A stretch of DNA of 64,000 nt, from positions 1-64,000 of the forward strand of contig NZ_DATIND010000124.1 in NCBI RefSeq assembly GCF_035474595.1. Reading direction: 5' to 3'. Below are positions 1 to 64,000 of this stretch, piece after piece. How positions within the stretch are numbered: the stretch's first letter is position 1; the number at the start of each line of letters is the position of its first letter. The notes under the pieces were generated by a model. That model made no database searches. It saw only the letters and a program-made list of their open reading frames with translations, and was not told the origin of the DNA. This DNA is from Longimicrobium sp. (GTDB lineage: Bacteria > Gemmatimonadota > Gemmatimonadetes > Longimicrobiales > Longimicrobiaceae). A program made the translations under genes and the position numbers.

Positions 1-116
1 GCGGCCCGCAGTGCGGCGGTGCCATTGAATCGCAGTGGGGCAGAAAGACGCACAACTGCCCCTGAGGCGGGTTTTGCCCTCCTCCAGGCCCTTGACACCG
101 GCGCGTGCTCATAGAA

Positions 117-239
117 GGGATGCGCGCCCGGAGGGCCGGGACGGCGCCGCGCGCTCACCGATGCGGCGGACTCTCACGGAAGCCCGGCGCGGCGGCGGCC
201 CGGCGCGGTTGGGCACAGTGGTATCGTGCCCTACCGCGC
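117..239. repeat. Dispersed palindromic repeat, family P, copy 1
   Basis: Bases 117-141 match 36023-36047, and 203-239 matches 36123-36159. The second block is a near-perfect hairpin: arms 203-216 and 226-239 pair over 14 positions with one T-T mismatch around a 9-base loop. Loop bases differ between the copies (AGTGGTATC here, AGTCGTACC there) while both arms are identical. It lies just upstream of the bactofilin start. No open frame in bases 1-324 looks like a gene. Confidence 0.8.
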
Positions 240-324
240 GCGCAGCCCGGCCCGGAGCGCAGCGGAGGGACACGCCCAAACCCGGCGGTTGGCGGTTCGT
301 GTGAGCCGGTTCGCGAGGATCGAG

Positions 325-783
325 ATGGCACTGTTCAAAGGCAAGGACGACAGCGTGGCGCGAGACAAGGCCGGCTCGGCGCGGGCCGCGGCCAACGAGA
401 GCTCGATGTCGATCATCGGGCCGGGGATGCGCATCACCGGCGACCTGCTGACCGAGGGCACGGTGCGGGTGGAGGGGCGGATCGAGGGTACGGTGCGCGC
501 CGGGAAGGCCGTGGTGATCGGGAAGGAGGGCGAGGTGGTGGGCGACGTGGTCACCCAGGACGCGGTGATCGGCGGGCGCGTGCAGGGCACGGTGATCGCC
601 GAGAGCCGGCTGGAGCTGCAGGCCACCGCGCGGATCGAGGGACAGATCTCCGCGCGGGCGCAGCACCTGGTTCTGGAGGAGGGGTGCCGCTTCAACGGGC
701 AGGTGCAGATGCTGGGCGAGGAGCCCGCGCCGCGCGCCCTTCCCGCCGGTCCGGCCGAGGATACTCCACAGAGCTGGGGGTAG
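325..783 (+). CDS. Bactofilin family cytoskeletal protein
   Basis: A 152-residue protein with the repetitive, glycine-spaced right-handed beta-helix of bactofilins (DUF583), roughly residues 25-130, including repeated patterns such as EGTVRVEGRIEGTV. Bactofilins polymerise without nucleotide under the inner membrane and scaffold cell-wall or shape enzymes. The ATG at 325 gives the usual short, polar N-terminus before the helix; the frame stays open upstream, but those codons come from the family P repeat and are unlikely to be translated. It stands alone, and the next gene follows 130 bases downstream. Family assignment is confident; the specific cellular role is not visible. Confidence 0.9.
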   Translation: MALFKGKDDSVARDKAGSARAAANESSMSIIGPGMRITGDLLTEGTVRVEGRIEGTVRAGKAVVIGKEGEVVGDVVTQDAVIGGRVQGTVIAESRLELQATARIEGQISARAQHLVLEEGCRFNGQVQMLGEEPAPRALPAGPAEDTPQSWG

Positions 784-916
784 TTTTCCACAATCGCCCA
801 AAGTACGCCCAACCCGTTGCGTTTTCACGGGTTGGGCGTTTTCCACACGCAGAGGGGCGGGTTTTCCACCCGAGTTTTCCACCTGTTTGTGGGAAGGACC
901 CCAACATCGGCCACAC

Positions 917-1669
917 ATGCGGCTTTCAGAGCTTGTTGACTACCTGGACACCTGGCTGCGCATCCGCGAGGTGCCCGACTGGAGTGGCGCGCTGAACGGG
1001 CTGCAGGTGGATTCTCCGCGCGAGATCGGCCGGGTGGCGTGCGCGGTGGACGCGGCGCAGGCGACCGTCGACGCGGCGATCGGCTGGGGCGCGGACCTGC
1101 TGCTGGTGCACCATGGCCTGTTCTGGGACGGGAACCGCCCCCTCACCGGCCGCCGCTACCGCCGGCTGAAGGCCATCCTGGACGCGGACCTTGCCGTCTA
1201 TGCCGCCCACCTCCCGCTCGACATCCATCCGGAGGTCGGCAACAACGCCATCCTGGCGCGGGAGCTGGGGATCGAGCCGCGCGGGAGCTTCGGCGAGTAC
1301 AAGGGGACGCCGGTGGGCGTGTGGGGCGAGCTGGACGTCACCCGCGACGAGCTGCGCGAGCGGGCGGAGCAGGCGCTGGGCGGGCCGGTGCGGCTGGTGC
1401 CCGGCGGGCCGGAGCGGATCCGCCGCGCGGGGGTGATCACCGGCGGCGGCGCGGACGAGATCGCGGCGGCCGCGGCGGCGGGGCTGGACGCGTTCCTGAC
1501 CGGCGAGGCGCGGCACCACAACTTCTTCGACGCCGAGGAGGGCGGGATCAACCTCCTGCTCGGCGGCCATTACGCGACGGAGACGTGGGGGGTGCGCGCG
1601 CTGGCGGCGCACCTGGCGGCGAGGTTCGGGATGGAGTGGACCTTCATCGACCACCCGAGCGGGCTGTGA
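917..1669 (+). CDS. Nif3-like dinuclear metal centre protein
   Basis: A 250-residue protein of the Nif3/DUF34 family (often annotated GTP cyclohydrolase I type 2 homologue). Visible metal-ligand motifs are LLVHHGLFW near residue 65, the HLPLD and NNAILA segments in the middle, and C-terminal GEARHHNFFDAE and GGHYATE, which match the family's two-metal site. These proteins form toroidal hexamers; the physiological substrate is not settled. The ATG at 917 starts directly at the conserved RLSELVDYLD segment. The next gene can begin at a GTG overlapping this stop codon, which suggests coupling. Confidence 0.9.
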   Translation: MRLSELVDYLDTWLRIREVPDWSGALNGLQVDSPREIGRVACAVDAAQATVDAAIGWGADLLLVHHGLFWDGNRPLTGRRYRRLKAILDADLAVYAAHLPLDIHPEVGNNAILARELGIEPRGSFGEYKGTPVGVWGELDVTRDELRERAEQALGGPVRLVPGGPERIRRAGVITGGGADEIAAAAAAGLDAFLTGEARHHNFFDAEEGGINLLLGGHYATETWGVRALAAHLAARFGMEWTFIDHPSGL

Positions 1670-1698
1670 CGGACACTTCTCCTTCTCCGCGGCCTTCC

Positions 1699-2436
1699 AT
1701 GACGCGCGTCGAGCGGATCCTGCGGTGGGTGTGGCTGATCAACGGCCTGGTGCTGCTGGCGCTGCTCGTGGCCGGCGGCATCTTCCTGCTGATCGGCGCG
1801 CTGGCGGGGCTCGGCGGGGGTGACACGGCATCCGCGCCGGCGACGCGCGCGGATTCGTCGCGGGCCGAGGCCGCCGCGCCGCTGCGCTACGATCCGCCGG
1901 AGGCGGTGCGCGGGTCGGACGCGCGGATCGTGGTGATCCGGCGCGGGACGGGGTACACGTACCGCAACACGTCGTCCAGCGCGCGCGGGCCCGAGGCGCC
2001 GGCGGTGAACGTGGCGTTCCTGGATGCGCGGGGCGCGCGGCTGCTGCTGGACCGTCCGGCGTACATCGCGCACGTGCGCTACCCGGGACAGGCGGCGGCG
2101 GACGCGCGGAGCGACACGCTGCGGTGGATCGTGTACGAGGCGGCGCTGGGGGACTCGAACGGTGACGGGCGCGTCGATTCGCGCGACCGGCGCAGCCTGT
2201 ACGTGAGCGCGCTGGACGGGCGCGGCTTCCGGCGCGTGCTGCCGGACGGCTACGAGCTGCGCGACTGGGCGGGGCAGGCGGATGGCTCGCTGGTTGCGAC
2301 GGCGGTGCAGCTGCAGCCCGGCTCCGCGCCCATGCCGGAGCGCGCGTTCGTGCTGGACGCGTCGGGGGCGGTGCGGCCGTACGCGGCGCTCGACTCGGTG
2401 GTCGCGGCCGCGGGCGGGATCGCGGGCAAACCGTAA
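1699..2436 (+). CDS. Membrane-anchored protein with EF-hand-like loop
   Basis: A 245-residue protein of unknown function. One transmembrane helix (about residues 13-38, WVWLINGLVLLALLVAGGIF) is followed by an Ala/Thr/Ser linker and an extracytoplasmic domain. The segment DSNGDGRVDSRDR carries the Dx[DN]xDG spacing of EF-hand or dockerin calcium loops. The start is uncertain: a GTG at 1666 overlaps the previous stop as GTGA and would add 11 residues; the ATG at 1699 gives a more normal basic N-terminus. It probably belongs to the transcript of the Nif3-like gene and the DUF427 gene that follows 10 bases later. Confidence 0.75.
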   Translation: MTRVERILRWVWLINGLVLLALLVAGGIFLLIGALAGLGGGDTASAPATRADSSRAEAAAPLRYDPPEAVRGSDARIVVIRRGTGYTYRNTSSSARGPEAPAVNVAFLDARGARLLLDRPAYIAHVRYPGQAAADARSDTLRWIVYEAALGDSNGDGRVDSRDRRSLYVSALDGRGFRRVLPDGYELRDWAGQADGSLVATAVQLQPGSAPMPERAFVLDASGAVRPYAALDSVVAAAGGIAGKP

Positions 2437-2446
2437 GGGAGGGATG

Positions 2447-2731
2447 ATGGCGAAGGCGACCTGGAACGGAGCGGTGATCGCGGAGAGCGACACCTTCGAG
2501 ATCGTGGAGGGGAACGTCTACTTCCCCGCCGAGGCGGTGAAGCGCGAATACCTGCGCGACAGCGGCACGCACACCGTCTGTCCGTGGAAGGGAACGGCAA
2601 GCTACTACTCGCTGGCCGTGGACGGGGAGGAGAACGCGGACGCGGCCTGGTACTACCCCGATCCCAAGCCCGCCGCGAGCAACATCGCCGGGCACGTGGC
2701 GTTCTGGCGCGGGGTGCAGGTGGAGCGGTAA
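2447..2731 (+). CDS. DUF427 domain protein
   Basis: A 94-residue single-domain DUF427 protein. The family signature is clear: the ATWNGAVIAES start, VYFPAEAVKREYL, HTVCPWKGTASYYSL and a C-terminal DAAWYYPDPKPAA. The fold is a small beta-barrel of unknown function. A purine-rich GGGAGG ends three bases before the ATG at 2447; a preceding ATG at 2444 overlaps that motif and is less likely. The gene closes a three-gene forward cluster and is followed by a hairpin terminator. Confidence 0.9.
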   Translation: MAKATWNGAVIAESDTFEIVEGNVYFPAEAVKREYLRDSGTHTVCPWKGTASYYSLAVDGEENADAAWYYPDPKPAASNIAGHVAFWRGVQVER

Positions 2732-2754
2732 GCCGGAGGGATCACAGACTTTAG

Positions 2755-2788
2755 GCGGCGCATCAGCGATGGTGCGCCGCTATTCTTT
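2755..2788 (+). terminator. Rho-independent terminator of the DUF427 cluster
   Basis: Arms GCGGCGCA (2755-2762) and TGCGCCGC (2773-2780) pair perfectly around a 10-base loop, followed by TATTCTTT. It sits 24 bases after the DUF427 stop. Confidence 0.8.
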
Positions 2789-2793
2789 GGAAT

Positions 2794-2816
2794 GATGATT
2801 GGCTGAGCCAATCATC
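2794..2816. terminator. Hairpin between convergent genes
   Basis: Perfect 10-base arms GATGATTGGC and GCCAATCATC with loop TGA lie just before the stop of the reverse gene ending at 2825. A terminator role for that reverse gene is inferred from position; there is no clear T-run on either side. Confidence 0.5.
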
Positions 2817-2824
2817 AGAAGAAC

Positions 2825-2983
2825 TCAGAAGTAATCGCGGATGATGCGGTAGGCGGCGTAGATGCCTACGCCGGTGCCGACCGCGCTGAGCAGCGCCGCC
2901 GTCATCATTCCCATGGGCTCGCCGAGCGCCCAGCCGGCCCAGCCGCCGACGGTGGCGCCGATGGTCCAGAAGAGCTTTTGCAT
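2825..2983 (-). CDS. Small glycine-rich membrane protein
   Basis: A 52-residue protein with one or two hydrophobic segments (FWTIGATVGGWAGWALG and MMTAALLSAVGTGVGIYAAY) and an Arg/Asp C-terminal tail, RIIRDYF. Glycine spacing resembles glycine-zipper membrane peptides. An upstream in-frame ATG at 3031 would add 16 polar residues; the ATG at 2983 starts at the hydrophobic core and is preferred. No homologue is recognised. It is convergent with the DUF427 gene. Confidence 0.6.
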   Translation of the reverse strand: MQKLFWTIGATVGGWAGWALGEPMGMMTAALLSAVGTGVGIYAAYRIIRDYF

Positions 2984-3062
2984 GCTCCGGGTGGTGTGGA
3001 GATGTGGATCTGTGGTGGGAGGATGCTTCAAGTTTAGCGCAGATCCGGCGCGGATGGAAGCG

Positions 3063-3095
3063 AAAAGGCGCGGAAGCCCGGCTTCCGCGCCTTTT
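3063..3095 (-). terminator. Rho-independent terminator for the reverse TPR-like gene
   Basis: Arms AAAAGGCGCGGAAG (3063-3076) and CTTCCGCGCCTTTT (3082-3095) pair over 14 bases with loop CCCGG. T-runs on both strands make it potentially bidirectional. It lies 24 bases beyond the stop of the reverse gene at 3119. Confidence 0.9.
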
Positions 3096-3118
3096 CTTGT
3101 CCCCCGATCACGACCGAA

Positions 3119-4096
3119 TCAGGCTTCTGCGGCCGCCAGCGACTCGCGCCAGCGGAGGAGGCGCGGCGCGAGCGACGGGTTCGCGGGCGCGGCGCGGTAC
3201 GCGGACATGGAGACGAGCGGCGGGCGCTTGAACGAGCGCCAGCGGCGCATCCCCACCTGGTCGCCCAGGTCGCGCGCGAGGGTATGCAGGCGTGTGCGGG
3301 CGTGGTCCTGCTGCGGCGCATCGCCCCATGCGAGGGCCAACTGCAGCGCCTCACGGGCGGCTTCCGCGTCGCCCGCGGCCAGGGTGACGCCGGCGAGCTC
3401 GTGGGCCACGCGCGCGCGGTCCACGGCGTCGGTGAAGCGCCCGGCGGCCAGCACCAGGTCGCGCGCGGCGCCACGGCGGTCGCCCGCGCTGCGGCGGGCC
3501 GCGGCGCGCTCCTCCAGCCCCACCGCGGCGGCCTCGGCGTCGCCGGCCTGCAGTGCGCGGCGGATGGCGCGGCCCAGCGCGCGGACGGGGTCGGCGGACA
3601 CGACCGCCTCGCCGACCTGCGCCAGGCGCGCGATGATGCCGCTGCCGCCGTCCAGCTCGCGCGCGGCGCAGTACAGCGCCAGCGCGCGCTCGCGGTCGCC
3701 CAGCTTGCGGGCGAGGCGCGCGGCGTGAAGCGCCGTGGCCGAGCCCGCGCCATCCAGCACGAACGCCAGCGTCACCGCCGCGTCCGCCTCGGAAAGGCGC
3801 CGGGTGCGCTCCAGCTCGCAGGCGTAGGAGACGAGCGCCGCCGCCATCCGGGGCTCGTCCGGCGCCGCGGCCTCGGCCACCATCAGCAGGCGCAGGAGGA
3901 TGGACTTCTCGGGCGACTTCTCCAGCGCCTCGGCCTCGCGGCGGGCGCGGCGGAGGCTGAACTCGTCCAGCGTGCCGGCGCGCGCGTTCTCCACGCAGGC
4001 GAGCACCAGCGCCCCCGCGGCCGCGCGGCGGGCGCGCTCGCCCCGCTCGGTCTCGGAGATCTGCCGGAATGTGGTCGCCACGGTCTGAACGCTCAT
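3119..4096 (-). CDS. Alpha-helical TPR-like repeat protein
   Basis: A 325-residue all-helical protein rich in Ala, Arg, Glu and Leu. Repeating helix pairs (for example ALHAARLARKLGDRERALALYC and AHELAGVTLAAGDAEAAREAL) have the spacing of tetratricopeptide repeats, at least four between residues 110 and 290. No catalytic domain is seen, so a scaffold role is likely. The start is the ATG at 4096, with AGAGG about seven bases upstream. A 7-1-7 palindrome 13 bases upstream suggests metal-dependent repression. It is alone, with its own terminator. Confidence 0.75.
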   Translation of the reverse strand: MSVQTVATTFRQISETERGERARRAAAGALVLACVENARAGTLDEFSLRRARREAEALEKSPEKSILLRLLMVAEAAAPDEPRMAAALVSYACELERTRRLSEADAAVTLAFVLDGAGSATALHAARLARKLGDRERALALYCAARELDGGSGIIARLAQVGEAVVSADPVRALGRAIRRALQAGDAEAAAVGLEERAAARRSAGDRRGAARDLVLAAGRFTDAVDRARVAHELAGVTLAAGDAEAAREALQLALAWGDAPQQDHARTRLHTLARDLGDQVGMRRWRSFKRPPLVSMSAYRAAPANPSLAPRLLRWRESLAAAEA

Positions 4097-4109
4097 GCAG
4101 GCCTCTGGT

Positions 4110-4124
4110 TGAGAACGGTTCTCA
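4110..4124. promoter_or_regulatory. 7-1-7 palindrome, Fur-family-like operator
   Basis: TGAGAAC-G-GTTCTCA is a perfect 7-1-7 inverted repeat in the leader of the reverse TPR-like gene. The architecture matches Fur/Mur/Zur-type operators. Regulator and metal are unknown. The rest of the 312-base gap to 4408 shows no gene. Confidence 0.4.
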
Positions 4125-4408
4125 TCAATCTAACGAAATCCCCCGCCGGATGTAAGACTCGGAGCGGATCGGGAGATGGAGGTAGGATGATCGATCTTCA
4201 TCTCCGATCCGTTGAAGACTGATCGGCATCGAAGCGCGAGGAATGGGGATCGAACCTGGATGATGCCGAATCACCTCTTCCGATCGTCCCCCTTCCCTGC
4301 CCTGACTGTCGTCGACGGAAAGTGCGAGACCGGGTGCTCCCGCGGAACGGGCCCTGCATCACGCCCGCCGCGCCGTGAACATCTGGCGGCGAACACCGCG
4401 GAGGGGGA

Positions 4409-4693
4409 ATGGGGAAGACACCGAGCCGGCGCGCGTCGGACCGGATGGGAGTGAAGATGGTGGGATGGGTGGCGTGCCTGGCGCTGGCGGCGTCGCTCAC
4501 CTACACCTTCGTGAAGGCGCTGACGCAGGGCCCGGACGAGGTGGACCCGCTTTTCTTCGGGATGCAGACGCTGGCCAGCCTGCTGTTCCTGGTGTATTCG
4601 CTGCGGCTGAAGAACCCCGTGTTCGTGGCCGCCAACTGCGTGGCGCTGGCGAACGCGGCGGGCACGCTGGTGGTCGCGGCCGCCGGCCGGTGA
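4409..4693 (+). CDS. Small three-helix membrane protein, PQ-loop/SemiSWEET-like
   Basis: A 94-residue protein with three hydrophobic segments, about residues 17-38, 48-66 and 70-90, the layout of SemiSWEET and related half-transporters. The segment FFGMQTLASLLFLVYSLRLK followed by VAANCVALANA resembles their second and third helices, but the defining Pro-Gln pair is absent, so this is an architecture match only. The ATG at 4409 follows a GAGGGGG purine run; internal ATGs at 4445 and 4457 would shorten the tail. It is flanked by unrelated genes. Confidence 0.6.
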   Translation: MGKTPSRRASDRMGVKMVGWVACLALAASLTYTFVKALTQGPDEVDPLFFGMQTLASLLFLVYSLRLKNPVFVAANCVALANAAGTLVVAAAGR

Positions 4694-4895
4694 GCGCCGC
4701 TCAGCGCCCGGACGCGCCGCGAACGTCGGAAGCCGTGTGGTGACGCGGAGTTCCGTGCTTGCGTAACCGGGTGCCCGCGATGTATCGTGCTGCGCGTCGA
4801 TACCCGGCCCATCCAGAAAAAGCATCACTCCGCACGCACATCTTTCCGGGCCTTCCTGCCCGGAGCATCACCGCTCAGCACCCAAGGAGACTCGC

Positions 4896-6251
4896 ATGAG
4901 ACGAAGTCTGGCAATCGCCGGCGCCGCCGCGCTCGCGTGCGCCGCGGTTGGCACCCCGCTCCACGCGCAGGGCTCGAGCGTGGACCAGCAGAGCGCCTGC
5001 ATGTCGGGCCGCGTGGGTGCCGGCATCGCGTCGCCCTGCAACGACGGGTCGGCCGTGTACTTCAGCCCCGGCGCGCTGGCCACGCAGGGCAGCAACTTCG
5101 GCATCGGCGTGACGCTGATCCGCGCGGGCGGCGACTTCACCTACGATCCCGGACAGCAGCCGCTGGGCACCACGGACCACATCACCCGCTCCACCGAGAT
5201 CGTGCCGGTGCCGCAGGTGTTCCTGTCGGTGAAGGTGAAGCCGCGGCTGGCCGCGGCCATCGGTGCCTTCGCGCCGTACGGGCTGGGGCTGGACTGGCCG
5301 GTGTGCGACGCCGGCCAGACCACCGCGCAGTGCACCGCCGCGGGGACCACGAACTTCGAGGGGCGCTACACGGGGTACGACAACTCGCTGCGCGCGTACT
5401 ACCTGCAGCCCACGCTGAGCTACGAGATCATCCCCGGCTGGCTGTCGGTGGGCGCGGGGCTGGACGTGGTGCACAGCACCATCGAGGTGCACCAGCGCGC
5501 CGACGCTCCCACGGTGGGGCTGCGCGGCACCGACATCGCCGACGCCGTGCTGAAGGGGAGCGGCAACGCGGTGACCGGGCACGTGGGCGCGCTGCTGCGG
5601 GTGAGCGACCGTACGCACCTGGGCATCCGCTACCTGCACCGCGCCAAGGTGGACCTGGACGGCACCGCCGACTTCACGCAGATCCCCACCGGCACGCTGT
5701 TCGACCCGCTGCTGGCGGCGCAGTTCGCCGCCGGCGGGCCGCTCAGCGACCAGGGCATCGCCACCAGCATCACCTTCCCCAGCCAGGTCACGGCGGGCAT
5801 CAGCTTCCGCCCGGTGGAGGTGCTGAACCTGATGTTCGACTACCAGCGCACCGGGTGGAGCAGCTTCAACCGCTTCGTGCTGGACTTCGAGAACCGCGGG
5901 CTGGACACGCTGACGCTGAACTACCGCGACACCAACACCTTCCGCGCGGCCGCCGAGTTCGAGTACAGCGACGCGCTGGCGTTCCGCCTGGGGTACCGGT
6001 ACAACACCGCCGCCACGCCGCGCGCCACGCCCTTCCTTCCCGAGGGCGAGCGCAACTACTACACGGCGGGGATCGGGTTCCGCGCCACGCGGGCGCTCAC
6101 GGCCGACTTCTCGTTCCAGTACATCAACCAGCCCGACCGCCGCGGCGCCGTGCGCCCCGACGAGCCGCTGGTGGGCGTGTACTCGGCCACCGGCCAGACC
6201 TTCGGCTTCACGCTGTCGTACCACTTCGGCAACGGCGGCAGCGGCCAGTGA
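4896..6251 (+). CDS. OmpP1/FadL/TodX-type outer membrane protein
   Basis: A 451-residue porin-like protein. A Sec signal peptide (residues 1-24, ending HAQG) is followed by the FadL-family N-terminal region with a GAGIASPCNDGSAVYFSPGAL segment equivalent to the family's NPA region, then alternating beta strands to a C-terminal aromatic strand (FGFTLSYHFG). FadL proteins carry hydrophobic compounds such as long-chain fatty acids across the outer membrane. AAGGAG precedes the ATG with good spacing. A GDSL-type lipoprotein follows 65 bases later and may process the same class of substrate. Confidence 0.88.
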   Translation: MRRSLAIAGAAALACAAVGTPLHAQGSSVDQQSACMSGRVGAGIASPCNDGSAVYFSPGALATQGSNFGIGVTLIRAGGDFTYDPGQQPLGTTDHITRSTEIVPVPQVFLSVKVKPRLAAAIGAFAPYGLGLDWPVCDAGQTTAQCTAAGTTNFEGRYTGYDNSLRAYYLQPTLSYEIIPGWLSVGAGLDVVHSTIEVHQRADAPTVGLRGTDIADAVLKGSGNAVTGHVGALLRVSDRTHLGIRYLHRAKVDLDGTADFTQIPTGTLFDPLLAAQFAAGGPLSDQGIATSITFPSQVTAGISFRPVEVLNLMFDYQRTGWSSFNRFVLDFENRGLDTLTLNYRDTNTFRAAAEFEYSDALAFRLGYRYNTAATPRATPFLPEGERNYYTAGIGFRATRALTADFSFQYINQPDRRGAVRPDEPLVGVYSATGQTFGFTLSYHFGNGGSGQ

Positions 6252-6316
6252 CGCCGCGTCCGTTCCGCTCGTCCGGTAAACATATGGAAATGCAAGACAA
6301 CCCCCAGGAGAGACGC

Positions 6317-7642
6317 ATGAGAGTGGCAAACAAACGCCCCTTCCTTGCCGTGGCCGCGCTGGCCGCCATGGCGCTGGGCGCGTGCGTGGGCGACGGTGAC
6401 GAGCTCACCACCCTGCAGACCCCGGCCAACGGCGGCGCGCTGTTCGCGCGGTACGTGTCGCTGGGCAACTCGATCACGGCCGGGTTCCAGTCGGCGGGGA
6501 TCGTGGACTCCACGCAGCGCAACTCGTATCCCAACCTGCTGGCGCAGCGCGCCGGGACGCCCTTCAACCAGCCGCTGTTCGCCCGTCCCGGGTGCCCGCC
6601 GCTGATGACGGCGCCGCTCACCCCGTCGACCGCGGCCAGCACCTGCGTGCGCGTGGACTCGGCGCACTCGCCGGCTCCGGGCAACGTCGCCGTGCCAGGG
6701 GTGCGCATCGCCGACCTGTTCCAGATCCCCGGCGGCCAGATCGCGCAGCTGTACTCGCTGATCACCGGCGGGAAGACCGAGGTGCAGGCCATGCTCGACG
6801 CGCAGCCCACCTTCGTGTCGGCGTGGATCGGCAACAACGACGCGCTCTCGGCGGCGCTCTCGGGCACGCTGGGGCCGCTGGCTGCCGGCGCCGACAGCAA
6901 CCTCACGCGGCTGGCGCCGTTCCAGGCCAGCGTCACGCAGCTGGCCAACGCCATCAAGCAGTCGGGCGCGCAGGGCGCGGTGCTCATCGGGGTGGTGTTC
7001 GCCGACAGCGCCTCGCCGCTGCTGCAGCCGGGCGCGTACTTCTTCCTGTCGCGCGACGCGGCGGGCAAGTTCAACGGCAAGCCGGTGAACGCCAACTGCT
7101 CGCCGGTGACGGCGCTGGGCACGCCCAACCCGCTGGCGTTCAACCTGGTGTCGTTCCAGATCGTCTCCAGCGCGCTGCCGGAGATCAACTGCGACCCGGC
7201 CTCCGCCCAGGGTGGCACCTTCCTGCTGGACGCGGCCGAGCGGGCGGTGCTGGGCGCGCGCATCGCGGCGTACAACGCGGCGCTGAAGGCCGCGGCCGAC
7301 GCCAACGGCTGGTTGTACGTGAACCCGATGGACATCCTGCGCCCCGAGCTGGCGCGCACGGTCACCATCAACGGCACGGCGCGCTTCAACCAGGTGCGCA
7401 AGTGCCAGGCGCTGCCGGCGGCGCTCGCCACGGGGAGCGCGGCGGCCATCCAGGGGGCGGTGCTCACCAGCTGCCCGGTTCCCCCGACGGGGCCCACGGC
7501 GACCTTCGCGGCGCCCAACTTCTTCGGCACGCTGATCTCGTACGACGGCGTGCACCCCAGCTCGGCGGCGCACCTGCTGATCGCGCGGGAGCTCGCGCTG
7601 CGCATCAACGCCAAGTACAGCACCACGCTCAGCACGCTGTGA
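6317..7642 (+). CDS. SGNH/GDSL-family hydrolase lipoprotein
   Basis: A 441-residue secreted lipoprotein. The signal peptide ends in a lipobox (AMALGAC). SGNH blocks are visible: GNSITAGFQSAG (block I nucleophile Ser), WIGNNDAL (block III Asn) and DGVHPSSAAH near the C-terminus (block V Asp and His). This suggests an esterase or lipase held in the outer membrane. AGGAG lies six bases before the ATG. It probably shares a transcript with the FadL-type porin upstream, which would couple lipid or ester uptake to hydrolysis. The substrate cannot be read from sequence. Confidence 0.85.
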   Translation: MRVANKRPFLAVAALAAMALGACVGDGDELTTLQTPANGGALFARYVSLGNSITAGFQSAGIVDSTQRNSYPNLLAQRAGTPFNQPLFARPGCPPLMTAPLTPSTAASTCVRVDSAHSPAPGNVAVPGVRIADLFQIPGGQIAQLYSLITGGKTEVQAMLDAQPTFVSAWIGNNDALSAALSGTLGPLAAGADSNLTRLAPFQASVTQLANAIKQSGAQGAVLIGVVFADSASPLLQPGAYFFLSRDAAGKFNGKPVNANCSPVTALGTPNPLAFNLVSFQIVSSALPEINCDPASAQGGTFLLDAAERAVLGARIAAYNAALKAAADANGWLYVNPMDILRPELARTVTINGTARFNQVRKCQALPAALATGSAAAIQGAVLTSCPVPPTGPTATFAAPNFFGTLISYDGVHPSSAAHLLIARELALRINAKYSTTLSTL

Positions 7643-7792
7643 TGCAGATCCATCCGCCTGCGCGCTGAGGCGGCCGGGTGGAAGTTTCGAAGGGCGGTCC
7701 CCGCACGGGGCCGCCCTTCGCGCGTCTGCCAGGGAAGTGCGTGAGTGCGTCCTGCTCTCGGTCGGCGCTGCCGCCCTCGTCGCTGTTCCAGC

Positions 7793-7822
7793 GCACTCCC
7801 GCACTCCCGCACTCCCGCACTT
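7793..7822. repeat. Octamer tandem repeat GCACTCCC
   Basis: Three full copies of GCACTCCC plus a variant copy lie about 50 bases before the SufE gene. The same octamer theme recurs at 30621, 51191 and 55411. A TATATT hexamer 30 bases before the SufE start may be its -10 box. Confidence 0.75.
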
Positions 7823-7873
7823 CTTCCCGGCCTGCATATATTCCGGCCCACACCCTGCAGCGAATCGACTCCG

Positions 7874-8341
7874 ATGACCGAACAGGCTTCCACGGCGGGG
7901 ATCCCGCCGTCGATCGAGCGCATCCTGCGCCGCTTCGCCATGCTGTCGCCCGACATGACGCGGCAGGCGCTGGTGCAGTACGCCAACAAGCTGCCGCCCC
8001 TTCCCGAGCGCTTCCAGGGGCTGGACGCGGCGCAGTACCGCGTGCACGAGTGCCAGACGCCGGTGGCCATCTTCCCCGAGGTGCAGGACGGAAAGATGTA
8101 CTTCCACGCCGACGTTCCCCGCGAGAGCGCCGCCATCCGCGCGCTGCTGGCCATGCTCTTCGACGCGCTGAACGGGCAGCCGCCCGCCACCACGCTCGCC
8201 ATCCCCCCCGACTTCGTGCGCCAGGTGATGGGGAAGATCGGGCTGCAGGCGCGCGAGAACGGCCTGAACGCCATGGTCGAGCGCCTGAAGCGCGCCGCCC
8301 GCCAGGCCGCCGCCGAGACCGGCTCAGGGGACGCGCCGTGA
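7874..8341 (+). CDS. sufE: SufE-family sulfur acceptor
   Basis: A 155-residue SufE domain protein. SufE accepts persulfide sulfur from cysteine desulfurase SufS and stimulates Fe-S cluster assembly. The region RVHECQTPVAIF carries the conserved active Cys at residue 60, and the surrounding LPPLPERFQG segment and C-terminal helix fit the family; length is normal. The ATG at 7874 gives the usual short N-terminus. No sufS, sufB or sufC is seen nearby, so the gene is separated from its partners. Confidence 0.9.
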   Translation: MTEQASTAGIPPSIERILRRFAMLSPDMTRQALVQYANKLPPLPERFQGLDAAQYRVHECQTPVAIFPEVQDGKMYFHADVPRESAAIRALLAMLFDALNGQPPATTLAIPPDFVRQVMGKIGLQARENGLNAMVERLKRAARQAAAETGSGDAP

Positions 8342-8493
8342 CGACGATGGACGGGGATGCGGGAGGAGGACGGATGTCCGGGGACCGGCCCGGGAGCCGC
8401 GCGCTTCCGTACGCCCGGGGCGGGAAACGCCCTTGCGCGGGGCGGGCGGCCGCGTTCTTTTGTCGCCCCGGACCGACAGGAGACCAGAGACCG

Positions 8494-9003
8494 ATGCTTC
8501 GACCCACTTCCGGCCTTGCGCGCGCGGCGCTGCTGGCCGCGCTGGCGCTGGCTGCCGCGGGGTGCCACCCCGGCGGCGACTACGGGTACGACCGCGTTTC
8601 GTACCGCGAGACGCCCGCCATCCCCCAGGCCACCAACCCCGACCCGCCCCCGGTTCCCGCCGGCGGGCTGGCCGGCGCCGCGCAGGCGCGCCTGGCGGCG
8701 AAGAACCTGCCCGCCGGCGTGACGCAGGCCATGGTGGACCAGGGGCAGGACCTGTTCGGCACCGTGTGCGCCGGGTGCCACGGCCCCGCGGGCGCGGGCA
8801 CCACCACCTGCCCCACGCTGAGCGACGCCAAGTGGATCAACATCACCGGGGCGTACCCGGAGATCGTGGCCACCATCACCCACGGCGTGCCGCAGCCCAG
8901 GGAGCACCCCGCGCCCATGCCGCCCAAGGGCGGGGGCAACTTCGACGACGCGCAGGTGCGCGCCCTGGCCGCCTACGTCTTCGCGCTGAGCCACCAGTCA
9001 TGA
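8494..9003 (+). CDS. Class I cytochrome c lipoprotein
   Basis: A 169-residue lipoprotein: signal peptide with lipobox LAAAGC at about residue 23, a Pro-rich linker, then one cytochrome c domain with haem motif CAGCH and a distal Met in the APMPPKGG segment. It probably acts as a membrane-tethered electron carrier. The ATG at 8494 follows an AGGAGACC stretch. The next gene overlaps by four bases (ATGA), so the two are almost certainly co-translated. Confidence 0.9.
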   Translation: MLRPTSGLARAALLAALALAAAGCHPGGDYGYDRVSYRETPAIPQATNPDPPPVPAGGLAGAAQARLAAKNLPAGVTQAMVDQGQDLFGTVCAGCHGPAGAGTTTCPTLSDAKWINITGAYPEIVATITHGVPQPREHPAPMPPKGGGNFDDAQVRALAAYVFALSHQS

Positions 9004-9359
9004 GCACGCGCAACCCCGAGCCCGAACGCACCGACGAGACCGTCCGCGCGCGCTACCGCGCCTGGGCCGACGCCAACCCGCGCCCGCGCGGGCCCTCGGC
9101 CATCGGGATGCCGGAGGTCAGCGAGGGCACCATGCGCCTGGCCGGCCTCGCGGTGGGGGTGGTCGTGGGCCTTTCGCTGCTGGCGCTGGCCGTTACCGCC
9201 TTCGTGGCCGCGCAGAGCTGGAGCACGATCGGGCGCGGAGGCGCGGTGGTGGCGTACTTCCTGACCGGGAGCTTCCTGGCCATCGCCGGCGTGGGGTGCA
9301 TCTGGGCGGTGCTGAACCACAACTTCAGGGTGCTGGCGGGCCCGCCCGCGCACCATTGA
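9000..9359 (+). CDS. Two-helix membrane protein coupled to cytochrome c
   Basis: A 119-residue protein of unknown function. A polar, Arg/Glu-rich N-terminal 45 residues precede two transmembrane helices (about 46-70 and 83-105, LAGLAVGVVVGLSLLALAV and GGAVVAYFLTGSFLAIAGVG). The start overlaps the cytochrome stop as ATGA, so a role as membrane partner or assembly factor of that cytochrome is inferred. No haem or metal motif is present. Confidence 0.75.
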   Translation: MSTRNPEPERTDETVRARYRAWADANPRPRGPSAIGMPEVSEGTMRLAGLAVGVVVGLSLLALAVTAFVAAQSWSTIGRGGAVVAYFLTGSFLAIAGVGCIWAVLNHNFRVLAGPPAHH

Positions 9360-9529
9360 CGACGGACGCGGCGGCGCGGCGGGAGCGGGCATCCCGGCGC
9401 GCCGCTCCCGTCCGGGTGTTTGCAAGCGATTTGCGGAGGCATACAGCGCCCGCCGGGACACGTCTCGGCGGGCGGTTACTATTGGTGGCGCCTTGCACGC
9501 GGAGGGGCTTTCGGTCCAACCCGTAAGTG

Positions 9530-9558
9530 TTGACAGGGTTCGCCCGTCATCGTACAGT
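9530..9558 (+). promoter_or_regulatory. Sigma70-type promoter of the ZU5-like lipoprotein gene
   Basis: TTGACA (9530-9535), a 17-base spacer and TACAGT (9553-9558) form a near-consensus promoter 80 bases before the ATG at 9639. It is one of the clearest promoters in the window. Confidence 0.8.
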
Positions 9559-9638
9559 GTGGTGCAATCAGCCTACAACATGTCCTGAATCGTATCCCCG
9601 CCCTCGCGCATAAACACCGAGTTACGGAGTTGTCACCG

Positions 9639-10145
9639 ATGTCCAAGACCAGTTTCCGCGCCGCTGCCACCGCCCTCGCGGGCATCCTCATCGCCATCGG
9701 CGGGTGCGCCGAGAGCCCGTCGTCGCCTTCCGCGCCGCTGCAGGTCGTCCACCGCTCCAGCAGCGTGCGCTTCGACGTTTCGGGCGGGGGTTCCTCGGCG
9801 GTGATCGACGCGCGCGGCGGCTCCATCACCACGCCGGCCGGGCAGACGCTGACCTTTCCCGCCGGTGCGCTGGCTTCGCCCACGCAGATCACGGTGACGG
9901 ACGATCCGGAGGTCGTGGGCGTGGAGATCCAGCCGCACGGGCTGGTGTTTCCGGCCGGGCGGCAGCCGGTGCTGACGCTGGACCCGCGCGGGGCCGACGT
10001 GTCGGGGCTCAACCGGACGGCTGTGGTGTACCTGAACGACGCGACCGGGCAGATCGAGCAGGTGCTGACCACCAGCGATCTCGGCGGCAACCGCATCCGC
10101 GCCACGCTCCCGCACTTTTCGAAGTACGCCTACGCGGGTTCCTGA
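9639..10145 (+). CDS. ZU5-like domain lipoprotein
   Basis: A 168-residue lipoprotein with lipobox IAIGGC around residue 23. The mature part holds a ZU5-type beta domain (GGSITTPAGQTLTFPAGAL, then TQITVTDDP), as found in surface and polysaccharide-associated bacterial proteins. The C-terminal LPHFSKYAYA segment is typical of such proteins. The gene has its own promoter and is followed by two strong hairpins, so it is a single-gene unit. Confidence 0.8.
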   Translation: MSKTSFRAAATALAGILIAIGGCAESPSSPSAPLQVVHRSSSVRFDVSGGGSSAVIDARGGSITTPAGQTLTFPAGALASPTQITVTDDPEVVGVEIQPHGLVFPAGRQPVLTLDPRGADVSGLNRTAVVYLNDATGQIEQVLTTSDLGGNRIRATLPHFSKYAYAGS

Positions 10146-10172
10146 GCGGGCGGAAGTCCGTCCGCCCGTAGT

Positions 10173-10234
10173 GCGCACCCTCGCCGAGGGTGCGCGGGCA
10201 GCACAGGGCGCCACGCTGCGGCGGGCGCCCTTTT
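10173..10234 (+). terminator. Double hairpin terminator
   Basis: First hairpin: arms GCGCACCCTC (10173-10182) and GAGGGTGCGC (10186-10195). Second: GGGCGCC (10206-10212) and GGCGCCC (10224-10230) followed by TTTT. Together they end the ZU5-like transcript just before the next gene. Confidence 0.85.
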
Positions 10235-10268
10235 CCGTTTGACGTCGATTTGGCCGAAGGTCGTACCC

Positions 10269-11873
10269 GTGATCCTGCCCCGCTGCGGCGAGCTGCTCGA
10301 GGAAGCCACACTGCACGAGCTCGTGGGCGAGCGCGATGCGGCGCAGCGGTGCTATGCCCAGGCATTCACCGAGGCGCTGGGCGCCGGGCACGCCGAGTCC
10401 CTGCTGGAGGTCATCACCAAGGAAGGGCACGGACACCGGGCCGCCGGGCGCGACGAGCTGGCCACCGAGGTGCTGGAGCTGGCGCTGGTGGTGGCGGTGC
10501 TGCAGGGCGACGCGAGCCGCGAGGCGCGCGCCCTGAACGGCCTGGGCATCCTCCACCTGAGCCACGGCGACCTGGCCGCCGCGCAGGAGAGCTACGGCGC
10601 GGCCCGCGAGGCCGCCCGCGTGGCGGGCGACCAGCGCACGCTGGGCGAGATCGAGCAGAACCTGGGGATCATCGCCTCGATCCGCGGCGACTTCGCCGAG
10701 GCGCTGGAGCGCTACACGGCGGGGCTGGAGTACATGGAGCGGGCGGGGCACCTGCGCGGCTGCGCGCAGGCGCTGACCAACATCGGGATGCTGCACGTGG
10801 ACCTGCAGCGCTTCGAGGAGGCGGACTCGTTCTTCCGGCGCTCCCTGGAGCTCTGCGGCAAGACGGGCGACGTGGGCACCGCCGGCACGGTGCACATCAA
10901 CCGCTCGGAGATGTTCCTGGCGCGCGGCGAGCCCGAGCGGGCCCGGGAGAGCTGCGACGAGGCGTACGAGACGTTCAGCCGCATGGGCGACGCGGAGGGG
11001 CGCGCGGTGGCGATGAAATGCTACGGCGTGATCCACCGCTCGGTCAGCAAGCTTCACCTGGCCGAGGTGTACCTGCGGCAGGCGATCCAGATCGCCAGCG
11101 AGGCCCGCTACCCGCTGGGCGAGGCCGAGTCGCACCGCGAGCTGGCGCTGGTGCTGCGGGCGCTGAACCGGAACCGCGAGGCGCTGGAGGAGCTGAACCG
11201 CGCCCGTTCGCTGTTCATGACGCTCGAGGCCGAGCGCCACCAGGCCGACATCGGCGAGCGCATCTCCAAGCTGGAGAACGATTTCCTCTCCCTCGTGCGG
11301 TTCTGGGGCGAGTCGATCGAGGCGAAGGACCGGTACACGAGCGGGCACTGCGAGCGGGTGGCCGAGTACGCCTGCCGGCTGGCCGCCGAGGCGGGGATGG
11401 AGGAGCGCGAGATCGTGTGGTTCCGCATGGGCGCGTTCCTGCACGACCTGGGGAAGACCGAGGTGCCCGAGGAGATCCTGAACAAGCCCGGGCGCCTGAC
11501 CGACGAGGAGCGCGCCATCATGGAGCGCCACCCCGTGATCGGCGACGAGATGCTGGCGCCGGTGGAGTTCCCGTGGGACATCCGCCCCATGGTGCGCTCG
11601 CACCACGAGCGCTGGGACGGGCGCGGCTACCCTGACGGGCTCACCGCCCACACCATCCCGCTCTCCGCGCGGATCCTGCGCATCGCGGACGTGTTCGACG
11701 CGCTGACGACGGCGCGCAGCTACCGGCGCCAGCTCACCCCCGAGGAGGCGCTGGCGATCATGGAGGACGACGTGGGCTCGTTCGACCCCGAGATCTTCGA
11801 GATCTTCAAGGTCATCTTCCCGGAGATCGTGGGGACGGCGGAAGAGGCCCAGCAGCGCGCCGGAGTGAGCTGA
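10269..11873 (+). CDS. TPR / HD-GYP domain protein, predicted c-di-GMP phosphodiesterase
   Basis: A 534-residue protein. Residues 10-350 are about seven tetratricopeptide repeats; residues about 355-520 are an HD-GYP domain with an HCERVAEYAC histidine, the FLHDLGK His-Asp pair, HHERWDGRGYP (the GYP signature) and RILRIADVFDAL. HD-GYP proteins hydrolyse cyclic di-GMP and related dinucleotides. No receiver domain is attached, so input probably comes through TPR contacts. A GTG at 10269 is preferred; a TTG at 10239 would add ten residues next to the upstream terminator. Confidence 0.88.
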   Translation: MILPRCGELLEEATLHELVGERDAAQRCYAQAFTEALGAGHAESLLEVITKEGHGHRAAGRDELATEVLELALVVAVLQGDASREARALNGLGILHLSHGDLAAAQESYGAAREAARVAGDQRTLGEIEQNLGIIASIRGDFAEALERYTAGLEYMERAGHLRGCAQALTNIGMLHVDLQRFEEADSFFRRSLELCGKTGDVGTAGTVHINRSEMFLARGEPERARESCDEAYETFSRMGDAEGRAVAMKCYGVIHRSVSKLHLAEVYLRQAIQIASEARYPLGEAESHRELALVLRALNRNREALEELNRARSLFMTLEAERHQADIGERISKLENDFLSLVRFWGESIEAKDRYTSGHCERVAEYACRLAAEAGMEEREIVWFRMGAFLHDLGKTEVPEEILNKPGRLTDEERAIMERHPVIGDEMLAPVEFPWDIRPMVRSHHERWDGRGYPDGLTAHTIPLSARILRIADVFDALTTARSYRRQLTPEEALAIMEDDVGSFDPEIFEIFKVIFPEIVGTAEEAQQRAGVS

Positions 11874-11942
11874 GAAGTAAGAGAGTACGAAAGTACGGAA
11901 GTACGATCCGGCGCGGGATCTGGATCGATGCGCAAACGAAGC

Positions 11943-11962
11943 GGGCGGCCAATCGGCCGCCC
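11943..11962. terminator. Hairpin between convergent genes
   Basis: Arms GGGCGGCC and GGCCGCCC around loop AATC lie between the HD-GYP gene and reverse ispH. The forward side is followed by CGTCGCTGTTTCG, a weak T stretch. Confidence 0.65.
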
Positions 11963-11972
11963 GTCGCTGTTT

Positions 11973-12012
11973 CGTACTCTCGTACTCTCGTACTCTCGTA
12001 CTCTCGTACTCC
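11973..12012. repeat. Octamer tandem repeat CGTACTCT
   Basis: Five head-to-tail copies of CGTACTCT, the last with one change, lie just after the ispH stop. A shorter degenerate run of the reverse complement (AGAGTACG, AAGTACGG) is at 11884-11905, so the two runs could form a long imperfect hairpin. Confidence 0.85.
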
Positions 12013-12025
12013 GCCGAAGGCGGCC

Positions 12026-13285
12026 TCACGCGGCCGCGGCGGGCTCCTCGAGGGGGATGCCGCGGGTGCGGAGGAGGAGCTCGACCGCTTCGCCGATCTT
12101 GTTGTTCGGCGTGGACGCGCCGGCGGTGAGGCCCACGACCAGCGGGCCGTCGGGGAGCCAGTCCTCGGCTTCCATCTCGGGCGCGTCGAAGGGGGTGCCG
12201 CTGGGCTTGAAGCGGATGGTGCGCCGCTCCGGGTCGATGCAGCGCGCGTCGGCGATGTGGTAGGTGACGGTGCTGCGCGAGCAGATCACCGCCAGGTGGT
12301 TGGTGTTCGACGAGTTGTAGCCGCCGATCACCAGCATCACGTCGGGCTTGCGGGCCTCGTCGTCCACCAGCTTCACCACCGCGTCCTGCCGCTCCTGCGT
12401 GGCCGAGCAGATGGTGTCGAACGAGCGGAAGCGCTGCGCCGCGTCGTACCCCGCATCTCCCCCGTACCGCCGCTCCAGCGCCTTCCCCACCTCGGCGGCG
12501 ATGGCGAGCGAATCGCCCGAGAGCATGGTGGTCTGGTTGGCCACGCCGATCCGCTGCAGGTGCAGGTCGGGGTCGAAGCCGGGCGAGCTCTTCTCGCGGA
12601 AGTGCTCCAGGAAGGCCTCGCGCGTGAGCGCCCCCGGCTTCCCCTCGATGTAGTCCATCACCAGCCGCGCCTCGGCCATGTCGCGCACCACCAGGAAGCG
12701 CCCCTCGGGCCAGCGGTACACCTGGCTGGCCGTGGCGCGCGTCTCCTCGTGGTAGTGCTTGCCGTGGACCAGCGCGGTGAAGCCGTCGCGCGCGTACTGC
12801 TCCACGCGCTTCCACACGTTCAGCACGCTGCCGCAGGTGGTGTCGACCAGGATGGCGCCGGTCTCCTGCAGCCGGCGGAAGTCCTCGACGGTGGCGCCGA
12901 AGGCGGGGAGGATCACCACGTCGTCGGGGCCGAGCGCGGAGAAGTCGAAGCGCCCGCCCTCGTCCGCGTGGAGGAAGACAACGCCCATCTCCGTCAACCG
13001 GCGGTTCACGTGCGGGTTGTGGATGATCTCGCCGAGAAGGAAGACGCGCCGGTCGGGGAACTTCACCCGCGTCTCGTAGGCGTAGTCCACCGCGCGGTCC
13101 ACGCCGTAGCAGAAGCCGAACTCCTCGGCCAGCCGCACGGTCACCTGCTCGCGGCCGTGGCCGTACGTCTCCTCGTAGCCGTGCGCGCGGATGCGGTCCA
13201 CCAGCGCGCTGTGGTACTCGGACCGGATGAGCGGCTCGATCTCCTTGCGGAGGCCGAAGCCGCGGCGGAAGTAGTTCTGCTCCAC
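12026..13285 (-). CDS. ispH: 4-hydroxy-3-methylbut-2-enyl diphosphate reductase
   Basis: A 419-residue IspH, the last enzyme of the MEP isoprenoid pathway, making IPP and DMAPP from HMBPP with a [4Fe-4S] cluster. The three cluster cysteines are seen in FGFCYGVDRA, DTTCGSV and ICSATQERQ. The length and insertions match the long form found in cyanobacteria, plastids and gemmatimonads rather than the shorter E. coli form. The GTG at 13285 begins VEQNYFRRGFGL, where related proteins start; a TTG two codons earlier is possible. It is monocistronic. Confidence 0.93.
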   Translation of the reverse strand: MEQNYFRRGFGLRKEIEPLIRSEYHSALVDRIRAHGYEETYGHGREQVTVRLAEEFGFCYGVDRAVDYAYETRVKFPDRRVFLLGEIIHNPHVNRRLTEMGVVFLHADEGGRFDFSALGPDDVVILPAFGATVEDFRRLQETGAILVDTTCGSVLNVWKRVEQYARDGFTALVHGKHYHEETRATASQVYRWPEGRFLVVRDMAEARLVMDYIEGKPGALTREAFLEHFREKSSPGFDPDLHLQRIGVANQTTMLSGDSLAIAAEVGKALERRYGGDAGYDAAQRFRSFDTICSATQERQDAVVKLVDDEARKPDVMLVIGGYNSSNTNHLAVICSRSTVTYHIADARCIDPERRTIRFKPSGTPFDAPEMEAEDWLPDGPLVVGLTAGASTPNNKIGEAVELLLRTRGIPLEEPAAAA

Positions 13286-13471
13286 CGGCAACGGATATGC
13301 GAGAGTACGGGGTACGGCGTGCGCCCGCCGATCAGGCGGCGGTGAAGGCTAACCCCGCCCGCGGCCGGGGGCAACCTCGCGCAAGCGGCGTGGGGGGAAT
13401 AGTTTTTGCCCCCTGGACGCCGCTCCGCAGGGATATACACCGACCGGGCTCGGGGGAGCCGGAGGACGCGC

Positions 13472-14359
13472 TTGAAGCTGGGAAAGACGAAGCCCAAGGC
13501 ACTGGGGGGCGCGCCGCGGACCGGACGGTGGACGCGCGACGTACCCGAGCGCACGCGCCTGGGAGGCGAGCACCGCGGCTCGCTGATCCTGCTGCTGATC
13601 GCGGGCGGGGTGATCGTGATCGTCATGATCATCTTTGCCGTGATGGCCAGCTCGCGCCTGGACCGCGGGCTGCTGGGCCAGTACACGCAGGCGCGCCGCC
13701 GGCCCGACTGGGTGCGCGCCCGCGACCTGCCGCGCTACGTGCCCGACGCGTTCATGACGGTGGTGGACACCTCGGCCTTCCAGCGCCTGTCGCCGTACGG
13801 GCGGCAGGATCGGCCGCGGATGACGGTGGACCTGGTGACGCAGGTGCAGCGGCTGCGCGGCGGGGTGGACGACCAGGCGTGGCGCGCCTTCATGGTGCCG
13901 CTCACCGAGGCACGGCTCTCTCGCGCGCAGATGGTGGAGTACTACCTGAACCGCATCTACCTGGGGAAGGCGGGCGACTGGCGGGTGTACGGGGTGCAGC
14001 ACGCGGCGCAGGAGTTCTTCGGCAAGGACGCGCGGCAGCTGACGCTGAGCGAGGCGGCCACGCTGGCGGGGATGATGCTGCCGCCGCGGCTGGTGAACCC
14101 GCAGGCCAGCCCGGGGGCGGTGGGCGCGCGCCGCAACGAGGTGCTGCGGCGGCTGCTGGAGGGGGGGCGGATCGACCGCGCCGCGTTCGACGGGGCCATG
14201 CACGAGATGCTGGCCTTCCAGCCGGGGATCGACTACGCGCCGATGACGCGGCCGGTGGGATGGGGGGGCGAGCCCGAGGTGATCCGCCTGCCGCCGGGAT
14301 CTATTCCCGCGACCGACTCGGCGTCCGCGCGCCCCGCGGACCCGGGCGGCGGCCAGTAG
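13472..14359 (+). CDS. Membrane-anchored transglycosylase (GT51) domain protein, probably inactive
   Basis: A 295-residue protein with one N-terminal membrane helix (about residues 38-60) and a GT51 peptidoglycan glycosyltransferase-like domain. Family landmarks remain late in the domain: VEYYLNRIYLGKAG, YGVQHAAQEFFGK and LTLSEAATLAGMMLPP. The catalytic EDxxF motif reads VDTSAF, so the essential Glu is Val, and the QGgSTItQQ motif is unrecognisable (TVDLVTQVQRL). It may be a pseudo-transglycosylase with a scaffolding role. TTG at 13472 is chosen because GGAGG lies seven bases upstream. Its 3' end overlaps the convergent gene by 59 bases. Confidence 0.75.
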   Translation: MKLGKTKPKALGGAPRTGRWTRDVPERTRLGGEHRGSLILLLIAGGVIVIVMIIFAVMASSRLDRGLLGQYTQARRRPDWVRARDLPRYVPDAFMTVVDTSAFQRLSPYGRQDRPRMTVDLVTQVQRLRGGVDDQAWRAFMVPLTEARLSRAQMVEYYLNRIYLGKAGDWRVYGVQHAAQEFFGKDARQLTLSEAATLAGMMLPPRLVNPQASPGAVGARRNEVLRRLLEGGRIDRAAFDGAMHEMLAFQPGIDYAPMTRPVGWGGEPEVIRLPPGSIPATDSASARPADPGGGQ

Positions 14360-14933
14360 AATCGTTCGCCGCGGTGTCGCGGCGCGCGCTGTCGGCCCGC
14401 GTGGTGGCGGGGGCCACGTAGGCGCGCGAGAGGTGGATCTGCACCAGCTTCCAATCCCCCCGGTCCTGCGAGAACACCCCCGAGGCGCGCAGCCACTGGT
14501 CGGGCGCGCTGCTCGCCGCGCCGATGAACTGGATGGGGGTGGAGAACCACCCCGTCTGCTCCCTGAGCCCCACTTCCACCCGCAGGTCCGGCGTGCGCGC
14601 CACCGCCGGCGCGGGCACGGGAACGCTGTCGAGCGCCGCCGCCAGCCCGCGGACGCCGATGCGCGCCACCCCGCCCGCCGCGTCGGAGCCGATCACCAGC
14701 ACGTCCTCGGTGGGGTTGATGGCGGTCATGGCCCGCGCGCGGTTCCCCCGCCCCATCTCCTCGGCGAAGTTGCGGACGCGCGCCCGGATCTCGCTGGCGG
14801 CCTCCTGCTGGTCGATGCGGGCCGGGTCGCGCTGCGTGTAGAAGCTGCGCGGCGTGCGCTCCACCTTCATGAGGTCGCAGCCGGCGAGGGCGACGAGCAG
14901 GGCGGCGGCTGCGGCCGGAAACGGACGTCGCAC
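14301..14933 (-). CDS. NTF2/SnoaL-like domain lipoprotein
   Basis: A 210-residue lipoprotein starting at GTG 14933, with lipobox LVALAGC at residue 19. The mature part looks like an NTF2-like domain: a helical EIRARVRNFAEEMGRGNRAR segment, then NPTEDVLVIGSD and a C-terminal VFSQDRGDWKLVQIHLSR strand, as in SnoaL-like or DUF4440 proteins. A charged low-complexity tail follows. The stop lies inside the 3' end of the convergent transglycosylase-like gene, giving a 59-base tail-to-tail coding overlap. Confidence 0.75.
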   Translation of the reverse strand: MRRPFPAAAAALLVALAGCDLMKVERTPRSFYTQRDPARIDQQEAASEIRARVRNFAEEMGRGNRARAMTAINPTEDVLVIGSDAAGGVARIGVRGLAAALDSVPVPAPAVARTPDLRVEVGLREQTGWFSTPIQFIGAASSAPDQWLRASGVFSQDRGDWKLVQIHLSRAYVAPATTRADSARRDTAANDSTGRRPGPRGARTPSRSRE

Positions 14934-15023
14934 GTTCGGTGGGGTGCGGGGTACGGTGATGGCGTCGGGACGCTCCCGAATCTGCGCGGCGCGCTCCCGG
15001 TGTCAAGCCGCACGCGGGCTCCC

Positions 15024-15052
15024 TTGACGGCGCGGGCGGGGTGCGGCATAGT
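15024..15052 (+). promoter_or_regulatory. Sigma70-type promoter
   Basis: TTGACG (15024-15029), 17 bases, CATAGT (15047-15052), 48 bases before the ATG at 15101. Confidence 0.6.
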
Positions 15053-15100
15053 CCAAGCCAGCTTCTCCCCGGCATTGAACGGCAGTACACGGATGCATCG

Positions 15101-15811
15101 ATGATCTGGTTCGGCAACCTCGCGCACGCGCTCCGCATTCCCGTTCCCGCCCTGGTCACGGGCGACGACGGGCAGCGCATGGAGGCGGCGCTTCGGCACG
15201 TGGCCGCGCACGCGCCCCACCTGGAAGGCGACGCGCTCCTCGACGCGCTGGCGGCCACGGGCTTCGTGGACGTGCCCACGGCGCGGCGGCTGCTTCCCTG
15301 CTACCGCCACTTCGACGCGGACCGCTGGTTCGCCGAGTCGCTGCGCTCGCTCTCACTGAAGGGGCCGCTGGTGGCCGACGAGTTCCGCGGGCGGATCGGG
15401 CGGGTGGTGGAGGACCTGACCGGCAACGCGCGCATCGAGGACGTGGGGCCCGAAGGCGCGGTGCGCTTCTCGGTGGGCGGGCGCGAGGGGATCGTGCTGG
15501 CCTATCCCGCGGTGCAGTTCACGATCGGCGGGCCCGCGGCGAAGACCGTGGAGGCGGCGGTGGAGGAGATGCCCGACACGCTGGTGATCGTCGCGCGCAA
15601 CTTCCAGGACAACACCCGCGCGCAGCTCTCCTCGATGCTCTCGCGCACCGAGGTGCCGGGAACGCTGGTGACGGTGAACCTGCTGCTGGGGATGCGGGCG
15701 ACCGCGCTGAAGTATCTGCCGTCCCCCGACCGCGTGGTCGACCTGTTGAGCGTCGGCCGGCCGATCCGCTCGCAGGACGTGGCGACGCTGGGCGAGCGCG
15801 TGGCGGCGTAG
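15101..15811 (+). CDS. Conserved-looking cytoplasmic protein of unknown function
   Basis: A 236-residue soluble alpha/beta protein starting MIWFGNLAHAL. No signal peptide or membrane segment. The C-terminal half has alternating strands and helices (DTLVIVARNFQDNTRAQLSS, GTLVTVNLLLGMRATALKYL). I do not recognise the family. It has its own promoter and a strong terminator, so it is monocistronic. Codon use matches its neighbours. Confidence 0.7.
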   Translation: MIWFGNLAHALRIPVPALVTGDDGQRMEAALRHVAAHAPHLEGDALLDALAATGFVDVPTARRLLPCYRHFDADRWFAESLRSLSLKGPLVADEFRGRIGRVVEDLTGNARIEDVGPEGAVRFSVGGREGIVLAYPAVQFTIGGPAAKTVEAAVEEMPDTLVIVARNFQDNTRAQLSSMLSRTEVPGTLVTVNLLLGMRATALKYLPSPDRVVDLLSVGRPIRSQDVATLGERVAA

Positions 15812-15833
15812 GATCGTCGTCATCCACCGACGA

Positions 15834-15873
15834 GACGAGGGGCGGACCGGATTGCGGTTCGCCCCTCGTCTTT
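15834..15873 (+). terminator. Rho-independent terminator
   Basis: Arms 15834-15848 and 15856-15870, starting GACGAGGGGCG and ending CGCCCCTCGTC, pair with one mismatch around a short loop and are followed by TTTCG. It lies 22 bases after the preceding stop. Confidence 0.85.
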
Positions 15874-16024
15874 CGTCGGCCTTTCGTCCGGTCCGATGTT
15901 TCCGCTCCGGCGCGGCATCGCTGGATCTCACGCGGAGACGCGGAGGGTGATTCCGCATCGCCCTGCCTTTCGATCGATCCTGTCACTTCCCTGTCTCGTC
16001 CGGGAGACGCGGGACTTCAGCGCG

Positions 16025-16648
16025 TCAGCGGAAGACGAGGACGACGGCGGCCAGGAGCGCGCCGGCCAGGCAGAGCTGGATGGAGCGCGCCACCCACAGG
16101 AACTTGCGGCTGCACACCAAGCTCACGTGGTAGATCTGGGTCGACAGGTGGTCGAGCAGCTGCTGGCGGCTCTGGCCGTTCAGCGCCTTGACGAACGCGT
16201 CGGCCGAGCCGTGGGCCAGCACGCTTTCCCAGAAGATGAAGCCGGTGGTGTGCACGCGCACCAGCCGCGGCCGCATGGACCACGCGGCGGTCAGCACGGC
16301 GGCGCCCAGCGCCAGGAAGGCGAGGAGCGCGGACACCGACGTGACCGTCCACTCCGAGAACGGGCGGTTGGCGAACATGCGCTGCAGCCCGCCGCCGTAC
16401 AGCAGGCTGAGCACCGCGCCCGCCAGCACGATCACCGACCCCGCCTTGGTGTCGGAGAAGCGGATGTGGTCGTTGATGTACCCGTTCACCGCCCACAGGT
16501 AGTCGTCCATGAACTCGTCCTCTTCCACCGAGGCCGAGCGGGCGAGCGAGCCCACGATGGGGCCGGGGATCTCGATGGTGCCGTGCGGCCCGGCGGGGGC
16601 GTCGCTTTCGGCTTCGGATTCGGTGCCGGGGAGGGCGGTGATGTCCAT
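16025..16648 (-). CDS. Pycsar-effector-like membrane protein (DUF5706/PycTM type)
   Basis: A 207-residue membrane protein. An acidic, disordered N-terminus (1-45) precedes NGYINDHIRFSDTKAG (55-70), which resembles the conserved start of the PycTM domain, then hydrophobic helices at about 68-86, 103-124 and 187-206. In Pycsar anti-phage systems PycTM effectors respond to cCMP or cUMP and damage the membrane. No pyrimidine cyclase is encoded nearby, so this is an orphan effector-like protein or a housekeeping relative. Family assignment rests on motif recognition only. Confidence 0.6.
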   Translation of the reverse strand: MDITALPGTESEAESDAPAGPHGTIEIPGPIVGSLARSASVEEDEFMDDYLWAVNGYINDHIRFSDTKAGSVIVLAGAVLSLLYGGGLQRMFANRPFSEWTVTSVSALLAFLALGAAVLTAAWSMRPRLVRVHTTGFIFWESVLAHGSADAFVKALNGQSRQQLLDHLSTQIYHVSLVCSRKFLWVARSIQLCLAGALLAAVVLVFR

Positions 16649-16770
16649 GCGAGGCTGCCTGTGGAGGGGGACCGCGGAGGGCGGCGGCCGTCGTCCGGCG
16701 GCGCCGCTGCCGCTAATCTAGTATGATGAACTCGTTTGCGGCACCATGCGGCACAAAGGGGAGAGCCCGG

Positions 16771-17739
16771 ATGTTTTCACGCGGGGGGACGAGACGCGTT
16801 GGGGCGATGGCGATTTTCGCGCTCCTGCTGGCATCGGCGGGGTGCGACCTGGCCGAGGTGGTCACCGAGCCGGGCGAGGACGTGGTGGTGGTCGAAGGCG
16901 TGCTCTACGCCGATGTCCAGCTCCAGCAGATCCTGCTGCACCGCTCGCTGCAGGGGCACGAGGCCGCGGGGGTGCCGGGCGCGGCGGTGACGGTGACGGA
17001 CGAGGCGGGCGTTGGGCACCGCTTCCACGAGGACGTGCCGAACTGCTTCCAGGTGGACCCCGTGTACACCGGCGCCGACTCGCTCGGCTTCCACGGCACC
17101 TGCTACTCGTCGTCCGCGGGCGAGGATGCGTGGGTGCACCCCGGCGGCACCTACGACCTGCGGGTGGAGACGGCGGACGGGCGGGTGATTCAGGGGCGCA
17201 CGCACGTTCCCGGCGACTTCGAGGTGCGCACGGTGCCGCCGATGCGGGGGCCGTTCGACACGCCCCCGTGCTCGCTGGCGCCGGACAGCGCGCTGAACAT
17301 GCTGTGGACGCGCTCCGCCGGCGCGGCGGGGTACCTGTCCGCCATCCGCGTGACGCGGCTGCGGGAAGGGCTGGGAGATGTGCCCTTCTTCGTTCCCGAT
17401 CCGCTGGAGCTGCGCGGCGTGTCGGTGTCGGAGACGGACACCACCATCGTGCTGCCTACGGAGTACGGGGTGTTCGAGCGATTCAACTACAGCGACGAGC
17501 TGCTGACCGCGGTGGCGCACGGGTTTCCCGCGGGGACGATCATGCTGGCCACGGTGTCGGCGGCGGACCGCAACTGGGTGACCAGCGCGCGCGGCGGCAG
17601 CTTCAACCCGTCCGGCCAGGTGCGCATCTCCACCGTGGTGGGCGGCGGCGTGGGCGTGTTCGCATCGCTGGTGCAGAAGCGCGCGTTCATCACCGTGCAG
17701 CGGAGCACGTCCACGCCGCGGTGCGGGTTGCGGGGGTAG
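16771..17739 (+). CDS. DUF4249-like lipoprotein
   Basis: A 322-residue lipoprotein: signal peptide with lipobox LLASAGC, then a beta-rich domain (VVVVEGVLYADVQLQQILLH, VPGAAVTVTDEAG, GGTYDLRVETADGRVIQG, THVPGDFEV) that resembles DUF4249 surface lipoproteins found beside TonB-dependent receptors. No receptor is adjacent here. ATG 16771 is chosen because AAGGGGAG lies upstream; ATGs at 16723 and 16726 fall in a TATGAT hexamer that may itself be the -10 box. Four Cys in the mature part could form disulfides. Confidence 0.7.
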   Translation: MFSRGGTRRVGAMAIFALLLASAGCDLAEVVTEPGEDVVVVEGVLYADVQLQQILLHRSLQGHEAAGVPGAAVTVTDEAGVGHRFHEDVPNCFQVDPVYTGADSLGFHGTCYSSSAGEDAWVHPGGTYDLRVETADGRVIQGRTHVPGDFEVRTVPPMRGPFDTPPCSLAPDSALNMLWTRSAGAAGYLSAIRVTRLREGLGDVPFFVPDPLELRGVSVSETDTTIVLPTEYGVFERFNYSDELLTAVAHGFPAGTIMLATVSAADRNWVTSARGGSFNPSGQVRISTVVGGGVGVFASLVQKRAFITVQRSTSTPRCGLRG

Positions 17740-17810
17740 GGAGAGCGAGGGGGATCGAGGGCCGATCGAAGGATCGGAAGGCCGCTGGAGGCCGCTGAAA
17801 GCTCCTGAAG

Positions 17811-17868
17811 GCGAATGAATTCGCAGGCAACAACAGCACGAAGTCCCTGCGGGACTGCTCCCCGGCAT
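17811..17868 (+). repeat. Two-hairpin element R1
   Basis: Stem 1 GCGAAT/ATTCGC (17811-17824, loop GA), core CAACAACAGCACGA, stem 2 AGTCCC/GGGACT (17842-17856, loop TGC), trailing CCGGCATC. It lies between the DUF4249-like gene and the ClC gene. The rest of that 310-base gap holds only a GGGGGA/TCCCCC hairpin near 17950. Confidence 0.85.
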
Positions 17869-18049
17869 CCCGGCGCTCGAGGGATGCTGATGTAGTCTTG
17901 GGATCGCCGCCCTTTGTACCAGATCCGGAATCTCGAAAGCCGGATGTGGGGGAACTCTCCCCCAGGGCGGGCGTATGGGAGCCCTTTGTCCGCGGCTCCG
18001 GAGTGATCCGTGCATCGCCCGCTGCGGAACGAGGTCCGGAGATCAGCCG

Positions 18050-20122
18050 GTGGTCGAGGAAGAACCAGGAGACGGCGAGGAATCCCCCCGCCCCACGCAT
18101 CCGCCCGCGGACGACGAGGTCGAGCCGCGGAGCTTCGGCGTGCCCGGATCCGCCCCCGGCGCGGAGGAGGCGGGGATCGCGGCGGGGGACGCATCTGCCG
18201 AAGTCCCGTCCCTCGTGGCGGCGCAGGCGCGGCGGCGGCGCGAGTGGCGGCGGCGAGCGATGCGGCGCGCGCACCGCGGCGGACGGCGGGCGGCGCACAC
18301 GGCCCGGCGCCTGGCCCGCGGGGTCGAGGCGGGGCAGGCGCGGGCGGCGCGCGGGTGGCTGGCGTTCGTGGACTGGTTCAACCGCCGCGAGCTGAGCGAG
18401 AACGCCATCCTGCTGGCCTTCGCGGTGGCCATCGGGCTGGTCGGCGCCTTCGGCGTGGTCGCCTTCTACCGCTGCATCGACCTGGCCTTCACCGTGTTCT
18501 ACCGGTGGACGGGGAACGTGCTGGGGCGCGGCGTGCTGGCCATCTACCGCCCCCTCATCACCGCCGCGGGGCTGGCGGCGGCGTGGGCGATCGTGCGCTC
18601 GCTGCGCGGCCGCGAGGGCGGCGAGAACGTGGCGGCGGTGCAGCTGGCCGTGGCCCGCCGACAGGGCGAGATCCCCGCGCGCCCCGCGCTCTTCCGCACG
18701 CTGGCCTCGGCGGTGACGCTGGGCGCCGGCGGCTCGGCGGGGAGCGAGGGGCCGGTGGCGGTGCTGGGGGCCACGGTGGGATCCGTCCTGGGCCGCGCCT
18801 TCCGCTTCGACCCCGAGCGGGTGAAGGTGCTGGTGGGCGCCGGCGCGGCGGCGGGGATCAGCGCCAGCTTCAACGCGCCGCTGGCGGGCGCCTTCTTCGC
18901 GCTGGAGGAGGTGCTGGGCTCGCTCGGCGTGGCCGCCTTCCCGCCCGTGGTGGTCGCGGCCGTGCTCGCCGCGGTCGTCTCGCGCGCCTTCCTGGGCAAT
19001 CACCCCGCGTTCCCCATCCCCGCGCAGTACGGCTTCACCCTGCGCCGCGAGGTCATCCTCTTCTACCCGCTGCTGGGCGTGGTGGCGGGGCTCGTCTCCG
19101 TCCTCTACGTGCGCACCTTCTTCGGCGTGGAGACGGTGGCGAAGCGGCTGCGGCTGCGGCCGTGGATGCTGCCGGTGCTGGGCGGGCTGATCGTGGGGCT
19201 GATCGTGTGGATGAGTGGCGGGATGCTGGTGGGATACGGGCACCTGGCCGTGCGGGTGCAGGTGTTCGGGCGGATGGCGTGGACCACGCTGGCGCTGCTG
19301 GCGCTGGGAAAGATCGTGGCGACGTCGCTGACGATGGGGAGCGGGGGGACGGGCGGCGTGTTCACCCCGTCGCTGTACATCGGCGCGGCGACCGGGGGCG
19401 CGTACGGGGTGCTGATGACGCAGCTCTTCCCGCGGCTGGGGCTGCACCCCGAGGCGTACGCGCTGGTGGGGATGGGGGCGGTGGTGGGCGCGGCCACGCA
19501 GGCGCCGATCACGGCCATCCTGATCGTGTTCGAGATGACGAACGACTACGCCATCGTGCTGCCGCTGATGATGGCCACGGTGATCGCCACGGTGGTGGCG
19601 CGGCACGTGGAGCCGGACTCGCTGTACAGCGGCTGGCTGCGGCGGCGCGGCGAGCACCTGGAGCACGGCACCGACCGCGACGTGCTGGCCGGCGTGCGCG
19701 TGGACGACGTGTACGACCGCGCCGCCCCCTGGATCCGCGCGGACGCGACGCTGGACCACCTGATGGAGCAGCTCGGCCGCGCGGACCGCACCGAGTACCC
19801 GGTGGTGGAGGAAGACGGGGCGCTGCTGGGGATCGTGACCGTCGCCGAGCTGGCCCGCGCCGCCCGCGAGGCGCCGTCGCTGGGAGCGGTCCTCCTCGCC
19901 GCCGACCTCGCCAACCCGGCCGAGTGCGTCACCCCCGCCGACACGCTGCTCGAGGCGATGCGGAAGATGGGCGTCCGCGGCGTGGGCTCGCTCCCCGTGA
20001 TCGACGCGGAGACCGGGCGCCTGCTCGGAAGCCTGGGCCGCGCGGAGTTGCTGGCGGCGTACCAGCGCGTGGTCGCGCGGAACCCGCACCCCGGCGACCC
20101 TCATCCCGCGGCCAGGTCCTGA
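18050..20122 (+). CDS. ClC-family chloride channel/antiporter with two CBS domains
   Basis: A 690-residue protein. A charged Arg-rich N-terminal region (about 95 residues) precedes the ClC membrane domain (about 105-530). The GSEGP motif keeps the gating glutamate, and GGTGGVFTPSLY corresponds to the GxFxP anion-selectivity motif; the first motif (GSGIP) is not conserved. Two CBS domains follow (about 560-690), usually binding adenine nucleotides and tuning gating. The GTG at 18050 is preceded by GGAG; an ATG at 17975 would extend it into repeat-like sequence. It likely moves chloride or another anion across the inner membrane. Confidence 0.9.
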   Translation: MVEEEPGDGEESPRPTHPPADDEVEPRSFGVPGSAPGAEEAGIAAGDASAEVPSLVAAQARRRREWRRRAMRRAHRGGRRAAHTARRLARGVEAGQARAARGWLAFVDWFNRRELSENAILLAFAVAIGLVGAFGVVAFYRCIDLAFTVFYRWTGNVLGRGVLAIYRPLITAAGLAAAWAIVRSLRGREGGENVAAVQLAVARRQGEIPARPALFRTLASAVTLGAGGSAGSEGPVAVLGATVGSVLGRAFRFDPERVKVLVGAGAAAGISASFNAPLAGAFFALEEVLGSLGVAAFPPVVVAAVLAAVVSRAFLGNHPAFPIPAQYGFTLRREVILFYPLLGVVAGLVSVLYVRTFFGVETVAKRLRLRPWMLPVLGGLIVGLIVWMSGGMLVGYGHLAVRVQVFGRMAWTTLALLALGKIVATSLTMGSGGTGGVFTPSLYIGAATGGAYGVLMTQLFPRLGLHPEAYALVGMGAVVGAATQAPITAILIVFEMTNDYAIVLPLMMATVIATVVARHVEPDSLYSGWLRRRGEHLEHGTDRDVLAGVRVDDVYDRAAPWIRADATLDHLMEQLGRADRTEYPVVEEDGALLGIVTVAELARAAREAPSLGAVLLAADLANPAECVTPADTLLEAMRKMGVRGVGSLPVIDAETGRLLGSLGRAELLAAYQRVVARNPHPGDPHPAARS

Positions 20123-20166
20123 GCGCGGAGCTCGGGGCGGGCGAAGCAGCGGCGGTGCGACAGGGA

Positions 20167-20245
20167 TGCATCCTGCCCGCCATGCAGCCCCCTCCCCCGG
20201 CCCCCTCCGCCCGCTCCGCGGGAGAGGGGGAGAACTCAGCGGGAG
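20167..20245. repeat. Dispersed repeat family C, copy 1
   Basis: Begins TGCATCCTGCCCGCCA and continues with a C-rich/G-rich hairpin ending GGGGGAGAACTCA. It matches 50998-51068 closely. In both places a reverse two-hairpin element follows within 60 bases, so the composite is repeated. Confidence 0.8.
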
Positions 20246-20269
20246 CACGCGCGTCGGTGCGTCGCTCCA

Positions 20270-20330
20270 ATGCTGGAGAGCAGTCCCGCAGGGACTTCGT
20301 GCGGTTGTTGCCCCCGAATTCATTCGGGGG
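20270..20330 (-). repeat. Two-hairpin element R2
   Basis: Reverse orientation. Stem 2 AGTCCC/GGGACT at 20282-20296; core GTGCGGTTGTTG; stem 1 CCCCCGAAT/ATTCGGGGG at 20311-20330. With family C copy 1 it fills most of the gap between the ClC gene and the cytochrome gene. Confidence 0.85.
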
Positions 20331-20455
20331 TAGCGGCATGAGCAGCGGGGAGGAGCGCCACTCGCCGCCAGGAAAATCTGGCGCGCACGCGTTCTGCGGT
20401 TGCATCTTCCGAGTCCTCCGTTGCAACGACGAACACCCCACGCCAGGGCAACCGC

Positions 20456-21235
20456 ATGCGCCGAATCCGTCCGCTCGCGCTGGTGCCGCTCGCCGCCGCG
20501 CTGCTCGCCGCACAGCCGCTGCACGCGCAGATCCCGGATCACTTCGAGAACCTGAAGGTGCTGCCGAAGGACATCCCGCGCGACTCGCTGGTGGCCATCA
20601 TGCGCAACTTCTCCAACAGCCTGGGGGTGCGCTGCACCTACTGCCACGTGGCCACGCCGGCCGCGCAGCCCGGCGGGCGCGAGACGATGAACTTCGCGTC
20701 GGACGACAGGGTGCCCAAGGAGAAGGCGCGCTTCATGATGCGCATGACGCGCGACCTGAACGCGCAGGTGCTGCCCAACGTGCCGCACCGCCGCGATCCG
20801 CCGGTGGGCGTGGGATGCATCACCTGCCACCGCGGCCTCCCCGTTCCCACCACGCTGGACCGGGTGCTGCAGGCGGCCATCGACAGCGGCGGCGCGCCGG
20901 CGGCCATCGCGCGCTACCGCGACCTGCGCGAGCACCAGCTGGCGTCCGGGCGCTACGACTTCAGCGAGGGGACGGTGACGGATCTCGCCCGACGACTGGC
21001 CGGGCAGGGGAAGACGGCCGAGGCCGCGGCGCTGCTGGAGATGAACAGCGAGTTCTATCCCAACTCCGGCCAGGTGGACTTCGCGCTGGCCGAGGTGTAC
21101 CGCCAGCGCGGCGAGCGCGACAAGGCGCTGGTGCGCTACCGCATGGCGCAGCAGAAGGACCCGCAGAACCCGCAGGTCCAGCGCCGCATCGACGAGCTGT
21201 CCGGCGCCACGCCGACCCCCGCGCCGCGGCCCTGA
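20456..21235 (+). CDS. Two-haem c-type cytochrome with TPR tail (reaction-centre cytochrome-like)
   Basis: A 259-residue secreted protein: Sec signal (residues 1-24, LHAQ), then a domain with two haem motifs, CTYCH (60-64) and CITCH (121-125), and the LKVLPKDIPRDSLVAIMRNF segment typical of the photosynthetic-reaction-centre cytochrome c subunit family widespread in Gemmatimonadota and Acidobacteriota. The tail, about 170-250, has two tetratricopeptide repeats. A role in periplasmic electron transfer is inferred; no reaction-centre genes are present. It has a very strong terminator. Confidence 0.9.
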   Translation: MRRIRPLALVPLAAALLAAQPLHAQIPDHFENLKVLPKDIPRDSLVAIMRNFSNSLGVRCTYCHVATPAAQPGGRETMNFASDDRVPKEKARFMMRMTRDLNAQVLPNVPHRRDPPVGVGCITCHRGLPVPTTLDRVLQAAIDSGGAPAAIARYRDLREHQLASGRYDFSEGTVTDLARRLAGQGKTAEAAALLEMNSEFYPNSGQVDFALAEVYRQRGERDKALVRYRMAQQKDPQNPQVQRRIDELSGATPTPAPRP

Positions 21236-21253
21236 ATCCAGAGGTCTCGCACC

Positions 21254-21296
21254 GAGGTCGCGGAGGACGGATCCCAGGTTCTCCGCGACCTCTTTT
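21254..21296 (+). terminator. Rho-independent terminator of the cytochrome gene
   Basis: Perfect arms GAGGTCGCGGAG (21254-21265) and CTCCGCGACCTC (21281-21292), followed by TTTT. Confidence 0.92.
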
Positions 21297-21431
21297 GCTC
21301 TCGTGAGATCGGCAATCTCCATTTCGCTGCACGCATCCGGCATCTGGCTGCACGTCGGTTGACCACCCGATCGGAGGATGGTTACCGTTCCCGGTTCGCA
21401 GCCGTATCCCCATCTCCCGAAGCTGTTTTCG

Positions 21432-22568
21432 ATGAGCCTTGCCCTCGCCGGGACGCCCGACTGCGCCACGACCGCGCGCGCGGATGCCGCCGCCCGGCCG
21501 CGCTTCGCGGTGCGCTGGGCCGAGGTGGGGCTGATGTTCGCGGCGTGGACGCTGGTGGGCGCGTTCGGGCTCACGCAGAGCTACCTGGCCGCGCTCTTCG
21601 GCGGGCAGCCGTTCCCCGGGTTGCGCTACGTGGCGTGGAACCTGGAGAGCGTGTGGCTGTGGGCGGCGTTCACCCCGCCGATGTTCTGGCTGGCCGCGCG
21701 CTTCCCGCTGGAGCGCGGCATCCGCGTGCGAAACCTGGGGCTGCACGCGGCGTTCGCGCTCGGCTTCGCGGTGCTGGACCTGGGCGGCGACGTGGTGTTC
21801 GGGCCGCTGCTGGGCGGCTACCGCGGCACGCTGGCCGAGCGCTTCTTCGCCAAGCTGTTCATCAACGTGTTCAGCTACGCCGCGGTGGTCGGCATCGCCC
21901 ACGCGGTTCAGTACAACCGCGCGCTGGCCGAGAAGCGCGAGCGCGAGGCGGCGCTGGAGAGCGAGCTGCTGAAGGCGCGGCTGCAGGCGCTGGAGATGCA
22001 GATCCATCCCCACTTCCTGTTCAACACCCTGCACGCCGTCGCCTCGCTCATCCGCGTGAAGGAGGACCAGGCGGCGATCCGGATGCTCGTGGGATTGAGC
22101 GACCTGCTGCGCATCGCGCTGCGCAACCGCGACGCGCAGGAGGTGCCACTGCGCGAGGAGCTGGACTTCGCGCGGCGCTACCTGGAGGTGGAGGGGATCC
22201 GCTTCGAGGACCGGCTGCGCGTGGTGATCGACGTGGCCGCGGATGCGCCGCTGGACGCGCTGGTGCCCAACCTGATCTTGCAGCCGCTGGTGGAGAACGC
22301 CATCCGCCACGGCGTTGAGGCGCGCGCCGCCGCCGGCCTGGTGCACATGGAGGTGACGCACGCCGGCGGGATGCTGCGCCTGCGCGTGACCGACGACGGC
22401 CCGGGCCCGAAGGCGAACGGCCGCCGCGGCGTGGGCCTGGCCAACACGCGCGAGCGGCTGGCGCACCTGTACGGCGCCCGCCACCGCTTCGTGCTGGCGG
22501 CGGGGGAAGATGGCGGCGCCGTGGCGCTGGTCGAGATTCCGCTGCGCCTCGCGACCGCCGATGCCTGA
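21432..22568 (+). CDS. LytS/YehU-type sensor histidine kinase
   Basis: A 378-residue membrane kinase: four hydrophobic helices in the first 160 residues, a coiled-coil linker (EKREREAALESELLKARLQ), the His_kinase domain with phospho-acceptor QIHPHFLFNTLHA (His near residue 194), then an HATPase with VENAIRHGV (N box), DDGPGP (G1) and GVGLANTRERL (G2). It phosphorylates the LytTR regulator that follows and overlaps by eight bases. ATG 21432 is preferred to 21378, whose extra residues look untranslated. Confidence 0.92.
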   Translation: MSLALAGTPDCATTARADAAARPRFAVRWAEVGLMFAAWTLVGAFGLTQSYLAALFGGQPFPGLRYVAWNLESVWLWAAFTPPMFWLAARFPLERGIRVRNLGLHAAFALGFAVLDLGGDVVFGPLLGGYRGTLAERFFAKLFINVFSYAAVVGIAHAVQYNRALAEKREREAALESELLKARLQALEMQIHPHFLFNTLHAVASLIRVKEDQAAIRMLVGLSDLLRIALRNRDAQEVPLREELDFARRYLEVEGIRFEDRLRVVIDVAADAPLDALVPNLILQPLVENAIRHGVEARAAAGLVHMEVTHAGGMLRLRVTDDGPGPKANGRRGVGLANTRERLAHLYGARHRFVLAAGEDGGAVALVEIPLRLATADA

Positions 22569-23400
22569 GCCGCAGGCGCCCGTCCGCGTGGTGATCGTGG
22601 ACGACGAGCCGCTGGCGCGCCGCACCCTGCGCGTGCTGCTGCAGCCGGAGGCCGGCGTGGAGGTCGTGGCCGAGGCGGGGAACGGCGCCGAGGCGCTGGA
22701 CGCGATCGCGGCGACACAGCCCGACCTGGTTTTCCTGGACGTGCAGATGCCGGAGATGGACGGCTTCGAGGTGCTGAACGCGCTGGGGCCGGAGCGCACG
22801 CCCGCCGTGATCTTCGTCACCGCCTTCGACGAGCACGCCGTCCGCGCCTTCGACGCCGAGGCCGCCGACTACCTGCTGAAGCCGTTCGACGACGAGCGCT
22901 TTGCCCGCGCGCTGGCCCGCGCCCGCGCCCGCATCGGCGACGGGCGGGTGCGCGAGCTGGCGTCGCGGCTGGCGCGGATGCTGTCGCCGGACTCCCCTGC
23001 CCCGCATCTCCCGGCAACGACGATTTCGCCGTCCGCCGTGGCGGAGACGGCCGACGCGCCGCGGTTCGCCGAGCGGATCGTGGTGAAGAAGAACAGCCGC
23101 GTGACGCTTCTGGACGTGCAGACGGTGGACTGGATCGAGGCGGCGGACTACGTGGTGCGCATCCACGCGGGCGGCGCGGTGCACGTGCTGCGCGAGCCCA
23201 TCGCCGACCTGGAGAAGCGGCTGGACCCGCGCCGCTTCTTCCGCATCCACCGGTCGACCATCGTGAACCTGGCCAGCGTGAAGGAGCTGCAGCCGCTCTT
23301 CCACGGCGAGTACGTGGTGATCATGCGCGACGGCAGCGAATTGCGCCTCAGCCGCGCGCGGCGCGACCGGCTGCAGCAGCTGCTGGGCGCGAGGATCTAG
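22561..23400 (+). CDS. LytTR-family response regulator
   Basis: A 279-residue regulator. The receiver domain (5-120) has VIVDDEPLAR, phospho-acceptor Asp60 in FLDVQMPEMD, a conserved Thr in FVTAFDEHA and Lys in LLKPFDDE. A 50-residue linker leads to a LytTR DNA-binding domain (about 180-279; WIEAADYVVRIHAGG, FFRIHRSTIVNL). The start overlaps the kinase stop by eight bases, so the two form a translationally coupled two-component system. Targets are not visible. Confidence 0.93.
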   Translation: MPEPQAPVRVVIVDDEPLARRTLRVLLQPEAGVEVVAEAGNGAEALDAIAATQPDLVFLDVQMPEMDGFEVLNALGPERTPAVIFVTAFDEHAVRAFDAEAADYLLKPFDDERFARALARARARIGDGRVRELASRLARMLSPDSPAPHLPATTISPSAVAETADAPRFAERIVVKKNSRVTLLDVQTVDWIEAADYVVRIHAGGAVHVLREPIADLEKRLDPRRFFRIHRSTIVNLASVKELQPLFHGEYVVIMRDGSELRLSRARRDRLQQLLGARI

Positions 23401-23443
23401 GACGGCGGCGAACGTCTCGGTGGAGATCGCCGCTCTCATAAAG

Positions 23444-23499
23444 GCGACTGAAGAAGTCGCGGTAACAACCACGGAAAGCCTCGCAAACTGCGCGAGGCT
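23444..23499 (+). repeat. Two-hairpin element R3
   Basis: Stem 1 GCGACT/AGTCGC with loop GAAGA (23444-23460), core GGTAACAACCACGGAA, stem 2 AGCCTCGC/GCGAGGCT (to 23499). Both stems differ from R1 by paired changes. It sits in the 311-base gap after the response regulator, which has no other feature. Confidence 0.8.
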
Positions 23500-23711
23500 T
23501 CAACAGCAGAACTCACGGCGCGGGCCGATTTCCGCACGCGAATACCGGCCTGCGCGGCAGGCTTCTCGTCGTTGATGCCGCGGCGCTGCGGCTTCAGCCG
23601 TCTTTGATCCAGGAGGCGCTTCCATTCAATCCGGGAGGCGCCTTCATTGCTCCGGGCCGTTATCTTTCCGCTCGATTTCCATCGTCCGATGCCCGGTCCC
23701 GAATCTCCGTT

Positions 23712-24566
23712 TTGAATCGTCCCGAAGCTCGCCGCATCACCCCCCGCATCGTCCTGATCTCGTTGCGGGATGTGGCGGTGGCGGCGCTGCTGTTCTTCCT
23801 GTGGCAGGTGGGCGCCACGGCGTTCCTGGTGATACCGCCGCGCCTGGCGATGTTCTGGCTGACCGCGGTCGCGGTGATGTTCCTGTGGTGCCACGCCGCG
23901 CCGCAGGGGTGGACCACCGCCCGCGCCCGGGCCACCGCGCGCGTCCGCCCCGTTCCGCGCGGCGCGTGGCCGTGGCTGGCGGTGCTGGCGCCCGTGATGT
24001 CGGCCGGCGCCCTGGCGATGTGGATGCTGCTCACCTCGCTCCACCTCGCGCACGACCGGCCGCTGCCGCGCCAGATCCTGGAGTACGGCGACCGCCCCGG
24101 CGGCACGCTGGTGCTGGTGATGCTGATCGCCGGGCTGGCGCCGCTGACCGAGGAGTTCGCCTTCCGCGGATGGATCCAGCGCCCATTGGAGCGCCGCTTT
24201 GGGCCCGCGTGGGCCATCGGCGTCACCGCGGTGCTGTTCGCGCTGGCGCACTTCGACCCCGGCGGCGTGCCGATCCGGGTGATCGGTGGCGTGGCGCTGG
24301 GATACACGGCGTGGGTCACGCGCTCCATCTGGGCGGGGATGCTGCTGCACTTCGCGTGGAACGTGGGCGTGCTGGCGTTCGGCGGCACCTTCCCCGACTT
24401 CGAGCCGGCCACGCATCCGCGCGTCGCCCTTCCCGCGGCGCTCGTCCTCGCCCTCTCCGCCGCCGTGTTCGCCCGGGCCGCCGCGCGCCTGCGAAGAGCG
24501 TCGCGCCGCGTCCCCGATCTCCATCTCCTTTCCCCTGCCCTCCCCCGCCATCCGGACGACGCCTGA
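23712..24566 (+). CDS. CPBP-family intramembrane metalloprotease
   Basis: A multi-pass membrane protein of about 284 residues. The CPBP (Abi) motifs are complete: EEFAFRGWIQRPL (EExxxR), ALAHFDPGG (FxxxH region) and LLHFAWN (HxxxN). Family members include CAAX-prenyl proteases and bacteriocin self-immunity proteins. No ATG fits; TTG at 23712 is a reasonable start, with a further TTG at 23604. The start is uncertain. No bacteriocin gene is adjacent, so the substrate is open. Confidence 0.8.
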   Translation: MNRPEARRITPRIVLISLRDVAVAALLFFLWQVGATAFLVIPPRLAMFWLTAVAVMFLWCHAAPQGWTTARARATARVRPVPRGAWPWLAVLAPVMSAGALAMWMLLTSLHLAHDRPLPRQILEYGDRPGGTLVLVMLIAGLAPLTEEFAFRGWIQRPLERRFGPAWAIGVTAVLFALAHFDPGGVPIRVIGGVALGYTAWVTRSIWAGMLLHFAWNVGVLAFGGTFPDFEPATHPRVALPAALVLALSAAVFARAAARLRRASRRVPDLHLLSPALPRHPDDA

Positions 24567-24810
24567 CCAGCACGCCTCCGCGCCTCCGCGTGAGATCCAG
24601 CCAGACTGGTGGCGCGGCGGAACGTCTGGCGCGCGGCGGAAACAGGTGAAAACTCGCACGGGGTGAGCGTTGACGCGCCCCGCCGGCACGAGCATCTTTC
24701 GCCAGCCCGCCGCCCGGACCCCGCCTCCGCCCGGCTCACCGGCACCACCCGCGCAGCACAGCAGCATGACCCCGACCCAAGCGGCCGCCCCGGGCGGCCT
24801 TTCCGTTGCC

Positions 24811-25689
24811 ATGGCCGACCTGCCGTTCCGCATCGACGAGAGCGCACTCATCCCGCTGGAAGACGGGCAGGCGGTGAGCGCCGGCTGGCCCGAGTCCATC
24901 GGCGGCCGCCCGCTGGGCGTGACCTGGCACTGGACGGTCACGTGGGACCTGGAGCTCTGCCGGCGGCTGCTGGGCGGGCGCAACGCGGAGCGCAGGGGCG
25001 AGGCGAGCGCGCACTACGGCATCGGGCGCGGCTACGACGAGGGCGTGGACCGCTACGTGACGCTGGAGAACCGCTCGTGGCACGCGGGGCTGAACCAGAC
25101 GCTGCGCTGGGACGGGCGCCCGCTGGGGTCGCCCGACTACAAGGGCTCGCGCTCCACCATCGGCGTGGAGACGGTGAACATCGGCTACGCCACGGCCGAC
25201 GACATGGTGGGCGACGACTGGATCGAGACCGCCACGCCCGACGGCAAGCCCATCCGCGTGCAGCCGTGGACCGGCGAGCAGGTGGCGATGATGATCTCCA
25301 TCGGCCGCGAGATCGTGGAGCGCTGGCCGCACATCGGGCCGGACGACCACCACGGCCACCACGACCTGTGCCCCGGCTACAAGGTGGACGTGAGCGGATT
25401 TCCGTTTGCCCGCGTGCTGCGCGGCATCTACCCCGACCGCGCCATCGACGACGTGTGGACGCCCACCTGCACGGTCACGCAGCGGCAGACGGCGCTCGCC
25501 GAGCTGGGCTACGACCTGGGCCCGACGGGGGTGGACGGGCAGTGGGGCCCCCGCAGCGGGGCCGCGCTGAAGCGCTTCCAGACCGAGCGCGGCCTGGTGG
25601 CCAACGGCTACTGGAGCACCTTCGTCTCCCGCCGCCTAGCGGCGGTGTTCGCCGAGCGGGGGATGGAACTGGCGGAGGCCTCCTCGTAG
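24811..25689 (+). CDS. N-acetylmuramoyl-L-alanine amidase with peptidoglycan-binding domain
   Basis: A protein of about 292 residues: an Amidase_2/PGRP-type zinc amidase domain (about 1-200) with histidines in VTWHWTVTWD, AHYGIGRGYD and DHHGHHDLCPGYK, then a PG_binding_1 repeat (TALAELGYDLGPTGVDGQWG, AALKRFQTERGLVANGYW). It should cut the lactyl-amide bond of the peptidoglycan stem peptide. No signal peptide is visible at either possible start (24811 or 24766), so export would need another route, or the enzyme acts in recycling. A GGCCGCCC/GGGCGGCC hairpin spans 24782-24799, between the two start codons. Confidence 0.85.
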   Translation: MADLPFRIDESALIPLEDGQAVSAGWPESIGGRPLGVTWHWTVTWDLELCRRLLGGRNAERRGEASAHYGIGRGYDEGVDRYVTLENRSWHAGLNQTLRWDGRPLGSPDYKGSRSTIGVETVNIGYATADDMVGDDWIETATPDGKPIRVQPWTGEQVAMMISIGREIVERWPHIGPDDHHGHHDLCPGYKVDVSGFPFARVLRGIYPDRAIDDVWTPTCTVTQRQTALAELGYDLGPTGVDGQWGPRSGAALKRFQTERGLVANGYWSTFVSRRLAAVFAERGMELAEASS

Positions 25690-25732
25690 CCCGGAGTGTC
25701 GTCGGCGCTTACCTCCATCCACGTCCGATACG

Positions 25733-25777
25733 AACGACGCCCACTCCCTTGCAAAGAGGAGTGGGCGTCGTTGTTTT
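25733..25777. terminator. Bidirectional terminator
   Basis: Perfect 15-base arms (25733-25747 and 25758-25772; AACGACGCCCACTCC and its complement), loop CTTGCAAAGA, T/A-rich on both outer sides. It separates the forward amidase gene from the reverse gene ending at 25842. Confidence 0.92.
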
Positions 25778-25841
25778 GCGGCGTTCTAAAGTTGCCGTGG
25801 GATGCGGCGAGCAGCGGATGCCCGCCCGGTCCCGCGTGGGA

Positions 25842-27182
25842 TCAGAACGTTCGCGACCGGAGCAGGCGCCAGTTGGCCTTGATGCTGAGCACGGGAGCGC
25901 GCCGCGCTCCCACCAGCGGAGCCGCCAGGTTGAGGGAGACGCTCGCAGTTGGAAAAACCGGCACGTTTACCGAGCCCCGCAACTCGATCGATGTGTCGTC
26001 GTCGGACGTGGAATTGCTCGTACGCCACTGAAAGTCCAGTCCGCCCACCATGCTGAGTCGCTGGAAGTTGTAGAACCGGATCGCTTCGAACGCGAGGCCG
26101 CCTTCGACGGCCACATTGCTTTGCGTGGAATCCTTCAGATTCCAGTACCGCACGCCGGCGTTCGCCCGAATCCCGGTGGAGGCGTTGCCCGAGCCCACCG
26201 AGCGCCGGCCCCAGCCGATCCCTCCGAACAGCGAGGTTCCCGAGAGCGTATCGACCCCCGCGAGGGTCAGGTCGCCGAAGTCCGCGCGAAGATCGAGGCC
26301 GAAATACCTGGCATCCGCCTGGATCCGCGCCTGACGGATGGCATCCTGCAGGCCGGTGATGCTGGACGGGTCGATCGGGATCGGAGGACCCCCGCAGACC
26401 TGGGTGATGGACGACACCGCATCGTCATCCAGCGTCTGCGCCGTCGAGAGCGCACGGATGCAGCTCTCCACCCCGTCGTCGGACGGAAGCGCGAGCAGCA
26501 GGTCACGCACGCGCCTGGTGGACACCCCGCTCGCGGCCAGGAACTGGTTGTAGGCGGCCACGGCCTTCCGGTATACCTCGGTTCCCTGCCTGAATCCGTT
26601 GATGTTCAGGCCCCAGCGGATGCCGATGTAATCCACCCCGTCCGTGGCATCGTCCTCGTTGCTCCCGTTGAGGTTGCTTGCAGGAACCAGAACGGTCACG
26701 TCGGAGAAGCGGCTCCACTTCGACACCTCCTCGACGTTGGCGGGATCGACGAAGAACAGCGACGGGTTGATGGCGATGGCCGCCACCGCGCCCGCCCCCT
26801 TCTGCGTGCCGACGGCCGCCACCGAGCCGCCCGCGGCCTCCACCGGCTCGATGGCCGCGGTGCGCTCACCGGGTGACGCGGTCGTCTGGTCGCGCGTGGC
26901 AGACACGTCGCGCGGGCTCACGGCGCTGCCGAACAGGTCGCGCGCGCCCCAGTCCGCCGTCAGGGCGACGGCAACGAGCTGGCACCCTTTCGCCGCCTGA
27001 GCGGCGTTCGTGGGATCGAAGACCGTTTTTCCGGCCACCGCGTTGTAACGCTGGATGCAGAGGATGTCGCGTGTCTGCGCATCCGCGACGACGGGCCGCG
27101 CGAGCGCGCCCACCGCCAGCGTGCCCGCGATCAGAGCGGGGAGCGAGACCCGCACCGCTCGGTGTGTGCGCGTCGTCATCAT
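25842..27182 (-). CDS. Secreted beta-rich protein, probable outer-membrane barrel
   Basis: A 446-residue protein with a Sec signal (about 1-36, ending VADAQ). The N-terminal part is globular with a possible disulfide (DILCIQRYNAV ... KGCQLVAVAL); from about residue 290 to the end alternating strands with aromatic girdles (RYFGLDLRADFGDLTLAGVD, FEAIRFYNFQRLSMVGGLDF) end in a final NWRLLRSRTF strand, as in outer-membrane barrels. I do not recognise the family. Its ATG overlaps the stop of the upstream small gene (ATGA), so the two are coupled. Confidence 0.7.
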   Translation of the reverse strand: MMTTRTHRAVRVSLPALIAGTLAVGALARPVVADAQTRDILCIQRYNAVAGKTVFDPTNAAQAAKGCQLVAVALTADWGARDLFGSAVSPRDVSATRDQTTASPGERTAAIEPVEAAGGSVAAVGTQKGAGAVAAIAINPSLFFVDPANVEEVSKWSRFSDVTVLVPASNLNGSNEDDATDGVDYIGIRWGLNINGFRQGTEVYRKAVAAYNQFLAASGVSTRRVRDLLLALPSDDGVESCIRALSTAQTLDDDAVSSITQVCGGPPIPIDPSSITGLQDAIRQARIQADARYFGLDLRADFGDLTLAGVDTLSGTSLFGGIGWGRRSVGSGNASTGIRANAGVRYWNLKDSTQSNVAVEGGLAFEAIRFYNFQRLSMVGGLDFQWRTSNSTSDDDTSIELRGSVNVPVFPTASVSLNLAAPLVGARRAPVLSIKANWRLLRSRTF

Positions 27183-27496
27183 ACGATCGCGTAGGTCCAG
27201 ATGGTGTCGCCCACCTGTCCCTGATCGCGCAGGGTGTCGTTCACGAACACCTGGAGCTGACCGCCACCGTCGACGGGAGCGTCGACGGTGATCTTCAGGC
27301 TCAGTGCAGCCTGAACCCGGGTGTGCTGGGTCTGCACGCCACCCGGGGCCACCATGTCGAACTGCGTCGGCGGCGGCAGATGCGAGCCGTCCGGGACGTA
27401 TCCGGTAGCCAGCGCGCTGCTTCCCCCGTTGGCCGGATCGGCGTGGAAAGTGATCGCGACCTGGTCGTCGATGGACATCACTCCCATGAACGGCAT
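27179..27496 (-). CDS. Small protein of unknown function coupled to the barrel-like gene
   Basis: A 105-residue protein with no signal peptide or membrane helix, beta-rich by pattern (QVAITFHADP, ALSLKITVDAPV, QLQVFVNDTLR). GGAG stands eight bases before the ATG at 27496, and the stop overlaps the next start by four bases. Function unknown; the coupling implies a joint role with the 446-residue secreted protein. Confidence 0.65.
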   Translation of the reverse strand: MPFMGVMSIDDQVAITFHADPANGGSSALATGYVPDGSHLPPPTQFDMVAPGGVQTQHTRVQAALSLKITVDAPVDGGGQLQVFVNDTLRDQGQVGDTIWTYAIV

Positions 27497-27645
27497 GCTG
27501 TTGCTCCGGTGCGAGGGTACGGTGTGGAAACGGGAACCTGCATTCGGATTGGAGGGTCAGCCGTCGATCGATTTCCCGGCGTCCGAACGGACCGAGGAAA
27601 ATCTCCAAAAGGACGAGGTTGAATGGCTGGGTAGGTCGAGGAGGA

Positions 27646-27668
27646 ATTCGCATCACCACTATGCGAAT
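27646..27668. promoter_or_regulatory. Inverted repeat upstream of the reverse pair
   Basis: ATTCGCAT (27646-27653) and ATGCGAAT (27661-27668) flank CACCACT. It lies 150 bases before the reverse start at 27496 in a less GC-rich stretch, so it could be an operator. No convincing gene is seen between 27497 and 27843. Confidence 0.35.
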
Positions 27669-27843
27669 CCCGCAGTTCGAGATCAAGCGTCTTGTGAAGC
27701 AATTCGATGATATCCATTCACTCGTCGACGTGTCGCCGGGGATCGAGCCGTGAGCTGGTGCCGCTGGCCCGCGCGCACCCGGCCTGCTACTCTGACGCGG
27801 AATCCCGATCCGCCAACCAGAGCAGCAGCCCGGCTTCGTATCC

Positions 27844-29088
27844 GTGAACATCCTCGTCCTCAACGTCGGATCGTCGACGCTCAAGTTCCAGCTCATCGAC
27901 ACCGACGAGCACCGCTTCGCCGGCAACGCCGACCGCAGGCTGGCGCGCGGGCAGATCGAGCGCATCGGCGGCGAGGCGGTGTGGTCGTACCGCGCGGGCG
28001 AGGGCGAGCCGCGCACGGGGAGCGCGCCCATGCGCGACCACCGCGCCGCCGTGGACCACCTGCTGGAGTGGATCACGAACCAGGAGTCCGGCGTTCCCAT
28101 CGCCTCGGTGGCGGAGATCGGGGCGGCGGGGCACCGCGTGGTGCACGGCGCCGAGCGCTTCGTCCGCTCCGTGCTGATCGACGACGCGGTGCTGCGCGGC
28201 ATCGACGACACCATCGAGCTGGCGCCGCTGCACAACCCCGCGAACCTCAAGGGGATCCAGGCGGTGCGCGCGGTCCTCGGCCCCGGCGTGCCGCAGGTGG
28301 CGGTGTTCGACACCGCGTTCCACCACACGCTCCCCGAGCAGGCCTTCCTCTACGCCATCCCCTACTCGCTCTACCGGCGCCACCGGGTGCGCCGCTACGG
28401 CTTCCACGGCACCAGCCACCGCTACGTGAGCTACCGCTGGCGCCAGCTCACCGGCCGCCCGCGCGAAGGGTCGCGCCTCATCACGCTGCACCTGGGGAAC
28501 GGCTGCTCGGCGTGCGCCATCCGCGACGGCGACTCGGTGGACACGTCGATGGGCTTCACCCCGCTGGAGGGGCTGGTGATGGGCACGCGCTCGGGCGACG
28601 TGGACCCGGCGGTGCTGGACTACGTGGGGCAGAAGGAGGGATTGTCGCTGCACGACGTGGAGCTGCTGCTGAACAAGCAGAGCGGCCTGCTGGGCATCAG
28701 CGGGCTGACCAACGACATGCGCGAGCTGATGGCCGAGGCCGACGAGCACGACGACCGCCGCGCGCGGCTGGCCATCGAGCTGTTCTGCTACCGCGCGCGC
28801 AAGTACGTGGGCGCGTACCTGGCCGCGCTGGGCGGCGCCGACGCCATCTGCTTCGCCGGCGGCGTGGGCGAGAACGCGGCCCGCATCCGCGCGAAGGTGT
28901 GCGAGGGGCTGGAGTTCGCCGGCGTGCGCCTGGACCCCGCCGCGAACGAGGCGACCGCCGGCGGGCGCGAGGGGCGCATCAGCGCGGAAGGGTCGCAGCC
29001 CGAGGTGTGGGTGATTCCGACGGACGAGGAGCTGCTCATCGCCCGCGACACGTACCGCGTGGTGCACGGGATCGAGACGCGGTATTGA
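27844..29088 (+). CDS. ackA: Acetate kinase
   Basis: A 414-residue acetate kinase of the ASKHA fold, which interconverts acetate + ATP and acetyl phosphate + ADP. Signatures: N-terminal [18 protein letters not shown] (phosphate 1 loop with catalytic Asn), [33 protein letters not shown] (catalytic His), [11 protein letters not shown] (phosphate 2) and FAGGVGENA near the C-terminus. The start is GTG at 27844. No phosphotransacetylase gene is adjacent. A two-hairpin element follows ten bases after the stop. Confidence 0.95.
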
Positions 29089-29098
29089 ACGTGGAAGG

Positions 29099-29146
29099 GC
29101 GATTGAAATCGCGGCAACAACGGCCCGAAGTCCGCCTTCGCGGACT
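29099..29146 (+). repeat. Two-hairpin element R4
   Basis: Stem 1 GCGATT/AATCGC (loop GA, 29099-29112), core GGCAACAACGGCCCGA, stem 2 AGTCCGC/GCGGACT with loop CTTC (29129-29146). Confidence 0.85.
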
Positions 29147-29297
29147 CGCTGCCTTGCCATTCTCCGCTCGATTCACGCAGGCAGAACGCCTCCAGTTAGC
29201 TGGCGAAACATCTCCATCCTCGCATCTCCCAGAGGTTTGCAGCACGAGGGAGGAAATGCGGCGCGGCCTGCTTTGTCCAACGCGGCCAGATGGGGGG

Positions 29298-29326
29298 TTG
29301 ACACCGTTCCCGGGCTCGTTTAGAGT
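29298..29326 (+). promoter_or_regulatory. Sigma70-type promoter of a small transcription unit
   Basis: TTGACA (29298-29303), 17 bases, TAGAGT (29321-29326). Transcription would start near 29333 and run to the terminator at 29713-29755. Confidence 0.7.
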
Positions 29327-29351
29327 TGGCGCCCTTGGGAGTCGCGTCCCG

Positions 29352-29666
29352 ATGATCGTTCGGCAGTTCCGCCCCGCCAAGCGCGGGAGGACGGCCGCGC
29401 CCGCAGCACGGCTGCACGGCGAGACATCGGAGGCGCGACTTTTCGTTTTCGTGGATTTCAGGACCGGCACCACCGAACGCAGCGAGATGACGCACGCACG
29501 CTTCGCCCGACCCGATCGCAACGCCCCGCACGCCGGCACGAAGCCCGGCGCGCAGCGGGAGACGTGCATCCATCGCATCGGAGGATACGTGCGCCCGTCG
29601 GCGGCGAATGCCGCCCTGGACGCGATCGGCAAGAGCAGCAACCAGCGCGGGAGGACCGGGATGTAG
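29352..29666 (+). CDS. Possible small protein or small RNA unit
   Basis: A 104-codon frame starting 25 bases after the -10 box above; an internal ATG at 29487 would give 59 residues ending in IGKSSNQRGRTGM. Composition is Arg/Ala/Thr-rich without a domain, signal or membrane segment. Because promoter and terminator frame the unit precisely, it is likely transcribed, but whether the product is a peptide or a non-coding RNA of about 400 bases is undecided. Confidence 0.35.
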   Translation: MIVRQFRPAKRGRTAAPAARLHGETSEARLFVFVDFRTGTTERSEMTHARFARPDRNAPHAGTKPGAQRETCIHRIGGYVRPSAANAALDAIGKSSNQRGRTGM

Positions 29667-29712
29667 GCGCCAGCGCGCGCCCTGCATCGCCCGTCCACGG
29701 GAGCGATCATCC

Positions 29713-29755
29713 ATCGCCCCGCCCGCGCAGAACCCTGCGGGCGGGGCGATTCTCG
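29713..29755 (+). terminator. Rho-independent terminator
   Basis: Perfect 14-base arms ATCGCCCCGCCCGC (29713-29726) and GCGGGCGGGGCGAT (29737-29750), then TCTCGTT. It ends the small unit upstream of the tRNA gene. Confidence 0.88.
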
Positions 29756-29927
29756 TTCCGGTCCGCGCCCACACCGGCAGGAGGAGTGGATGGAGATGAA
29801 GATCGGTTGACCGGCGGGCGGGCCGGCGGGGCGTGACGCCCCAGGTTCGGGTGCAAACGCGACCACCCGCGCCGAAGGCGGAGCGCTTCCGCCGGCCCAC
29901 GCCGGAGCGCAGGACAGACGAGGTGAT

Positions 29928-30001
29928 GGCGGCCGTAGCTCAACCGGCGAGAGTACCGGGCCGTGAATCCGGGGGAGTGGGTTCGAGTCCCACCGGCCGC
30001 C
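29928..30001 (+). tRNA. tRNA-His (GUG), with C33
   Basis: Cloverleaf: G-1 at 29928 opposite discriminator C73 at 30001 (a histidine identity feature), acceptor GCGGCCG/CGGCCGC, U8-A9, D stem GCUC/GAGU, anticodon stem CCGGG/UCCGG, loop CCGUGAA with anticodon GUG, T stem GUGGG/CCCAC with loop UUCGAGU. CCA is not encoded. Position 33 is C instead of the near-universal U, which is unusual. Its 3' half is close to that of the tRNA-like RNA that follows 20 bases later. Confidence 0.85.
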
Positions 30002-30020
30002 CCTCGTCCGCGCGTGGTGT

Positions 30021-30151
30021 GGAAGCCCGTAGCTCAGCGGCCAGAGCGCCGGAGGTTTCCTCCCCGCCTCCTCGTCCGCCGCAACGCGGGCCGACGTGGG
30101 AGGATCATCGCTAATCCGGGGGCCGCGGGTTCGAGTCCCGCCGGGCTTCCA
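30021..30151 (+). ncRNA. yrlA: Bacterial Y RNA (YrlA-type), tRNA-like, copy 1
   Basis: Acceptor AAGCCCG/CGGGCUU, extended by GG/CC, U-A, D stem GCUC/GAGC, anticodon stem CCGGA/UCCGG (30049-30053, 30115-30119) and T arm GCGGG-UUCGAGU-CCCGC are intact, so the outside folds as a tRNA. In place of a seven-base anticodon loop there is a 61-base module (30054-30114) with its own helices: CCUCC pairing with GGAGG, and CGUCCG opposite CCGACG around a CCGC/GCGG hairpin. GUCCG...GAC recalls the Ro-binding stem of Y RNAs. The Ro60 orthologue rsr lies 870 bases downstream. Bacterial Y RNAs with tRNA-mimicking domains are known beside rsr; assignment here is by structure and context. Confidence 0.75.
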
Positions 30152-30185
30152 CCCCCGCGCGGATCAGGCTTTGGGGTTCGGCCGG

Positions 30186-30246
30186 GCGAATGAATTCGCG
30201 GCAACAACAGCACAAAGTCCCTGCGGGACTGCGGCCGCGGCATCGT
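30186..30246 (+). repeat. Two-hairpin element R5
   Basis: Stem 1 GCGAAT/ATTCGC (loop GA), core GGCAACAACAGCACAA, stem 2 AGTCCC/GGGACT (loop TGC), tail GCGGCCGCGGCATCG. It lies between the two Y RNA genes. Confidence 0.88.
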
Positions 30247-30369
30247 GGCGACAGGCTGGATCAGGTCGGGACGGGCTCTCACGGAGGGCGCAGAAGGCAC
30301 GGAGGAGAACCATCAATCCTCCGATTCCAGTGCTCGTCGTGACGGAGAAAGAAGATCGGGACGGAGGAT

Positions 30370-30494
30370 GGGACTGTAGCTCAGCGGTAGAGCGCTTCCT
30401 CGCCAACCACTTGTCCGGCCGCGATGCCGGGCCGACGGACGAGGGTTATCGAATCTTACTCGAGAGGCCGCGGGTTCGAATCCCGCCAGTTCCA
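30370..30494 (+). ncRNA. yrlA: Bacterial Y RNA (YrlA-type), tRNA-like, copy 2
   Basis: Acceptor GGGACUG/CAGUUCC with one G-U pair, U-A, D stem GCUC/GAGC with loop AGCGGUA, T arm GCGGG-UUCGAAU-CCCGC, discriminator A. The anticodon arm is replaced by a module aligned with copy 1: CCUCG pairs with CGAGG (CCUCC/GGAGG in copy 1, a paired change), and GUCCG (30413-30417) faces CCGAC (30432-30436) around a CCGGC/GCCGG hairpin. The remaining anticodon-stem pairing is weak (CUUCC has no clear partner), so copy 2 departs further from tRNA. It lies 520 bases before rsr. Confidence 0.72.
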
Positions 30495-30620
30495 TGAAGG
30501 AATCTGCCGCACCGTCGCGCGCGGGCCGCACGCGATCGGTTATCGCACCCTTACCCGGGAACATGCGACCCCGGGGCCGATGCGACTTTTCGTCCGCGTG
30601 CGGCGGTGAGGCAGGACGAC

Positions 30621-30658
30621 AGTGCGGAAGTGCGTGAGTGCGGAAGTGCGTGAGTGCC
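30621..30658. repeat. Octamer tandem repeat AGTGCGGA/AGTGCGTG
   Basis: Two copies of a 16-base unit made of AGTGCGGA and AGTGCGTG, plus a partial copy. It is the reverse-complement form of the GCACTYCC theme seen at 7793, 51191 and 55411. The rest of 30495-31015, the long leader of rsr, shows no clear gene. Confidence 0.75.
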
Positions 30659-31015
30659 GCGGGTCGGCGCTGCCCGGTTATCGCTGCAAACGAATGCGGG
30701 CAGCACGGACCTCATCCGCGGCGCTGATGAATGTCTCTGGTGGATCAGGACTTGGGCGGGGCCGGGTCGCGGCTTCCGGGTGATCGTATCCTTTGCTGTC
30801 AACGAAGCGCCCCTTCGCCGGGGCGGTCCGGGGGCGACTCATCATCCGGTTCCGTCCACACTCCCCCGGCCCTGGCGCCGCGGGCCGAACCGCGCGGGTT
30901 AACGATGGGACCGTGTTTCGGGAAAGCCGGCACGGCGTTCCGCCGGGACGCTCGTCCGCGGTGCCCCAGCCGGGGCGATTATCAACCCCTTCTCGCCGGA
31001 AAGGAGGCGAGTGAC

Positions 31016-32656
31016 ATGATGGACTTCACGAAGCACTTCGCGACTCGCCTGCGGGCGCTCGCGACGCCGCAGGGCGCGCCGATCCCCGGGACCGCGCAGG
31101 TGCCCAACTCGGCGGGCGGGTTCGCGTGGGCGCTCGACAAGTGGGCGCGGCTGGACCGCTTCCTGGTGCTGGGGAGCGACGGCGGGACCTTCTACGTGGG
31201 CGAGCGCGAGCTCACCGTGGAGAACGCCCGCTCGGTGGCCGAGTGCATCGGCGAGGATGGCGCCCGCGTGGTGCGGCGCGCCGTGGAGGTGAGCGAGGCC
31301 GGGCGCGCGCCGAAGAACGACCCCGCGCTGTTCGTGCTGGCCATGGCGGCCGGGATGGGCGACGAGGCCACGCGCGCCGCCGCGCTCCAGGCGCTGCCGC
31401 GGGTGGCGCGCACGGGAACGCACCTGCTGCACTGGCTGCGCTACGTGCAGGCGTTCCGCGGGTGGGGGCGCGGCGTGCGGCGCGCGGTGGGGCGCTGGTA
31501 CACGGCCCGGCCGCCCCGTGATCTGGCCTACCAGCTCCTGAAGTACCCGCAGCGCGACGGCTGGAGCCACCGCGACGCGCTCCGGCTGGCCCACCCGCGG
31601 CCGGAGAGCGACGAGCAGCGGGCCCTGCTCCGCCGAGCCGTGACCGGCGAGGTGGGCGAGGCGCCGGACACCGAGGCCGTGCGGCTGGTGCGCGCGGTGG
31701 CCGAGCTGCACGCGGATGCGGAGATGGCGCCGGCCCGCGCGGCGGCGCTGGTGCGCGAGCACCGGCTCACCCGCGAGATGCTGCCCTCGCAGCTGCTCAC
31801 CCACCCGGCGGTGTGGGAGGCGCTCCTGGAGGAGATGCCGCTCACCGCGCTGGTGCGGAACCTGGCCACGCTCACCCGGGTGGGCGTGCTGGCGCCGGGG
31901 AGCGACGCGGCCGCGCGGGTGGCGGCGCGCATCGCCGACGCGGGCGCGCTGAAGCGGGCGCGCGTGCACCCGGTGCAGGTGCTGGCCGCGCTGCGCACCT
32001 ACGCGGCCGGGCGCGGGGTGCGCGGCCAGCACTCGTGGCAGCCGGTGGCCCGGGTGGTGGACGCGCTGGATGCGGCCTTCTACCTGGCCTTCGGGGCGGT
32101 GGAGCCGAGCGGGCGGCGCACGATGCTGGCGCTGGACGTGTCGGGGTCGATGATGGCCCCCGTGCACGGGCTGGACTTCGTGAGCTGCCGCGAGGCGGCG
32201 GCGGCCATGGCGCTGGTGACGGCGGCCACCGAGCCGCGGCACTTCTTCACCGCCTTCACCGCGGGGACGCGCCGCAGCATGCACGCGGGGTTCCCCACGG
32301 GGCTAAGCACGCTGGCCGTCTCGCCGCGCGAGCGGCTGGACGACGTGGTGGCGAAGACCAGCGGGCTGCCGTTCGGCGGGACGGACTGCGCGCTGCCGAT
32401 GCTGGAGGCGCGCACCCGCAAGTGGCCGGTGGACCTGTTCGTGGTCTACACCGACAACGAGACCTGGGCCGGGGACGTCCACCCCGCGCAGGCCCTGCGG
32501 CAGTACCGCGAGGCCACCGGGATCGCCGCGAAGCTGGTGGTCGTGGCGATGGCGTCGAACGGGTTCACCATCGCGGACCCGGACGACGCGGGGATGCTGG
32601 ACGTGGCCGGGTTCGACGCGGCCACGCCGGCGCTGATCGCCGATTTCGCGCGGTAG
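31016..32656 (+). CDS. rsr: Ro60 orthologue, TROVE domain RNA-binding protein
   Basis: A 546-residue protein of the Ro60/Telomerase/Vault (TROVE) family. The helical ring (about 20-365) has the GGFAWALDKWARLDRFLVLG opening and ARVHPVQVLAALRTYA near its end; the C-terminal vWA-like domain (about 366-546) keeps MIDAS residues DVSGSM (374-379) and a VVYTDNETWAG strand. Ro60 rings bind Y RNAs on the outside and single-stranded ends of misfolded RNAs in the cavity; bacterial forms act in rRNA and structured-RNA decay under stress. AAGGAGG stands eight bases before ATG 31016. Two Y RNA genes lie upstream and rtcB downstream. Confidence 0.95.
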   Translation: MMDFTKHFATRLRALATPQGAPIPGTAQVPNSAGGFAWALDKWARLDRFLVLGSDGGTFYVGERELTVENARSVAECIGEDGARVVRRAVEVSEAGRAPKNDPALFVLAMAAGMGDEATRAAALQALPRVARTGTHLLHWLRYVQAFRGWGRGVRRAVGRWYTARPPRDLAYQLLKYPQRDGWSHRDALRLAHPRPESDEQRALLRRAVTGEVGEAPDTEAVRLVRAVAELHADAEMAPARAAALVREHRLTREMLPSQLLTHPAVWEALLEEMPLTALVRNLATLTRVGVLAPGSDAAARVAARIADAGALKRARVHPVQVLAALRTYAAGRGVRGQHSWQPVARVVDALDAAFYLAFGAVEPSGRRTMLALDVSGSMMAPVHGLDFVSCREAAAAMALVTAATEPRHFFTAFTAGTRRSMHAGFPTGLSTLAVSPRERLDDVVAKTSGLPFGGTDCALPMLEARTRKWPVDLFVVYTDNETWAGDVHPAQALRQYREATGIAAKLVVVAMASNGFTIADPDDAGMLDVAGFDAATPALIADFAR

Positions 32657-32744
32657 GCGGCGCGGTCCGGGAGCTCCCGGCCGCGCCCGCCCCCCGGCGG
32701 AAGCGTCCGAACGGAATGGAGATGAAGACCCGGAAACCGTGACC

Positions 32745-32780
32745 GGGCGCGCGGGCCGATATCGTTCGGTCCGCGCGCCC
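32745..32780 (+). terminator. Long GC hairpin after rsr
   Basis: Arms GGGCGCGCGGGCCG (32745-32758) and CGGTCCGCGCGCCC (32767-32780) pair with one mismatch around ATATCGTT. There is no T-run, so it may attenuate, or protect the 3' end, rather than terminate. Confidence 0.55.
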
Positions 32781-32799
32781 ATCAACCGAAACGCGAACC

Positions 32800-33126
32800 A
32801 TGGACACGAGGAACAAGGCGAAGCAGGAGGATCCGCGGGAGGAGCCGAAGTTCGGCGACTTCTGGACGATCGAGTCCCGCTGCGACACGTACTACGTCTC
32901 GGCGGAGACGGCGGTGCGGGTGGGTGCCCTGCTGGAACGCGCCTGGCGGCCGCGCTGGACCAAGTTCGTGGACCTGCACGGCCGGCGGGTGTGGCTGCGC
33001 ACCGCCCGCGTGGAGAGCATCCACGAGAGCACCGAGGCACAGCGCTCGCGGCTGCGGGCGTTCGTGTACGCGCGCAACAAGGAGGAGCGCGCCGACCGCC
33101 GCTGGGACGACGACGAGAACTGGTGA
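32800..33126 (+). CDS. Small charged protein of unknown function in the rsr-rtcB locus
   Basis: A 108-residue soluble protein, rich in Arg, Glu, Asp and Trp. A central beta-like segment (VGALLERAWRPRWTKFVDLH, GRRVWLRTARVESIHES) is followed by a basic helix and an acidic tail, RRWDDDENW. No family is recognised. It follows rsr by 140 bases after a strong hairpin. The basic helix and context allow an RNA-binding role, but nothing proves it. Confidence 0.65.
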   Translation: MDTRNKAKQEDPREEPKFGDFWTIESRCDTYYVSAETAVRVGALLERAWRPRWTKFVDLHGRRVWLRTARVESIHESTEAQRSRLRAFVYARNKEERADRRWDDDENW

Positions 33127-33141
33127 TGATAGGTGGCCCTG

Positions 33142-34098
33142 ATGAGACTGCAGGCTCATCCACTCGTACTGGATGCGGCGCAATCAGCGAAGGACGTCGA
33201 ACGCTACTTCGGTGCGAGTCTCGATGTCCTTCGTGAGCTGATCGATTTCGCTACGAACCTCGAGATCCGCATTCACAGCATGGGTGTCGGCGATACCGAC
33301 CGCGTGGTTGGGGTCGGCGTTCTGTATCACCGGAACGTGGCGCTAATGGACGCGGCTGAGCTACTGCTCCGCTCGGGCCAGGTTTACGGTGCCCGATTGC
33401 AAGCAAGAGCTCTGCTGGAGGCGAGTTGGAATTTGGAGTGGATGTTGAACGCAGATGTTCATCGCCGCGCGTGCCAGTTCTATGTGCTGGACCTTCGCAA
33501 GCGCATCGCCGAACCCGAACGCTTTATTCCGGGAACAGCTTCGAACGACGAGTTGAAGTCTGTGATCAGCGCGGCGAATGTGTTTGACAAGGAAAGAATT
33601 CTCGCGATCTCCGAGGAGGAAATCGCAGGAGCGAGGCAGAACATAGCGGAAATACGACAGCGAATCAGGGAAGTACCGGATTTCCAGTTTGTAAACGCAG
33701 AAATCGATCGACAGAAGAAGCTAGCCGGCTTGAAGTGGTTTCAACTGTTTGGCGGCCCCAATGACCACCGGAATCTGGCGAAGCGATTGGGATACGAATC
33801 TGAGTACGAGATATTCTACAGATTAGACTCCAATGCAGTGCATGGTACATGGGTGCAGGACCACATTTCAATCAGGAACGACATCGCCCGTTCTGTTCCG
33901 ATTCGTGGGTTACGTGACTTCGGACGAGTGGCTGACGTGGTGTGGAATGCAGCCTTTCGCTCTACAAAACAAGTAATTGACCACTTCCGGCCCGGAGAGA
34001 TGCTCACTTTCTTGAGGCAATTCATGCCCGGAGGAAATTCGCGGTGGGATCCGCCCATCGTGGAGTCGGAAATCGAAGCTGTTGTCCCGTATGGATGA
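33142..34098 (+). CDS. DUF5677-like protein, compositionally atypical
   Basis: A 318-residue largely helical protein resembling DUF5677, notably RALLEASWNLEWMLN around residue 98 and a late HGTWVQDHISIR segment. Function unknown. It is visibly less GC-rich than neighbouring genes, with many A/T-ending codons, which suggests recent acquisition. ATG 33142 has AGGTGG five bases upstream; GTG 33133 is an alternative. It lies between rsr and rtcB, 18 bases before the latter, so it shares the rtcB transcript. Confidence 0.75.
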   Translation: MRLQAHPLVLDAAQSAKDVERYFGASLDVLRELIDFATNLEIRIHSMGVGDTDRVVGVGVLYHRNVALMDAAELLLRSGQVYGARLQARALLEASWNLEWMLNADVHRRACQFYVLDLRKRIAEPERFIPGTASNDELKSVISAANVFDKERILAISEEEIAGARQNIAEIRQRIREVPDFQFVNAEIDRQKKLAGLKWFQLFGGPNDHRNLAKRLGYESEYEIFYRLDSNAVHGTWVQDHISIRNDIARSVPIRGLRDFGRVADVVWNAAFRSTKQVIDHFRPGEMLTFLRQFMPGGNSRWDPPIVESEIEAVVPYG

Positions 34099-34115
34099 GA
34101 TTGGGTGTGAGCACG

Positions 34116-35390
34116 ATGAAGATCTTCGGAGAGCACCAGGAGAACACGCTGCGCCAGTTCCACGACGTGGCGAGCCGCGCGGAGCGTGCCGCGCTTATGG
34201 CGGACGGGCACGTTGGCTTCACGATGCCTATCGGTGGCGTCACGGCGTATCGTGATCACGTGTCGGTCGTGGGCGTTGGGTTCGACGTCGGGTGCGGCAA
34301 CTGCGCCATTCGCACAGACTTACGTGTCCAAGACCTCACCAAGGACCTGGCGTTGGACGAGATCCGGCGCAACCCGCACCGGTTGATCAGCGACCGGCGC
34401 GCGAACCGCGTGGCCGACGAGGTGGCGAACACCATCTCGTTCGGGCTGGGGCGGAGGAACGATGCCGACGATGCGCCGGTGGACGATCCGCTGTTCAACG
34501 ACCCGGCGTGGTACGCCATCCCCAACACCGGCGGCTACCGCGACACGCTGCGCGACAAGGCGCGGCGCCAGCTGGGCACCGTGGGGAGCGGCAACCACTA
34601 CGTGGACGTGTTCGCCGACGAGAACGGCGCGGTGTGGGTGGGCGTGCACTTCGGCAGCCGCGGCTTCGGGCACACGGTGGCGAGCGACTTCCTGTCGCTG
34701 TCGCAGGGCGGCGCCTGGGGCGAGCGCGGCAGGGAGAAGGAGGTGCTGCTGGACGTACGCCAGCCCGTGGGGCACGACTACTGGCACCTGATGGAACTGG
34801 CCGGGCGCTACGCCTACGCCGGGCGCGAGTGGGTGGCGCGCAAGGTGGTGGAGCTGCTGGGCGGCACCGAGGTGGAGCTGGTGCACAACCACCACAACTT
34901 CGCCTGGCGCGAGATGCACGTGGGGCCCGAGGGCGAGCCGGTGGAGTACGTGGTGGTCCGCAAGGGCGCCACGCCCGCGTTCCCCGGGCAGCTGGGCTTC
35001 ATCGGCGGGTCGATGGGCGACGACGCGGTGATCGTGCGCGGCGCCACCGCCGACCCGGGGAGCGAGGTGGCTCGCACGCAGCGGGAGGCGCTGTTCAGCA
35101 CCGTGCACGGCGCCGGCCGGGTGATGAGCCGCACCGAGGCCGCCGGCAAGCGCACCCGCCGCGGGATGGTGAAGAGCCACGGCAAGATCCAGCCGCGGAT
35201 GGTGGAGGAGTGGCTGGGGAAGAAGGGGGTGATCCTGCGCGGCGGCGGGCTGGACGAGGCGCCGCAGGTGTACCGGCGCCTGAACAGGGTGCTGGAGGCG
35301 CAGGGGCCCACCATCGAGGTGCTGCACGTGCTGCAGCCGCTGGTGGTGGTCATGGCCGGCGCGGGGGAGATCGATCCGTACAAGGATTGA
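34116..35390 (+). CDS. rtcB: RNA-splicing ligase RtcB
   Basis: A 424-residue RtcB. It joins 2',3'-cyclic phosphate or 3'-phosphate RNA ends to 5'-OH ends using GTP and Mn2+. Metal and guanylate residues are visible: DVGCGN (Cys60), GSGNH (His161), HFGSRG (His178), HNHH near 257-260 and FSTVHGAGR with His331, the guanylylated histidine. No archease or RtcA gene is adjacent. The first 50 codons are somewhat less GC-rich, like the preceding gene. Known bacterial operons join rsr, Y RNAs and rtcB; this locus has the same content. Confidence 0.95.
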   Translation: MKIFGEHQENTLRQFHDVASRAERAALMADGHVGFTMPIGGVTAYRDHVSVVGVGFDVGCGNCAIRTDLRVQDLTKDLALDEIRRNPHRLISDRRANRVADEVANTISFGLGRRNDADDAPVDDPLFNDPAWYAIPNTGGYRDTLRDKARRQLGTVGSGNHYVDVFADENGAVWVGVHFGSRGFGHTVASDFLSLSQGGAWGERGREKEVLLDVRQPVGHDYWHLMELAGRYAYAGREWVARKVVELLGGTEVELVHNHHNFAWREMHVGPEGEPVEYVVVRKGATPAFPGQLGFIGGSMGDDAVIVRGATADPGSEVARTQREALFSTVHGAGRVMSRTEAAGKRTRRGMVKSHGKIQPRMVEEWLGKKGVILRGGGLDEAPQVYRRLNRVLEAQGPTIEVLHVLQPLVVVMAGAGEIDPYKD

Positions 35391-35435
35391 CCTTACCGCC
35401 CGGCCTGGGTGTCCTCTACTGGAGCTTGGAGCTAG

Positions 35436-35996
35436 ATGGCGGACGAGCCGCTGGAGACCGGCCTGATCGGCGGGGCCGAGCAACGCGAGATCCGGATCGC
35501 CGAGTACGATCCGGGATGGCCGGCGGTGTTCGAGCGGCACGCCCGGATCATCGCCGGCGCGCTGGGCGGCCGCGCGCTGCGGAGCGAGCACATCGGGTCG
35601 ACGTCGGTGCCGGGGCTGGCCGCCAAGCCCGTCGTCGACATCCTGGTGGTGGTCCCCGATTCCGCGGACGAGTCCGCGTATCTCTCCCCGCTGCGGGAGG
35701 CGGGGTACGTCCTGCGGGTGCGGGAGCCGGATTGGCACGAGCACCGGATGCTCCGGACCCCCGAACGGGACGTGCACGTCCACGTCTACTCGGAGGGATG
35801 CGCCGAGATCGGGCGCTACCTGGCCTTCCGCGACCGCCTGCGCGCCAGCGACGAGGACCGGCGCCGCTACGAGGCGGTGAAGCGCGAGCTGGCCGCGCGC
35901 GAGTGGCCGGACATGAACGACTACGCGAACGCCAAGACGGAGGTCGTGGAGAGCATTCTCGCCGCGTCGCGGGCCGCGGGTGAAACGCCGGGCTAG
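35436..35996 (+). CDS. GrpB/UPF0157 nucleotidyltransferase-fold protein
   Basis: A 186-residue GrpB-family protein. The signature HIGSTSVPGLAAKPVVDILV is clear (around residues 50-70), with EYDPGWPAVFERHA before it and DVHVHVYSEGC after it. The family has the nucleotidyltransferase fold; some members fuse to dephospho-CoA kinase, but no reaction is settled. GGAGCTTGGAG lies just upstream. It follows rtcB by 45 bases and is probably in the same operon; a tailing or end-modifying role in RNA repair is speculative. Confidence 0.85.
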   Translation: MADEPLETGLIGGAEQREIRIAEYDPGWPAVFERHARIIAGALGGRALRSEHIGSTSVPGLAAKPVVDILVVVPDSADESAYLSPLREAGYVLRVREPDWHEHRMLRTPERDVHVHVYSEGCAEIGRYLAFRDRLRASDEDRRRYEAVKRELAAREWPDMNDYANAKTEVVESILAASRAAGETPG

Positions 35997-36022
35997 ACGC
36001 GGGCGTGCGGGGAATCGCGTGA

Positions 36023-36190
36023 GGGATGCGCGCCCGGAGGGCCGGGAACCCGGCGGGGCGGCGGCGCGGGTGCCGGCTCGTCGAGATGGAGATGGGGAAA
36101 TGGTGGATCCGCCGGGGGCCCGGCGCGGTTGGGCACAGTCGTACCGTGCCCTACCGCGCGCGCAGCCCGGTTTGGCGCCTCGGCGCCAAA
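36023..36190. repeat. Dispersed palindromic repeat, family P, copy 2
   Basis: Blocks 36023-36047 and 36123-36159 match copy 1 (117-141, 203-239). The 14-base hairpin arms (36123-36136, 36146-36159) are identical to copy 1 with a changed loop. A further palindrome, TTTGGCGCC/GGCGCCAAA at 36171-36190, is present only here. It separates convergent genes and may also terminate transcription. Confidence 0.8.
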
Positions 36191-36210
36191 CACGCCCCAA
36201 ACCGCCGTCG

Positions 36211-37740
36211 TTACTTGATGGCGGCGCGCGCCCGGTTCAGCCCCGAGGCCGTCCACGCCGGCCGCGCCCGCTCGCTGGCCACCGCGTGGGCCACGTAGAA
36301 GAGCATCCGCGAGACGCGGGTGAGCTTTTCGGCATCCAGGTGCGAGGGCTCGTCGCTCAGGCGGTGGTAGTCGGGGTGCGGCAGGGTAGTGAAGAAGAGG
36401 ACCGGGACGCCGGCCATGATGAACGCCACGTGGTCGCTGCGGCTGAACCACTGCAGCTTCGGGTCGGCCTGCGACGGCAGCGCGCGGAAGCCGAGCTCCG
36501 GGTGCGCGGCGGCCACGCGGTGGGCGGCCGGGCCGAGCGAGCTGTACTCCTGGCCCATGAGGTAGAGGGTGTCGGGCGCGTTGCGGCCCACCATGTCCAG
36601 GTTCAGGTCGGCGACCACGCGGGCGATGGGAACGGTGGGGTGCTGCACCCAGTATGCGGAGCCCTTCAGCCCGCGCTCCTCGCCGCTGACGGCCAGGAAG
36701 AGGATGGAGCGCGCCGGCGTCCGCGGCAGCCGCGCGAACGCCCGCGCCGCCTCGAGGAGCGCCACGGTGCCCGAGGCGTTGTCGTCGGCGCCGTTGAAGA
36801 TGGAGTCGCCGTGCGCGTCCGGCCGCCCGGTTCCCACGTGGTCGAAGTGCGCGCTGATGACCACGTACTCGCCGCGGAGCGCGGGGTCGCTGCCGGGGAG
36901 GATGGCGACGACATTGGGCGCGGTGACCTCCGCGGCCACGGCGGGCTGCTCGATGGTCAGCCGCACGCCGCGGAGGGGGATGGGCTCGCCGGCGGGGCGG
37001 GCGCGGAGCGAGTCCAGGTCCAGCCCGGCGGCGCGGAAGAGCGCGCGGGCGGCGTCGTAGCGCAGCCCGCCAACGGGCCCCGGCGTGTACACTCCCGAGG
37101 CTTCCATCTGCCGGGAGAACCAGGCCATGCTGTCGGCGTCGGCCACGGGGTCGGCCACCAGGAGCACGCCCGCGGCGCCGGCCGAGAGCCCCGCGGTGAG
37201 CGCGGTGCTCAGCATCCCCACGCCCTCGATGAGGGTGCCGGGGAGGGAGTAGATGACCACCTTGCCGCGCACCGACCCGGGGAGCGGCGGAAGGTGCATG
37301 GCGGCGGCGCCGGCGTACACGGCCTCGGCGCTCTCGGCCGGGTGCAGCGCGCCGAAGGCGAAGTAGTCGCGCTCGTACGCCCACTCGACGGCCGTGCCGT
37401 CCGCCGCGCGGAAGCCCAGGCGCCGCGCGGCGGGGGCCACGGGGTGCCCCTGGAACCGGTACTGCTGCACGAAGCCGCCCGCGCCGCCCGCGGGGCGCAG
37501 ACCGGCGGCGCGGAACACCGCCGCGATGGACTCGGCGGCCACGGTGAGGCCGGGGCTGGGCGTGTCGCGCCCCTTCAGCGCGTCGCCCGCCAGGAAGGCG
37601 ATGCGTGCGCGCACGTCGCTCACGGTGATGGAGCGGGCCGCGCGGTCCACGGCGGCGCGCGAGGCGGCCGGCTGCGCGGCGAGCGGCGCCGCGGCCAGCA
37701 CGGCGGCCAGCCGAAGGAGGATCGGGAGACGGCGTCGCAT
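36211..37740 (-). CDS. M28-family zinc metallopeptidase
   Basis: A 509-residue secreted peptidase: Sec signal (about 1-22, APLAAQ), a PA-type insert domain in the middle, and an M28 catalytic domain with all zinc ligands and the general base in order: AHFDHVG, NGADDNASG, SGEERGLKGS, NLDMVGR and FSRSDHVAF. It likely acts as a periplasmic or secreted aminopeptidase. ATG 37740 starts at MRRRLPILL; an ATG two codons earlier is equally possible. It is monocistronic. Confidence 0.93.
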   Translation of the reverse strand: MRRRLPILLRLAAVLAAAPLAAQPAASRAAVDRAARSITVSDVRARIAFLAGDALKGRDTPSPGLTVAAESIAAVFRAAGLRPAGGAGGFVQQYRFQGHPVAPAARRLGFRAADGTAVEWAYERDYFAFGALHPAESAEAVYAGAAAMHLPPLPGSVRGKVVIYSLPGTLIEGVGMLSTALTAGLSAGAAGVLLVADPVADADSMAWFSRQMEASGVYTPGPVGGLRYDAARALFRAAGLDLDSLRARPAGEPIPLRGVRLTIEQPAVAAEVTAPNVVAILPGSDPALRGEYVVISAHFDHVGTGRPDAHGDSIFNGADDNASGTVALLEAARAFARLPRTPARSILFLAVSGEERGLKGSAYWVQHPTVPIARVVADLNLDMVGRNAPDTLYLMGQEYSSLGPAAHRVAAAHPELGFRALPSQADPKLQWFSRSDHVAFIMAGVPVLFFTTLPHPDYHRLSDEPSHLDAEKLTRVSRMLFYVAHAVASERARPAWTASGLNRARAAIK

Positions 37741-38032
37741 CGGCATCGGCGGCGGGGCGGGGGGGATCGGGATCGAAGCGTGGAGATGCGGACCGTGCTC
37801 ATCCTCCCCGCTCGATCGTTTCAAGGAGCGCGATGAGAGAAACGGCCGGAGATTGGCCGGGCGACACAACGTAACTCCATCTCCCCCGACTTTCATCGCC
37901 CATCCGTAAATCGAGGAGAGACCCGACGCGACGTAGGCACCAGCGAGTAGAGATGAACATCGGCCAGGAACCATTCTGATACCGGTTGGGGGATCGATCA
38001 TGCAATCCGACAGCGCACGTGCGACCTCGCTT

Positions 38033-38098
38033 ATAGATTCTTCGGCCTGCAACCGCTCGTGCGGGATCAACGGCGGTGTGGCCGGCCTGAATAGAAAG
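38033..38098 (+). repeat. Dispersed repeat family F, copy 1
   Basis: Shares CTTCGGCCTGCAA, a central TGTGC/CGTGC block and GGCCGGCCTGAATAGAAAG with copies at 43205 and 43381. It lies in the 600-base gap between the M28 gene and the next gene, which also holds element R6. Confidence 0.75.
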
Positions 38099-38122
38099 CG
38101 CGCGAGCTGGCTCTCCTCACCG

Positions 38123-38183
38123 GCGACTCAAGTCGCAGCGTCGCAGCAACAACTACGGGAAGCCTCGCAAACTGCGCGAGGCT
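38123..38183 (+). repeat. Two-hairpin element R6
   Basis: Stem 1 GCGACT/AGTCGC (loop CA, 38123-38136), core GCAGCAACAACTACGGGA, stem 2 AGCCTCGC/GCGAGGCT (38161-38183). Both stems are of the R3 type. Confidence 0.8.
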
Positions 38184-38348
38184 GATCCGCTCATTCCGCA
38201 GCATCGGCGCTCACGGCCGATCTCCTTTCATCCTCCCTGGACGCGTGCGGCGTGGGGACGACTTAAATTCGCGTCACTCTGTACGTTTTAGCGCAGGTGA
38301 TTGCCAGATCCGTATGATTACGACTACCAGAGCGGAGGCGGCGTAGCG

Positions 38349-39773
38349 GTGGCGCGGAGCATCCACACGACGCGCGCCTCGCTGGCGCGGCTGAAGGCGC
38401 AGGACGTCTCGCGCGAGGAGGTGCGCGACGAGGCGGTCGAGCGAGCGCGGGGCGAGCTGGACCGCAAACGGGGGATGAAGTTCGGCGCGCGCACCGGCCG
38501 GCGCCCGCGCGAGCGGGGGCACACGGCGCTCGATTCGATCTCGATCGCCGCCACCGATCGCGGGCCGCACGTCTGGTTTCCCGCGGGCGAGGACGACGTG
38601 CGCGAGCTGCTGCGCCGCCTGCCGCGCGGGGTGACGGACGGGCTGGCGCGGGTGGAGATGCGGCTGGGGCGCGAGGCGCAGGACGAGCTGGCGCAGAGCG
38701 ACGCGGGCGGCGAGGAGCCGGACCCGTTCACCGGGCGATGGTCGTACTCGCGCTTCCCCGGCGCCTGGTCCGGGCGGATCCTGGGGCGCTACCGCCCGGA
38801 CGCGGCGGCGATCGAGCTGTACGCCTACGTGATCGACCCCGCGCATCCGCTCCGCGCCGTGTGGGAGCCGCTGCTGCGGATGGAGGCGCTGTCAGTGCTG
38901 GCGCACGAGGTGGCGCATCACCACGACCACACCGAGCGCGTGGCGCGCGGGCGCTGGCTGGCGGAGGACCGCGACGCGGTGGAGCGCTACGCCGAGGCCA
39001 TGCAGCACGAATGGACGCGGGGCGTGGTCCTCCCCTACCTGCGCGAGCGGTACGCGGCGGAGATCGCGCTCACCGAGCGGTGGGTGGCGCGGCACGGCGG
39101 GATCGCGCTGCCGTTCGGGGCGCTGGCGGACGACCCGCGCGCGACCGGCCGCGGTGGACGGGTGCACGGCGACCGCCTGCTGTGGAAGATGAGCGAGGCG
39201 CTGGGGAACCTGGCCGGACAGGTGGAGCGCGGCGAGCCGGCGTGGGAGTGCCGGATGCGCTTCGCGCGGGAGCTGCACTTCCAGTCGCGCGACGCCGACG
39301 CGCTGGCGGTGATCCGGCGCGTGCTGCGGGCGCGCCCGGGGGAGCCTCGGGCGCTGATGGTGATGGCGGACGTGCTGCTCGGGCTGGGCCGCGCGGCGCA
39401 CGCGGCGAGGGTGGCGCGCCGCGTCGCCGCCGCGGAGCCGCTGAACGCGCGGGCGTGGGGGCTGCTGTCGCGCGCGGCCGAGCGGCTGGAGCGGTGGGAC
39501 GAGGCGGAGGACGCGGCCACGCGGCAGATCCAGGCCACCGAGGCCGCGGGCGAGCGCACGGAGTGGACGGTGCTCTTCCGCGCCCGCTTCCGCCTTCGCA
39601 GCGGCGACGTAGCCGGCGCGCTGGAGGACGCGGACCGGCTGGCGGCGTCCGCGCGGCCGTACTTCCATGCCCGCGCGGAGGCGCTGCGCGCGCGGGCCGC
39701 GGCGGCGGGCGATGCGATCCCCAGCCGCCGGGGACGACGGCGGCATTCATCGCCCGCTTCGAAGGCAGGCTGA
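38349..39773 (+). CDS. HExxH metallopeptidase-like protein with C-terminal TPR
   Basis: A protein of about 474 residues. The first half carries SVLAHEVAHHHDH, a classic HEVAH zinc-peptidase motif (about residues 186-190 from this start), in a helix after a DPAHPLRAVWEPL loop. The second half (about 290-440) is a set of TPR-like helices. There is no signal peptide, so a cytoplasmic protease or a pseudo-enzyme is possible. GTG 38349 has GGAGG ten bases upstream; TTG 38301 would add 16 residues. The stop codon lies inside two-hairpin element R7, so the last few residues may be element-derived. Confidence 0.7.
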   Translation: MARSIHTTRASLARLKAQDVSREEVRDEAVERARGELDRKRGMKFGARTGRRPRERGHTALDSISIAATDRGPHVWFPAGEDDVRELLRRLPRGVTDGLARVEMRLGREAQDELAQSDAGGEEPDPFTGRWSYSRFPGAWSGRILGRYRPDAAAIELYAYVIDPAHPLRAVWEPLLRMEALSVLAHEVAHHHDHTERVARGRWLAEDRDAVERYAEAMQHEWTRGVVLPYLRERYAAEIALTERWVARHGGIALPFGALADDPRATGRGGRVHGDRLLWKMSEALGNLAGQVERGEPAWECRMRFARELHFQSRDADALAVIRRVLRARPGEPRALMVMADVLLGLGRAAHAARVARRVAAAEPLNARAWGLLSRAAERLERWDEAEDAATRQIQATEAAGERTEWTVLFRARFRLRSGDVAGALEDADRLAASARPYFHARAEALRARAAAAGDAIPSRRGRRRHSSPASKAG

Positions 39774-39819
39774 AATCGCAGCATCGCAGTTACAACCATG
39801 GGACCCTGCCCCGCAGGGT
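39764..39819 (+). repeat. Two-hairpin element R7, degenerate stem 1
   Basis: GGCTGAAATCGC stands for a decayed stem 1, then GCAGTTACAACCATGGG in place of the core, and an intact stem 2 ACCCTGC/GCAGGGT (39803-39819, loop CCC). It supplies the TGA (39771-39773) of the preceding gene. Confidence 0.65.
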
Positions 39820-39830
39820 GAACCAGAAGC

Positions 39831-40619
39831 ATGGTGAAACGAAAGAACGGCGCCGCGCGGAAGGCGCGGCGATTCGACCCGGTGCTGGCGGAGGCCGAGA
39901 AGCTGATCGCGGAGGTGGACCATCTCCCGCCGCCGCAGATCAGGTGGACGTCGCGTCCGCCGCCGGACGCCGAGCCGCGCGACCCGGGGAACGACTGGAT
40001 CGCCGCCATCGAGCCGTGGCTGGTGGACGACGGCGCGTACGGCACCCTGGCTCGCGGGCGGAAGATCGATTTCGCGCTGCGCGTGGAGCCGCTCTCGCTC
40101 GCCGCCGCGGAAGTGGAGCACCCGCGCGCGCTGGCGCTGGGCGACGACGTGTACCGCATCGAGGCGCGGGTGACGCACCGCGAGGAGGACACGTGCGTGC
40201 TCGACTTCGGGCTGCTGGGGTTCGTGTGGTTCGCGCCGGAGTGGCTGCAGCCCGGCATGGGCGTGGCGGGCGAGGTGGCGCTGGAGCTCGATCCCGACGC
40301 GTACCGGGCGGGCTGGTCGTCGGACGAGTGGATGCCGGCGATGATCTACCCCTGGCGCATCGACCGCGTGGTGCTGGAGAACGCGGTGCGCATCCCGGCC
40401 GGCGAGGCCGACCGCATCCGCAGCCGGAACCCGGAGCTGCAGACGAACAGCGCGGATGCCCGCACCCTGCGCGACATCGACCGTCCGCGCGTGCGGGAGG
40501 ACTGGCCGGAGGGGATGATGGCGCGCTACTACCTGCACTGCACGCTGCTGTCGCGCATCCCGCGGCGCCCGGACGCGCGCGACCGGCATCCGCGCCTGGC
40601 CGCGAAAACGGATGCGTAG
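39831..40619 (+). CDS. Uncharacterised 262-residue protein
   Basis: A soluble protein with a basic N-terminus (MVKRKNGAARKARRF) and a beta-rich middle (DVYRIEARVTHREEDTCVLD, LLGFVWFAPEWLQPGMGVAG, EVALELDPDAYRAGW) reminiscent of a small barrel. No domain is recognised. It follows the HExxH/TPR gene by 57 bases, which include element R7, and precedes the polynucleotide kinase-like gene by 42 bases, so these may be one transcript. Confidence 0.65.
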   Translation: MVKRKNGAARKARRFDPVLAEAEKLIAEVDHLPPPQIRWTSRPPPDAEPRDPGNDWIAAIEPWLVDDGAYGTLARGRKIDFALRVEPLSLAAAEVEHPRALALGDDVYRIEARVTHREEDTCVLDFGLLGFVWFAPEWLQPGMGVAGEVALELDPDAYRAGWSSDEWMPAMIYPWRIDRVVLENAVRIPAGEADRIRSRNPELQTNSADARTLRDIDRPRVREDWPEGMMARYYLHCTLLSRIPRRPDARDRHPRLAAKTDA

Positions 40620-40661
40620 CCGCGCCGGAACCGATTCGCATCAACCGGGATCCATCTTCCG

Positions 40662-41366
40662 ATGACCGAGAACGCCGTGCCGCCCGCGGCGCCGGGCAGC
40701 GGGGAAGACGACGAGCCGCAGGCCGGGCGGGCGCCCGTCATCCGCATCCCCGGGATCTCGCTGGTGGTGCTGGTGGGCGTGTCCGGGTGCGGCAAGTCCA
40801 CCTTCGCGCGGAAGCACTTCCGGCCCACGGAGGTGCTGTCCAGCGACTTCTTCCGCGCGATGGTGCGCGACGACGAGAACGATCAGACCGCCACGGCGGA
40901 CGCCTTCGACGTGCTGCACTTCGTCGCCCGGCGCCGGCTGCTGGCCGGGCGGCTGACCGTGGTCGACGCGACCAACGTGCGGCCGGCGGCGCGCGAGCCG
41001 CTGCTGGCGCTGGCCCGCGAGTGCAACGTCACCCCCGTCGCCATCGTGCTGGATCTGCCGGAGGACGTGTGCGCCGAGCGCAACCGCGGGCGCGCCGGCC
41101 GGCAGGTGCCGCCGCACGTCGTCTCGCAGCAGCACGCGCAGCTGCACGGCGGGCTCGGCGAGCTGGGCCGCGAGGGGTTCCGCCACGTCTTCGTCCTGGA
41201 CAGGGCGGCGGCGGTGGACGCGGCGACCGTCGTGCGCGAGCCGCTGTGGAACGAGCGGAAAGCGGACATGTCCGTCCCCGCCGCGCGCGAGTACGCGGAG
41301 CCTGCGCAACCGTTTCTGCCGGAGCCAGGCACGGAGGCGCCGGTGCGCGACGACGGGCTTACCTGA
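40662..41366 (+). CDS. Stand-alone Pnkp-type polynucleotide 5'-kinase domain
   Basis: A 234-residue P-loop kinase. Walker A is GVSGCGKST (39-47), followed by TEVLSSDFFRAMVRDDENDQ (Asp62 as likely general base), LTVVDATNV and a basic lid, CAERNRGRAGRQVP. This pattern closely resembles the N-terminal kinase domain of bacterial Pnkp of the Pnkp-Hen1 RNA repair system, which has about 850 residues with phosphatase and ligase domains. Only the kinase is present here, plus a Pro/Glu tail. It should phosphorylate 5'-OH ends of RNA or DNA. Its closeness to rsr-rtcB suggests RNA end processing. Confidence 0.8.
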   Translation: MTENAVPPAAPGSGEDDEPQAGRAPVIRIPGISLVVLVGVSGCGKSTFARKHFRPTEVLSSDFFRAMVRDDENDQTATADAFDVLHFVARRRLLAGRLTVVDATNVRPAAREPLLALARECNVTPVAIVLDLPEDVCAERNRGRAGRQVPPHVVSQQHAQLHGGLGELGREGFRHVFVLDRAAAVDAATVVREPLWNERKADMSVPAAREYAEPAQPFLPEPGTEAPVRDDGLT

Positions 41367-41585
41367 AGGGAAAGCGCTTGCTCACCCCCGCGAGCTCGCG
41401 CGGGGCATCGGGGGAGGTATCGCTTTCGTCCACCACGAGCCGCTCGCGTGTACGAATCGTCTTCGGCGTGCTGACGCCGGAGCACGAACCGATGGACCCG
41501 CCAGCTTCAAGGAAGTGAACGAGGGTGTGCCGCATCTTCTTTTCGCGTTAGCTTGCGTCGATGTAACCCTGAGAGGAGGTCCGAC

Positions 41586-41810
41586 ATGCTCGAATCATCC
41601 GTGGTTCACAGCCACCCTGAAATCGTCAGTGGCGAGCCCGTATTCATCGGTACCCGGGTTCCCGTTCGTAACCTGCTGGACTGGATCGAGGGCGGCCACA
41701 CGCTCGATGAATTCCTCGACAACTTCCCGTCGGTGAAGCGGGAACAGGCAATCCAGTTCCTGGAGGATGCGGCGCATGCCCTCCTCTCGCGGCTTCCGCA
41801 CGCCGCATGA
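41586..41810 (+). CDS. DUF433 antitoxin-like protein
   Basis: A 74-residue DUF433 protein with the family line HPEIVSGEPVFIGTRVPVRN, then LLDWIEGGHTLDEFLDNFPS and VKREQAIQFLE. DUF433 proteins are winged-helix-like antitoxins that pair with PIN-like DUF5615 toxins. AGGAGGT stands just before the ATG. The next gene starts in the overlapping ATGA, the standard arrangement of this module. Confidence 0.9.
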   Translation: MLESSVVHSHPEIVSGEPVFIGTRVPVRNLLDWIEGGHTLDEFLDNFPSVKREQAIQFLEDAAHALLSRLPHAA

Positions 41811-42160
41811 GCGAGGAGGTGACAGCGGGCCGCCGTGTATTACTGGACGAGATGCTGCCAAGGCTGCTTGCCCGCGAGCTTCCCGGGCATCACGTCACCA
41901 CGGTCGCCCAGGAAGGATGGACGGGCATCCTGAACGGCGAGCTGCTCCGAAGGTTGGAAGCCGCCGGGATCGAGGTGTTCATCACCGCGGATCGCAACAT
42001 GGAGCATCAGCAACGGCTTTCCGGCCGGAGCTTCGGCTGCGTGGTGATCTCTGCAGGTGGCACCAAGCTCGAAGACCTACATCCGCTCGCGGGGGCGCTG
42101 CGGGAGGCAGTCTCCCAGGTCAAGCCGGGAGAGGTCCGCCACGTGAAGCGGCTGCAGTAA
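41807..42160 (+). CDS. DUF5615 PIN-like toxin-like protein
   Basis: A 117-residue PIN-like (Mut7-C/DUF5615) protein: VLLDEMLPRLLARELPGH holds the first acidic residues of the nuclease site, and VFITADRNMEHQQ the second Asp. Members are predicted RNases controlled by DUF433 partners. Overlap with the upstream gene is four bases. An inverted repeat CCGTTCC/GGAACGG follows near 42181-42220. Confidence 0.88.
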   Translation: MSEEVTAGRRVLLDEMLPRLLARELPGHHVTTVAQEGWTGILNGELLRRLEAAGIEVFITADRNMEHQQRLSGRSFGCVVISAGGTKLEDLHPLAGALREAVSQVKPGEVRHVKRLQ

Positions 42161-42294
42161 CTTTCCGCTGAGCAGCTGCCACCGTTCCCCGTTGCAGCTT
42201 CCCTTGCGGAACGGGCGCGGGCGCGGCAGCATTTCACCTTCGCCGGGGCGCACCACGCGCTCCCGCGCCGGATCCCCCACCGTGGTGCCGCCCC

Positions 42295-42990
42295 GTGAAT
42301 CCCGCCGCCCGCCGCAGCATTCCGCTCTCCCTTGCCCTTGCCTGCGTGTGCGCGGGCACCGCCGCCGCGCAGGCCGCGTCCGACACCGCGCGCGCGTCCA
42401 CGCCGGTGATCGCGCCCGCGATGGCGACGGGCGCCGCGGCCTCGGGCGAGCCGGTGGTCACGCGGGCCACGCTGCCGTCCGGCGGCGCGGCGCGCGGGCT
42501 GGCGGCGGGCGACACCGTGCGGGTGTGGTCCAGCGCGGGGCGCTACGCGGGCACGCTGGCGCGCGTCACCGACGACACGCTGTTCATCGACGCGCCGGGG
42601 CGCAGCGACGCGGTGCTGCGCTCGGAGATCACCGTGCTGCACCGCTCCGCCGGGCGCGGCTCGCGCGGACGGGCCATGCTGCGCGGCGGCGGCGCGGGGC
42701 TGCTGGCGGGAACGGCGCTTGGCGTGCTGGGCGGCATCGCCGCGGGGCACGTCCGCTGCGCGCCCGACGCCGTGGACTGCACGCCGGGCCGCGACGGCAA
42801 GATCGGCGTGGCGATGGCGGTGGACGGCGGGTTGATCGGCGCGCTGCTGGGGGTGATGGCCGGGCCGTCGTTCCGCCGCACCCGCTGGGAGCGCGTGGAC
42901 AACGGATCGCCCCGCGCCGCATCGCCGTCGGTGAGCGTGGCACCGGCCACGGGCGGCGGCGTCTCCCTCGGGGCGACGCTGAAGCTCTGA
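42295..42990 (+). CDS. Secreted protein with glycine-rich segments
   Basis: A 231-residue protein starting at GTG 42295, with a Sec signal (about 1-25, GTAAAQA). It has a small beta-domain (GDTVRVWSSAGRYAGTLARV, DDTLFIDAPG) and two Gly/Ala-rich hydrophobic stretches (GGGAGLLAGTALGVLGGIAA, DGGLIGALLGVMAG) that may insert in a membrane. Two cysteines in between may pair. Family unknown. A 12-base imperfect hairpin follows at 43015-43047. Confidence 0.65.
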   Translation: MNPAARRSIPLSLALACVCAGTAAAQAASDTARASTPVIAPAMATGAAASGEPVVTRATLPSGGAARGLAAGDTVRVWSSAGRYAGTLARVTDDTLFIDAPGRSDAVLRSEITVLHRSAGRGSRGRAMLRGGGAGLLAGTALGVLGGIAAGHVRCAPDAVDCTPGRDGKIGVAMAVDGGLIGALLGVMAGPSFRRTRWERVDNGSPRAASPSVSVAPATGGGVSLGATLKL

Positions 42991-43014
42991 AACCATCGTC
43001 ATATCCATCTCCCG

Positions 43015-43047
43015 AAGCCCTGCCGGAAATGCACTCCGGCGGGGCTT
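43015..43047 (+). terminator. Hairpin terminator candidate
   Basis: AAGCCCTGCCGG (43015-43026) pairs with CCGGCGGGGCTT (43036-43047) with one mismatch; a weak T region follows. Confidence 0.6.
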
Positions 43048-43204
43048 GGTCGTTCCCCGAGTTCCAGAAGTTTCTCACAGAGGACATAGAGAGTTCACAG
43101 CTTCTGCGCCGCACCCACCTGACGTCATCCTGAGTCGGACACTGCGCTGCGCGCGACCACAGAGGATGAAAGTCGGGCGCCCAGAACAACACAATCTGGA
43201 CTGA

Positions 43205-43273
43205 CTTTCTATTCAGGCCGGTCACACCATAACCAGTGTATGCACAGTTGGTTGCAGGCCGAAGGATCCATAG
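43205..43273 (-). repeat. Dispersed repeat family F, copy 2
   Basis: Reverse orientation. Reads CTTCGGCCTGCAACCA ... CCGGCCTGAATAGAAAG on the minus strand, matching copy 1. It faces copy 3 across about 110 bases, giving an inverted pair in the 630-base gap before 43621. Confidence 0.75.
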
Positions 43274-43380
43274 CCGCGGCAGCACGTGACTCGACGAGAT
43301 GCACTGATTCTTCCTCCAGATTCAGTATCGGGGACGGGAGAAGATCCGGAGCAGACCACTGGCGCACGTGCGAGGACGGT

Positions 43381-43450
43381 ATAGATCCTTCGGCCTGCAA
43401 ATGACTGTGCGACATGGGGTTGTGGTGCGGTCGGCCTCAGGATGACGTCA
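43381..43450 (+). repeat. Dispersed repeat family F, copy 3
   Basis: ATAGATCCTTCGGCCTGCAA, ACTGTGCGACAT, then GCGGTCGGCCTCAGGATGACG. It is the same layout as copies 1 and 2 with a different 3' end. Confidence 0.75.
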
Positions 43451-43620
43451 TCGAGTGGTGCCGGATGCGGCTTGGGACCACCTCCTCCGTTTCCTCCGTT
43501 CCCTCCGTGTGATGCCGTTCTTTTCAACCCCAGGAATCCCCGATGGACACCCGCCGCGCGAGCCGCTACCATTCATCCACCGCTCCGAATCATCCCATCC
43601 GCACCATTCTCCCGATTCCC

Positions 43621-44016
43621 ATGCCCGCCACTCTCACGCTGCGCGACGAAACCGCCGCCGGCGACGTGCTCCGCGAGCGCACGCTGGATTTTCTGGACGA
43701 AGAGATCACCGTCCGCGAGCTGATCACCCGGCGCGTGCACGAGGAGGTGCGCGAGTACAACCGCACCCGCGGCGCCACCTTCTCCGGCCTGGTGCAGCCC
43801 GACGGCGCCGCCGCCGCCCGCGACGGCTACCGCATGCGCGAGCCCCGCGAGCTGGACGCCGGGAAGCAGTGCGCCGCCGCGCTGGCCGCGTTCCGCGCCA
43901 ACGGCTTCTTCGTCCTGGTGGGCGACCGGCAGGTGGAGACGCTGGACGAGCCGATCCGCATCGCGCTGGGCACCGGCGTCACCTTCGTGCGCCTGGTGCC
44001 GCTGGTGGGGGGATGA
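43621..44016 (+). CDS. Small protein coupled to a DUF4132 protein
   Basis: A 131-residue soluble protein, mixed alpha/beta: a strand (ATLTLRDETA), a helix-rich middle (EEITVRELITRRVHEEVREY) and a C-terminal beta segment (VTFVRLVPLVGG). No family is recognised. Its stop overlaps the start of the large DUF4132 gene (ATGA), so the two are translated together and probably act together. Confidence 0.7.
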   Translation: MPATLTLRDETAAGDVLRERTLDFLDEEITVRELITRRVHEEVREYNRTRGATFSGLVQPDGAAAARDGYRMREPRELDAGKQCAAALAAFRANGFFVLVGDRQVETLDEPIRIALGTGVTFVRLVPLVGG

Positions 44017-46541
44017 TGATGCAGACCGGCTTCACCCCCGAGCAGCTGCTGGAGGCGGCGGAGTGGAGGGAGGCGGCCATCCGCGCGCGCCTCGAGGCGG
44101 AGCGGCGGAAGCCACGCCCGCGCGACACCTTCGTGCTTCCCGGCGAGGGGCCGTACGTCACCGCGCACCGCCGCTTGGAGGCGCTCGTCCTGGAGATCGC
44201 CGAGCGCGACTGGCGCTGGACGGCGTACACCGACATCCGCGGCTTCGCCTGCGCCGAGCCCATCCTTCAGGCCACGCCCGGCGAGCGCGCGGACGTGGCG
44301 GTCGCGGCCATGCACCGCGTCGCGTGGTACCTGCTGCGCCAGGACTCGGCGTGGGAGCGGAATTGCGTGGACAGCCTGCTGGAGGTGGTCACCGCCCTCC
44401 CGCTGGAGTTCACGCCGGAGGGGATGGCCGACCTGCTGGAGGCCGTCGCCGCGCTGCCGCGCGGATGGCCGTGGCTGATGCTGCGCTCCGGCCACGTGCT
44501 GTCCCATCTCGAACGCGTCTGGTCGGCGGAGGGCGCGGCCGGCGTGCTGCGGCCCATGGTCCAGCCGCTCTGCGACCGGCTCCGCGCCAGCCCGGAGCCG
44601 GAAGCGCGCCCCATGGCCGAGCGCCTGTTCGTCCTCCTGCACGGCGCCGACGCGGTGTATCTGGAGGACGATCCGTGGTCCACGCGCGTCCTGGCCGCCA
44701 TCGAGGCGATGGAGCCGGCGGAGCGCGAGCGGTGGACGGCGCTCCTGCGCTTCCTGCAGTCCGCCGGAAGCAAGGCCTCGCCGAAGTGGCTGAAGCAGGC
44801 GCGCGCCGCCGTCGCCACCGTCGGCGCGGACGCGTTCCGGACCCAGGCCGCGGCGTGGCTGGACGCGATCGCGCCGGGCGCGGACACGCTGCTCCCCGTC
44901 CGCGCGGGCGACCTGGCGCGCGGGATGGTGTGGGCGCTCGCGGGCGATCCGGACGCGGAGACGGCGGGCGTGCTGGGCGGCGTGGCGCTGGCGTGCGGCA
45001 GGAAGATTCCGATGGTCGGCCAGCGCTCGGCCAAGGTAGTGAACGCCTGCGTGGCCGCGCTGGGCGAGATGCCGGGAATGGAGGCGCTGGAGCAGATCGG
45101 CCGGCTGCGCGCGAAGATCCGCTACGTGCAGGCGCAGGCGCTGATCGAGAAGACGCTGCTGGCCGCCGCCGCCCGCCGCGGGATGCAGCCCGCCGATCTG
45201 GAGGAGCTGGCCGTTTCCACCTTCGGGATGGAGGAGCCCGGCCTGATCCGCGACGATCTGGACGGGTGGACGGTGGAGGTGCGGCTGGACGGCGGAAAGG
45301 CGGAGACGGCGTGGACGCGCGACGGGAAGACGCAGAAGAGCCCGCCCGCCGCGCTGAAGTCGTCGCACGCGGACGAGCTGAAGGCGCTGAAGAAGGCGGC
45401 CACGGAGATGGAGCAGGCCTTCTCCGCCCAGCGCGCGCGGCTGGAGACGATCCCCATGTGGGAGCGCACCCTGCCCTTCCCCGCCTGGCGCGAGCGCTAC
45501 CTCGATCACCCGCTGATGGCGCTCCTCGCCCGGCGCATCATCTGGCGCTTCGAGTCGGACGGGGAGGTCCGCCCGGGCGCCTGGCTGGGCGGCGCGCTGG
45601 TGGACGCGGACGACCGGCCGCTGGAAGGTTTGGGAGATGGGACGATGGCCGGGCTCTGGCATCCCGTCGCGGCGGCGCCGGAGGACGCGCGGGCGTGGCG
45701 CGCGTGGCTGGACCGGCACGCCGTCACGCAGCCGTTCAAGCAGGCGCACCGGGAAACGTACCGGCTGACGCCCGCGGAAGAGGAGACCTTCACCTACTCC
45801 AACCGCTTCGCCGCGCACGTGCTGCGGCAGCACCAGATGGCGGCGCTGGCCAAGTCGCGCGGCTGGCAGAGCGCGATGATGGGCGAGTACGACGGGGGGA
45901 TGTGGCCCACGCTGCGCATCCCCGGCCACGCCGGGCTGACGGCGGAGTTCTGGATCGAGGGCGTGGAGGGCGAGGCGATGATGGCGCACTCCGGCGTGGC
46001 GATGTACGTGGCCACCGACTCGGTGCGCTTCTTCCGCGACGGCGTGCCGCTGCCGCTGGAGCAGGTGCCGCCGCTGGTGCTCAGCGAGGTGATGCGCGAC
46101 GTGGACCTGTTCGTCGGCGTCTCCAGCATCGGCACCGACCCGCAGTGGCGCGACGGCGAGGGGCTGGGCCGCTACTGGCGCGACTTCGCCTTCGGCGTCC
46201 TTTCCGCCACCGCCGAGACGCGCCGCGAGGTGCTGGAGCGCCTTCTCCCGCGCCTGAAGATCGCCCCCGTCGCGCGGCTGGAGGACCGGTTCCTGGAGGT
46301 GCGCGGCACGCTGGCCACCTACCGCATCCACCTGGGGAGCGGGAACGTGCTGATGGAGCCGGGGAGCCGCTACCTCTGCATCGTCCCCGACTCGCGCGCG
46401 CAGAAGAACCGCGTGGCCGCGCCCGCGCTCCCGTTCGAGGGCGACACGCTGCTGAGTGTGATCCTGAGCAAGGCCTTCCTCCTGGCCGACGACACCCGCA
46501 TCACCGACCCCACGATCATACGGCAGATCCGGGCGAGCTGA
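44013..46541 (+). CDS. DUF4132 domain (MolR/WGR-associated type) protein
   Basis: An 842-residue protein. The C-terminal third carries DUF4132 features: the KQAHRETYRLTPAEEETFTY segment, TYSNRFAAHVLRQHQMAALA, a RGW motif and a LEVRGTLATYRIHLGSGNV region. Proteins of this class include E. coli MolR and are often large, helical and of unknown role. Three ATGs occur at 44013, 44016 and 44019; the first gives the four-base overlap with the small partner. An inverted repeat follows the stop. Confidence 0.85.
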   Translation: MMMQTGFTPEQLLEAAEWREAAIRARLEAERRKPRPRDTFVLPGEGPYVTAHRRLEALVLEIAERDWRWTAYTDIRGFACAEPILQATPGERADVAVAAMHRVAWYLLRQDSAWERNCVDSLLEVVTALPLEFTPEGMADLLEAVAALPRGWPWLMLRSGHVLSHLERVWSAEGAAGVLRPMVQPLCDRLRASPEPEARPMAERLFVLLHGADAVYLEDDPWSTRVLAAIEAMEPAERERWTALLRFLQSAGSKASPKWLKQARAAVATVGADAFRTQAAAWLDAIAPGADTLLPVRAGDLARGMVWALAGDPDAETAGVLGGVALACGRKIPMVGQRSAKVVNACVAALGEMPGMEALEQIGRLRAKIRYVQAQALIEKTLLAAAARRGMQPADLEELAVSTFGMEEPGLIRDDLDGWTVEVRLDGGKAETAWTRDGKTQKSPPAALKSSHADELKALKKAATEMEQAFSAQRARLETIPMWERTLPFPAWRERYLDHPLMALLARRIIWRFESDGEVRPGAWLGGALVDADDRPLEGLGDGTMAGLWHPVAAAPEDARAWRAWLDRHAVTQPFKQAHRETYRLTPAEEETFTYSNRFAAHVLRQHQMAALAKSRGWQSAMMGEYDGGMWPTLRIPGHAGLTAEFWIEGVEGEAMMAHSGVAMYVATDSVRFFRDGVPLPLEQVPPLVLSEVMRDVDLFVGVSSIGTDPQWRDGEGLGRYWRDFAFGVLSATAETRREVLERLLPRLKIAPVARLEDRFLEVRGTLATYRIHLGSGNVLMEPGSRYLCIVPDSRAQKNRVAAPALPFEGDTLLSVILSKAFLLADDTRITDPTIIRQIRAS

Positions 46542-46562
46542 ACGGAAGGCCTCGCGCGGAGC

Positions 46563-46622
46563 CGCGGAGACGCAGAGAGCTCATCCCATGGACGGAGTTC
46601 TCTGCGTCTCGGCGTCTCCGCG
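46563..46622 (+). terminator. Long two-part hairpin after the DUF4132 gene
   Basis: AGACGCAGAGA (46568-46578) pairs with TCTCTGCGTCT (46599-46609); CGCGGAGAC (46563-46571) can alternatively pair with GTCTCCGCG (46614-46622); TGATTTTC follows. Similar GCGGAGACGC strings occur at 15931 and 24575, so it may derive from another dispersed repeat. Confidence 0.65.
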
Positions 46623-46727
46623 TGATTTTCGTCGTTTCCGGCTCGACCGAAGCACGAGCAGAATGGCGCCGGAACCAGCATCTACTCTCAATTCGCGTGC
46701 GACTCCGGATTCGATTATGTTCGCCCC

Positions 46728-48113
46728 ATGAGCGCGAACCGGACCCGGATCGTCCCCCCGCCGCCGCCCACGCCCATCGAGCGCTTCCTCTCGCCGTTCG
46801 GGCGCTTCGCGCGCACCGAGTCGTCGGGCGGGGTGGTGCTCATCGTCTCCACCCTCGCGGCGCTGGTGGCGGCCAACTCGCCGTGGGCGGGGGCGTACCA
46901 CCGGTTCTTCGAGACGCCGCTCACGCTGCGCTTCGGCGGGCAGGCGCTGGAGTACTCGCTGCACCACTGGATCAACGACGGCCTGATGGCCGTGTTCTTC
47001 TTCGTGGTGGGGCTGGAGATCAAGCGCGAGGTGCTGGTGGGCGAGCTGGCGTCCATGCGCCGCGCCGCGCTTCCCATCGCCGGCGCGCTGGGGGGGATGG
47101 TGGTTCCCGCGCTCATCTTCACCCTGCTGAACCTGGGCGGCCGCGGGGCCAGCGGGTGGGGGATCCCGATGGCAACCGACATCGCATTCGCCATGGGCGT
47201 GCTGGCGCTGCTGGGGAACCGCGCGCCCGCGCCGCTGAAGATCTTTCTGGCCGCGCTGGCCATCGCCGACGACATCGGCGCCGTGCTGGTGATCGCTGTG
47301 TTCTACACGGCGGTCATCGACATGAACATGCTTCTCCTCGGCTTCGCGCTCATCGTGGCCCTGGCGGTGTTCAACCGGCTGGGCGCGCGCCGGCCGTACA
47401 TCTACCTGGTGCTGGGGCTGGCCGTCTGGCTCTGCTTCCTGAAGTCGGGCGTGCACGCCACGGTGGCCGGGGTGCTGGTGGCGATGACCATTCCCGCGCG
47501 CACCCGCATCGACACCGGCGAGTTCCTGGAGCGCGGGCGGCAGATCCTGAAGGGGTTCGACGAGGCGGGCCCCGAGGGGCCGGACATCCTGACCAACCAC
47601 GCGCAGCAGGCCGCCATCATCGAGCTCGAGAACACCGCCGAGGCCGCGCAGGCGCCGCTGCAGTGGATCGAGCACGGGCTGCAGCCGTGGGTGGCCTTCT
47701 TCATCATCCCGCTCTTCGCCTTCGCCAACGCGGGGGTGGAGCTGAAGGGCGAGCTGGCCAACGCCTTCACCAGCCCGGTCACCCTGGGCGTCCTCTTCGG
47801 GCTGCTGATCGGCAAGCCGCTGGGGATCACGCTGTTCTCGTGGGTGGCGACGAGGCTGAAGCTGGCCGCGCTCCCCGGCGGGTGCGAGTGGCGGGCGCTG
47901 CACGCGGTGAGCTGGCTGGGCGGGATCGGGTTCACCATGTCGCTGTTCATCAGCGGCCTGGCGTTCACGGGCAGCGAGGGGCTGGTGACCGACGCCAAGG
48001 TGGGGATCTTCACGGCGTCGATCGGGGCGGCGGTGGCGGGGTGGCTGCTGCTGCGGCGCGAGAAGCCGTGCGACGTCCCCGAGGTTCCGCCGGAGGAGAT
48101 GGCGGGGGGATGA
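46728..48113 (+). CDS. nhaA: Na+/H+ antiporter NhaA
   Basis: A 461-residue NhaA with about 11-12 transmembrane helices. The ion-binding aspartates are in LAIADDIGAVLVIA, and PMATDIAFAMGVLALLG and WINDGLMAVFFFVVGLEIKR are typical. A family-usual insert (DEAGPEGPDILTNHAQQAA) and the C-terminal SWLGGIGFTMSLFISGLAF are present. It exchanges protons for sodium to control pH and salt. It is monocistronic with a strong terminator. The E. coli protein is shorter; the longer loop is common in other phyla. Confidence 0.95.
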   Translation: MSANRTRIVPPPPPTPIERFLSPFGRFARTESSGGVVLIVSTLAALVAANSPWAGAYHRFFETPLTLRFGGQALEYSLHHWINDGLMAVFFFVVGLEIKREVLVGELASMRRAALPIAGALGGMVVPALIFTLLNLGGRGASGWGIPMATDIAFAMGVLALLGNRAPAPLKIFLAALAIADDIGAVLVIAVFYTAVIDMNMLLLGFALIVALAVFNRLGARRPYIYLVLGLAVWLCFLKSGVHATVAGVLVAMTIPARTRIDTGEFLERGRQILKGFDEAGPEGPDILTNHAQQAAIIELENTAEAAQAPLQWIEHGLQPWVAFFIIPLFAFANAGVELKGELANAFTSPVTLGVLFGLLIGKPLGITLFSWVATRLKLAALPGGCEWRALHAVSWLGGIGFTMSLFISGLAFTGSEGLVTDAKVGIFTASIGAAVAGWLLLRREKPCDVPEVPPEEMAGG

Positions 48114-48120
48114 AAAGCGG

Positions 48121-48153
48121 CGAGGCCCGCCCGACGGTGTCGGACGGGCCTCG
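48121..48153 (+). terminator. Terminator of nhaA
   Basis: Fifteen-base arms 48121-48135 and 48139-48153 (CGAGGCCCGCCCGAC with one mismatch), loop GGT, then TTCG. Confidence 0.85.
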
Positions 48154-48444
48154 TTCGCCCATGCGGTCTCACCCTGCTCCTTGAGTCTCCCTGCTCCGTC
48201 TCAGCCGTGCCCACCCGGAGGACGCAGATGCGAAAGGTGGGGGTAAGGTCGGCATTCTCGATCGTCGCCGGACTCGCGTTACAGTACCGACCGTCCGTCT
48301 GGCTTGTTGCGCGGATCCGATTAGGAAACCATGAGACGGGTCCCATCGTCTCCAGATCGGCGTACGGTCTCTCCCCCAGCCGGGTTTCAACCGCCGCGCA
48401 CCCTTTAAGACGCGCGAGCCGCCCAAAACGTTTGTGAGGGGAAG

Positions 48445-48822
48445 ATGAAGGACGAAAAAGCCGCCATCCTGAAGGACTTCCGCCGCATCCCCGGCGTGGG
48501 CAGGTCGATTGCCGAGGACCTGTGGGACCTGGGCCTGCGCCGCGTGGACGACCTGCGCGGCGCCGACCCGCAGGCGCTGTACGACCGGCTCTGCCAGCAG
48601 CGGGGGATGCACATCGACCGGTGCATGCTGTACGTGCTGCGCTGCGCCGTCTACTTCGCCAGCGAGACGGAGCACGCGCCGGAGAAGCTGCTCTGGTGGA
48701 ACTGGAAGGAGGGCGCGGCCGCGATGCCGCTCACGCCGAGCGATCTGATCGCCGGCGGCCGAACGAAGCGGCGGGCGGGCGGAGGCAGAGCGGGGGGCGG
48801 GTGGGCAGGATCGGGGAACTGA
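48445..48822 (+). CDS. Cdd1-like helix-hairpin-helix protein
   Basis: A 125-residue protein. The helix-hairpin-helix core FRRIPGVGRSIAEDLWDLGL is followed by RVDDLRGADPQALYDRLCQQ and a Cys/Trp-containing C-terminal part (VYFASETEHAPEKLLWWNWK), matching the Cdd1 (pathogenicity locus) family. A Gly/Arg-rich tail ends it. Helix-hairpin-helix folds bind DNA without sequence preference; the role of this family is unknown. GAGGGGAAG precedes the ATG. Confidence 0.85.
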   Translation: MKDEKAAILKDFRRIPGVGRSIAEDLWDLGLRRVDDLRGADPQALYDRLCQQRGMHIDRCMLYVLRCAVYFASETEHAPEKLLWWNWKEGAAAMPLTPSDLIAGGRTKRRAGGGRAGGGWAGSGN

Positions 48823-48840
48823 GGCGCTCCGCCAATCCAC

Positions 48841-48902
48841 CCGCCAATGAATTGGCGGGCAACAAAAGCACAAAGTCCCTGCGGGACTGCTGTCCGGCAT
48901 CC
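48841..48902 (+). repeat. Two-hairpin element R8
   Basis: Stem 1 CCGCCAAT/ATTGGCGG (48841-48858, loop GA), core GGCAACAAAAGCACAA, stem 2 AGTCCC/GGGACT (48874-48888), tail TGTCCGGCATC. Eight-base stem 1 differs from R1 at four pairs. Confidence 0.88.
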
Positions 48903-48977
48903 GGGTGATGCTCTCGTGGCGTGGGGGGGATGGAGATGCCTCGCTCCTCACATCCACCGCGGGGTATCATCCGATTC

Positions 48978-49012
48978 CCCTGTCCCTGTCCCTGTCCCTG
49001 TCCCCTGTCCCC
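48978..49012. repeat. Hexamer tandem repeat CCTGTC
   Basis: Four perfect CCTGTC copies followed by two longer variants, ending a few bases before the ATG at 49017. It occupies the ribosome-binding region, so length changes could alter translation. Confidence 0.7.
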
Positions 49013-49016
49013 TCCC

Positions 49017-49574
49017 ATGCTCATCGACCGCTGGATGCCCGCGTGGGAGGTACGCGAGCGGCACGAGACGCGCATCCGCGCCGGGCGGGAACAGGTGTGG
49101 GGCCGGGTGCGCGCGCTGGACTTCGGGCGCTCGCCGGTGGTCCGGGCGCTCTTCGCGCTGCGCTCGCTGCCGGGGATGCTCACCGCGGCGGGGCGGCGGA
49201 AGGCGCTGGAGGCGCGCGAAGGCGGGCTGCTGCGCGCCGGGTTCATCGTCCTGGAAGAGGCGCCGGGTGACGAGCTGGTGCTGGGCGTCGTCGGACGATT
49301 CTGGCGCCCCGGCGGCGGGATCGTGCGGGTGACGCCGGAGGAGCTGCGCGCGTTCGAGCGGCCGGGCTTCGCCATCGGCGTGTGGAACTTCTCCCTCGCG
49401 GACGGGGGAGATGGAGACGGGGTGCGGCTGGCTACGGAGACGCGGGTGCGCTGCACCGACCCGGCCAGCGGCCGCGCCTTCCGCCGCTACTGGATGCTGG
49501 TCGGCCCGTTCAGCGGGCTGATCCGGATGGAGATGCTGAAGTCGATCCGCCGCGCCGCAGAGGCCGATGCGTGA
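49017..49574 (+). CDS. SRPBCC-like (START-fold) protein
   Basis: A 185-residue soluble protein with a helix-grip pattern: IRAGREQVWGRVRALDFG, a FIVLEEAPGDELVLGVVGRF strand pair, ATETRVRC and a long C-terminal helix (YWMLVGPFSGLIRMEMLKSI). These folds bind small hydrophobic ligands. ATG 49017 directly follows the CCTGTC repeat and has no purine-rich ribosome site. The next gene can start at a GTG overlapping the stop. Confidence 0.75.
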   Translation: MLIDRWMPAWEVRERHETRIRAGREQVWGRVRALDFGRSPVVRALFALRSLPGMLTAAGRRKALEAREGGLLRAGFIVLEEAPGDELVLGVVGRFWRPGGGIVRVTPEELRAFERPGFAIGVWNFSLADGGDGDGVRLATETRVRCTDPASGRAFRRYWMLVGPFSGLIRMEMLKSIRRAAEADA

Positions 49575-49591
49575 TCCAACCTCGTGACGCG

Positions 49592-50770
49592 ATGACCGGC
49601 TCGACCCCCGACCCCCAAGCGGCGCTGGACCGCGTGGCGCAGGCCGCCCCCGACGCGGCGGCGCTGCTCGCGCTCTGCTCCTTTCTCGACGTCACCCGCC
49701 CCATCCCCGTCTCCGCGCTGGAGGCGGGGGCCGAGGCGCTTCCCCGCGTGCCCGGCGCCGCGCTCCACGACCCGGACGCGCGCGAGCGGTTGTGGGACGC
49801 GCTGCTGGACGCGGGCGCCGGCGGCGTGGCGGGCGGTGAGCTGGTGCTGAACGCCGGCGTCGCCCGCGCCGCCGGCGAGCGGCTGGACGACGAGGGGCGG
49901 AAGACGTGGTCCGCCGCCGCCGCCGCGGTGATGGAGCGCGCCTTTCCCGCCGACCCCGTGCGCCCGGAGGAGCGGGAGCGGTGCGAGGGGCTGCTCCCGC
50001 ACGCGCTGGCCGCCGCGGAACACGCGGCGGAGACCGGCGCGGGGCTGGCGCCGGCCGCGCAGGTGCTGCACCTGGCCGGCCGCTTCGCGCTGGAGGTGCG
50101 CGCCGACTACCGCGGCGCCCGCCGTCTGCTGGAGCGCGCCGCCGAGCTGCGCCGCCGCGCCCACGGCGAGGGCGACGTGCGCGTGGCGTGGGACCTGACC
50201 TACCTGAACGGCGCGCTGCTGAACCTGGGCGAATGGCCCACCATGGCCGCCAACGCCGTCCGCGCCGCCGAGATCCTGGAGGCCGAGCACGGCCCGGAGG
50301 ACCGCACCGTCATCACCCACGCCAACAACGCGGCGCTGCTGCTGATGCGCGCCGACGAGCTGGACGCGGCGCGCGCCTGGTTCCGCCGGGCGCTGAAGCG
50401 CGCGCAGACGGTATTCGGCCTGGGACACCCCTTCACCGCGACCATCCTGAGCAACGTGGGCGACCTGTGCCTGCGCGTGGGCGACCCCTCCGGCGCGCGC
50501 GAGGCGTACGTGCACGCCTTGGAGATCGACGAGCGCGCGTACGGCCCCGGCCACAACAGCACCGCCCGCGACCAGGCCAAGCTGGGCGAGCTGCTGGCCG
50601 GCATGGGCGACCCCGACGCCGCCCGCCCCTACCTTGAGCGCGCCGCCGCCTGGTTCACCGAGACCGCCGGCCCCGACGACGCACGGACGAAGGCGATCAC
50701 CGCCACGCTGGCGCGTATCAACGGAATCGAGGGAGGCGAAGGCGGCGAAGGCGGCGAATCCCCCGGCTGA
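49592..50770 (+). CDS. Tetratricopeptide repeat protein
   Basis: A 392-residue helical protein. From about residue 160 there are at least five TPR units (ADYRGARRLLERAAELRRRA, ADELDAARAWFRRALKRAQT, GDPSGAREAYVHALEIDERA), of the kinesin-light-chain/TPR_12 type. The N-terminal 150 residues form a helical domain without a recognised family. The tail has a short GGEGGEGGE repeat. GTG 49571 overlaps the previous stop and would add seven residues. A scaffold role is probable. Confidence 0.8.
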   Translation: MTGSTPDPQAALDRVAQAAPDAAALLALCSFLDVTRPIPVSALEAGAEALPRVPGAALHDPDARERLWDALLDAGAGGVAGGELVLNAGVARAAGERLDDEGRKTWSAAAAAVMERAFPADPVRPEERERCEGLLPHALAAAEHAAETGAGLAPAAQVLHLAGRFALEVRADYRGARRLLERAAELRRRAHGEGDVRVAWDLTYLNGALLNLGEWPTMAANAVRAAEILEAEHGPEDRTVITHANNAALLLMRADELDAARAWFRRALKRAQTVFGLGHPFTATILSNVGDLCLRVGDPSGAREAYVHALEIDERAYGPGHNSTARDQAKLGELLAGMGDPDAARPYLERAAAWFTETAGPDDARTKAITATLARINGIEGGEGGEGGESPG

Positions 50771-50922
50771 TCGGCGGACGTGAAAACATCAACGGGCTGC
50801 GGGAGATGATCGGCGGCTCGCCAGAATCATCCGCAGTCCGGCGGCATTTCGATCTCCCGACTCGTTGGTTCCGGTGACCGCCATGTGACAGCGGGGGCGC
50901 TTCGCGCCGGAGCCCTCATCCC

Positions 50923-51080
50923 CCCGGCCCCCCTTCTCCCGACACCAGGAGAAGGGGGGAGCACTCCGCGTGAGGAGAGGCATCGGCGCGGCCGGGCTGC
51001 ATCCTGCCCGCCAAGCTGGTTCCCTCCCCCGGCCCCTCCGCCCGCTCCGCGGGGGAGGGGAGAACTCACCGCATGCACGG
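50923..51080. repeat. Dispersed repeat family C, copy 2
   Basis: An upstream hairpin (CCCCCTTCTCC/GGAGAAGGGGG) leads to GCATCGGCGCGG, TGCATCCTGCCCGCCA and a second C-rich/G-rich hairpin ending GGGGAGAACTCA. Bases 50998-51068 match 20167-20236. Element R9 follows, as R2 follows copy 1. Confidence 0.8.
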
Positions 51081-51093
51081 CCGTCCTTGCATC

Positions 51094-51157
51094 ACTCGAA
51101 TGTCGAGGCGGCAGTCCCGCAGGGACTTTGTGCTGTTGTTGCCGCGACTTCAGTCGC
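51094..51157 (-). repeat. Two-hairpin element R9
   Basis: Reverse orientation: stem 2 AGTCCC/GGGACT (51113-51127), core TTGTGCTGTTGTTGC, stem 1 GCGACT/AGTCGC (51144-51157, loop TC). Confidence 0.88.
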
Positions 51158-51190
51158 CCGGAGCAATCCCGGCCCGATCACCGCCGCATC

Positions 51191-51270
51191 CACTCCCGCA
51201 CTCCCGCACTCCCGCACTCCCGCACTCCCGCACTCCCGCACGCACTCTCGCACTTCCGCACTCTCGCACC
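51191..51270. repeat. Octamer tandem repeat CACTCCCG
   Basis: Six perfect copies of CACTCCCG, then variant octamers (CACTCTCG, CACTTCCG, CACTCTCG). It lies 100 bases before the start of the SxxK hydrolase gene and completes the 600-base gap filled by family C and R9. Confidence 0.85.
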
Positions 51271-51368
51271 TCCCGTTCCCTCGCTGGCCCTCATCCTGCA
51301 ATGCCCTGCCGATCCCGCGCGCACCCAGGGGAGGCGTGCGCCCGGGCCGCAAACACCCACCCGACGGC

Positions 51369-52232
51369 ATGACGGCTACGGCGAAGGCAACGAAGGGCAC
51401 GCTCCACGACACGGTGCAGCGGATCGCGGACGAGGCGGGCGCGCAGCGCGTGGGCGTGGCCTGGTACGACTATGAAACGAAACGTGCGTGGGACCTGGAC
51501 GGCGACGAGTGGTTCCACGCCGCCAGCACCATCAAGGTGCCCATCCTGCTCGGCGTGTTCGGCGCCGCGCACCGGGGCGTGCTGGTGCTGGACAGCCGCG
51601 TGCACGTGCGCAACCGCTTCTACAGCGCGGCCGATGGCAAGCCGTTCCACGTGGAGAGCGGGCGCGACGCCAACAGCGAGGTGCACCGCGCGCTGGGCAA
51701 GACCATGAAGGTGAACGAGCTGGCGTACCACATGATCGTCACCAGCAGCAACCTGGCGACGAACCTCCTGGTGGACCTCGTCGGAATCGACGAGATCCGC
51801 AAATCGGTGGAGAAGCTGGGGGTGACGGGCGTGGAGCTGCACCGCGGCGTGGAAGACGAGCGGGCGTGGGAGAAGGGGCTGAACAACCGGGTGACGGCGA
51901 AGGGGCTCATCTCCGTCCTTCGCCCCATCGAGGAGGGGACGGCGTTCGACGTGCCGCTCTCGGCGCGGATGCTGGAGATCCTGCACGACCAGGAGTTCAG
52001 GAGCGGGATCCCCGCCGGGGTGCCGGAGGGCGCGCGGGTGGCCAACAAGACGGGCGAGATCAGCACCGTGGCGCACGACGCGGCCATCGTCTACCTCCCC
52101 GGCCGCAAGCCGTACTGCCTGGCCGTGCTCACGCAGTGGGAGCCGGGCGCCTCGGGACGCAGCGACACCATCGCCCGCATCTCGCGCGCGATCTACGAGC
52201 ACCTGACCGCGGGGGAAGGCCGGGATGGCTGA
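51369..52232 (+). CDS. Class A beta-lactamase-like serine hydrolase
   Basis: A 287-residue SxxK acyl-enzyme protein: ASTIKVPIL (nucleophile Ser and Lys), SSNLATN (SxN motif), RGVEDERAWEKGLNN in the omega-loop region with Glu, and VANKTGEIS (KTG triad). Despite the beta-lactamase-like set, no signal peptide is visible, so it should act in the cytoplasm or on an internal peptide. The next gene overlaps by eight bases, and a third overlaps by four, giving a tight operon with an M15-like peptidase and a ligase-like protein. Confidence 0.85.
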   Translation: MTATAKATKGTLHDTVQRIADEAGAQRVGVAWYDYETKRAWDLDGDEWFHAASTIKVPILLGVFGAAHRGVLVLDSRVHVRNRFYSAADGKPFHVESGRDANSEVHRALGKTMKVNELAYHMIVTSSNLATNLLVDLVGIDEIRKSVEKLGVTGVELHRGVEDERAWEKGLNNRVTAKGLISVLRPIEEGTAFDVPLSARMLEILHDQEFRSGIPAGVPEGARVANKTGEISTVAHDAAIVYLPGRKPYCLAVLTQWEPGASGRSDTIARISRAIYEHLTAGEGRDG

Positions 52233-52905
52233 CTTTCCCCTGCAGGTGACCGACGGCGCGCGGCTGAACGACGAGCTGCGCCGGATCCTGCGCCCCGGCG
52301 AGCTGATGCGCGGGCGCGACGGGCGGCTGCGGCGGCTGCCGCGCTTCTTCTACCGCGTGCCCACCTGGGAGGTGGCGCTGGAGACGGGGCTGGCGCCCAA
52401 CTTCGAGATCTGGGAGTTCCTGAACGTGGACGTGCGCGAGACGGAGCGGCTGAGGAGCGGCTGGCCGCGCTACCTTCCCTGCGCCGTGAGCCTGCTGGCC
52501 TCGTTCCTGGAGCTCTTCCGCCGCGAGGTGGGCACCTACGTGCACATCGCCGCCAACGGGGGATACCGCTCGCCCGCGCACGCGCTGTCCACCCACGCCA
52601 GCACGCACTGCTGGGGAACGGCCGCCAACATCTACCGCGTGGGCGACGACTGGCTGGACGACCGGAAGACCATCTCCCGCTACGCGAAGATCGCGGAAAG
52701 GCTGATGCCGGGCGTGTGGGTGCGGCCGTATGGGAGCGGGGTGGCCGAGGCCGACGACCACCTGCACGTGGACCTGGGATGGACGGTGGTGGTGCCGCAC
52801 GGGGTGCCCGGCGAGCGCGCGCGGCGCGAGGACGAGCTGCAGCCGCAGGAGCCGGGCGAAGTGGAAACGAGCGAGACCGAAACCGCCGGAGCAGTGGCCC
52901 CATGA
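52225..52905 (+). CDS. Peptidase M15-like (D,D-carboxypeptidase fold) protein
   Basis: A 226-residue protein with M15-type spacing: AANGGYRSPAHALSTHASTH, then HCWGTAANIYR (compare SxHxxGxAxD; the Asp ligand is Asn here) and ADDHLHVDLGW with an HxH pair. Such zinc peptidases cut D-Ala-containing cell-wall peptides; loss of one ligand makes activity uncertain. No signal peptide. Acidic tail (EPGEVETSETETAG). It overlaps both neighbours. Confidence 0.7.
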   Translation: MADFPLQVTDGARLNDELRRILRPGELMRGRDGRLRRLPRFFYRVPTWEVALETGLAPNFEIWEFLNVDVRETERLRSGWPRYLPCAVSLLASFLELFRREVGTYVHIAANGGYRSPAHALSTHASTHCWGTAANIYRVGDDWLDDRKTISRYAKIAERLMPGVWVRPYGSGVAEADDHLHVDLGWTVVVPHGVPGERARREDELQPQEPGEVETSETETAGAVAP

Positions 52906-54143
52906 GCATGAAGGCGAAGAAGGAAGACTACGCGACCAAGAGCGGGCGCGCCCGGCAGGCGCGGCTGAAGCTGGCCGCGATCGGGATGGAGGCCGAGTTC
53001 CAGGTGGCGGTGGACGGCGAGCTGGTGCGCCCCGAAGACGTGTTCGGCGACCCGCGCGCCTTCGTGCGCGGCGACCTGATGCACCGCATGGGCACCTCGT
53101 ACCACCTGCCCACCGGCGGCGCCGTGTACTTCGACACCGGCGTCATCGAGGTGGCCACGCCGGTGATCGAGATCGAGCGGGGGTGCGCCGCGCGCGCCGG
53201 CCGCTCGCTCTGGGAGGCCATCCTCTTCGTGCGGCAGGAGCTGGACGCGTGGGAGGAGCGGAACGGGCGCGAGGTGCGCCTGGTGGGCTTCAGCACGCAC
53301 TACAACGTGTCGTTCGAGCTGCCGCGGGCGCGCCGGGGGCGCAACCGCACGGTGGAGAAGCTGGCGCTCCTGCTCAGCTACATCCTTCCCGTCCCCGTGA
53401 TGATGCTGGCGGCGAATCGCAGATCGACGGGGATCGGCGTGCGGCCGCGCGGCGACCGCATCGAGATCACCGCCGACTTCACCCCCAGCGCGAGCCTGAT
53501 GATCGCCACGGCCACGCTGATCACGGGGATCGTGCGCGAGGTGATGACCTGGCCCAGCTTCGAGCTGGACATCCTGGAGCAGACCGACATCCCCGTGATC
53601 CGCGGCTACGCGCCCATCCCCCACACCTCGCGCAAGGGGTGGCTGGCCCGGCTCACCTGCTTCCAGTGCAACCCCTTCGAGGCCGACGTGGACCGGCCGA
53701 TGTGGGAGACCACCGACGGGCGGAAGCTGTCGCTGCGGGCCATCGCGGGGCTCACGGTGCGGCACTTCTGGCACCCCATCCGGCGCATCAGCGACCCGTT
53801 CACCTTCCGCCTGATCGGGAGCGTGATGCGCGGCCGCGCGCCCAGTCTGCTGGACCTGGACGACCGCCCGCCGGAGTACGAGGACGTGGGCCGCCTGTGC
53901 ACCTGGGACAACCTGTTCCCCGAGAGGGAGCTCAGCCGCAGCCGTTACGAGCAGGTGCTGATCCGCGCCATCAGCGGGCAGAAGCTGACCATGCACGGGA
54001 TGCGCTACATCCCCACGGGGATGCGCGGCTGGTCGCAGGTCATCTTCCGCCGCGAGGACGACCGCACCGGGCACGTGTTCGGCATCGACTACCTGATCGA
54101 CCACCTGCGCGACTGGGAGCAGCCGGCGGGGCGTGGCGGTTGA
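52902..54143 (+). CDS. Carboxylate-amine ligase-like protein (GCS2-like fold)
   Basis: A 413-residue protein. The opening IGMEAEFQV recalls the GxExEF motif of glutamate-cysteine-ligase-type enzymes, and YFDTGVIEVATPVIEIERG and FSTHYNVSFELP resemble their active-site strands. These enzymes join a carboxylate to an amine with ATP. The assignment is by motif only. It starts in the ATGA overlap and is basic at the N-terminus (MSMKAKKEDYATKSGR). With an SxxK hydrolase and an M15-like peptidase it may make and trim a small peptide or an amidated wall component. Confidence 0.55.
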   Translation: MSMKAKKEDYATKSGRARQARLKLAAIGMEAEFQVAVDGELVRPEDVFGDPRAFVRGDLMHRMGTSYHLPTGGAVYFDTGVIEVATPVIEIERGCAARAGRSLWEAILFVRQELDAWEERNGREVRLVGFSTHYNVSFELPRARRGRNRTVEKLALLLSYILPVPVMMLAANRRSTGIGVRPRGDRIEITADFTPSASLMIATATLITGIVREVMTWPSFELDILEQTDIPVIRGYAPIPHTSRKGWLARLTCFQCNPFEADVDRPMWETTDGRKLSLRAIAGLTVRHFWHPIRRISDPFTFRLIGSVMRGRAPSLLDLDDRPPEYEDVGRLCTWDNLFPERELSRSRYEQVLIRAISGQKLTMHGMRYIPTGMRGWSQVIFRREDDRTGHVFGIDYLIDHLRDWEQPAGRGG

Positions 54144-54173
54144 TCCGTCCCGTCCGGCGGGAGCGACAAGAAA

Positions 54174-54205
54174 CAGGGCGTCCCGAGGTAGGTCCGGGCG
54201 CCCTG
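54174..54205 (+). terminator. Terminator of the three-gene operon
   Basis: CAGGGCG (54174-54180) pairs with CGCCCTG (54199-54205), followed by CTTCGTATTT, 30 bases after the operon end. Confidence 0.7.
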
Positions 54206-54228
54206 CTTCGTATTTCCCGGCGCGGGGT

Positions 54229-54420
54229 TCAACCGCAGGGAGAGTTGCAGCTCGGGTCGGTGAAGTAGCAGTCGCAGATCCCCGTGGCGCACTGGGTCAT
54301 GCAGGTTTCTCCGAAGCGCGTGTCGACGTGCGCCCGCACGGTCCCTCCCTCCCGCTCGACGCCCTCCACCGCGAACGACTCCACCGTCAGCGACTCGATC
54401 GTGAGTGCCAGCTTCTTCAT
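54229..54420 (-). CDS. Cys-rich leader-type peptide (possible RiPP precursor), copy 1
   Basis: A 63-residue peptide. The first half, MKKLALTIESLTVESFAVEG, parallels the start of the divergent peptide at 54714 (MKKLRLEMDGLQVETFETLD); both reach GTVRA. The second half has seven Cys plus Ser/Thr (CMTQCATGICDC). AAGGAGT precedes the ATG. This conserved-leader/variable-Cys-core layout is that of modified-peptide precursors; pinensin-type lanthipeptides have similar leaders. No modifying enzyme of a known class is adjacent. Confidence 0.7.
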   Translation of the reverse strand: MKKLALTIESLTVESFAVEGVEREGGTVRAHVDTRFGETCMTQCATGICDCYFTDPSCNSPCG

Positions 54421-54713
54421 GGGTGACTCCTTGCGAAAGGGACGGGCGATCGTTCGGGAACCAGTTCCACGATGGCCGATCCGGGTCCGCGCGTCCAACC
54501 CTCGTCCCCGCCGGAAACGCATGCGATCCTCCTCAGCATAAAATCCTATAGCGTCAAAATAGCGAACATAAAGATCAAAATTTCTTTTTGGTGACGTGGA
54601 GTTGATGTACGTTGAGCTTCTTTTGCGACCTACTGGTGAGTTTCGATGAGATATCTTAAATCTTCCGGGCGCACCGTCGCGCATTATCCCAATCACCACG
54701 CAGGGAGGAACGC
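54421..54713. promoter_or_regulatory. AT-rich divergent promoter region
   Basis: This 293-base gap between the divergent leader-peptide genes is the most AT-rich stretch seen in the window, especially 54538-54665. Several TTGAC-like and TATA-like strings occur but no pair has clean spacing. It probably holds both promoters and shared regulatory sites. Confidence 0.45.
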
Positions 54714-55049
54714 ATGAAGAAGCTGCGACTGGAGATGGACGGGCTGCAGGTGGAGACCTTCGAGACGCTGGACGCGGTGGCCGGGCGGATCGGCACGGTG
54801 CGCGCGCGGTCGGGGACGGAGTACACGCGCTGCTGGGGGCTGTGCGGCGATGCGAGCGACGCCGCGTTCGGCTGCGGCAACGACACGGAGGGGTGCACCA
54901 ACGATCCGTACAACGACAACTGCCACTCGTACGCCGACCAGTGCCCGATGACGGTCTACCCGAGCGCCACCTGCTACGGCACCTGCGGCGCCCCCGGCGG
55001 CGAGAGCGTCTGCGGCGCGTACGTCTGCACCGACGGCTGCACGGTATAA
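54714..55049 (+). CDS. Cys-rich leader-type peptide (possible RiPP precursor), copy 2
   Basis: A 111-residue peptide. The leader half matches copy 1 in pattern (KKLxL...LxVExF, ending GTVRA); the rest has twelve Cys, with Gly, Thr, Tyr and Asn (RCWGLCGDAS, CYGTCGAPGG, CGAYVCTDGC). There is no Sec signal or lipobox. GGGAGGAA precedes the ATG. The Cys number suggests multiple disulfides, thioethers or metal binding. A long perfect hairpin follows the stop. Confidence 0.72.
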   Translation: MKKLRLEMDGLQVETFETLDAVAGRIGTVRARSGTEYTRCWGLCGDASDAAFGCGNDTEGCTNDPYNDNCHSYADQCPMTVYPSATCYGTCGAPGGESVCGAYVCTDGCTV

Positions 55050-55059
55050 ACGGCGATGC

Positions 55060-55120
55060 GGGCGCGATGCCGAGCCGCGGCGCGTCGTCCGACGTTCGCG
55101 CGCGCTCCGGCATCGCGCCC
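55060..55120 (+). terminator. Long hairpin after the leader-type peptide gene
   Basis: Perfect 13-base arms GGGCGCGATGCCG (55060-55072) and CGGCATCGCGCCC (55108-55120) start ten bases after the stop, with a 35-base loop. Confidence 0.65.
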
Positions 55121-55215
55121 TCTCCGGCCGGCCGAGGCCGTCCACCTCTCCCGTACCGGGAGAGGTAGCTGGACAGCATCGGCGCGGAGGTGGCTGCATC
55201 TTGCCCGTCCGGCTG
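55121..55215. repeat. Dispersed repeat family C, copy 3 (divergent)
   Basis: A CCTCTCCCGTACCGGGAGAGG hairpin, then GCATCGGCGCGGAGG and GGCTGCATCTTGCCCG, parallel to 50981-51010. No two-hairpin element follows here. Confidence 0.55.
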
Positions 55216-55410
55216 GCCCCTCCTTCGCCGCGCCAGGGAAGCCCGGGTGAGACGCGGGTTCGGTGGCGCGGGGATGCTGGAAAGCCACCTCCTCCCGGAA
55301 CGGGAGGGGGTCGCGCCCTCCGGCGCGGGGGGAGGGCACGAGACGTCCGAAGCGCGTTACCGGTTCAGCGTGACAGAGTCGTACTCTCGTACTTTTCGTA
55401 CTCCGTCCCC

Positions 55411-55472
55411 GCACTTCCGCACTTCCGCACTTCCGCACTTCCGCACTTCCGCACTTCCGCACGTTCGCACCC
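55411..55472. repeat. Octamer tandem repeat GCACTTCC
   Basis: Seven near-perfect copies of GCACTTCC; CGTACTCT-like octamers lie just before (55380-55402). It is 80 bases upstream of the FdhF-like gene. The remaining 55050-55552 gap contains family C copy 3 and small hairpins, with no gene seen. Confidence 0.85.
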
Positions 55473-55552
55473 TCCCCACCTTGCCCCTCCGCCGCGCCCA
55501 AACCACCTTTCCACGCAACGCCTTACATCTCCATTCCCCGAGCGTGAGCCCG

Positions 55553-57933
<2,381 letters not shown>

Positions 57934-57937
<4 letters not shown>

Positions 57938-58812
57938 CGCGCAAGGCGAGCACCGTCCGCCGCCGCGTGGAGCAGGTGTCCGTCGGGGACGACGGCGCCG
58001 CCCGCCGCGCGCGCACCGACCTGCTCGCCACCGAGGAGCCGCTGGAGATCCGCGTCGCCGTGGCATCCGATCTCCGCGGCGCGCGGCTGGACGACGCGGC
58101 GACGCCCGTCTCCGTCACGATGCGGACGCCGGGCGCGGACTTCGAGCTGGCCGCCGGGTTCCTCTACACCGAGGGGCTGATCGCCTCGGCCGACGCCATC
58201 TCCTCCATCCGCTACTGCACGGACGGCGCGCAGCAGTACAACGTCGTCAGCGTCATCCTGGCGGCGGGGACACGGTGGGACCCGGCCAGCCTGCAGCGCA
58301 ACTTCTACCAGACCTCCAGCTGCGGCGTCTGCGGCAAGGCGTCCATCGAGGCGGTGATGGGGCCCGCCTGCGCGCGCGTCGAGTCCGGTCTCGTCGTCGC
58401 GCCCGATGTCGTCACCCGTCTCCCGGACGCTTTGCGCGCCGCGCAGGCGGTGTTCGAGCGCACCGGCGGGCTGCACGCGGCCGGCCTCTTCACCGCCGAC
58501 GGCGAGCTGGTGCGCGCGCGGGAGGACGTGGGCCGCCACAACGCCATGGACAAGCTGGTGGGCGCGTCGCTGCTGGAGCGCGAGCTGCCGTGGGGCGAGC
58601 GGATCGTGATGGTGAGCGGGCGCCTGAGCTTCGAGCTGGTGCAGAAGGCGGCGCGCGCCGGCGCCGCGGTGCTGGCCGGCGTCTCGGCGCCCAGCAGCCT
58701 GGCCGTGGAGCTGGCCGAGCAGGCCGGCATCACCCTCTGCGGCTTCGTCCGCGGCGGGCGCTTCAACGTCTACGCGGGCGCCCACCGCATCGCACAGACC
58801 GTCCACACCTGA
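57934..58812 (+). CDS. fdhD: Formate dehydrogenase sulfurtransferase FdhD
   Basis: A 292-residue FdhD. It passes sulfur from a cysteine desulfurase to the molybdenum cofactor of formate-dehydrogenase-type enzymes. The essential CxxC is in SSCGVCGKASIE; TPGADFELAAGFLYTEGLI, EDVGRHNAMDKLVG and SGRLSFELVQKA are conserved. The start is in the ATGA overlap with the oxidoreductase gene, so the pair is co-translated. Confidence 0.95.
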
Positions 58813-58823
58813 CCCGGATCTCC

Positions 58824-59558
58824 GTGCACGACTTCCACTTGCGTCGAAGCTACCGGCTATTCGCCGGGGCGATGCTCATCTCCGCCCTGTCGCTGGCCGC
58901 GGCGTGCGGCGACCAGGGCGGCGAGCTGAAGGACGCCACCGACCGCCGCCGCGCCGAGATGGCGAACGGCGACACCACGAAGGAAGGCGCCGAGCGCGAC
59001 ACCGGCTACTCCATCCCCACCTTCGTCGGCGACACCCCCGCCGTCTCCGCGGCGGCGGCGGCGAAGGCGAAGACCGACAGCGTGGCGAAGGACTCGGCGA
59101 AGACCGCCGCGGTCGCATCGGCGGGGGATTGGACGTCCGGCGCGCGCGACGTCCAGCGCCCGAACGTGGTCGCCACGCTGCGGGGCTTGCGGGTGGCGCA
59201 GCAGAACGGCTTCGACCGGCTGGTGCTGGATTTCGGCACGGGGCCGGCGTCCGGGTGGCACGTGGAGTACGCGGATGGGCCGGTCGCGCAGTGCGGCTCG
59301 GGGCGGGTGGTGCGGGTCGCGGGAGATGCGCGGCTGGTGGTGCGCCTCCGCACCGCGCAGGCGCACGACGACGCGGGCGCGCCCACCGTCCGCCAGCGCG
59401 ACATCCCCCTCACGCTGCCGGTGATGAAGCAGCTGGTGATGACCTGCGACTTCGAGGGCGACGTGGAGATCGTGCTGGGCCTCGACACCCGCCAGCCCTA
59501 CCGCGTGATGGAGCTCCAGACCCCCAACCGCCTCGTCATCGACATCAAGCAGCCGTGA
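58824..59558 (+). CDS. AMIN-like domain lipoprotein
   Basis: A 244-residue lipoprotein starting at GTG 58824; lipobox SLAAAC lies near residue 30. A disordered Ala/Lys/Thr-rich linker leads to an AMIN-like beta domain (about 115-244; GFDRLVLDFGTGPASGWHVE, GDARLVVRLRTAQAHDDAG, LQTPNRLVIDIKQP). AMIN-type domains bind peptidoglycan or secretion components. It follows fdhD by 11 bases and may be on that transcript, though a functional link is not evident. Confidence 0.8.
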   Translation: MHDFHLRRSYRLFAGAMLISALSLAAACGDQGGELKDATDRRRAEMANGDTTKEGAERDTGYSIPTFVGDTPAVSAAAAAKAKTDSVAKDSAKTAAVASAGDWTSGARDVQRPNVVATLRGLRVAQQNGFDRLVLDFGTGPASGWHVEYADGPVAQCGSGRVVRVAGDARLVVRLRTAQAHDDAGAPTVRQRDIPLTLPVMKQLVMTCDFEGDVEIVLGLDTRQPYRVMELQTPNRLVIDIKQP

Positions 59559-59590
59559 GGCGTGTTGCGGGATTGGATTTCGAATGAGTG

Positions 59591-59616
59591 GGGCCGCATC
59601 CGAGTGGATGCGGCCC
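59591..59616 (+). terminator. Terminator after the AMIN-like gene
   Basis: Perfect arms GGGCCGCATCC and GGATGCGGCCC with loop GAGT, followed by TGCTCCTT. Confidence 0.82.
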
Positions 59617-59691
59617 TGCTCCTTGCAAGCAGATCCTTCGGCCGGCGAAGGAAAAACCAGCCGCAGCACAAACCCCGGTGCTATGCGGAAA

Positions 59692-59751
59692 TGCCGGAAA
59701 GCAGTCCCGAAGGGACTTTGTGCTGTTGTTGCCCCCCAATTCCATTGGGGG
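59692..59751 (-). repeat. Two-hairpin element R10
   Basis: Reverse orientation: stem 2 AGTCCC/GGGACT with loop GAA (59703-59717), core TTGTGCTGTTGTTGC, stem 1 CCCCCAAT/ATTGGGGG (59733-59751, loop TCC). Confidence 0.88.
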
Positions 59752-59824
59752 ATAGGCTGCCTCCAGGCCGGATCCATCTCCCCCGCCCGCCGATCCCCCG
59801 CCCGCCCGATCCTCCCGCCGACCA

Positions 59825-61372
59825 TCACCCCACACCCCGCGGCCGCAGCGCGCGCTCGGCCAGCGCCAGCGCCGCATCCACCGCCAGCGCCAGCAGCGCG
59901 GCGGGGATGGCGCCGGAGAGGATCATGCGCGTGTCGGTGAGCGCCAGCCCGGCCACGATCGGGTCGCCCAGCCCGCCCGCGCCGATGAACGCCGCCAGCG
60001 TGGCCGTGCCCACGTCGATCACCGCGGCGGTGCGGATGCCGGCCATGATCGACGGCGCGGCCAGCGGCAGCCGCACGTGGCGCAGCACCTGGCCGGGGCT
60101 CATCCCCAGCGCGCGGGCGGCCTCGGTGGCGGCGGGGTCGGCGTCGCGCACGCCGCTGTAGGTGTTGCGGAGGATGGGGTAGAGCGAGTACAGCCAGAGC
60201 GCCACCAGCGCCGGCGCCATCCCGATCCCCAGCAGCGGGATCATGAACGCCAGCAGGGCGATGCTGGGGATGGTCTGCAGCACCCCCGCCCCGCGGATGG
60301 CCCCCTCCGCCGCGCCCGGCCGCGTCCGCTCCAGCATCACCCCCAGCGGCACCGCGACGGCCACGGCGGCGATGAGGGAGAGGAGCACCAGCAGCAGGTG
60401 CCGCCCCGTCTCGCGCCCCAGCTCGCCGCGCCGCGCCCACAGGTACGCGGGGAGCGAGCCCTCGCGCGCCGGTGACGACGTCGCGCGCGCGGACGGCGAG
60501 GCGGCGCGCAGCATTCCCATCTCCCGCAGCGCGTCCGCGGCGACCCTCGCGACGGGCTGGCCGTCCACCTCCACGCGGCGGTTCAGCTCGCGCATCGTCA
60601 CCACGTCGATGCGGCCGCTGAGGCGCGCCAGCTCGGCCACGGCGCCCGGCGACTGGCGCCAGAGCCGCGCGCCCACCATCGCGGCCGCCTCGTACGGCGG
60701 GAAGAAGCGCTTGTCGTCCTCCAGCACCACCAGGTCGAACTTCGCCAGCAGCCCGTCGGTCGAGTAGCCGTCCACCACGTCGACCGCGCCGCCCGCCAGC
60801 GCCCGGTACTTCACCGCCTGCACCAGCGAGCGCACCTCGCGCGGATGCAGGCCGTACGCGCGCGACAGCCCCGGCAGCCCGTCCGGCCGCCCGATGAAGT
60901 CCGGCGTGAACCCCGCCGTCAGGTTCGGCGACGCGCGCGCCAGGTCCGTCAGCGTGCGCAGCCCGTACCGCCGCGCCGTCTCCCTGCGCACGGCGATGGC
61001 GTAGGTGTTCTCGAAGCCGAGCGGCGGCAGCCAGTGCACCCCCCAGCGCGCCTCGAACTCGCGCGACACGCGGCCGAACACCGCGCGCGCGTCGCCCTTC
61101 GGCTCGTCGTGGAGGATGGCCGTGAGCCCCGTCCCCGTGTACTCCGGGTAGACGTCGATCGCCCCCGTCCGCAGCGCCCCGAACGCGATCTCCGTCGCCC
61201 CCAGCCCCAGCCGCCGGTCCACGCGAAACCCGCGCGCCTCCAGCACCTGCGCGAACATCTCCGCCAGCAGGTAGCTCTCCCCGAAGGGTTTGGACGCGAC
61301 GACGACGGGTCGGGATGCGGCGGGGGATGGGGATCGCTGTGCGGCGACAGGCCCAGCGCCGAGCCCAGCCAT
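59825..61372 (-). CDS. ABC transporter fusion: substrate-binding domain plus permease (OpuB/EgtU-like)
   Basis: A 515-residue fusion. Residues about 20-290 are an OpuAC-type substrate-binding domain (VVVASKPFGESYLLAEMFAQ, AIDVYPEYTGTGLTAIL, DVVDGYSTDGLLAKFDLVVL); about 315-515 is a permease with five or six helices and the EAARALGMSP coupling loop. It is usually annotated as glycine betaine/choline uptake; a fused pair with similar sequence (EgtU) imports ergothioneine, though with the domains in the opposite order. An egtB gene is nearby. ATG 61372 leaves little signal peptide; GTG 61447 would add a plausible one partly encoded by element R11. Confidence 0.88.
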   Translation of the reverse strand: MAGLGAGPVAAQRSPSPAASRPVVVASKPFGESYLLAEMFAQVLEARGFRVDRRLGLGATEIAFGALRTGAIDVYPEYTGTGLTAILHDEPKGDARAVFGRVSREFEARWGVHWLPPLGFENTYAIAVRRETARRYGLRTLTDLARASPNLTAGFTPDFIGRPDGLPGLSRAYGLHPREVRSLVQAVKYRALAGGAVDVVDGYSTDGLLAKFDLVVLEDDKRFFPPYEAAAMVGARLWRQSPGAVAELARLSGRIDVVTMRELNRRVEVDGQPVARVAADALREMGMLRAASPSARATSSPAREGSLPAYLWARRGELGRETGRHLLLVLLSLIAAVAVAVPLGVMLERTRPGAAEGAIRGAGVLQTIPSIALLAFMIPLLGIGMAPALVALWLYSLYPILRNTYSGVRDADPAATEAARALGMSPGQVLRHVRLPLAAPSIMAGIRTAAVIDVGTATLAAFIGAGGLGDPIVAGLALTDTRMILSGAIPAALLALAVDAALALAERALRPRGVG

Positions 61373-61379
61373 CGCCCCG

Positions 61380-61440
61380 GCGAATAAATTCGCGGCAACA
61401 ACAGCACGAAGTCCGCCTTCGCGGACTGCCGCCAGGTATC
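61380..61440 (+). repeat. Two-hairpin element R11
   Basis: Stem 1 GCGAAT/ATTCGC (61380-61393, loop AA), core GGCAACAACAGCACGA, stem 2 AGTCCGC/GCGGACT (61410-61427, loop CTTC). It abuts the ATG of the reverse transporter fusion and is in frame with it on the minus strand. Confidence 0.88.
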
Positions 61441-61527
61441 TCCGCACCGAGCCGGCACCGGTGCAGCGCCGGGTTCTCCCTTCTCCCGTGGAGCGAGGGA
61501 GGGACCGGGGGGATGAGGGGTGGCTGC

Positions 61528-62274
<747 letters not shown>

Positions 62275-62457
62275 CGAAAGAAGAGGATCAGGGGGATGAG
62301 ATCCGTCCCGCAGGCGAAATCCGTATCACCGCTCCGAAGCTGTAACCTCCCCGCGCACCCGCGACTCCAATCTCCCCATCAGCAGACACAAGCGCGTCGG
62401 GAGCTCCGCGGGGAGGGGAGAACCCGGCGCAGGGTGCGCCATCCTCCCAGATCCGCC

Positions 62458-62520
62458 ACGATGCCGAGGCCGCAGTCCCGCAGGGACTTTGTGCTGTTGT
62501 TGCCCCCCAATTCCATTGGG
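62458..62520 (-). repeat. Two-hairpin element R12
   Basis: Reverse orientation: tail CGATGCCGAGGCCGC, stem 2 AGTCCC/GGGACT (62474-62488), core TTGTGCTGTTGTTGC, stem 1 CCCAAT/ATTGGG (62506-62520). Confidence 0.85.
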
Positions 62521-62557
62521 AGAATGGCCTGCCTTCGCGCCGATCCCGGAGCCCGCA

Positions 62558-62621
62558 ACGATGCCGACGCGCGAGTCCGCGAAGGCGGACTTTGTGCCGT
62601 TGTTGCCGCGAATTCATTCGC
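62558..62621 (-). repeat. Two-hairpin element R13
   Basis: Reverse orientation: tail CAACGATGCCGACGCGCG, stem 2 AGTCCGC/GCGGACT with loop GAAG (62574-62591), core TTGTGCCGTTGTTGC, stem 1 GCGAAT/ATTCGC (62608-62621). R12 and R13 stand in tandem in the 570-base divergent gap before egtB, which also has a G-rich remnant of family C near 62400. Confidence 0.88.
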
Positions 62622-62846
62622 CCTCCCCAACTTGGGAGCGCTCCGCATCCATCTGCGGCGCAATCCGCGCGTTCCGGCGCAACCCTCCACCAACCTTCAC
62701 ACGGCTGGCGGCCACGGGCGAAATTCTTGCATCCCCACCCGCTGTTTCCCTGACATGAACTCGCGCCGAAATCGTGGCGCGCCCGCGCAGCCGCACCTAG
62801 CTTACATCCGGCCCATCTGCGCGGAAACCCTCCTCTACGCCCAAGG

Positions 62847-64000
62847 ATGACCGCCACCTCCGGCCTTGCGCCGACTCCGCGCGAGATCGCCGAGCTGCTG
62901 CTCGACGCGCGCGCCCGCACGCTCCTGCTGGTCGGCTCGGTCCCCGAGGCCGAGCTGATGACGCAGCACAACAAGCTCATGAGCCCCATCGTGTGGGACC
63001 TGGGGCACATCGCGCACTTCGAGGAGCTGTGGCTGGTGCGCAACCTCTCCGGCCCCGTGGAGTTCGGCGAGATGCCGGGGATGTTCAACCCCTTCGAGAA
63101 CCCGCGCTCGGTGCGCGGCCAGCTGCGCCTTCCCGGGCTGGGCGATTCGCTCGACAACATGGCCGAGACGCGGCTGCGCGTCCTTTCCCACCTGGAGAAC
63201 GGCGGCGCGCCCGGCGGCGACGACCCGCTGCTGCGCGCCGGCTACGTGTACCGGATGGTGCTCCAGCACGAGTACCAGCACAACGAAACCATCCTGCAGG
63301 CGCTGCAGCTGAAGGAAGATCCCTTCTACCGCGCCCCCCGCGCCATCGCCACGCCCCCCGGCCGCCCCGTCGCCTCCGACGCGGACGGGATGGTGCGCTT
63401 CCCCGGCGGCCGCGTGGAGATCGGCACCGGCGACCGCTCGGCAGCCTACGACAACGAGCGCCCGCGCCACGCGGTGGATCTCCGGCCCTTCCGCATCGGC
63501 GCGTGGGCGGTCACCAACGGCGAGTACCAGCGCTTCATCGACGACGGGGGATACGACCGCCCGGAGCTGTGGACCGAGGCCGGGTGGAAGCACCGCCGGG
63601 AGGCCGGACTGGTGGCCCCGCAGTTCTGGTCGCGGCACGACGGCGTGTGGATGACGCGCTCGATGGACCGGGAGATGGAGGTCGATCCCGCGCGCCCCGT
63701 CTGCCACGTCTGCTGGTACGAGGCCGATGCGTACGCCCGCTGGGCCGGCGGCCGTCTTCCGACGGAGCAGGAATGGGAGGCCGCGGCGTCGTGGGACCCG
63801 GCGGCGGGGCGGAAGCGCGACTATCCGTGGGGCGACGAGCCGGCGACCGCGTATCTGGCCAACGTCGACCAGCTCTCGTTCGAGCCGGGGCAGGTCGGCG
63901 GCTATCCGCACAACCTCTCCCCCATCGGCGCGTACGGAATGATCGGCGACGTGTGGGAGTGGACGTCCAGCGACTTCGCGCCCTATCCCGGCTACGAGAC
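62847..64000 (+). CDS. egtB: Ergothioneine biosynthesis sulfoxide synthase EgtB (truncated by window end)
   Basis: 384 codons are visible and the frame is open at the window edge. The N-terminal DinB-like domain has MSPIVWDLGHIAHFEE (His54) and LQHEYQHNETILQALQL (His141, His145), the three-His iron site; the C-terminal FGE-sulfatase domain has GGRVEIGTG, RPFRIGAWAVTNGEYQRFID, GRLPTEQEWEAAA and YGMIGDVWEWTSSDF. EgtB joins gamma-glutamylcysteine or cysteine to hercynine with O2. ATG 62847 is preceded by CCAAGG. It is divergent from the ABC transporter; EgtD would be expected further right. Confidence 0.9.
   Translation, partial: MTATSGLAPTPREIAELLLDARARTLLLVGSVPEAELMTQHNKLMSPIVWDLGHIAHFEELWLVRNLSGPVEFGEMPGMFNPFENPRSVRGQLRLPGLGDSLDNMAETRLRVLSHLENGGAPGGDDPLLRAGYVYRMVLQHEYQHNETILQALQLKEDPFYRAPRAIATPPGRPVASDADGMVRFPGGRVEIGTGDRSAAYDNERPRHAVDLRPFRIGAWAVTNGEYQRFIDDGGYDRPELWTEAGWKHRREAGLVAPQFWSRHDGVWMTRSMDREMEVDPARPVCHVCWYEADAYARWAGGRLPTEQEWEAAASWDPAAGRKRDYPWGDEPATAYLANVDQLSFEPGQVGGYPHNLSPIGAYGMIGDVWEWTSSDFAPYPGYE

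What the first reader, a model, noticed from the sequence alone, without database searches (positions are those of the whole stretch)
30021..30494. Two RNAs with tRNA acceptor, D and T arms but a Y-type module in place of the anticodon loop
Both RNAs keep tRNA ends and arms, yet the anticodon loop is replaced by about 60 bases. The two inserts align with each other and share GUCCG...CCGAC; the helix CCUCC/GGAGG in one is CCUCG/CGAGG in the other, a compensated change. The inserts are too short for group I introns. The best explanation is YrlA-type Y RNAs for Rsr, with copy 2 further from tRNA than copy 1.
Basis: partly seen in the sequence, partly recalled or inferred. Interest (0 to 1): 0.9.

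Follow-up and report, generated by a model that had tools for sequence, protein, structure and literature searches.

The report
tRNAs carrying a Ro60-binding Y-RNA arm
Next to the gene for the RNA-quality-control protein Ro60, this bacterium has two small RNA genes that are built like tRNAs but carry a Ro60-binding "Y RNA" hairpin in the anticodon arm; the same design recurs in many bacterial phyla and is the un-rearranged counterpart of the known bacterial Y RNAs, in which the tRNA part is circularly permuted.

Summary
Two tRNA-like RNAs (30021-30151, 30370-30494) lie between tRNA-His and a ro60/rsr gene (31019-32656); rtcB lies further downstream. Each has a tRNA acceptor, D arm and T arm plus a ~60-nt module containing the Ro60-binding Y-RNA helix (GUCC/GGGC with a bulged C) and a GG-N-UUAUC-like motif. 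A covariance model separates such RNAs (94-125 bits) from ordinary tRNAs (71 bits or less) in 61 related genomes: all 12 genomes with Ro60 have them, against 2 of 49 without. Fifty-four homologues from about nine phyla show strong pair covariation.

They are not YrlA by Rfam: YrlA matches only across neighbouring copies. YrlA sequences rotated at their acceptor loop align end to end with the new profile (26 of 27 score better), so the new RNAs are the non-permuted isomer of YrlA. Copy 1 has the module inside the anticodon loop; copy 2 has it before a retained anticodon-like hairpin. New variant of a known kind. Binding, processing and function are untested; the main primary papers on bacterial Y RNAs could not be read.

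The parts
29929..30003 (+). tRNA-His (GTG), 17 nt upstream of copy 1 and probably in the same transcript
   Evidence: ARAGORN, Rfam tRNA 59.2 bits
30021..30151 (+). Y-tRNA copy 1: 9-bp acceptor stem (30021-30029/30142-30150), D arm 30032-30047, T arm 30125-30141, discriminator-like A 30151
   Evidence: R1 124.2 bits; alignment A6; tRNA-type processing is inferred from spacing only
30049..30053 (+). copy 1 anticodon-stem 5' strand CCGGA, pairs 5/5 with TCCGG at 30115-30119 across the module (insertion inside the anticodon loop)
   Evidence: 5/5 cross-pairing in 16 of 54 homologues versus 1.6 expected by shuffling
30058..30104 (+). copy 1 Y module: outer stem 30058-30063/30099-30104; Ro60-site helix 30072-30077/30088-30094 with bulged C 30092
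30370..30494 (+). Y-tRNA copy 2: 7-bp acceptor (30370-30376/30487-30493), A73 at 30494, D arm 30379-30393, T arm 30470-30486
   Evidence: Rfam tRNA 50.8 bits, R1 93.9 bits
30397..30450 (+). copy 2 Y module: outer stem 30397-30402/30440-30445; Ro60-site helix 30411-30416/30429-30435 with bulged C 30433; UUAUC 30446-30450
30449..30463 (+). copy 2 retained anticodon-like hairpin UCGA-AUCUUAC-UCGA (7-nt loop, U33)
   Evidence: 7-nt loop peak with U33 in 14 of 14 homologues of this mode
31019..32656 (+). ro60/rsr: TROVE domain + Ro60 vWA domain
   Evidence: Pfam 5.8e-43 and 5.4e-61; 2nvo Rsr 8.8e-122
34116..35390 (+). rtcB RNA ligase (context; near some Ro60 loci, not shown to be part of the system)
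   Evidence: Pfam RtcB 6.2e-60; rtcB found in 16 of 92 Ro60 loci as fetched

Best explanation
Each RNA is a Ro60-binding Y RNA built as a collinear (non-permuted) tRNA with a Y-RNA hairpin in its anticodon arm. SHOWN by computation: the tRNA arms and the Y stem are conserved and covarying; the Y stem carries the Ro60-site signature; in the genomes surveyed the RNAs occur almost only where ro60 is, close to it and on its strand; they are circular-permutation isomers of YrlA. INFERRED: they are transcribed with tRNA-His and matured by tRNA enzymes (RNase P at the 5' end, tRNA 3' processing and CCA addition), stay unspliced, do not decode, bind Ro60 through the Y hairpin, and present a tRNA-shaped body to a partner (PNPase, the precedent for known Y RNAs, or tRNA-handling enzymes), so directing Ro60 to structured or damaged RNA. 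The confidence is for the first part (Ro60 Y RNA of non-permuted topology); for the maturation route I would say 0.6 and for PNPase as partner 0.4.
For: Ro60 next door is a true Rsr orthologue; the His equivalent to H187, whose change to Ser abolishes Y RNA binding (PMC11277228), is conserved in the alignment. Co-occurrence: 12 of 12 TROVE-positive relatives carry the RNA against 2 of 49 negatives (Fisher p 5e-11); 11 of 17 against 2 of 378 in the phylum sample (p 1e-15). The one well-assembled exception, G122, still has a ~36-codon remnant of ro60 downstream. Covariation: 31 pairs, 24 with changes on both sides, 276 compensated cells against 77.6 +/- 7.9 shuffled; Y stem alone 74 against 27 +/- 4. 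Ro60-site signature: bulged C in 49 of 54, the following G in 54 of 54; the vertebrate site is a helix with one bulged C, and UUAUC is a conserved motif of vertebrate Y RNAs and sbRNAs (PMC4726728). YrlA rotated at its acceptor loop scores 49.6 against 28.2 bits native, better in 26 of 27. Tight tandem spacing (17 nt after tRNA-His, about 11 nt between two hybrids in L058) implies processing from a common transcript.
Against: No RNA-seq, northern or binding data. No partner shown for the tRNA-like body. Copy 1 has a 9-bp acceptor stem, which may not suit RNase P or the CCA enzyme. In the module-only rotation test the gain is modest (10.3 against 4.8 bits, 19 of 27), so much of the whole-RNA signal is tRNA homology. 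About a third of the 93 Ro60 loci typed carry no recognised hybrid or YrlA RNA, partly from cut contigs and a strict motif search. The 54 homologues were found with a model of this type, so the alignment leans towards it; the genomes compared are related, so the p-values overstate the strength.
Confidence: 0.85

Rival explanations
1. Intron-containing tRNAs: the module is an intervening sequence removed by an unknown endonuclease and joined by the nearby RtcB.
For: Insert lies at or next to the anticodon loop; rtcB is in the neighbourhood; copy 2 would give an anticodon hairpin on excision.
Against: The insert has the Ro60-site stem and follows ro60, not rtcB (rtcB found in only 16 of 92 Ro60 loci). 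It occurs at different points of the tRNA. The anticodons left behind differ between homologues and do not follow the tRNA body. The draft genome has ordinary tRNAs for 35 anticodons. No bacterial tRNA-splicing endonuclease is known (general knowledge).
Confidence: 0.05
2. Ordinary members of YrlA, missed by a narrow Rfam model.
For: Same modules, same Ro60 partner; YrlA matches appear in the arrays at 35-40 bits.
Against: Those matches run from the middle of one copy to the middle of the next, whereas in real YrlA loci RF02553 matches within one RNA. Free acceptor ends and a closed Y stem are the reverse of YrlA.
Confidence: 0.05
3. The array is transcribed as one and cut in the Y loops, so that permuted YrlA-like RNAs spanning two neighbouring genes are the mature products.
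For: The YrlA model matches across copies in tandem arrays.
Against: Acceptor strands of one copy pair with each other in nearly every homologue (96% of cells); many loci have a single copy, for example L148, L168, L155.
Confidence: 0.03
4. cis-regulatory leader of ro60 (a tRNA-mimic 5' UTR element).
For: Upstream of ro60 in Gemmatimonadota.
Against: In several Myxococcota the RNAs lie downstream of ro60 (L168, L154, L110, L117); distances vary from tens of bases to over 2 kb.
Confidence: 0.02

Closest known systems
YrlA (Y RNA-like A, Rfam RF02553; structure 6CU1)
   Same: Ro60-site Y stem, D and T arms, tRNA-like acceptor, located next to ro60/rsr
   Different: YrlA is circularly permuted with respect to tRNA (shown structurally in PMC11472068): its ends lie in the Y stem and its acceptor is a closed hairpin. 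Here the acceptor has the free ends and the Y stem is closed by a short loop. RF02553 does not match single copies.
Vertebrate Y RNAs and nematode sbRNAs
   Same: Helix with a single bulged C as Ro60 site; UUAUC motif (PMC4726728)
   Different: No tRNA body; ends at the Ro60 helix; strand order permuted relative to the RNAs here
Canonical tRNA (RF00005)
   Same: Acceptor, D and T arms, T-loop and D-loop consensus; CCA not encoded, as in 49 of 51 other tRNAs of this draft
   Different: ~60-nt Y module in the anticodon arm; no coherent anticodon
tmRNA
   Same: tRNA-like body with other RNA in place of the anticodon arm (general knowledge)
   Different: Far too short for a tag reading frame and pseudoknots; gene partner is Ro60; only low-scoring tmRNA matches to tRNA-like ends

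Membership tests
Ro60-associated Y RNAs | Gene next to ro60/rsr | tested here: met
Ro60-associated Y RNAs | Stem with the Ro60-site signature (helix with one bulged C) | tested here: met
   bulged C in 49 of 54; helix 93% paired
Ro60-associated Y RNAs | Physical binding to Ro60 | not testable with these tools
   needs gel shift or co-precipitation
YrlA (RF02553) | Match to the family model above its gathering score within one RNA | tested here: not met
   none at gathering; only junction-spanning or partial matches below cut-off. Caveat: clear YrlA elsewhere also score below the 69-bit cut-off
YrlA (RF02553) | 5' and 3' ends pair in the Y stem, acceptor closed by a loop (circularly permuted tRNA) | tested here: not met
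   acceptor strands pair with each other, Y stem locally closed
YrlA (RF02553) | Homologous after rotation (not a defining feature, but the test of kinship) | tested here: met
   26 of 27 YrlA score better rotated; module alone 19 of 27
tRNA | Acceptor, D and T arms | tested here: met
tRNA | Decoding-competent anticodon arm | tested here: not met
   copy 1: loop interrupted; copy 2: hairpin kept but displaced by the module, anticodons incoherent among homologues
tRNA | Aminoacylation | not testable with these tools
   needs acid-gel northern or charging assay
tRNA with group I intron | Group I core, Rfam match | tested here: not met
   insert ~60 nt; no intron family in Rfam scans

The most novel reading that the evidence does not exclude
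The Y stem is a portable Ro60-binding cassette that entered tRNA genes at several points (anticodon loop, before the anticodon stem, D loop). Tandem hybrid genes then gave rise to YrlA by circular permutation, so bacterial Y RNAs descend from tRNAs through forms still present here. The retained anticodon-like hairpin (U33 in 14 of 14) could act as bait or sensor for anticodon nucleases beside Ro60 and RtcB.
Probability: 0.3. Interest if true: 0.88.

Novelty: new variant of a known kind. Interest (0 to 1): 0.77.

Why it matters
Known bacterial Y RNAs mimic tRNA only as a permuted molecule, with no obvious route from one to the other. A widespread collinear form with free tRNA ends gives a concrete intermediate, suggests that tRNA maturation enzymes make some Y RNAs, and makes the origin of Y RNAs testable. 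It also shows that tRNA annotation may hide Ro60 RNAs: one copy was called a plain tRNA by Rfam and both were missed by ARAGORN. Picosynechococcus sp. PCC 7002, a laboratory strain, carries candidates just upstream of its plasmid TROVE gene, so the idea can be tested at the bench.

Tried and rejected
Single-sequence folding: inconclusive (z about -1.8); the minimum-energy fold of copy 1 is not the full tRNA-like one. Rfam YrlA on single copies: no match. tmRNA, riboswitch and other weak Rfam matches: chance or tRNA-arm matches. A third hybrid between copy 2 and ro60 in the window: none above 7 bits. Promoter and terminator scan: nothing (the consensus may not suit this genome). The first T-arm/acceptor script gave many false hybrids from neighbouring tRNAs; replaced by typing anchored on the Y core. 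Papers: the primary papers and reviews on bacterial Y RNAs that I tried by DOI or PMC id (Chen 2013, Chen 2014, Wang 2018, Sim and Wolin 2018, Sim 2020, Burroughs and Aravind 2016) are not held, or the DOI I tried was not found, so whether they mention non-permuted forms could not be checked; no held paper found in the searches describes them.

Full report
OBSERVATION. The window is part of a 6.57-Mb draft genome (G000); its relatives include Gemmatimonadota records. The stretch 30021-30494 holds two RNAs with tRNA acceptor, D arm and T arm. Copy 2 is an Rfam tRNA hit of 50.8 bits with a long insertion. ARAGORN calls only the upstream tRNA-His here. The claimed compensated change (CCUCC/GGAGG versus CCUCG/CGAGG) is real. 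Folding energy alone says little.

SURROUNDINGS. Downstream, 31019-32656 encodes a Ro60 orthologue: TROVE plus the Ro60 vWA domain, closest solved structure D. radiodurans Rsr, 2nvo, E 8.8e-122. An rtcB gene follows at 34116-35390. tRNA-His ends 17 nt before copy 1, so copy 1 very likely comes from a shared transcript (inference).

HOMOLOGUES. In close relatives the same RNAs sit upstream of ro60, often two or three in a row after tRNA-His. A covariance model from 15 of them scores them at 94-125 bits, while ordinary tRNAs in 61 whole genomes reach at most 71. All 12 TROVE-positive genomes of that set have the RNA; of 49 TROVE-negative genomes only two do, both incomplete drafts with the RNA near a contig edge. 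Fisher p is 5e-11. In 395 genomes of the phylum, 11 of 17 TROVE-positive against 2 of 378 negative genomes have it at the strict threshold (p 1e-15); a twelfth, G263, has one at 81.5 bits. One of the two exceptions, G122, is well assembled; downstream of its RNA lie the first ~36 codons of ro60 and no more of it. Related genomes are not independent, so these p-values overstate the strength.

WIDER RANGE. A scan of genome contigs with a Ro60 alignment gave 80 loci. The model finds hybrid RNAs at 60-96 bits in Chloroflexota, Myxococcota (Sorangium, Polyangium), Desulfonema, Armatimonadota, Abditibacteriota, a Thiotrichaceae MAG, a cyanobacterial MAG and actinobacterial MAGs. MAG phylum labels are as deposited. 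Below about 70 bits the model score alone does not separate hybrids from tRNAs; there I relied on the ~120-145-nt length, acceptor pairing and the Y core. In several Myxococcota the RNA lies downstream of ro60, which argues against a leader element. Picosynechococcus PCC 7002 plasmid pAQ7 has three candidates within about 460 nt upstream of its TROVE gene.

STRUCTURE. On 54 hybrids (A6) a 31-pair structure is 94% paired; 24 pairs have changes on both sides; 276 compensated cells against 77.6 +/- 7.9 in shuffles, and slid controls collapse. The Y stem alone gives 74 against 27 +/- 4, though its number of double-change pairs is not exceptional (62 of 500 shuffles reach it) because the Ro60 helix is nearly invariant. 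The signature GGGC-C-G opposite U(U/C)G(C/U)CC has a bulged C in 49 of 54; a GG-N-UUAUC-like motif follows. A review describes the vertebrate Ro60 site as a helix with one bulged C and reports a UUAUC motif in vertebrate Y RNAs and sbRNAs (PMC4726728).

TWO WAYS OF INSERTION. In some hybrids (copy 1) the anticodon stem closes across the module: 5/5 pairs in 16 of 54 against 1.6 expected. In others (copy 2) the module precedes an intact hairpin: among 26 with poor cross-pairing, 14 have a stem closing exactly a 7-nt loop (0 to 2 for other sizes), all 14 with U33. A Desulfonema RNA (L129:7161-7283) appears to have the module in the D loop (by eye).

RELATION TO YrlA. Published work shows that bacterial Y RNA (6CU1) superposes on tRNA by circular permutation (PMC11472068). 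In arrays of hybrids the Rfam YrlA model matches from the middle of one copy to the middle of the next, whereas in true YrlA loci it matches within one RNA. Twenty-seven YrlA sequences rotated at the acceptor loop score 49.6 bits on average against the hybrid profile, 28.2 unrotated; 26 of 27 improve. With the tRNA part removed the gain is smaller: 10.3 against 4.8, 19 of 27. On a tree of 93 Ro60 proteins the labels hybrid and YrlA need 5 changes against about 19.6 in shuffles, so topology follows Ro60 lineage; deep branches are too weak to say which form came first.

MECHANISM. Most likely these RNAs are made and trimmed like tRNAs, kept unspliced, and bound by Ro60 through the Y hairpin, with the tRNA-like body facing a partner. 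PNPase is the precedent for Y RNA (PMC8394870), and YrlA has been suggested as a competitive inhibitor of an anticodon nuclease (PMC7790460). Splicing is unlikely: anticodons left behind are incoherent, insertion points differ, and the draft has ordinary tRNAs for 35 anticodons (Phe and Tyr tRNAs were not seen in this draft, but neither copy carries their anticodon). Only 2 of 51 tRNAs encode CCA, so the lack of CCA here is normal.

NOVELTY. New variant of a known kind: the non-permuted topological isomer of a known RNA, in a known protein context. The caveat is that the principal primary papers on bacterial Y RNAs could not be read.

Noticed in passing
L060:6607-6713(-), L058:6122-6224, L059:355-456, L052:7660-7749, L194 near 8064(-): A second class of Y RNAs beside hybrids in Gemmatimonadota: acceptor-like ends, Y module and T arm but no D arm.
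   Followed up: partly
L057:5109-5222(-): Hybrid-like RNA whose D arm is replaced by a GAAA-capped hairpin.
   Followed up: no
L129:7161-7283: Desulfonema magnum has several Y-tRNAs; one seems to carry the Y module in the D loop with a shrunken anticodon arm.
   Followed up: partly
L214:4787-4913: Third Y-tRNA candidate of Picosynechococcus PCC 7002 pAQ7 looks non-circularly rearranged: one strand of the outer Y stem lies 3' of the rest.
   Followed up: no
L193:7517-8290: Genome G122 keeps a hybrid RNA before a truncated ro60 (about 36 codons remain).
   Followed up: yes
L128, L126, L158 (YrlA loci): Some permuted YrlA also keep an anticodon-like hairpin right after the UUAUC-type motif (for example UCGA-CUUCUAA-UCGG in L128), not visible in the RF02553 consensus.
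   Followed up: partly
L116, L152, L153, L154, L155, L117, L108: Many Ro60 genes lie inside arrays of about 8 to 20 tRNA genes.
   Followed up: no
window 21651-21748: ARAGORN tRNA-Gln lies inside a histidine kinase ORF and has no Rfam support; false positive.
   Followed up: yes
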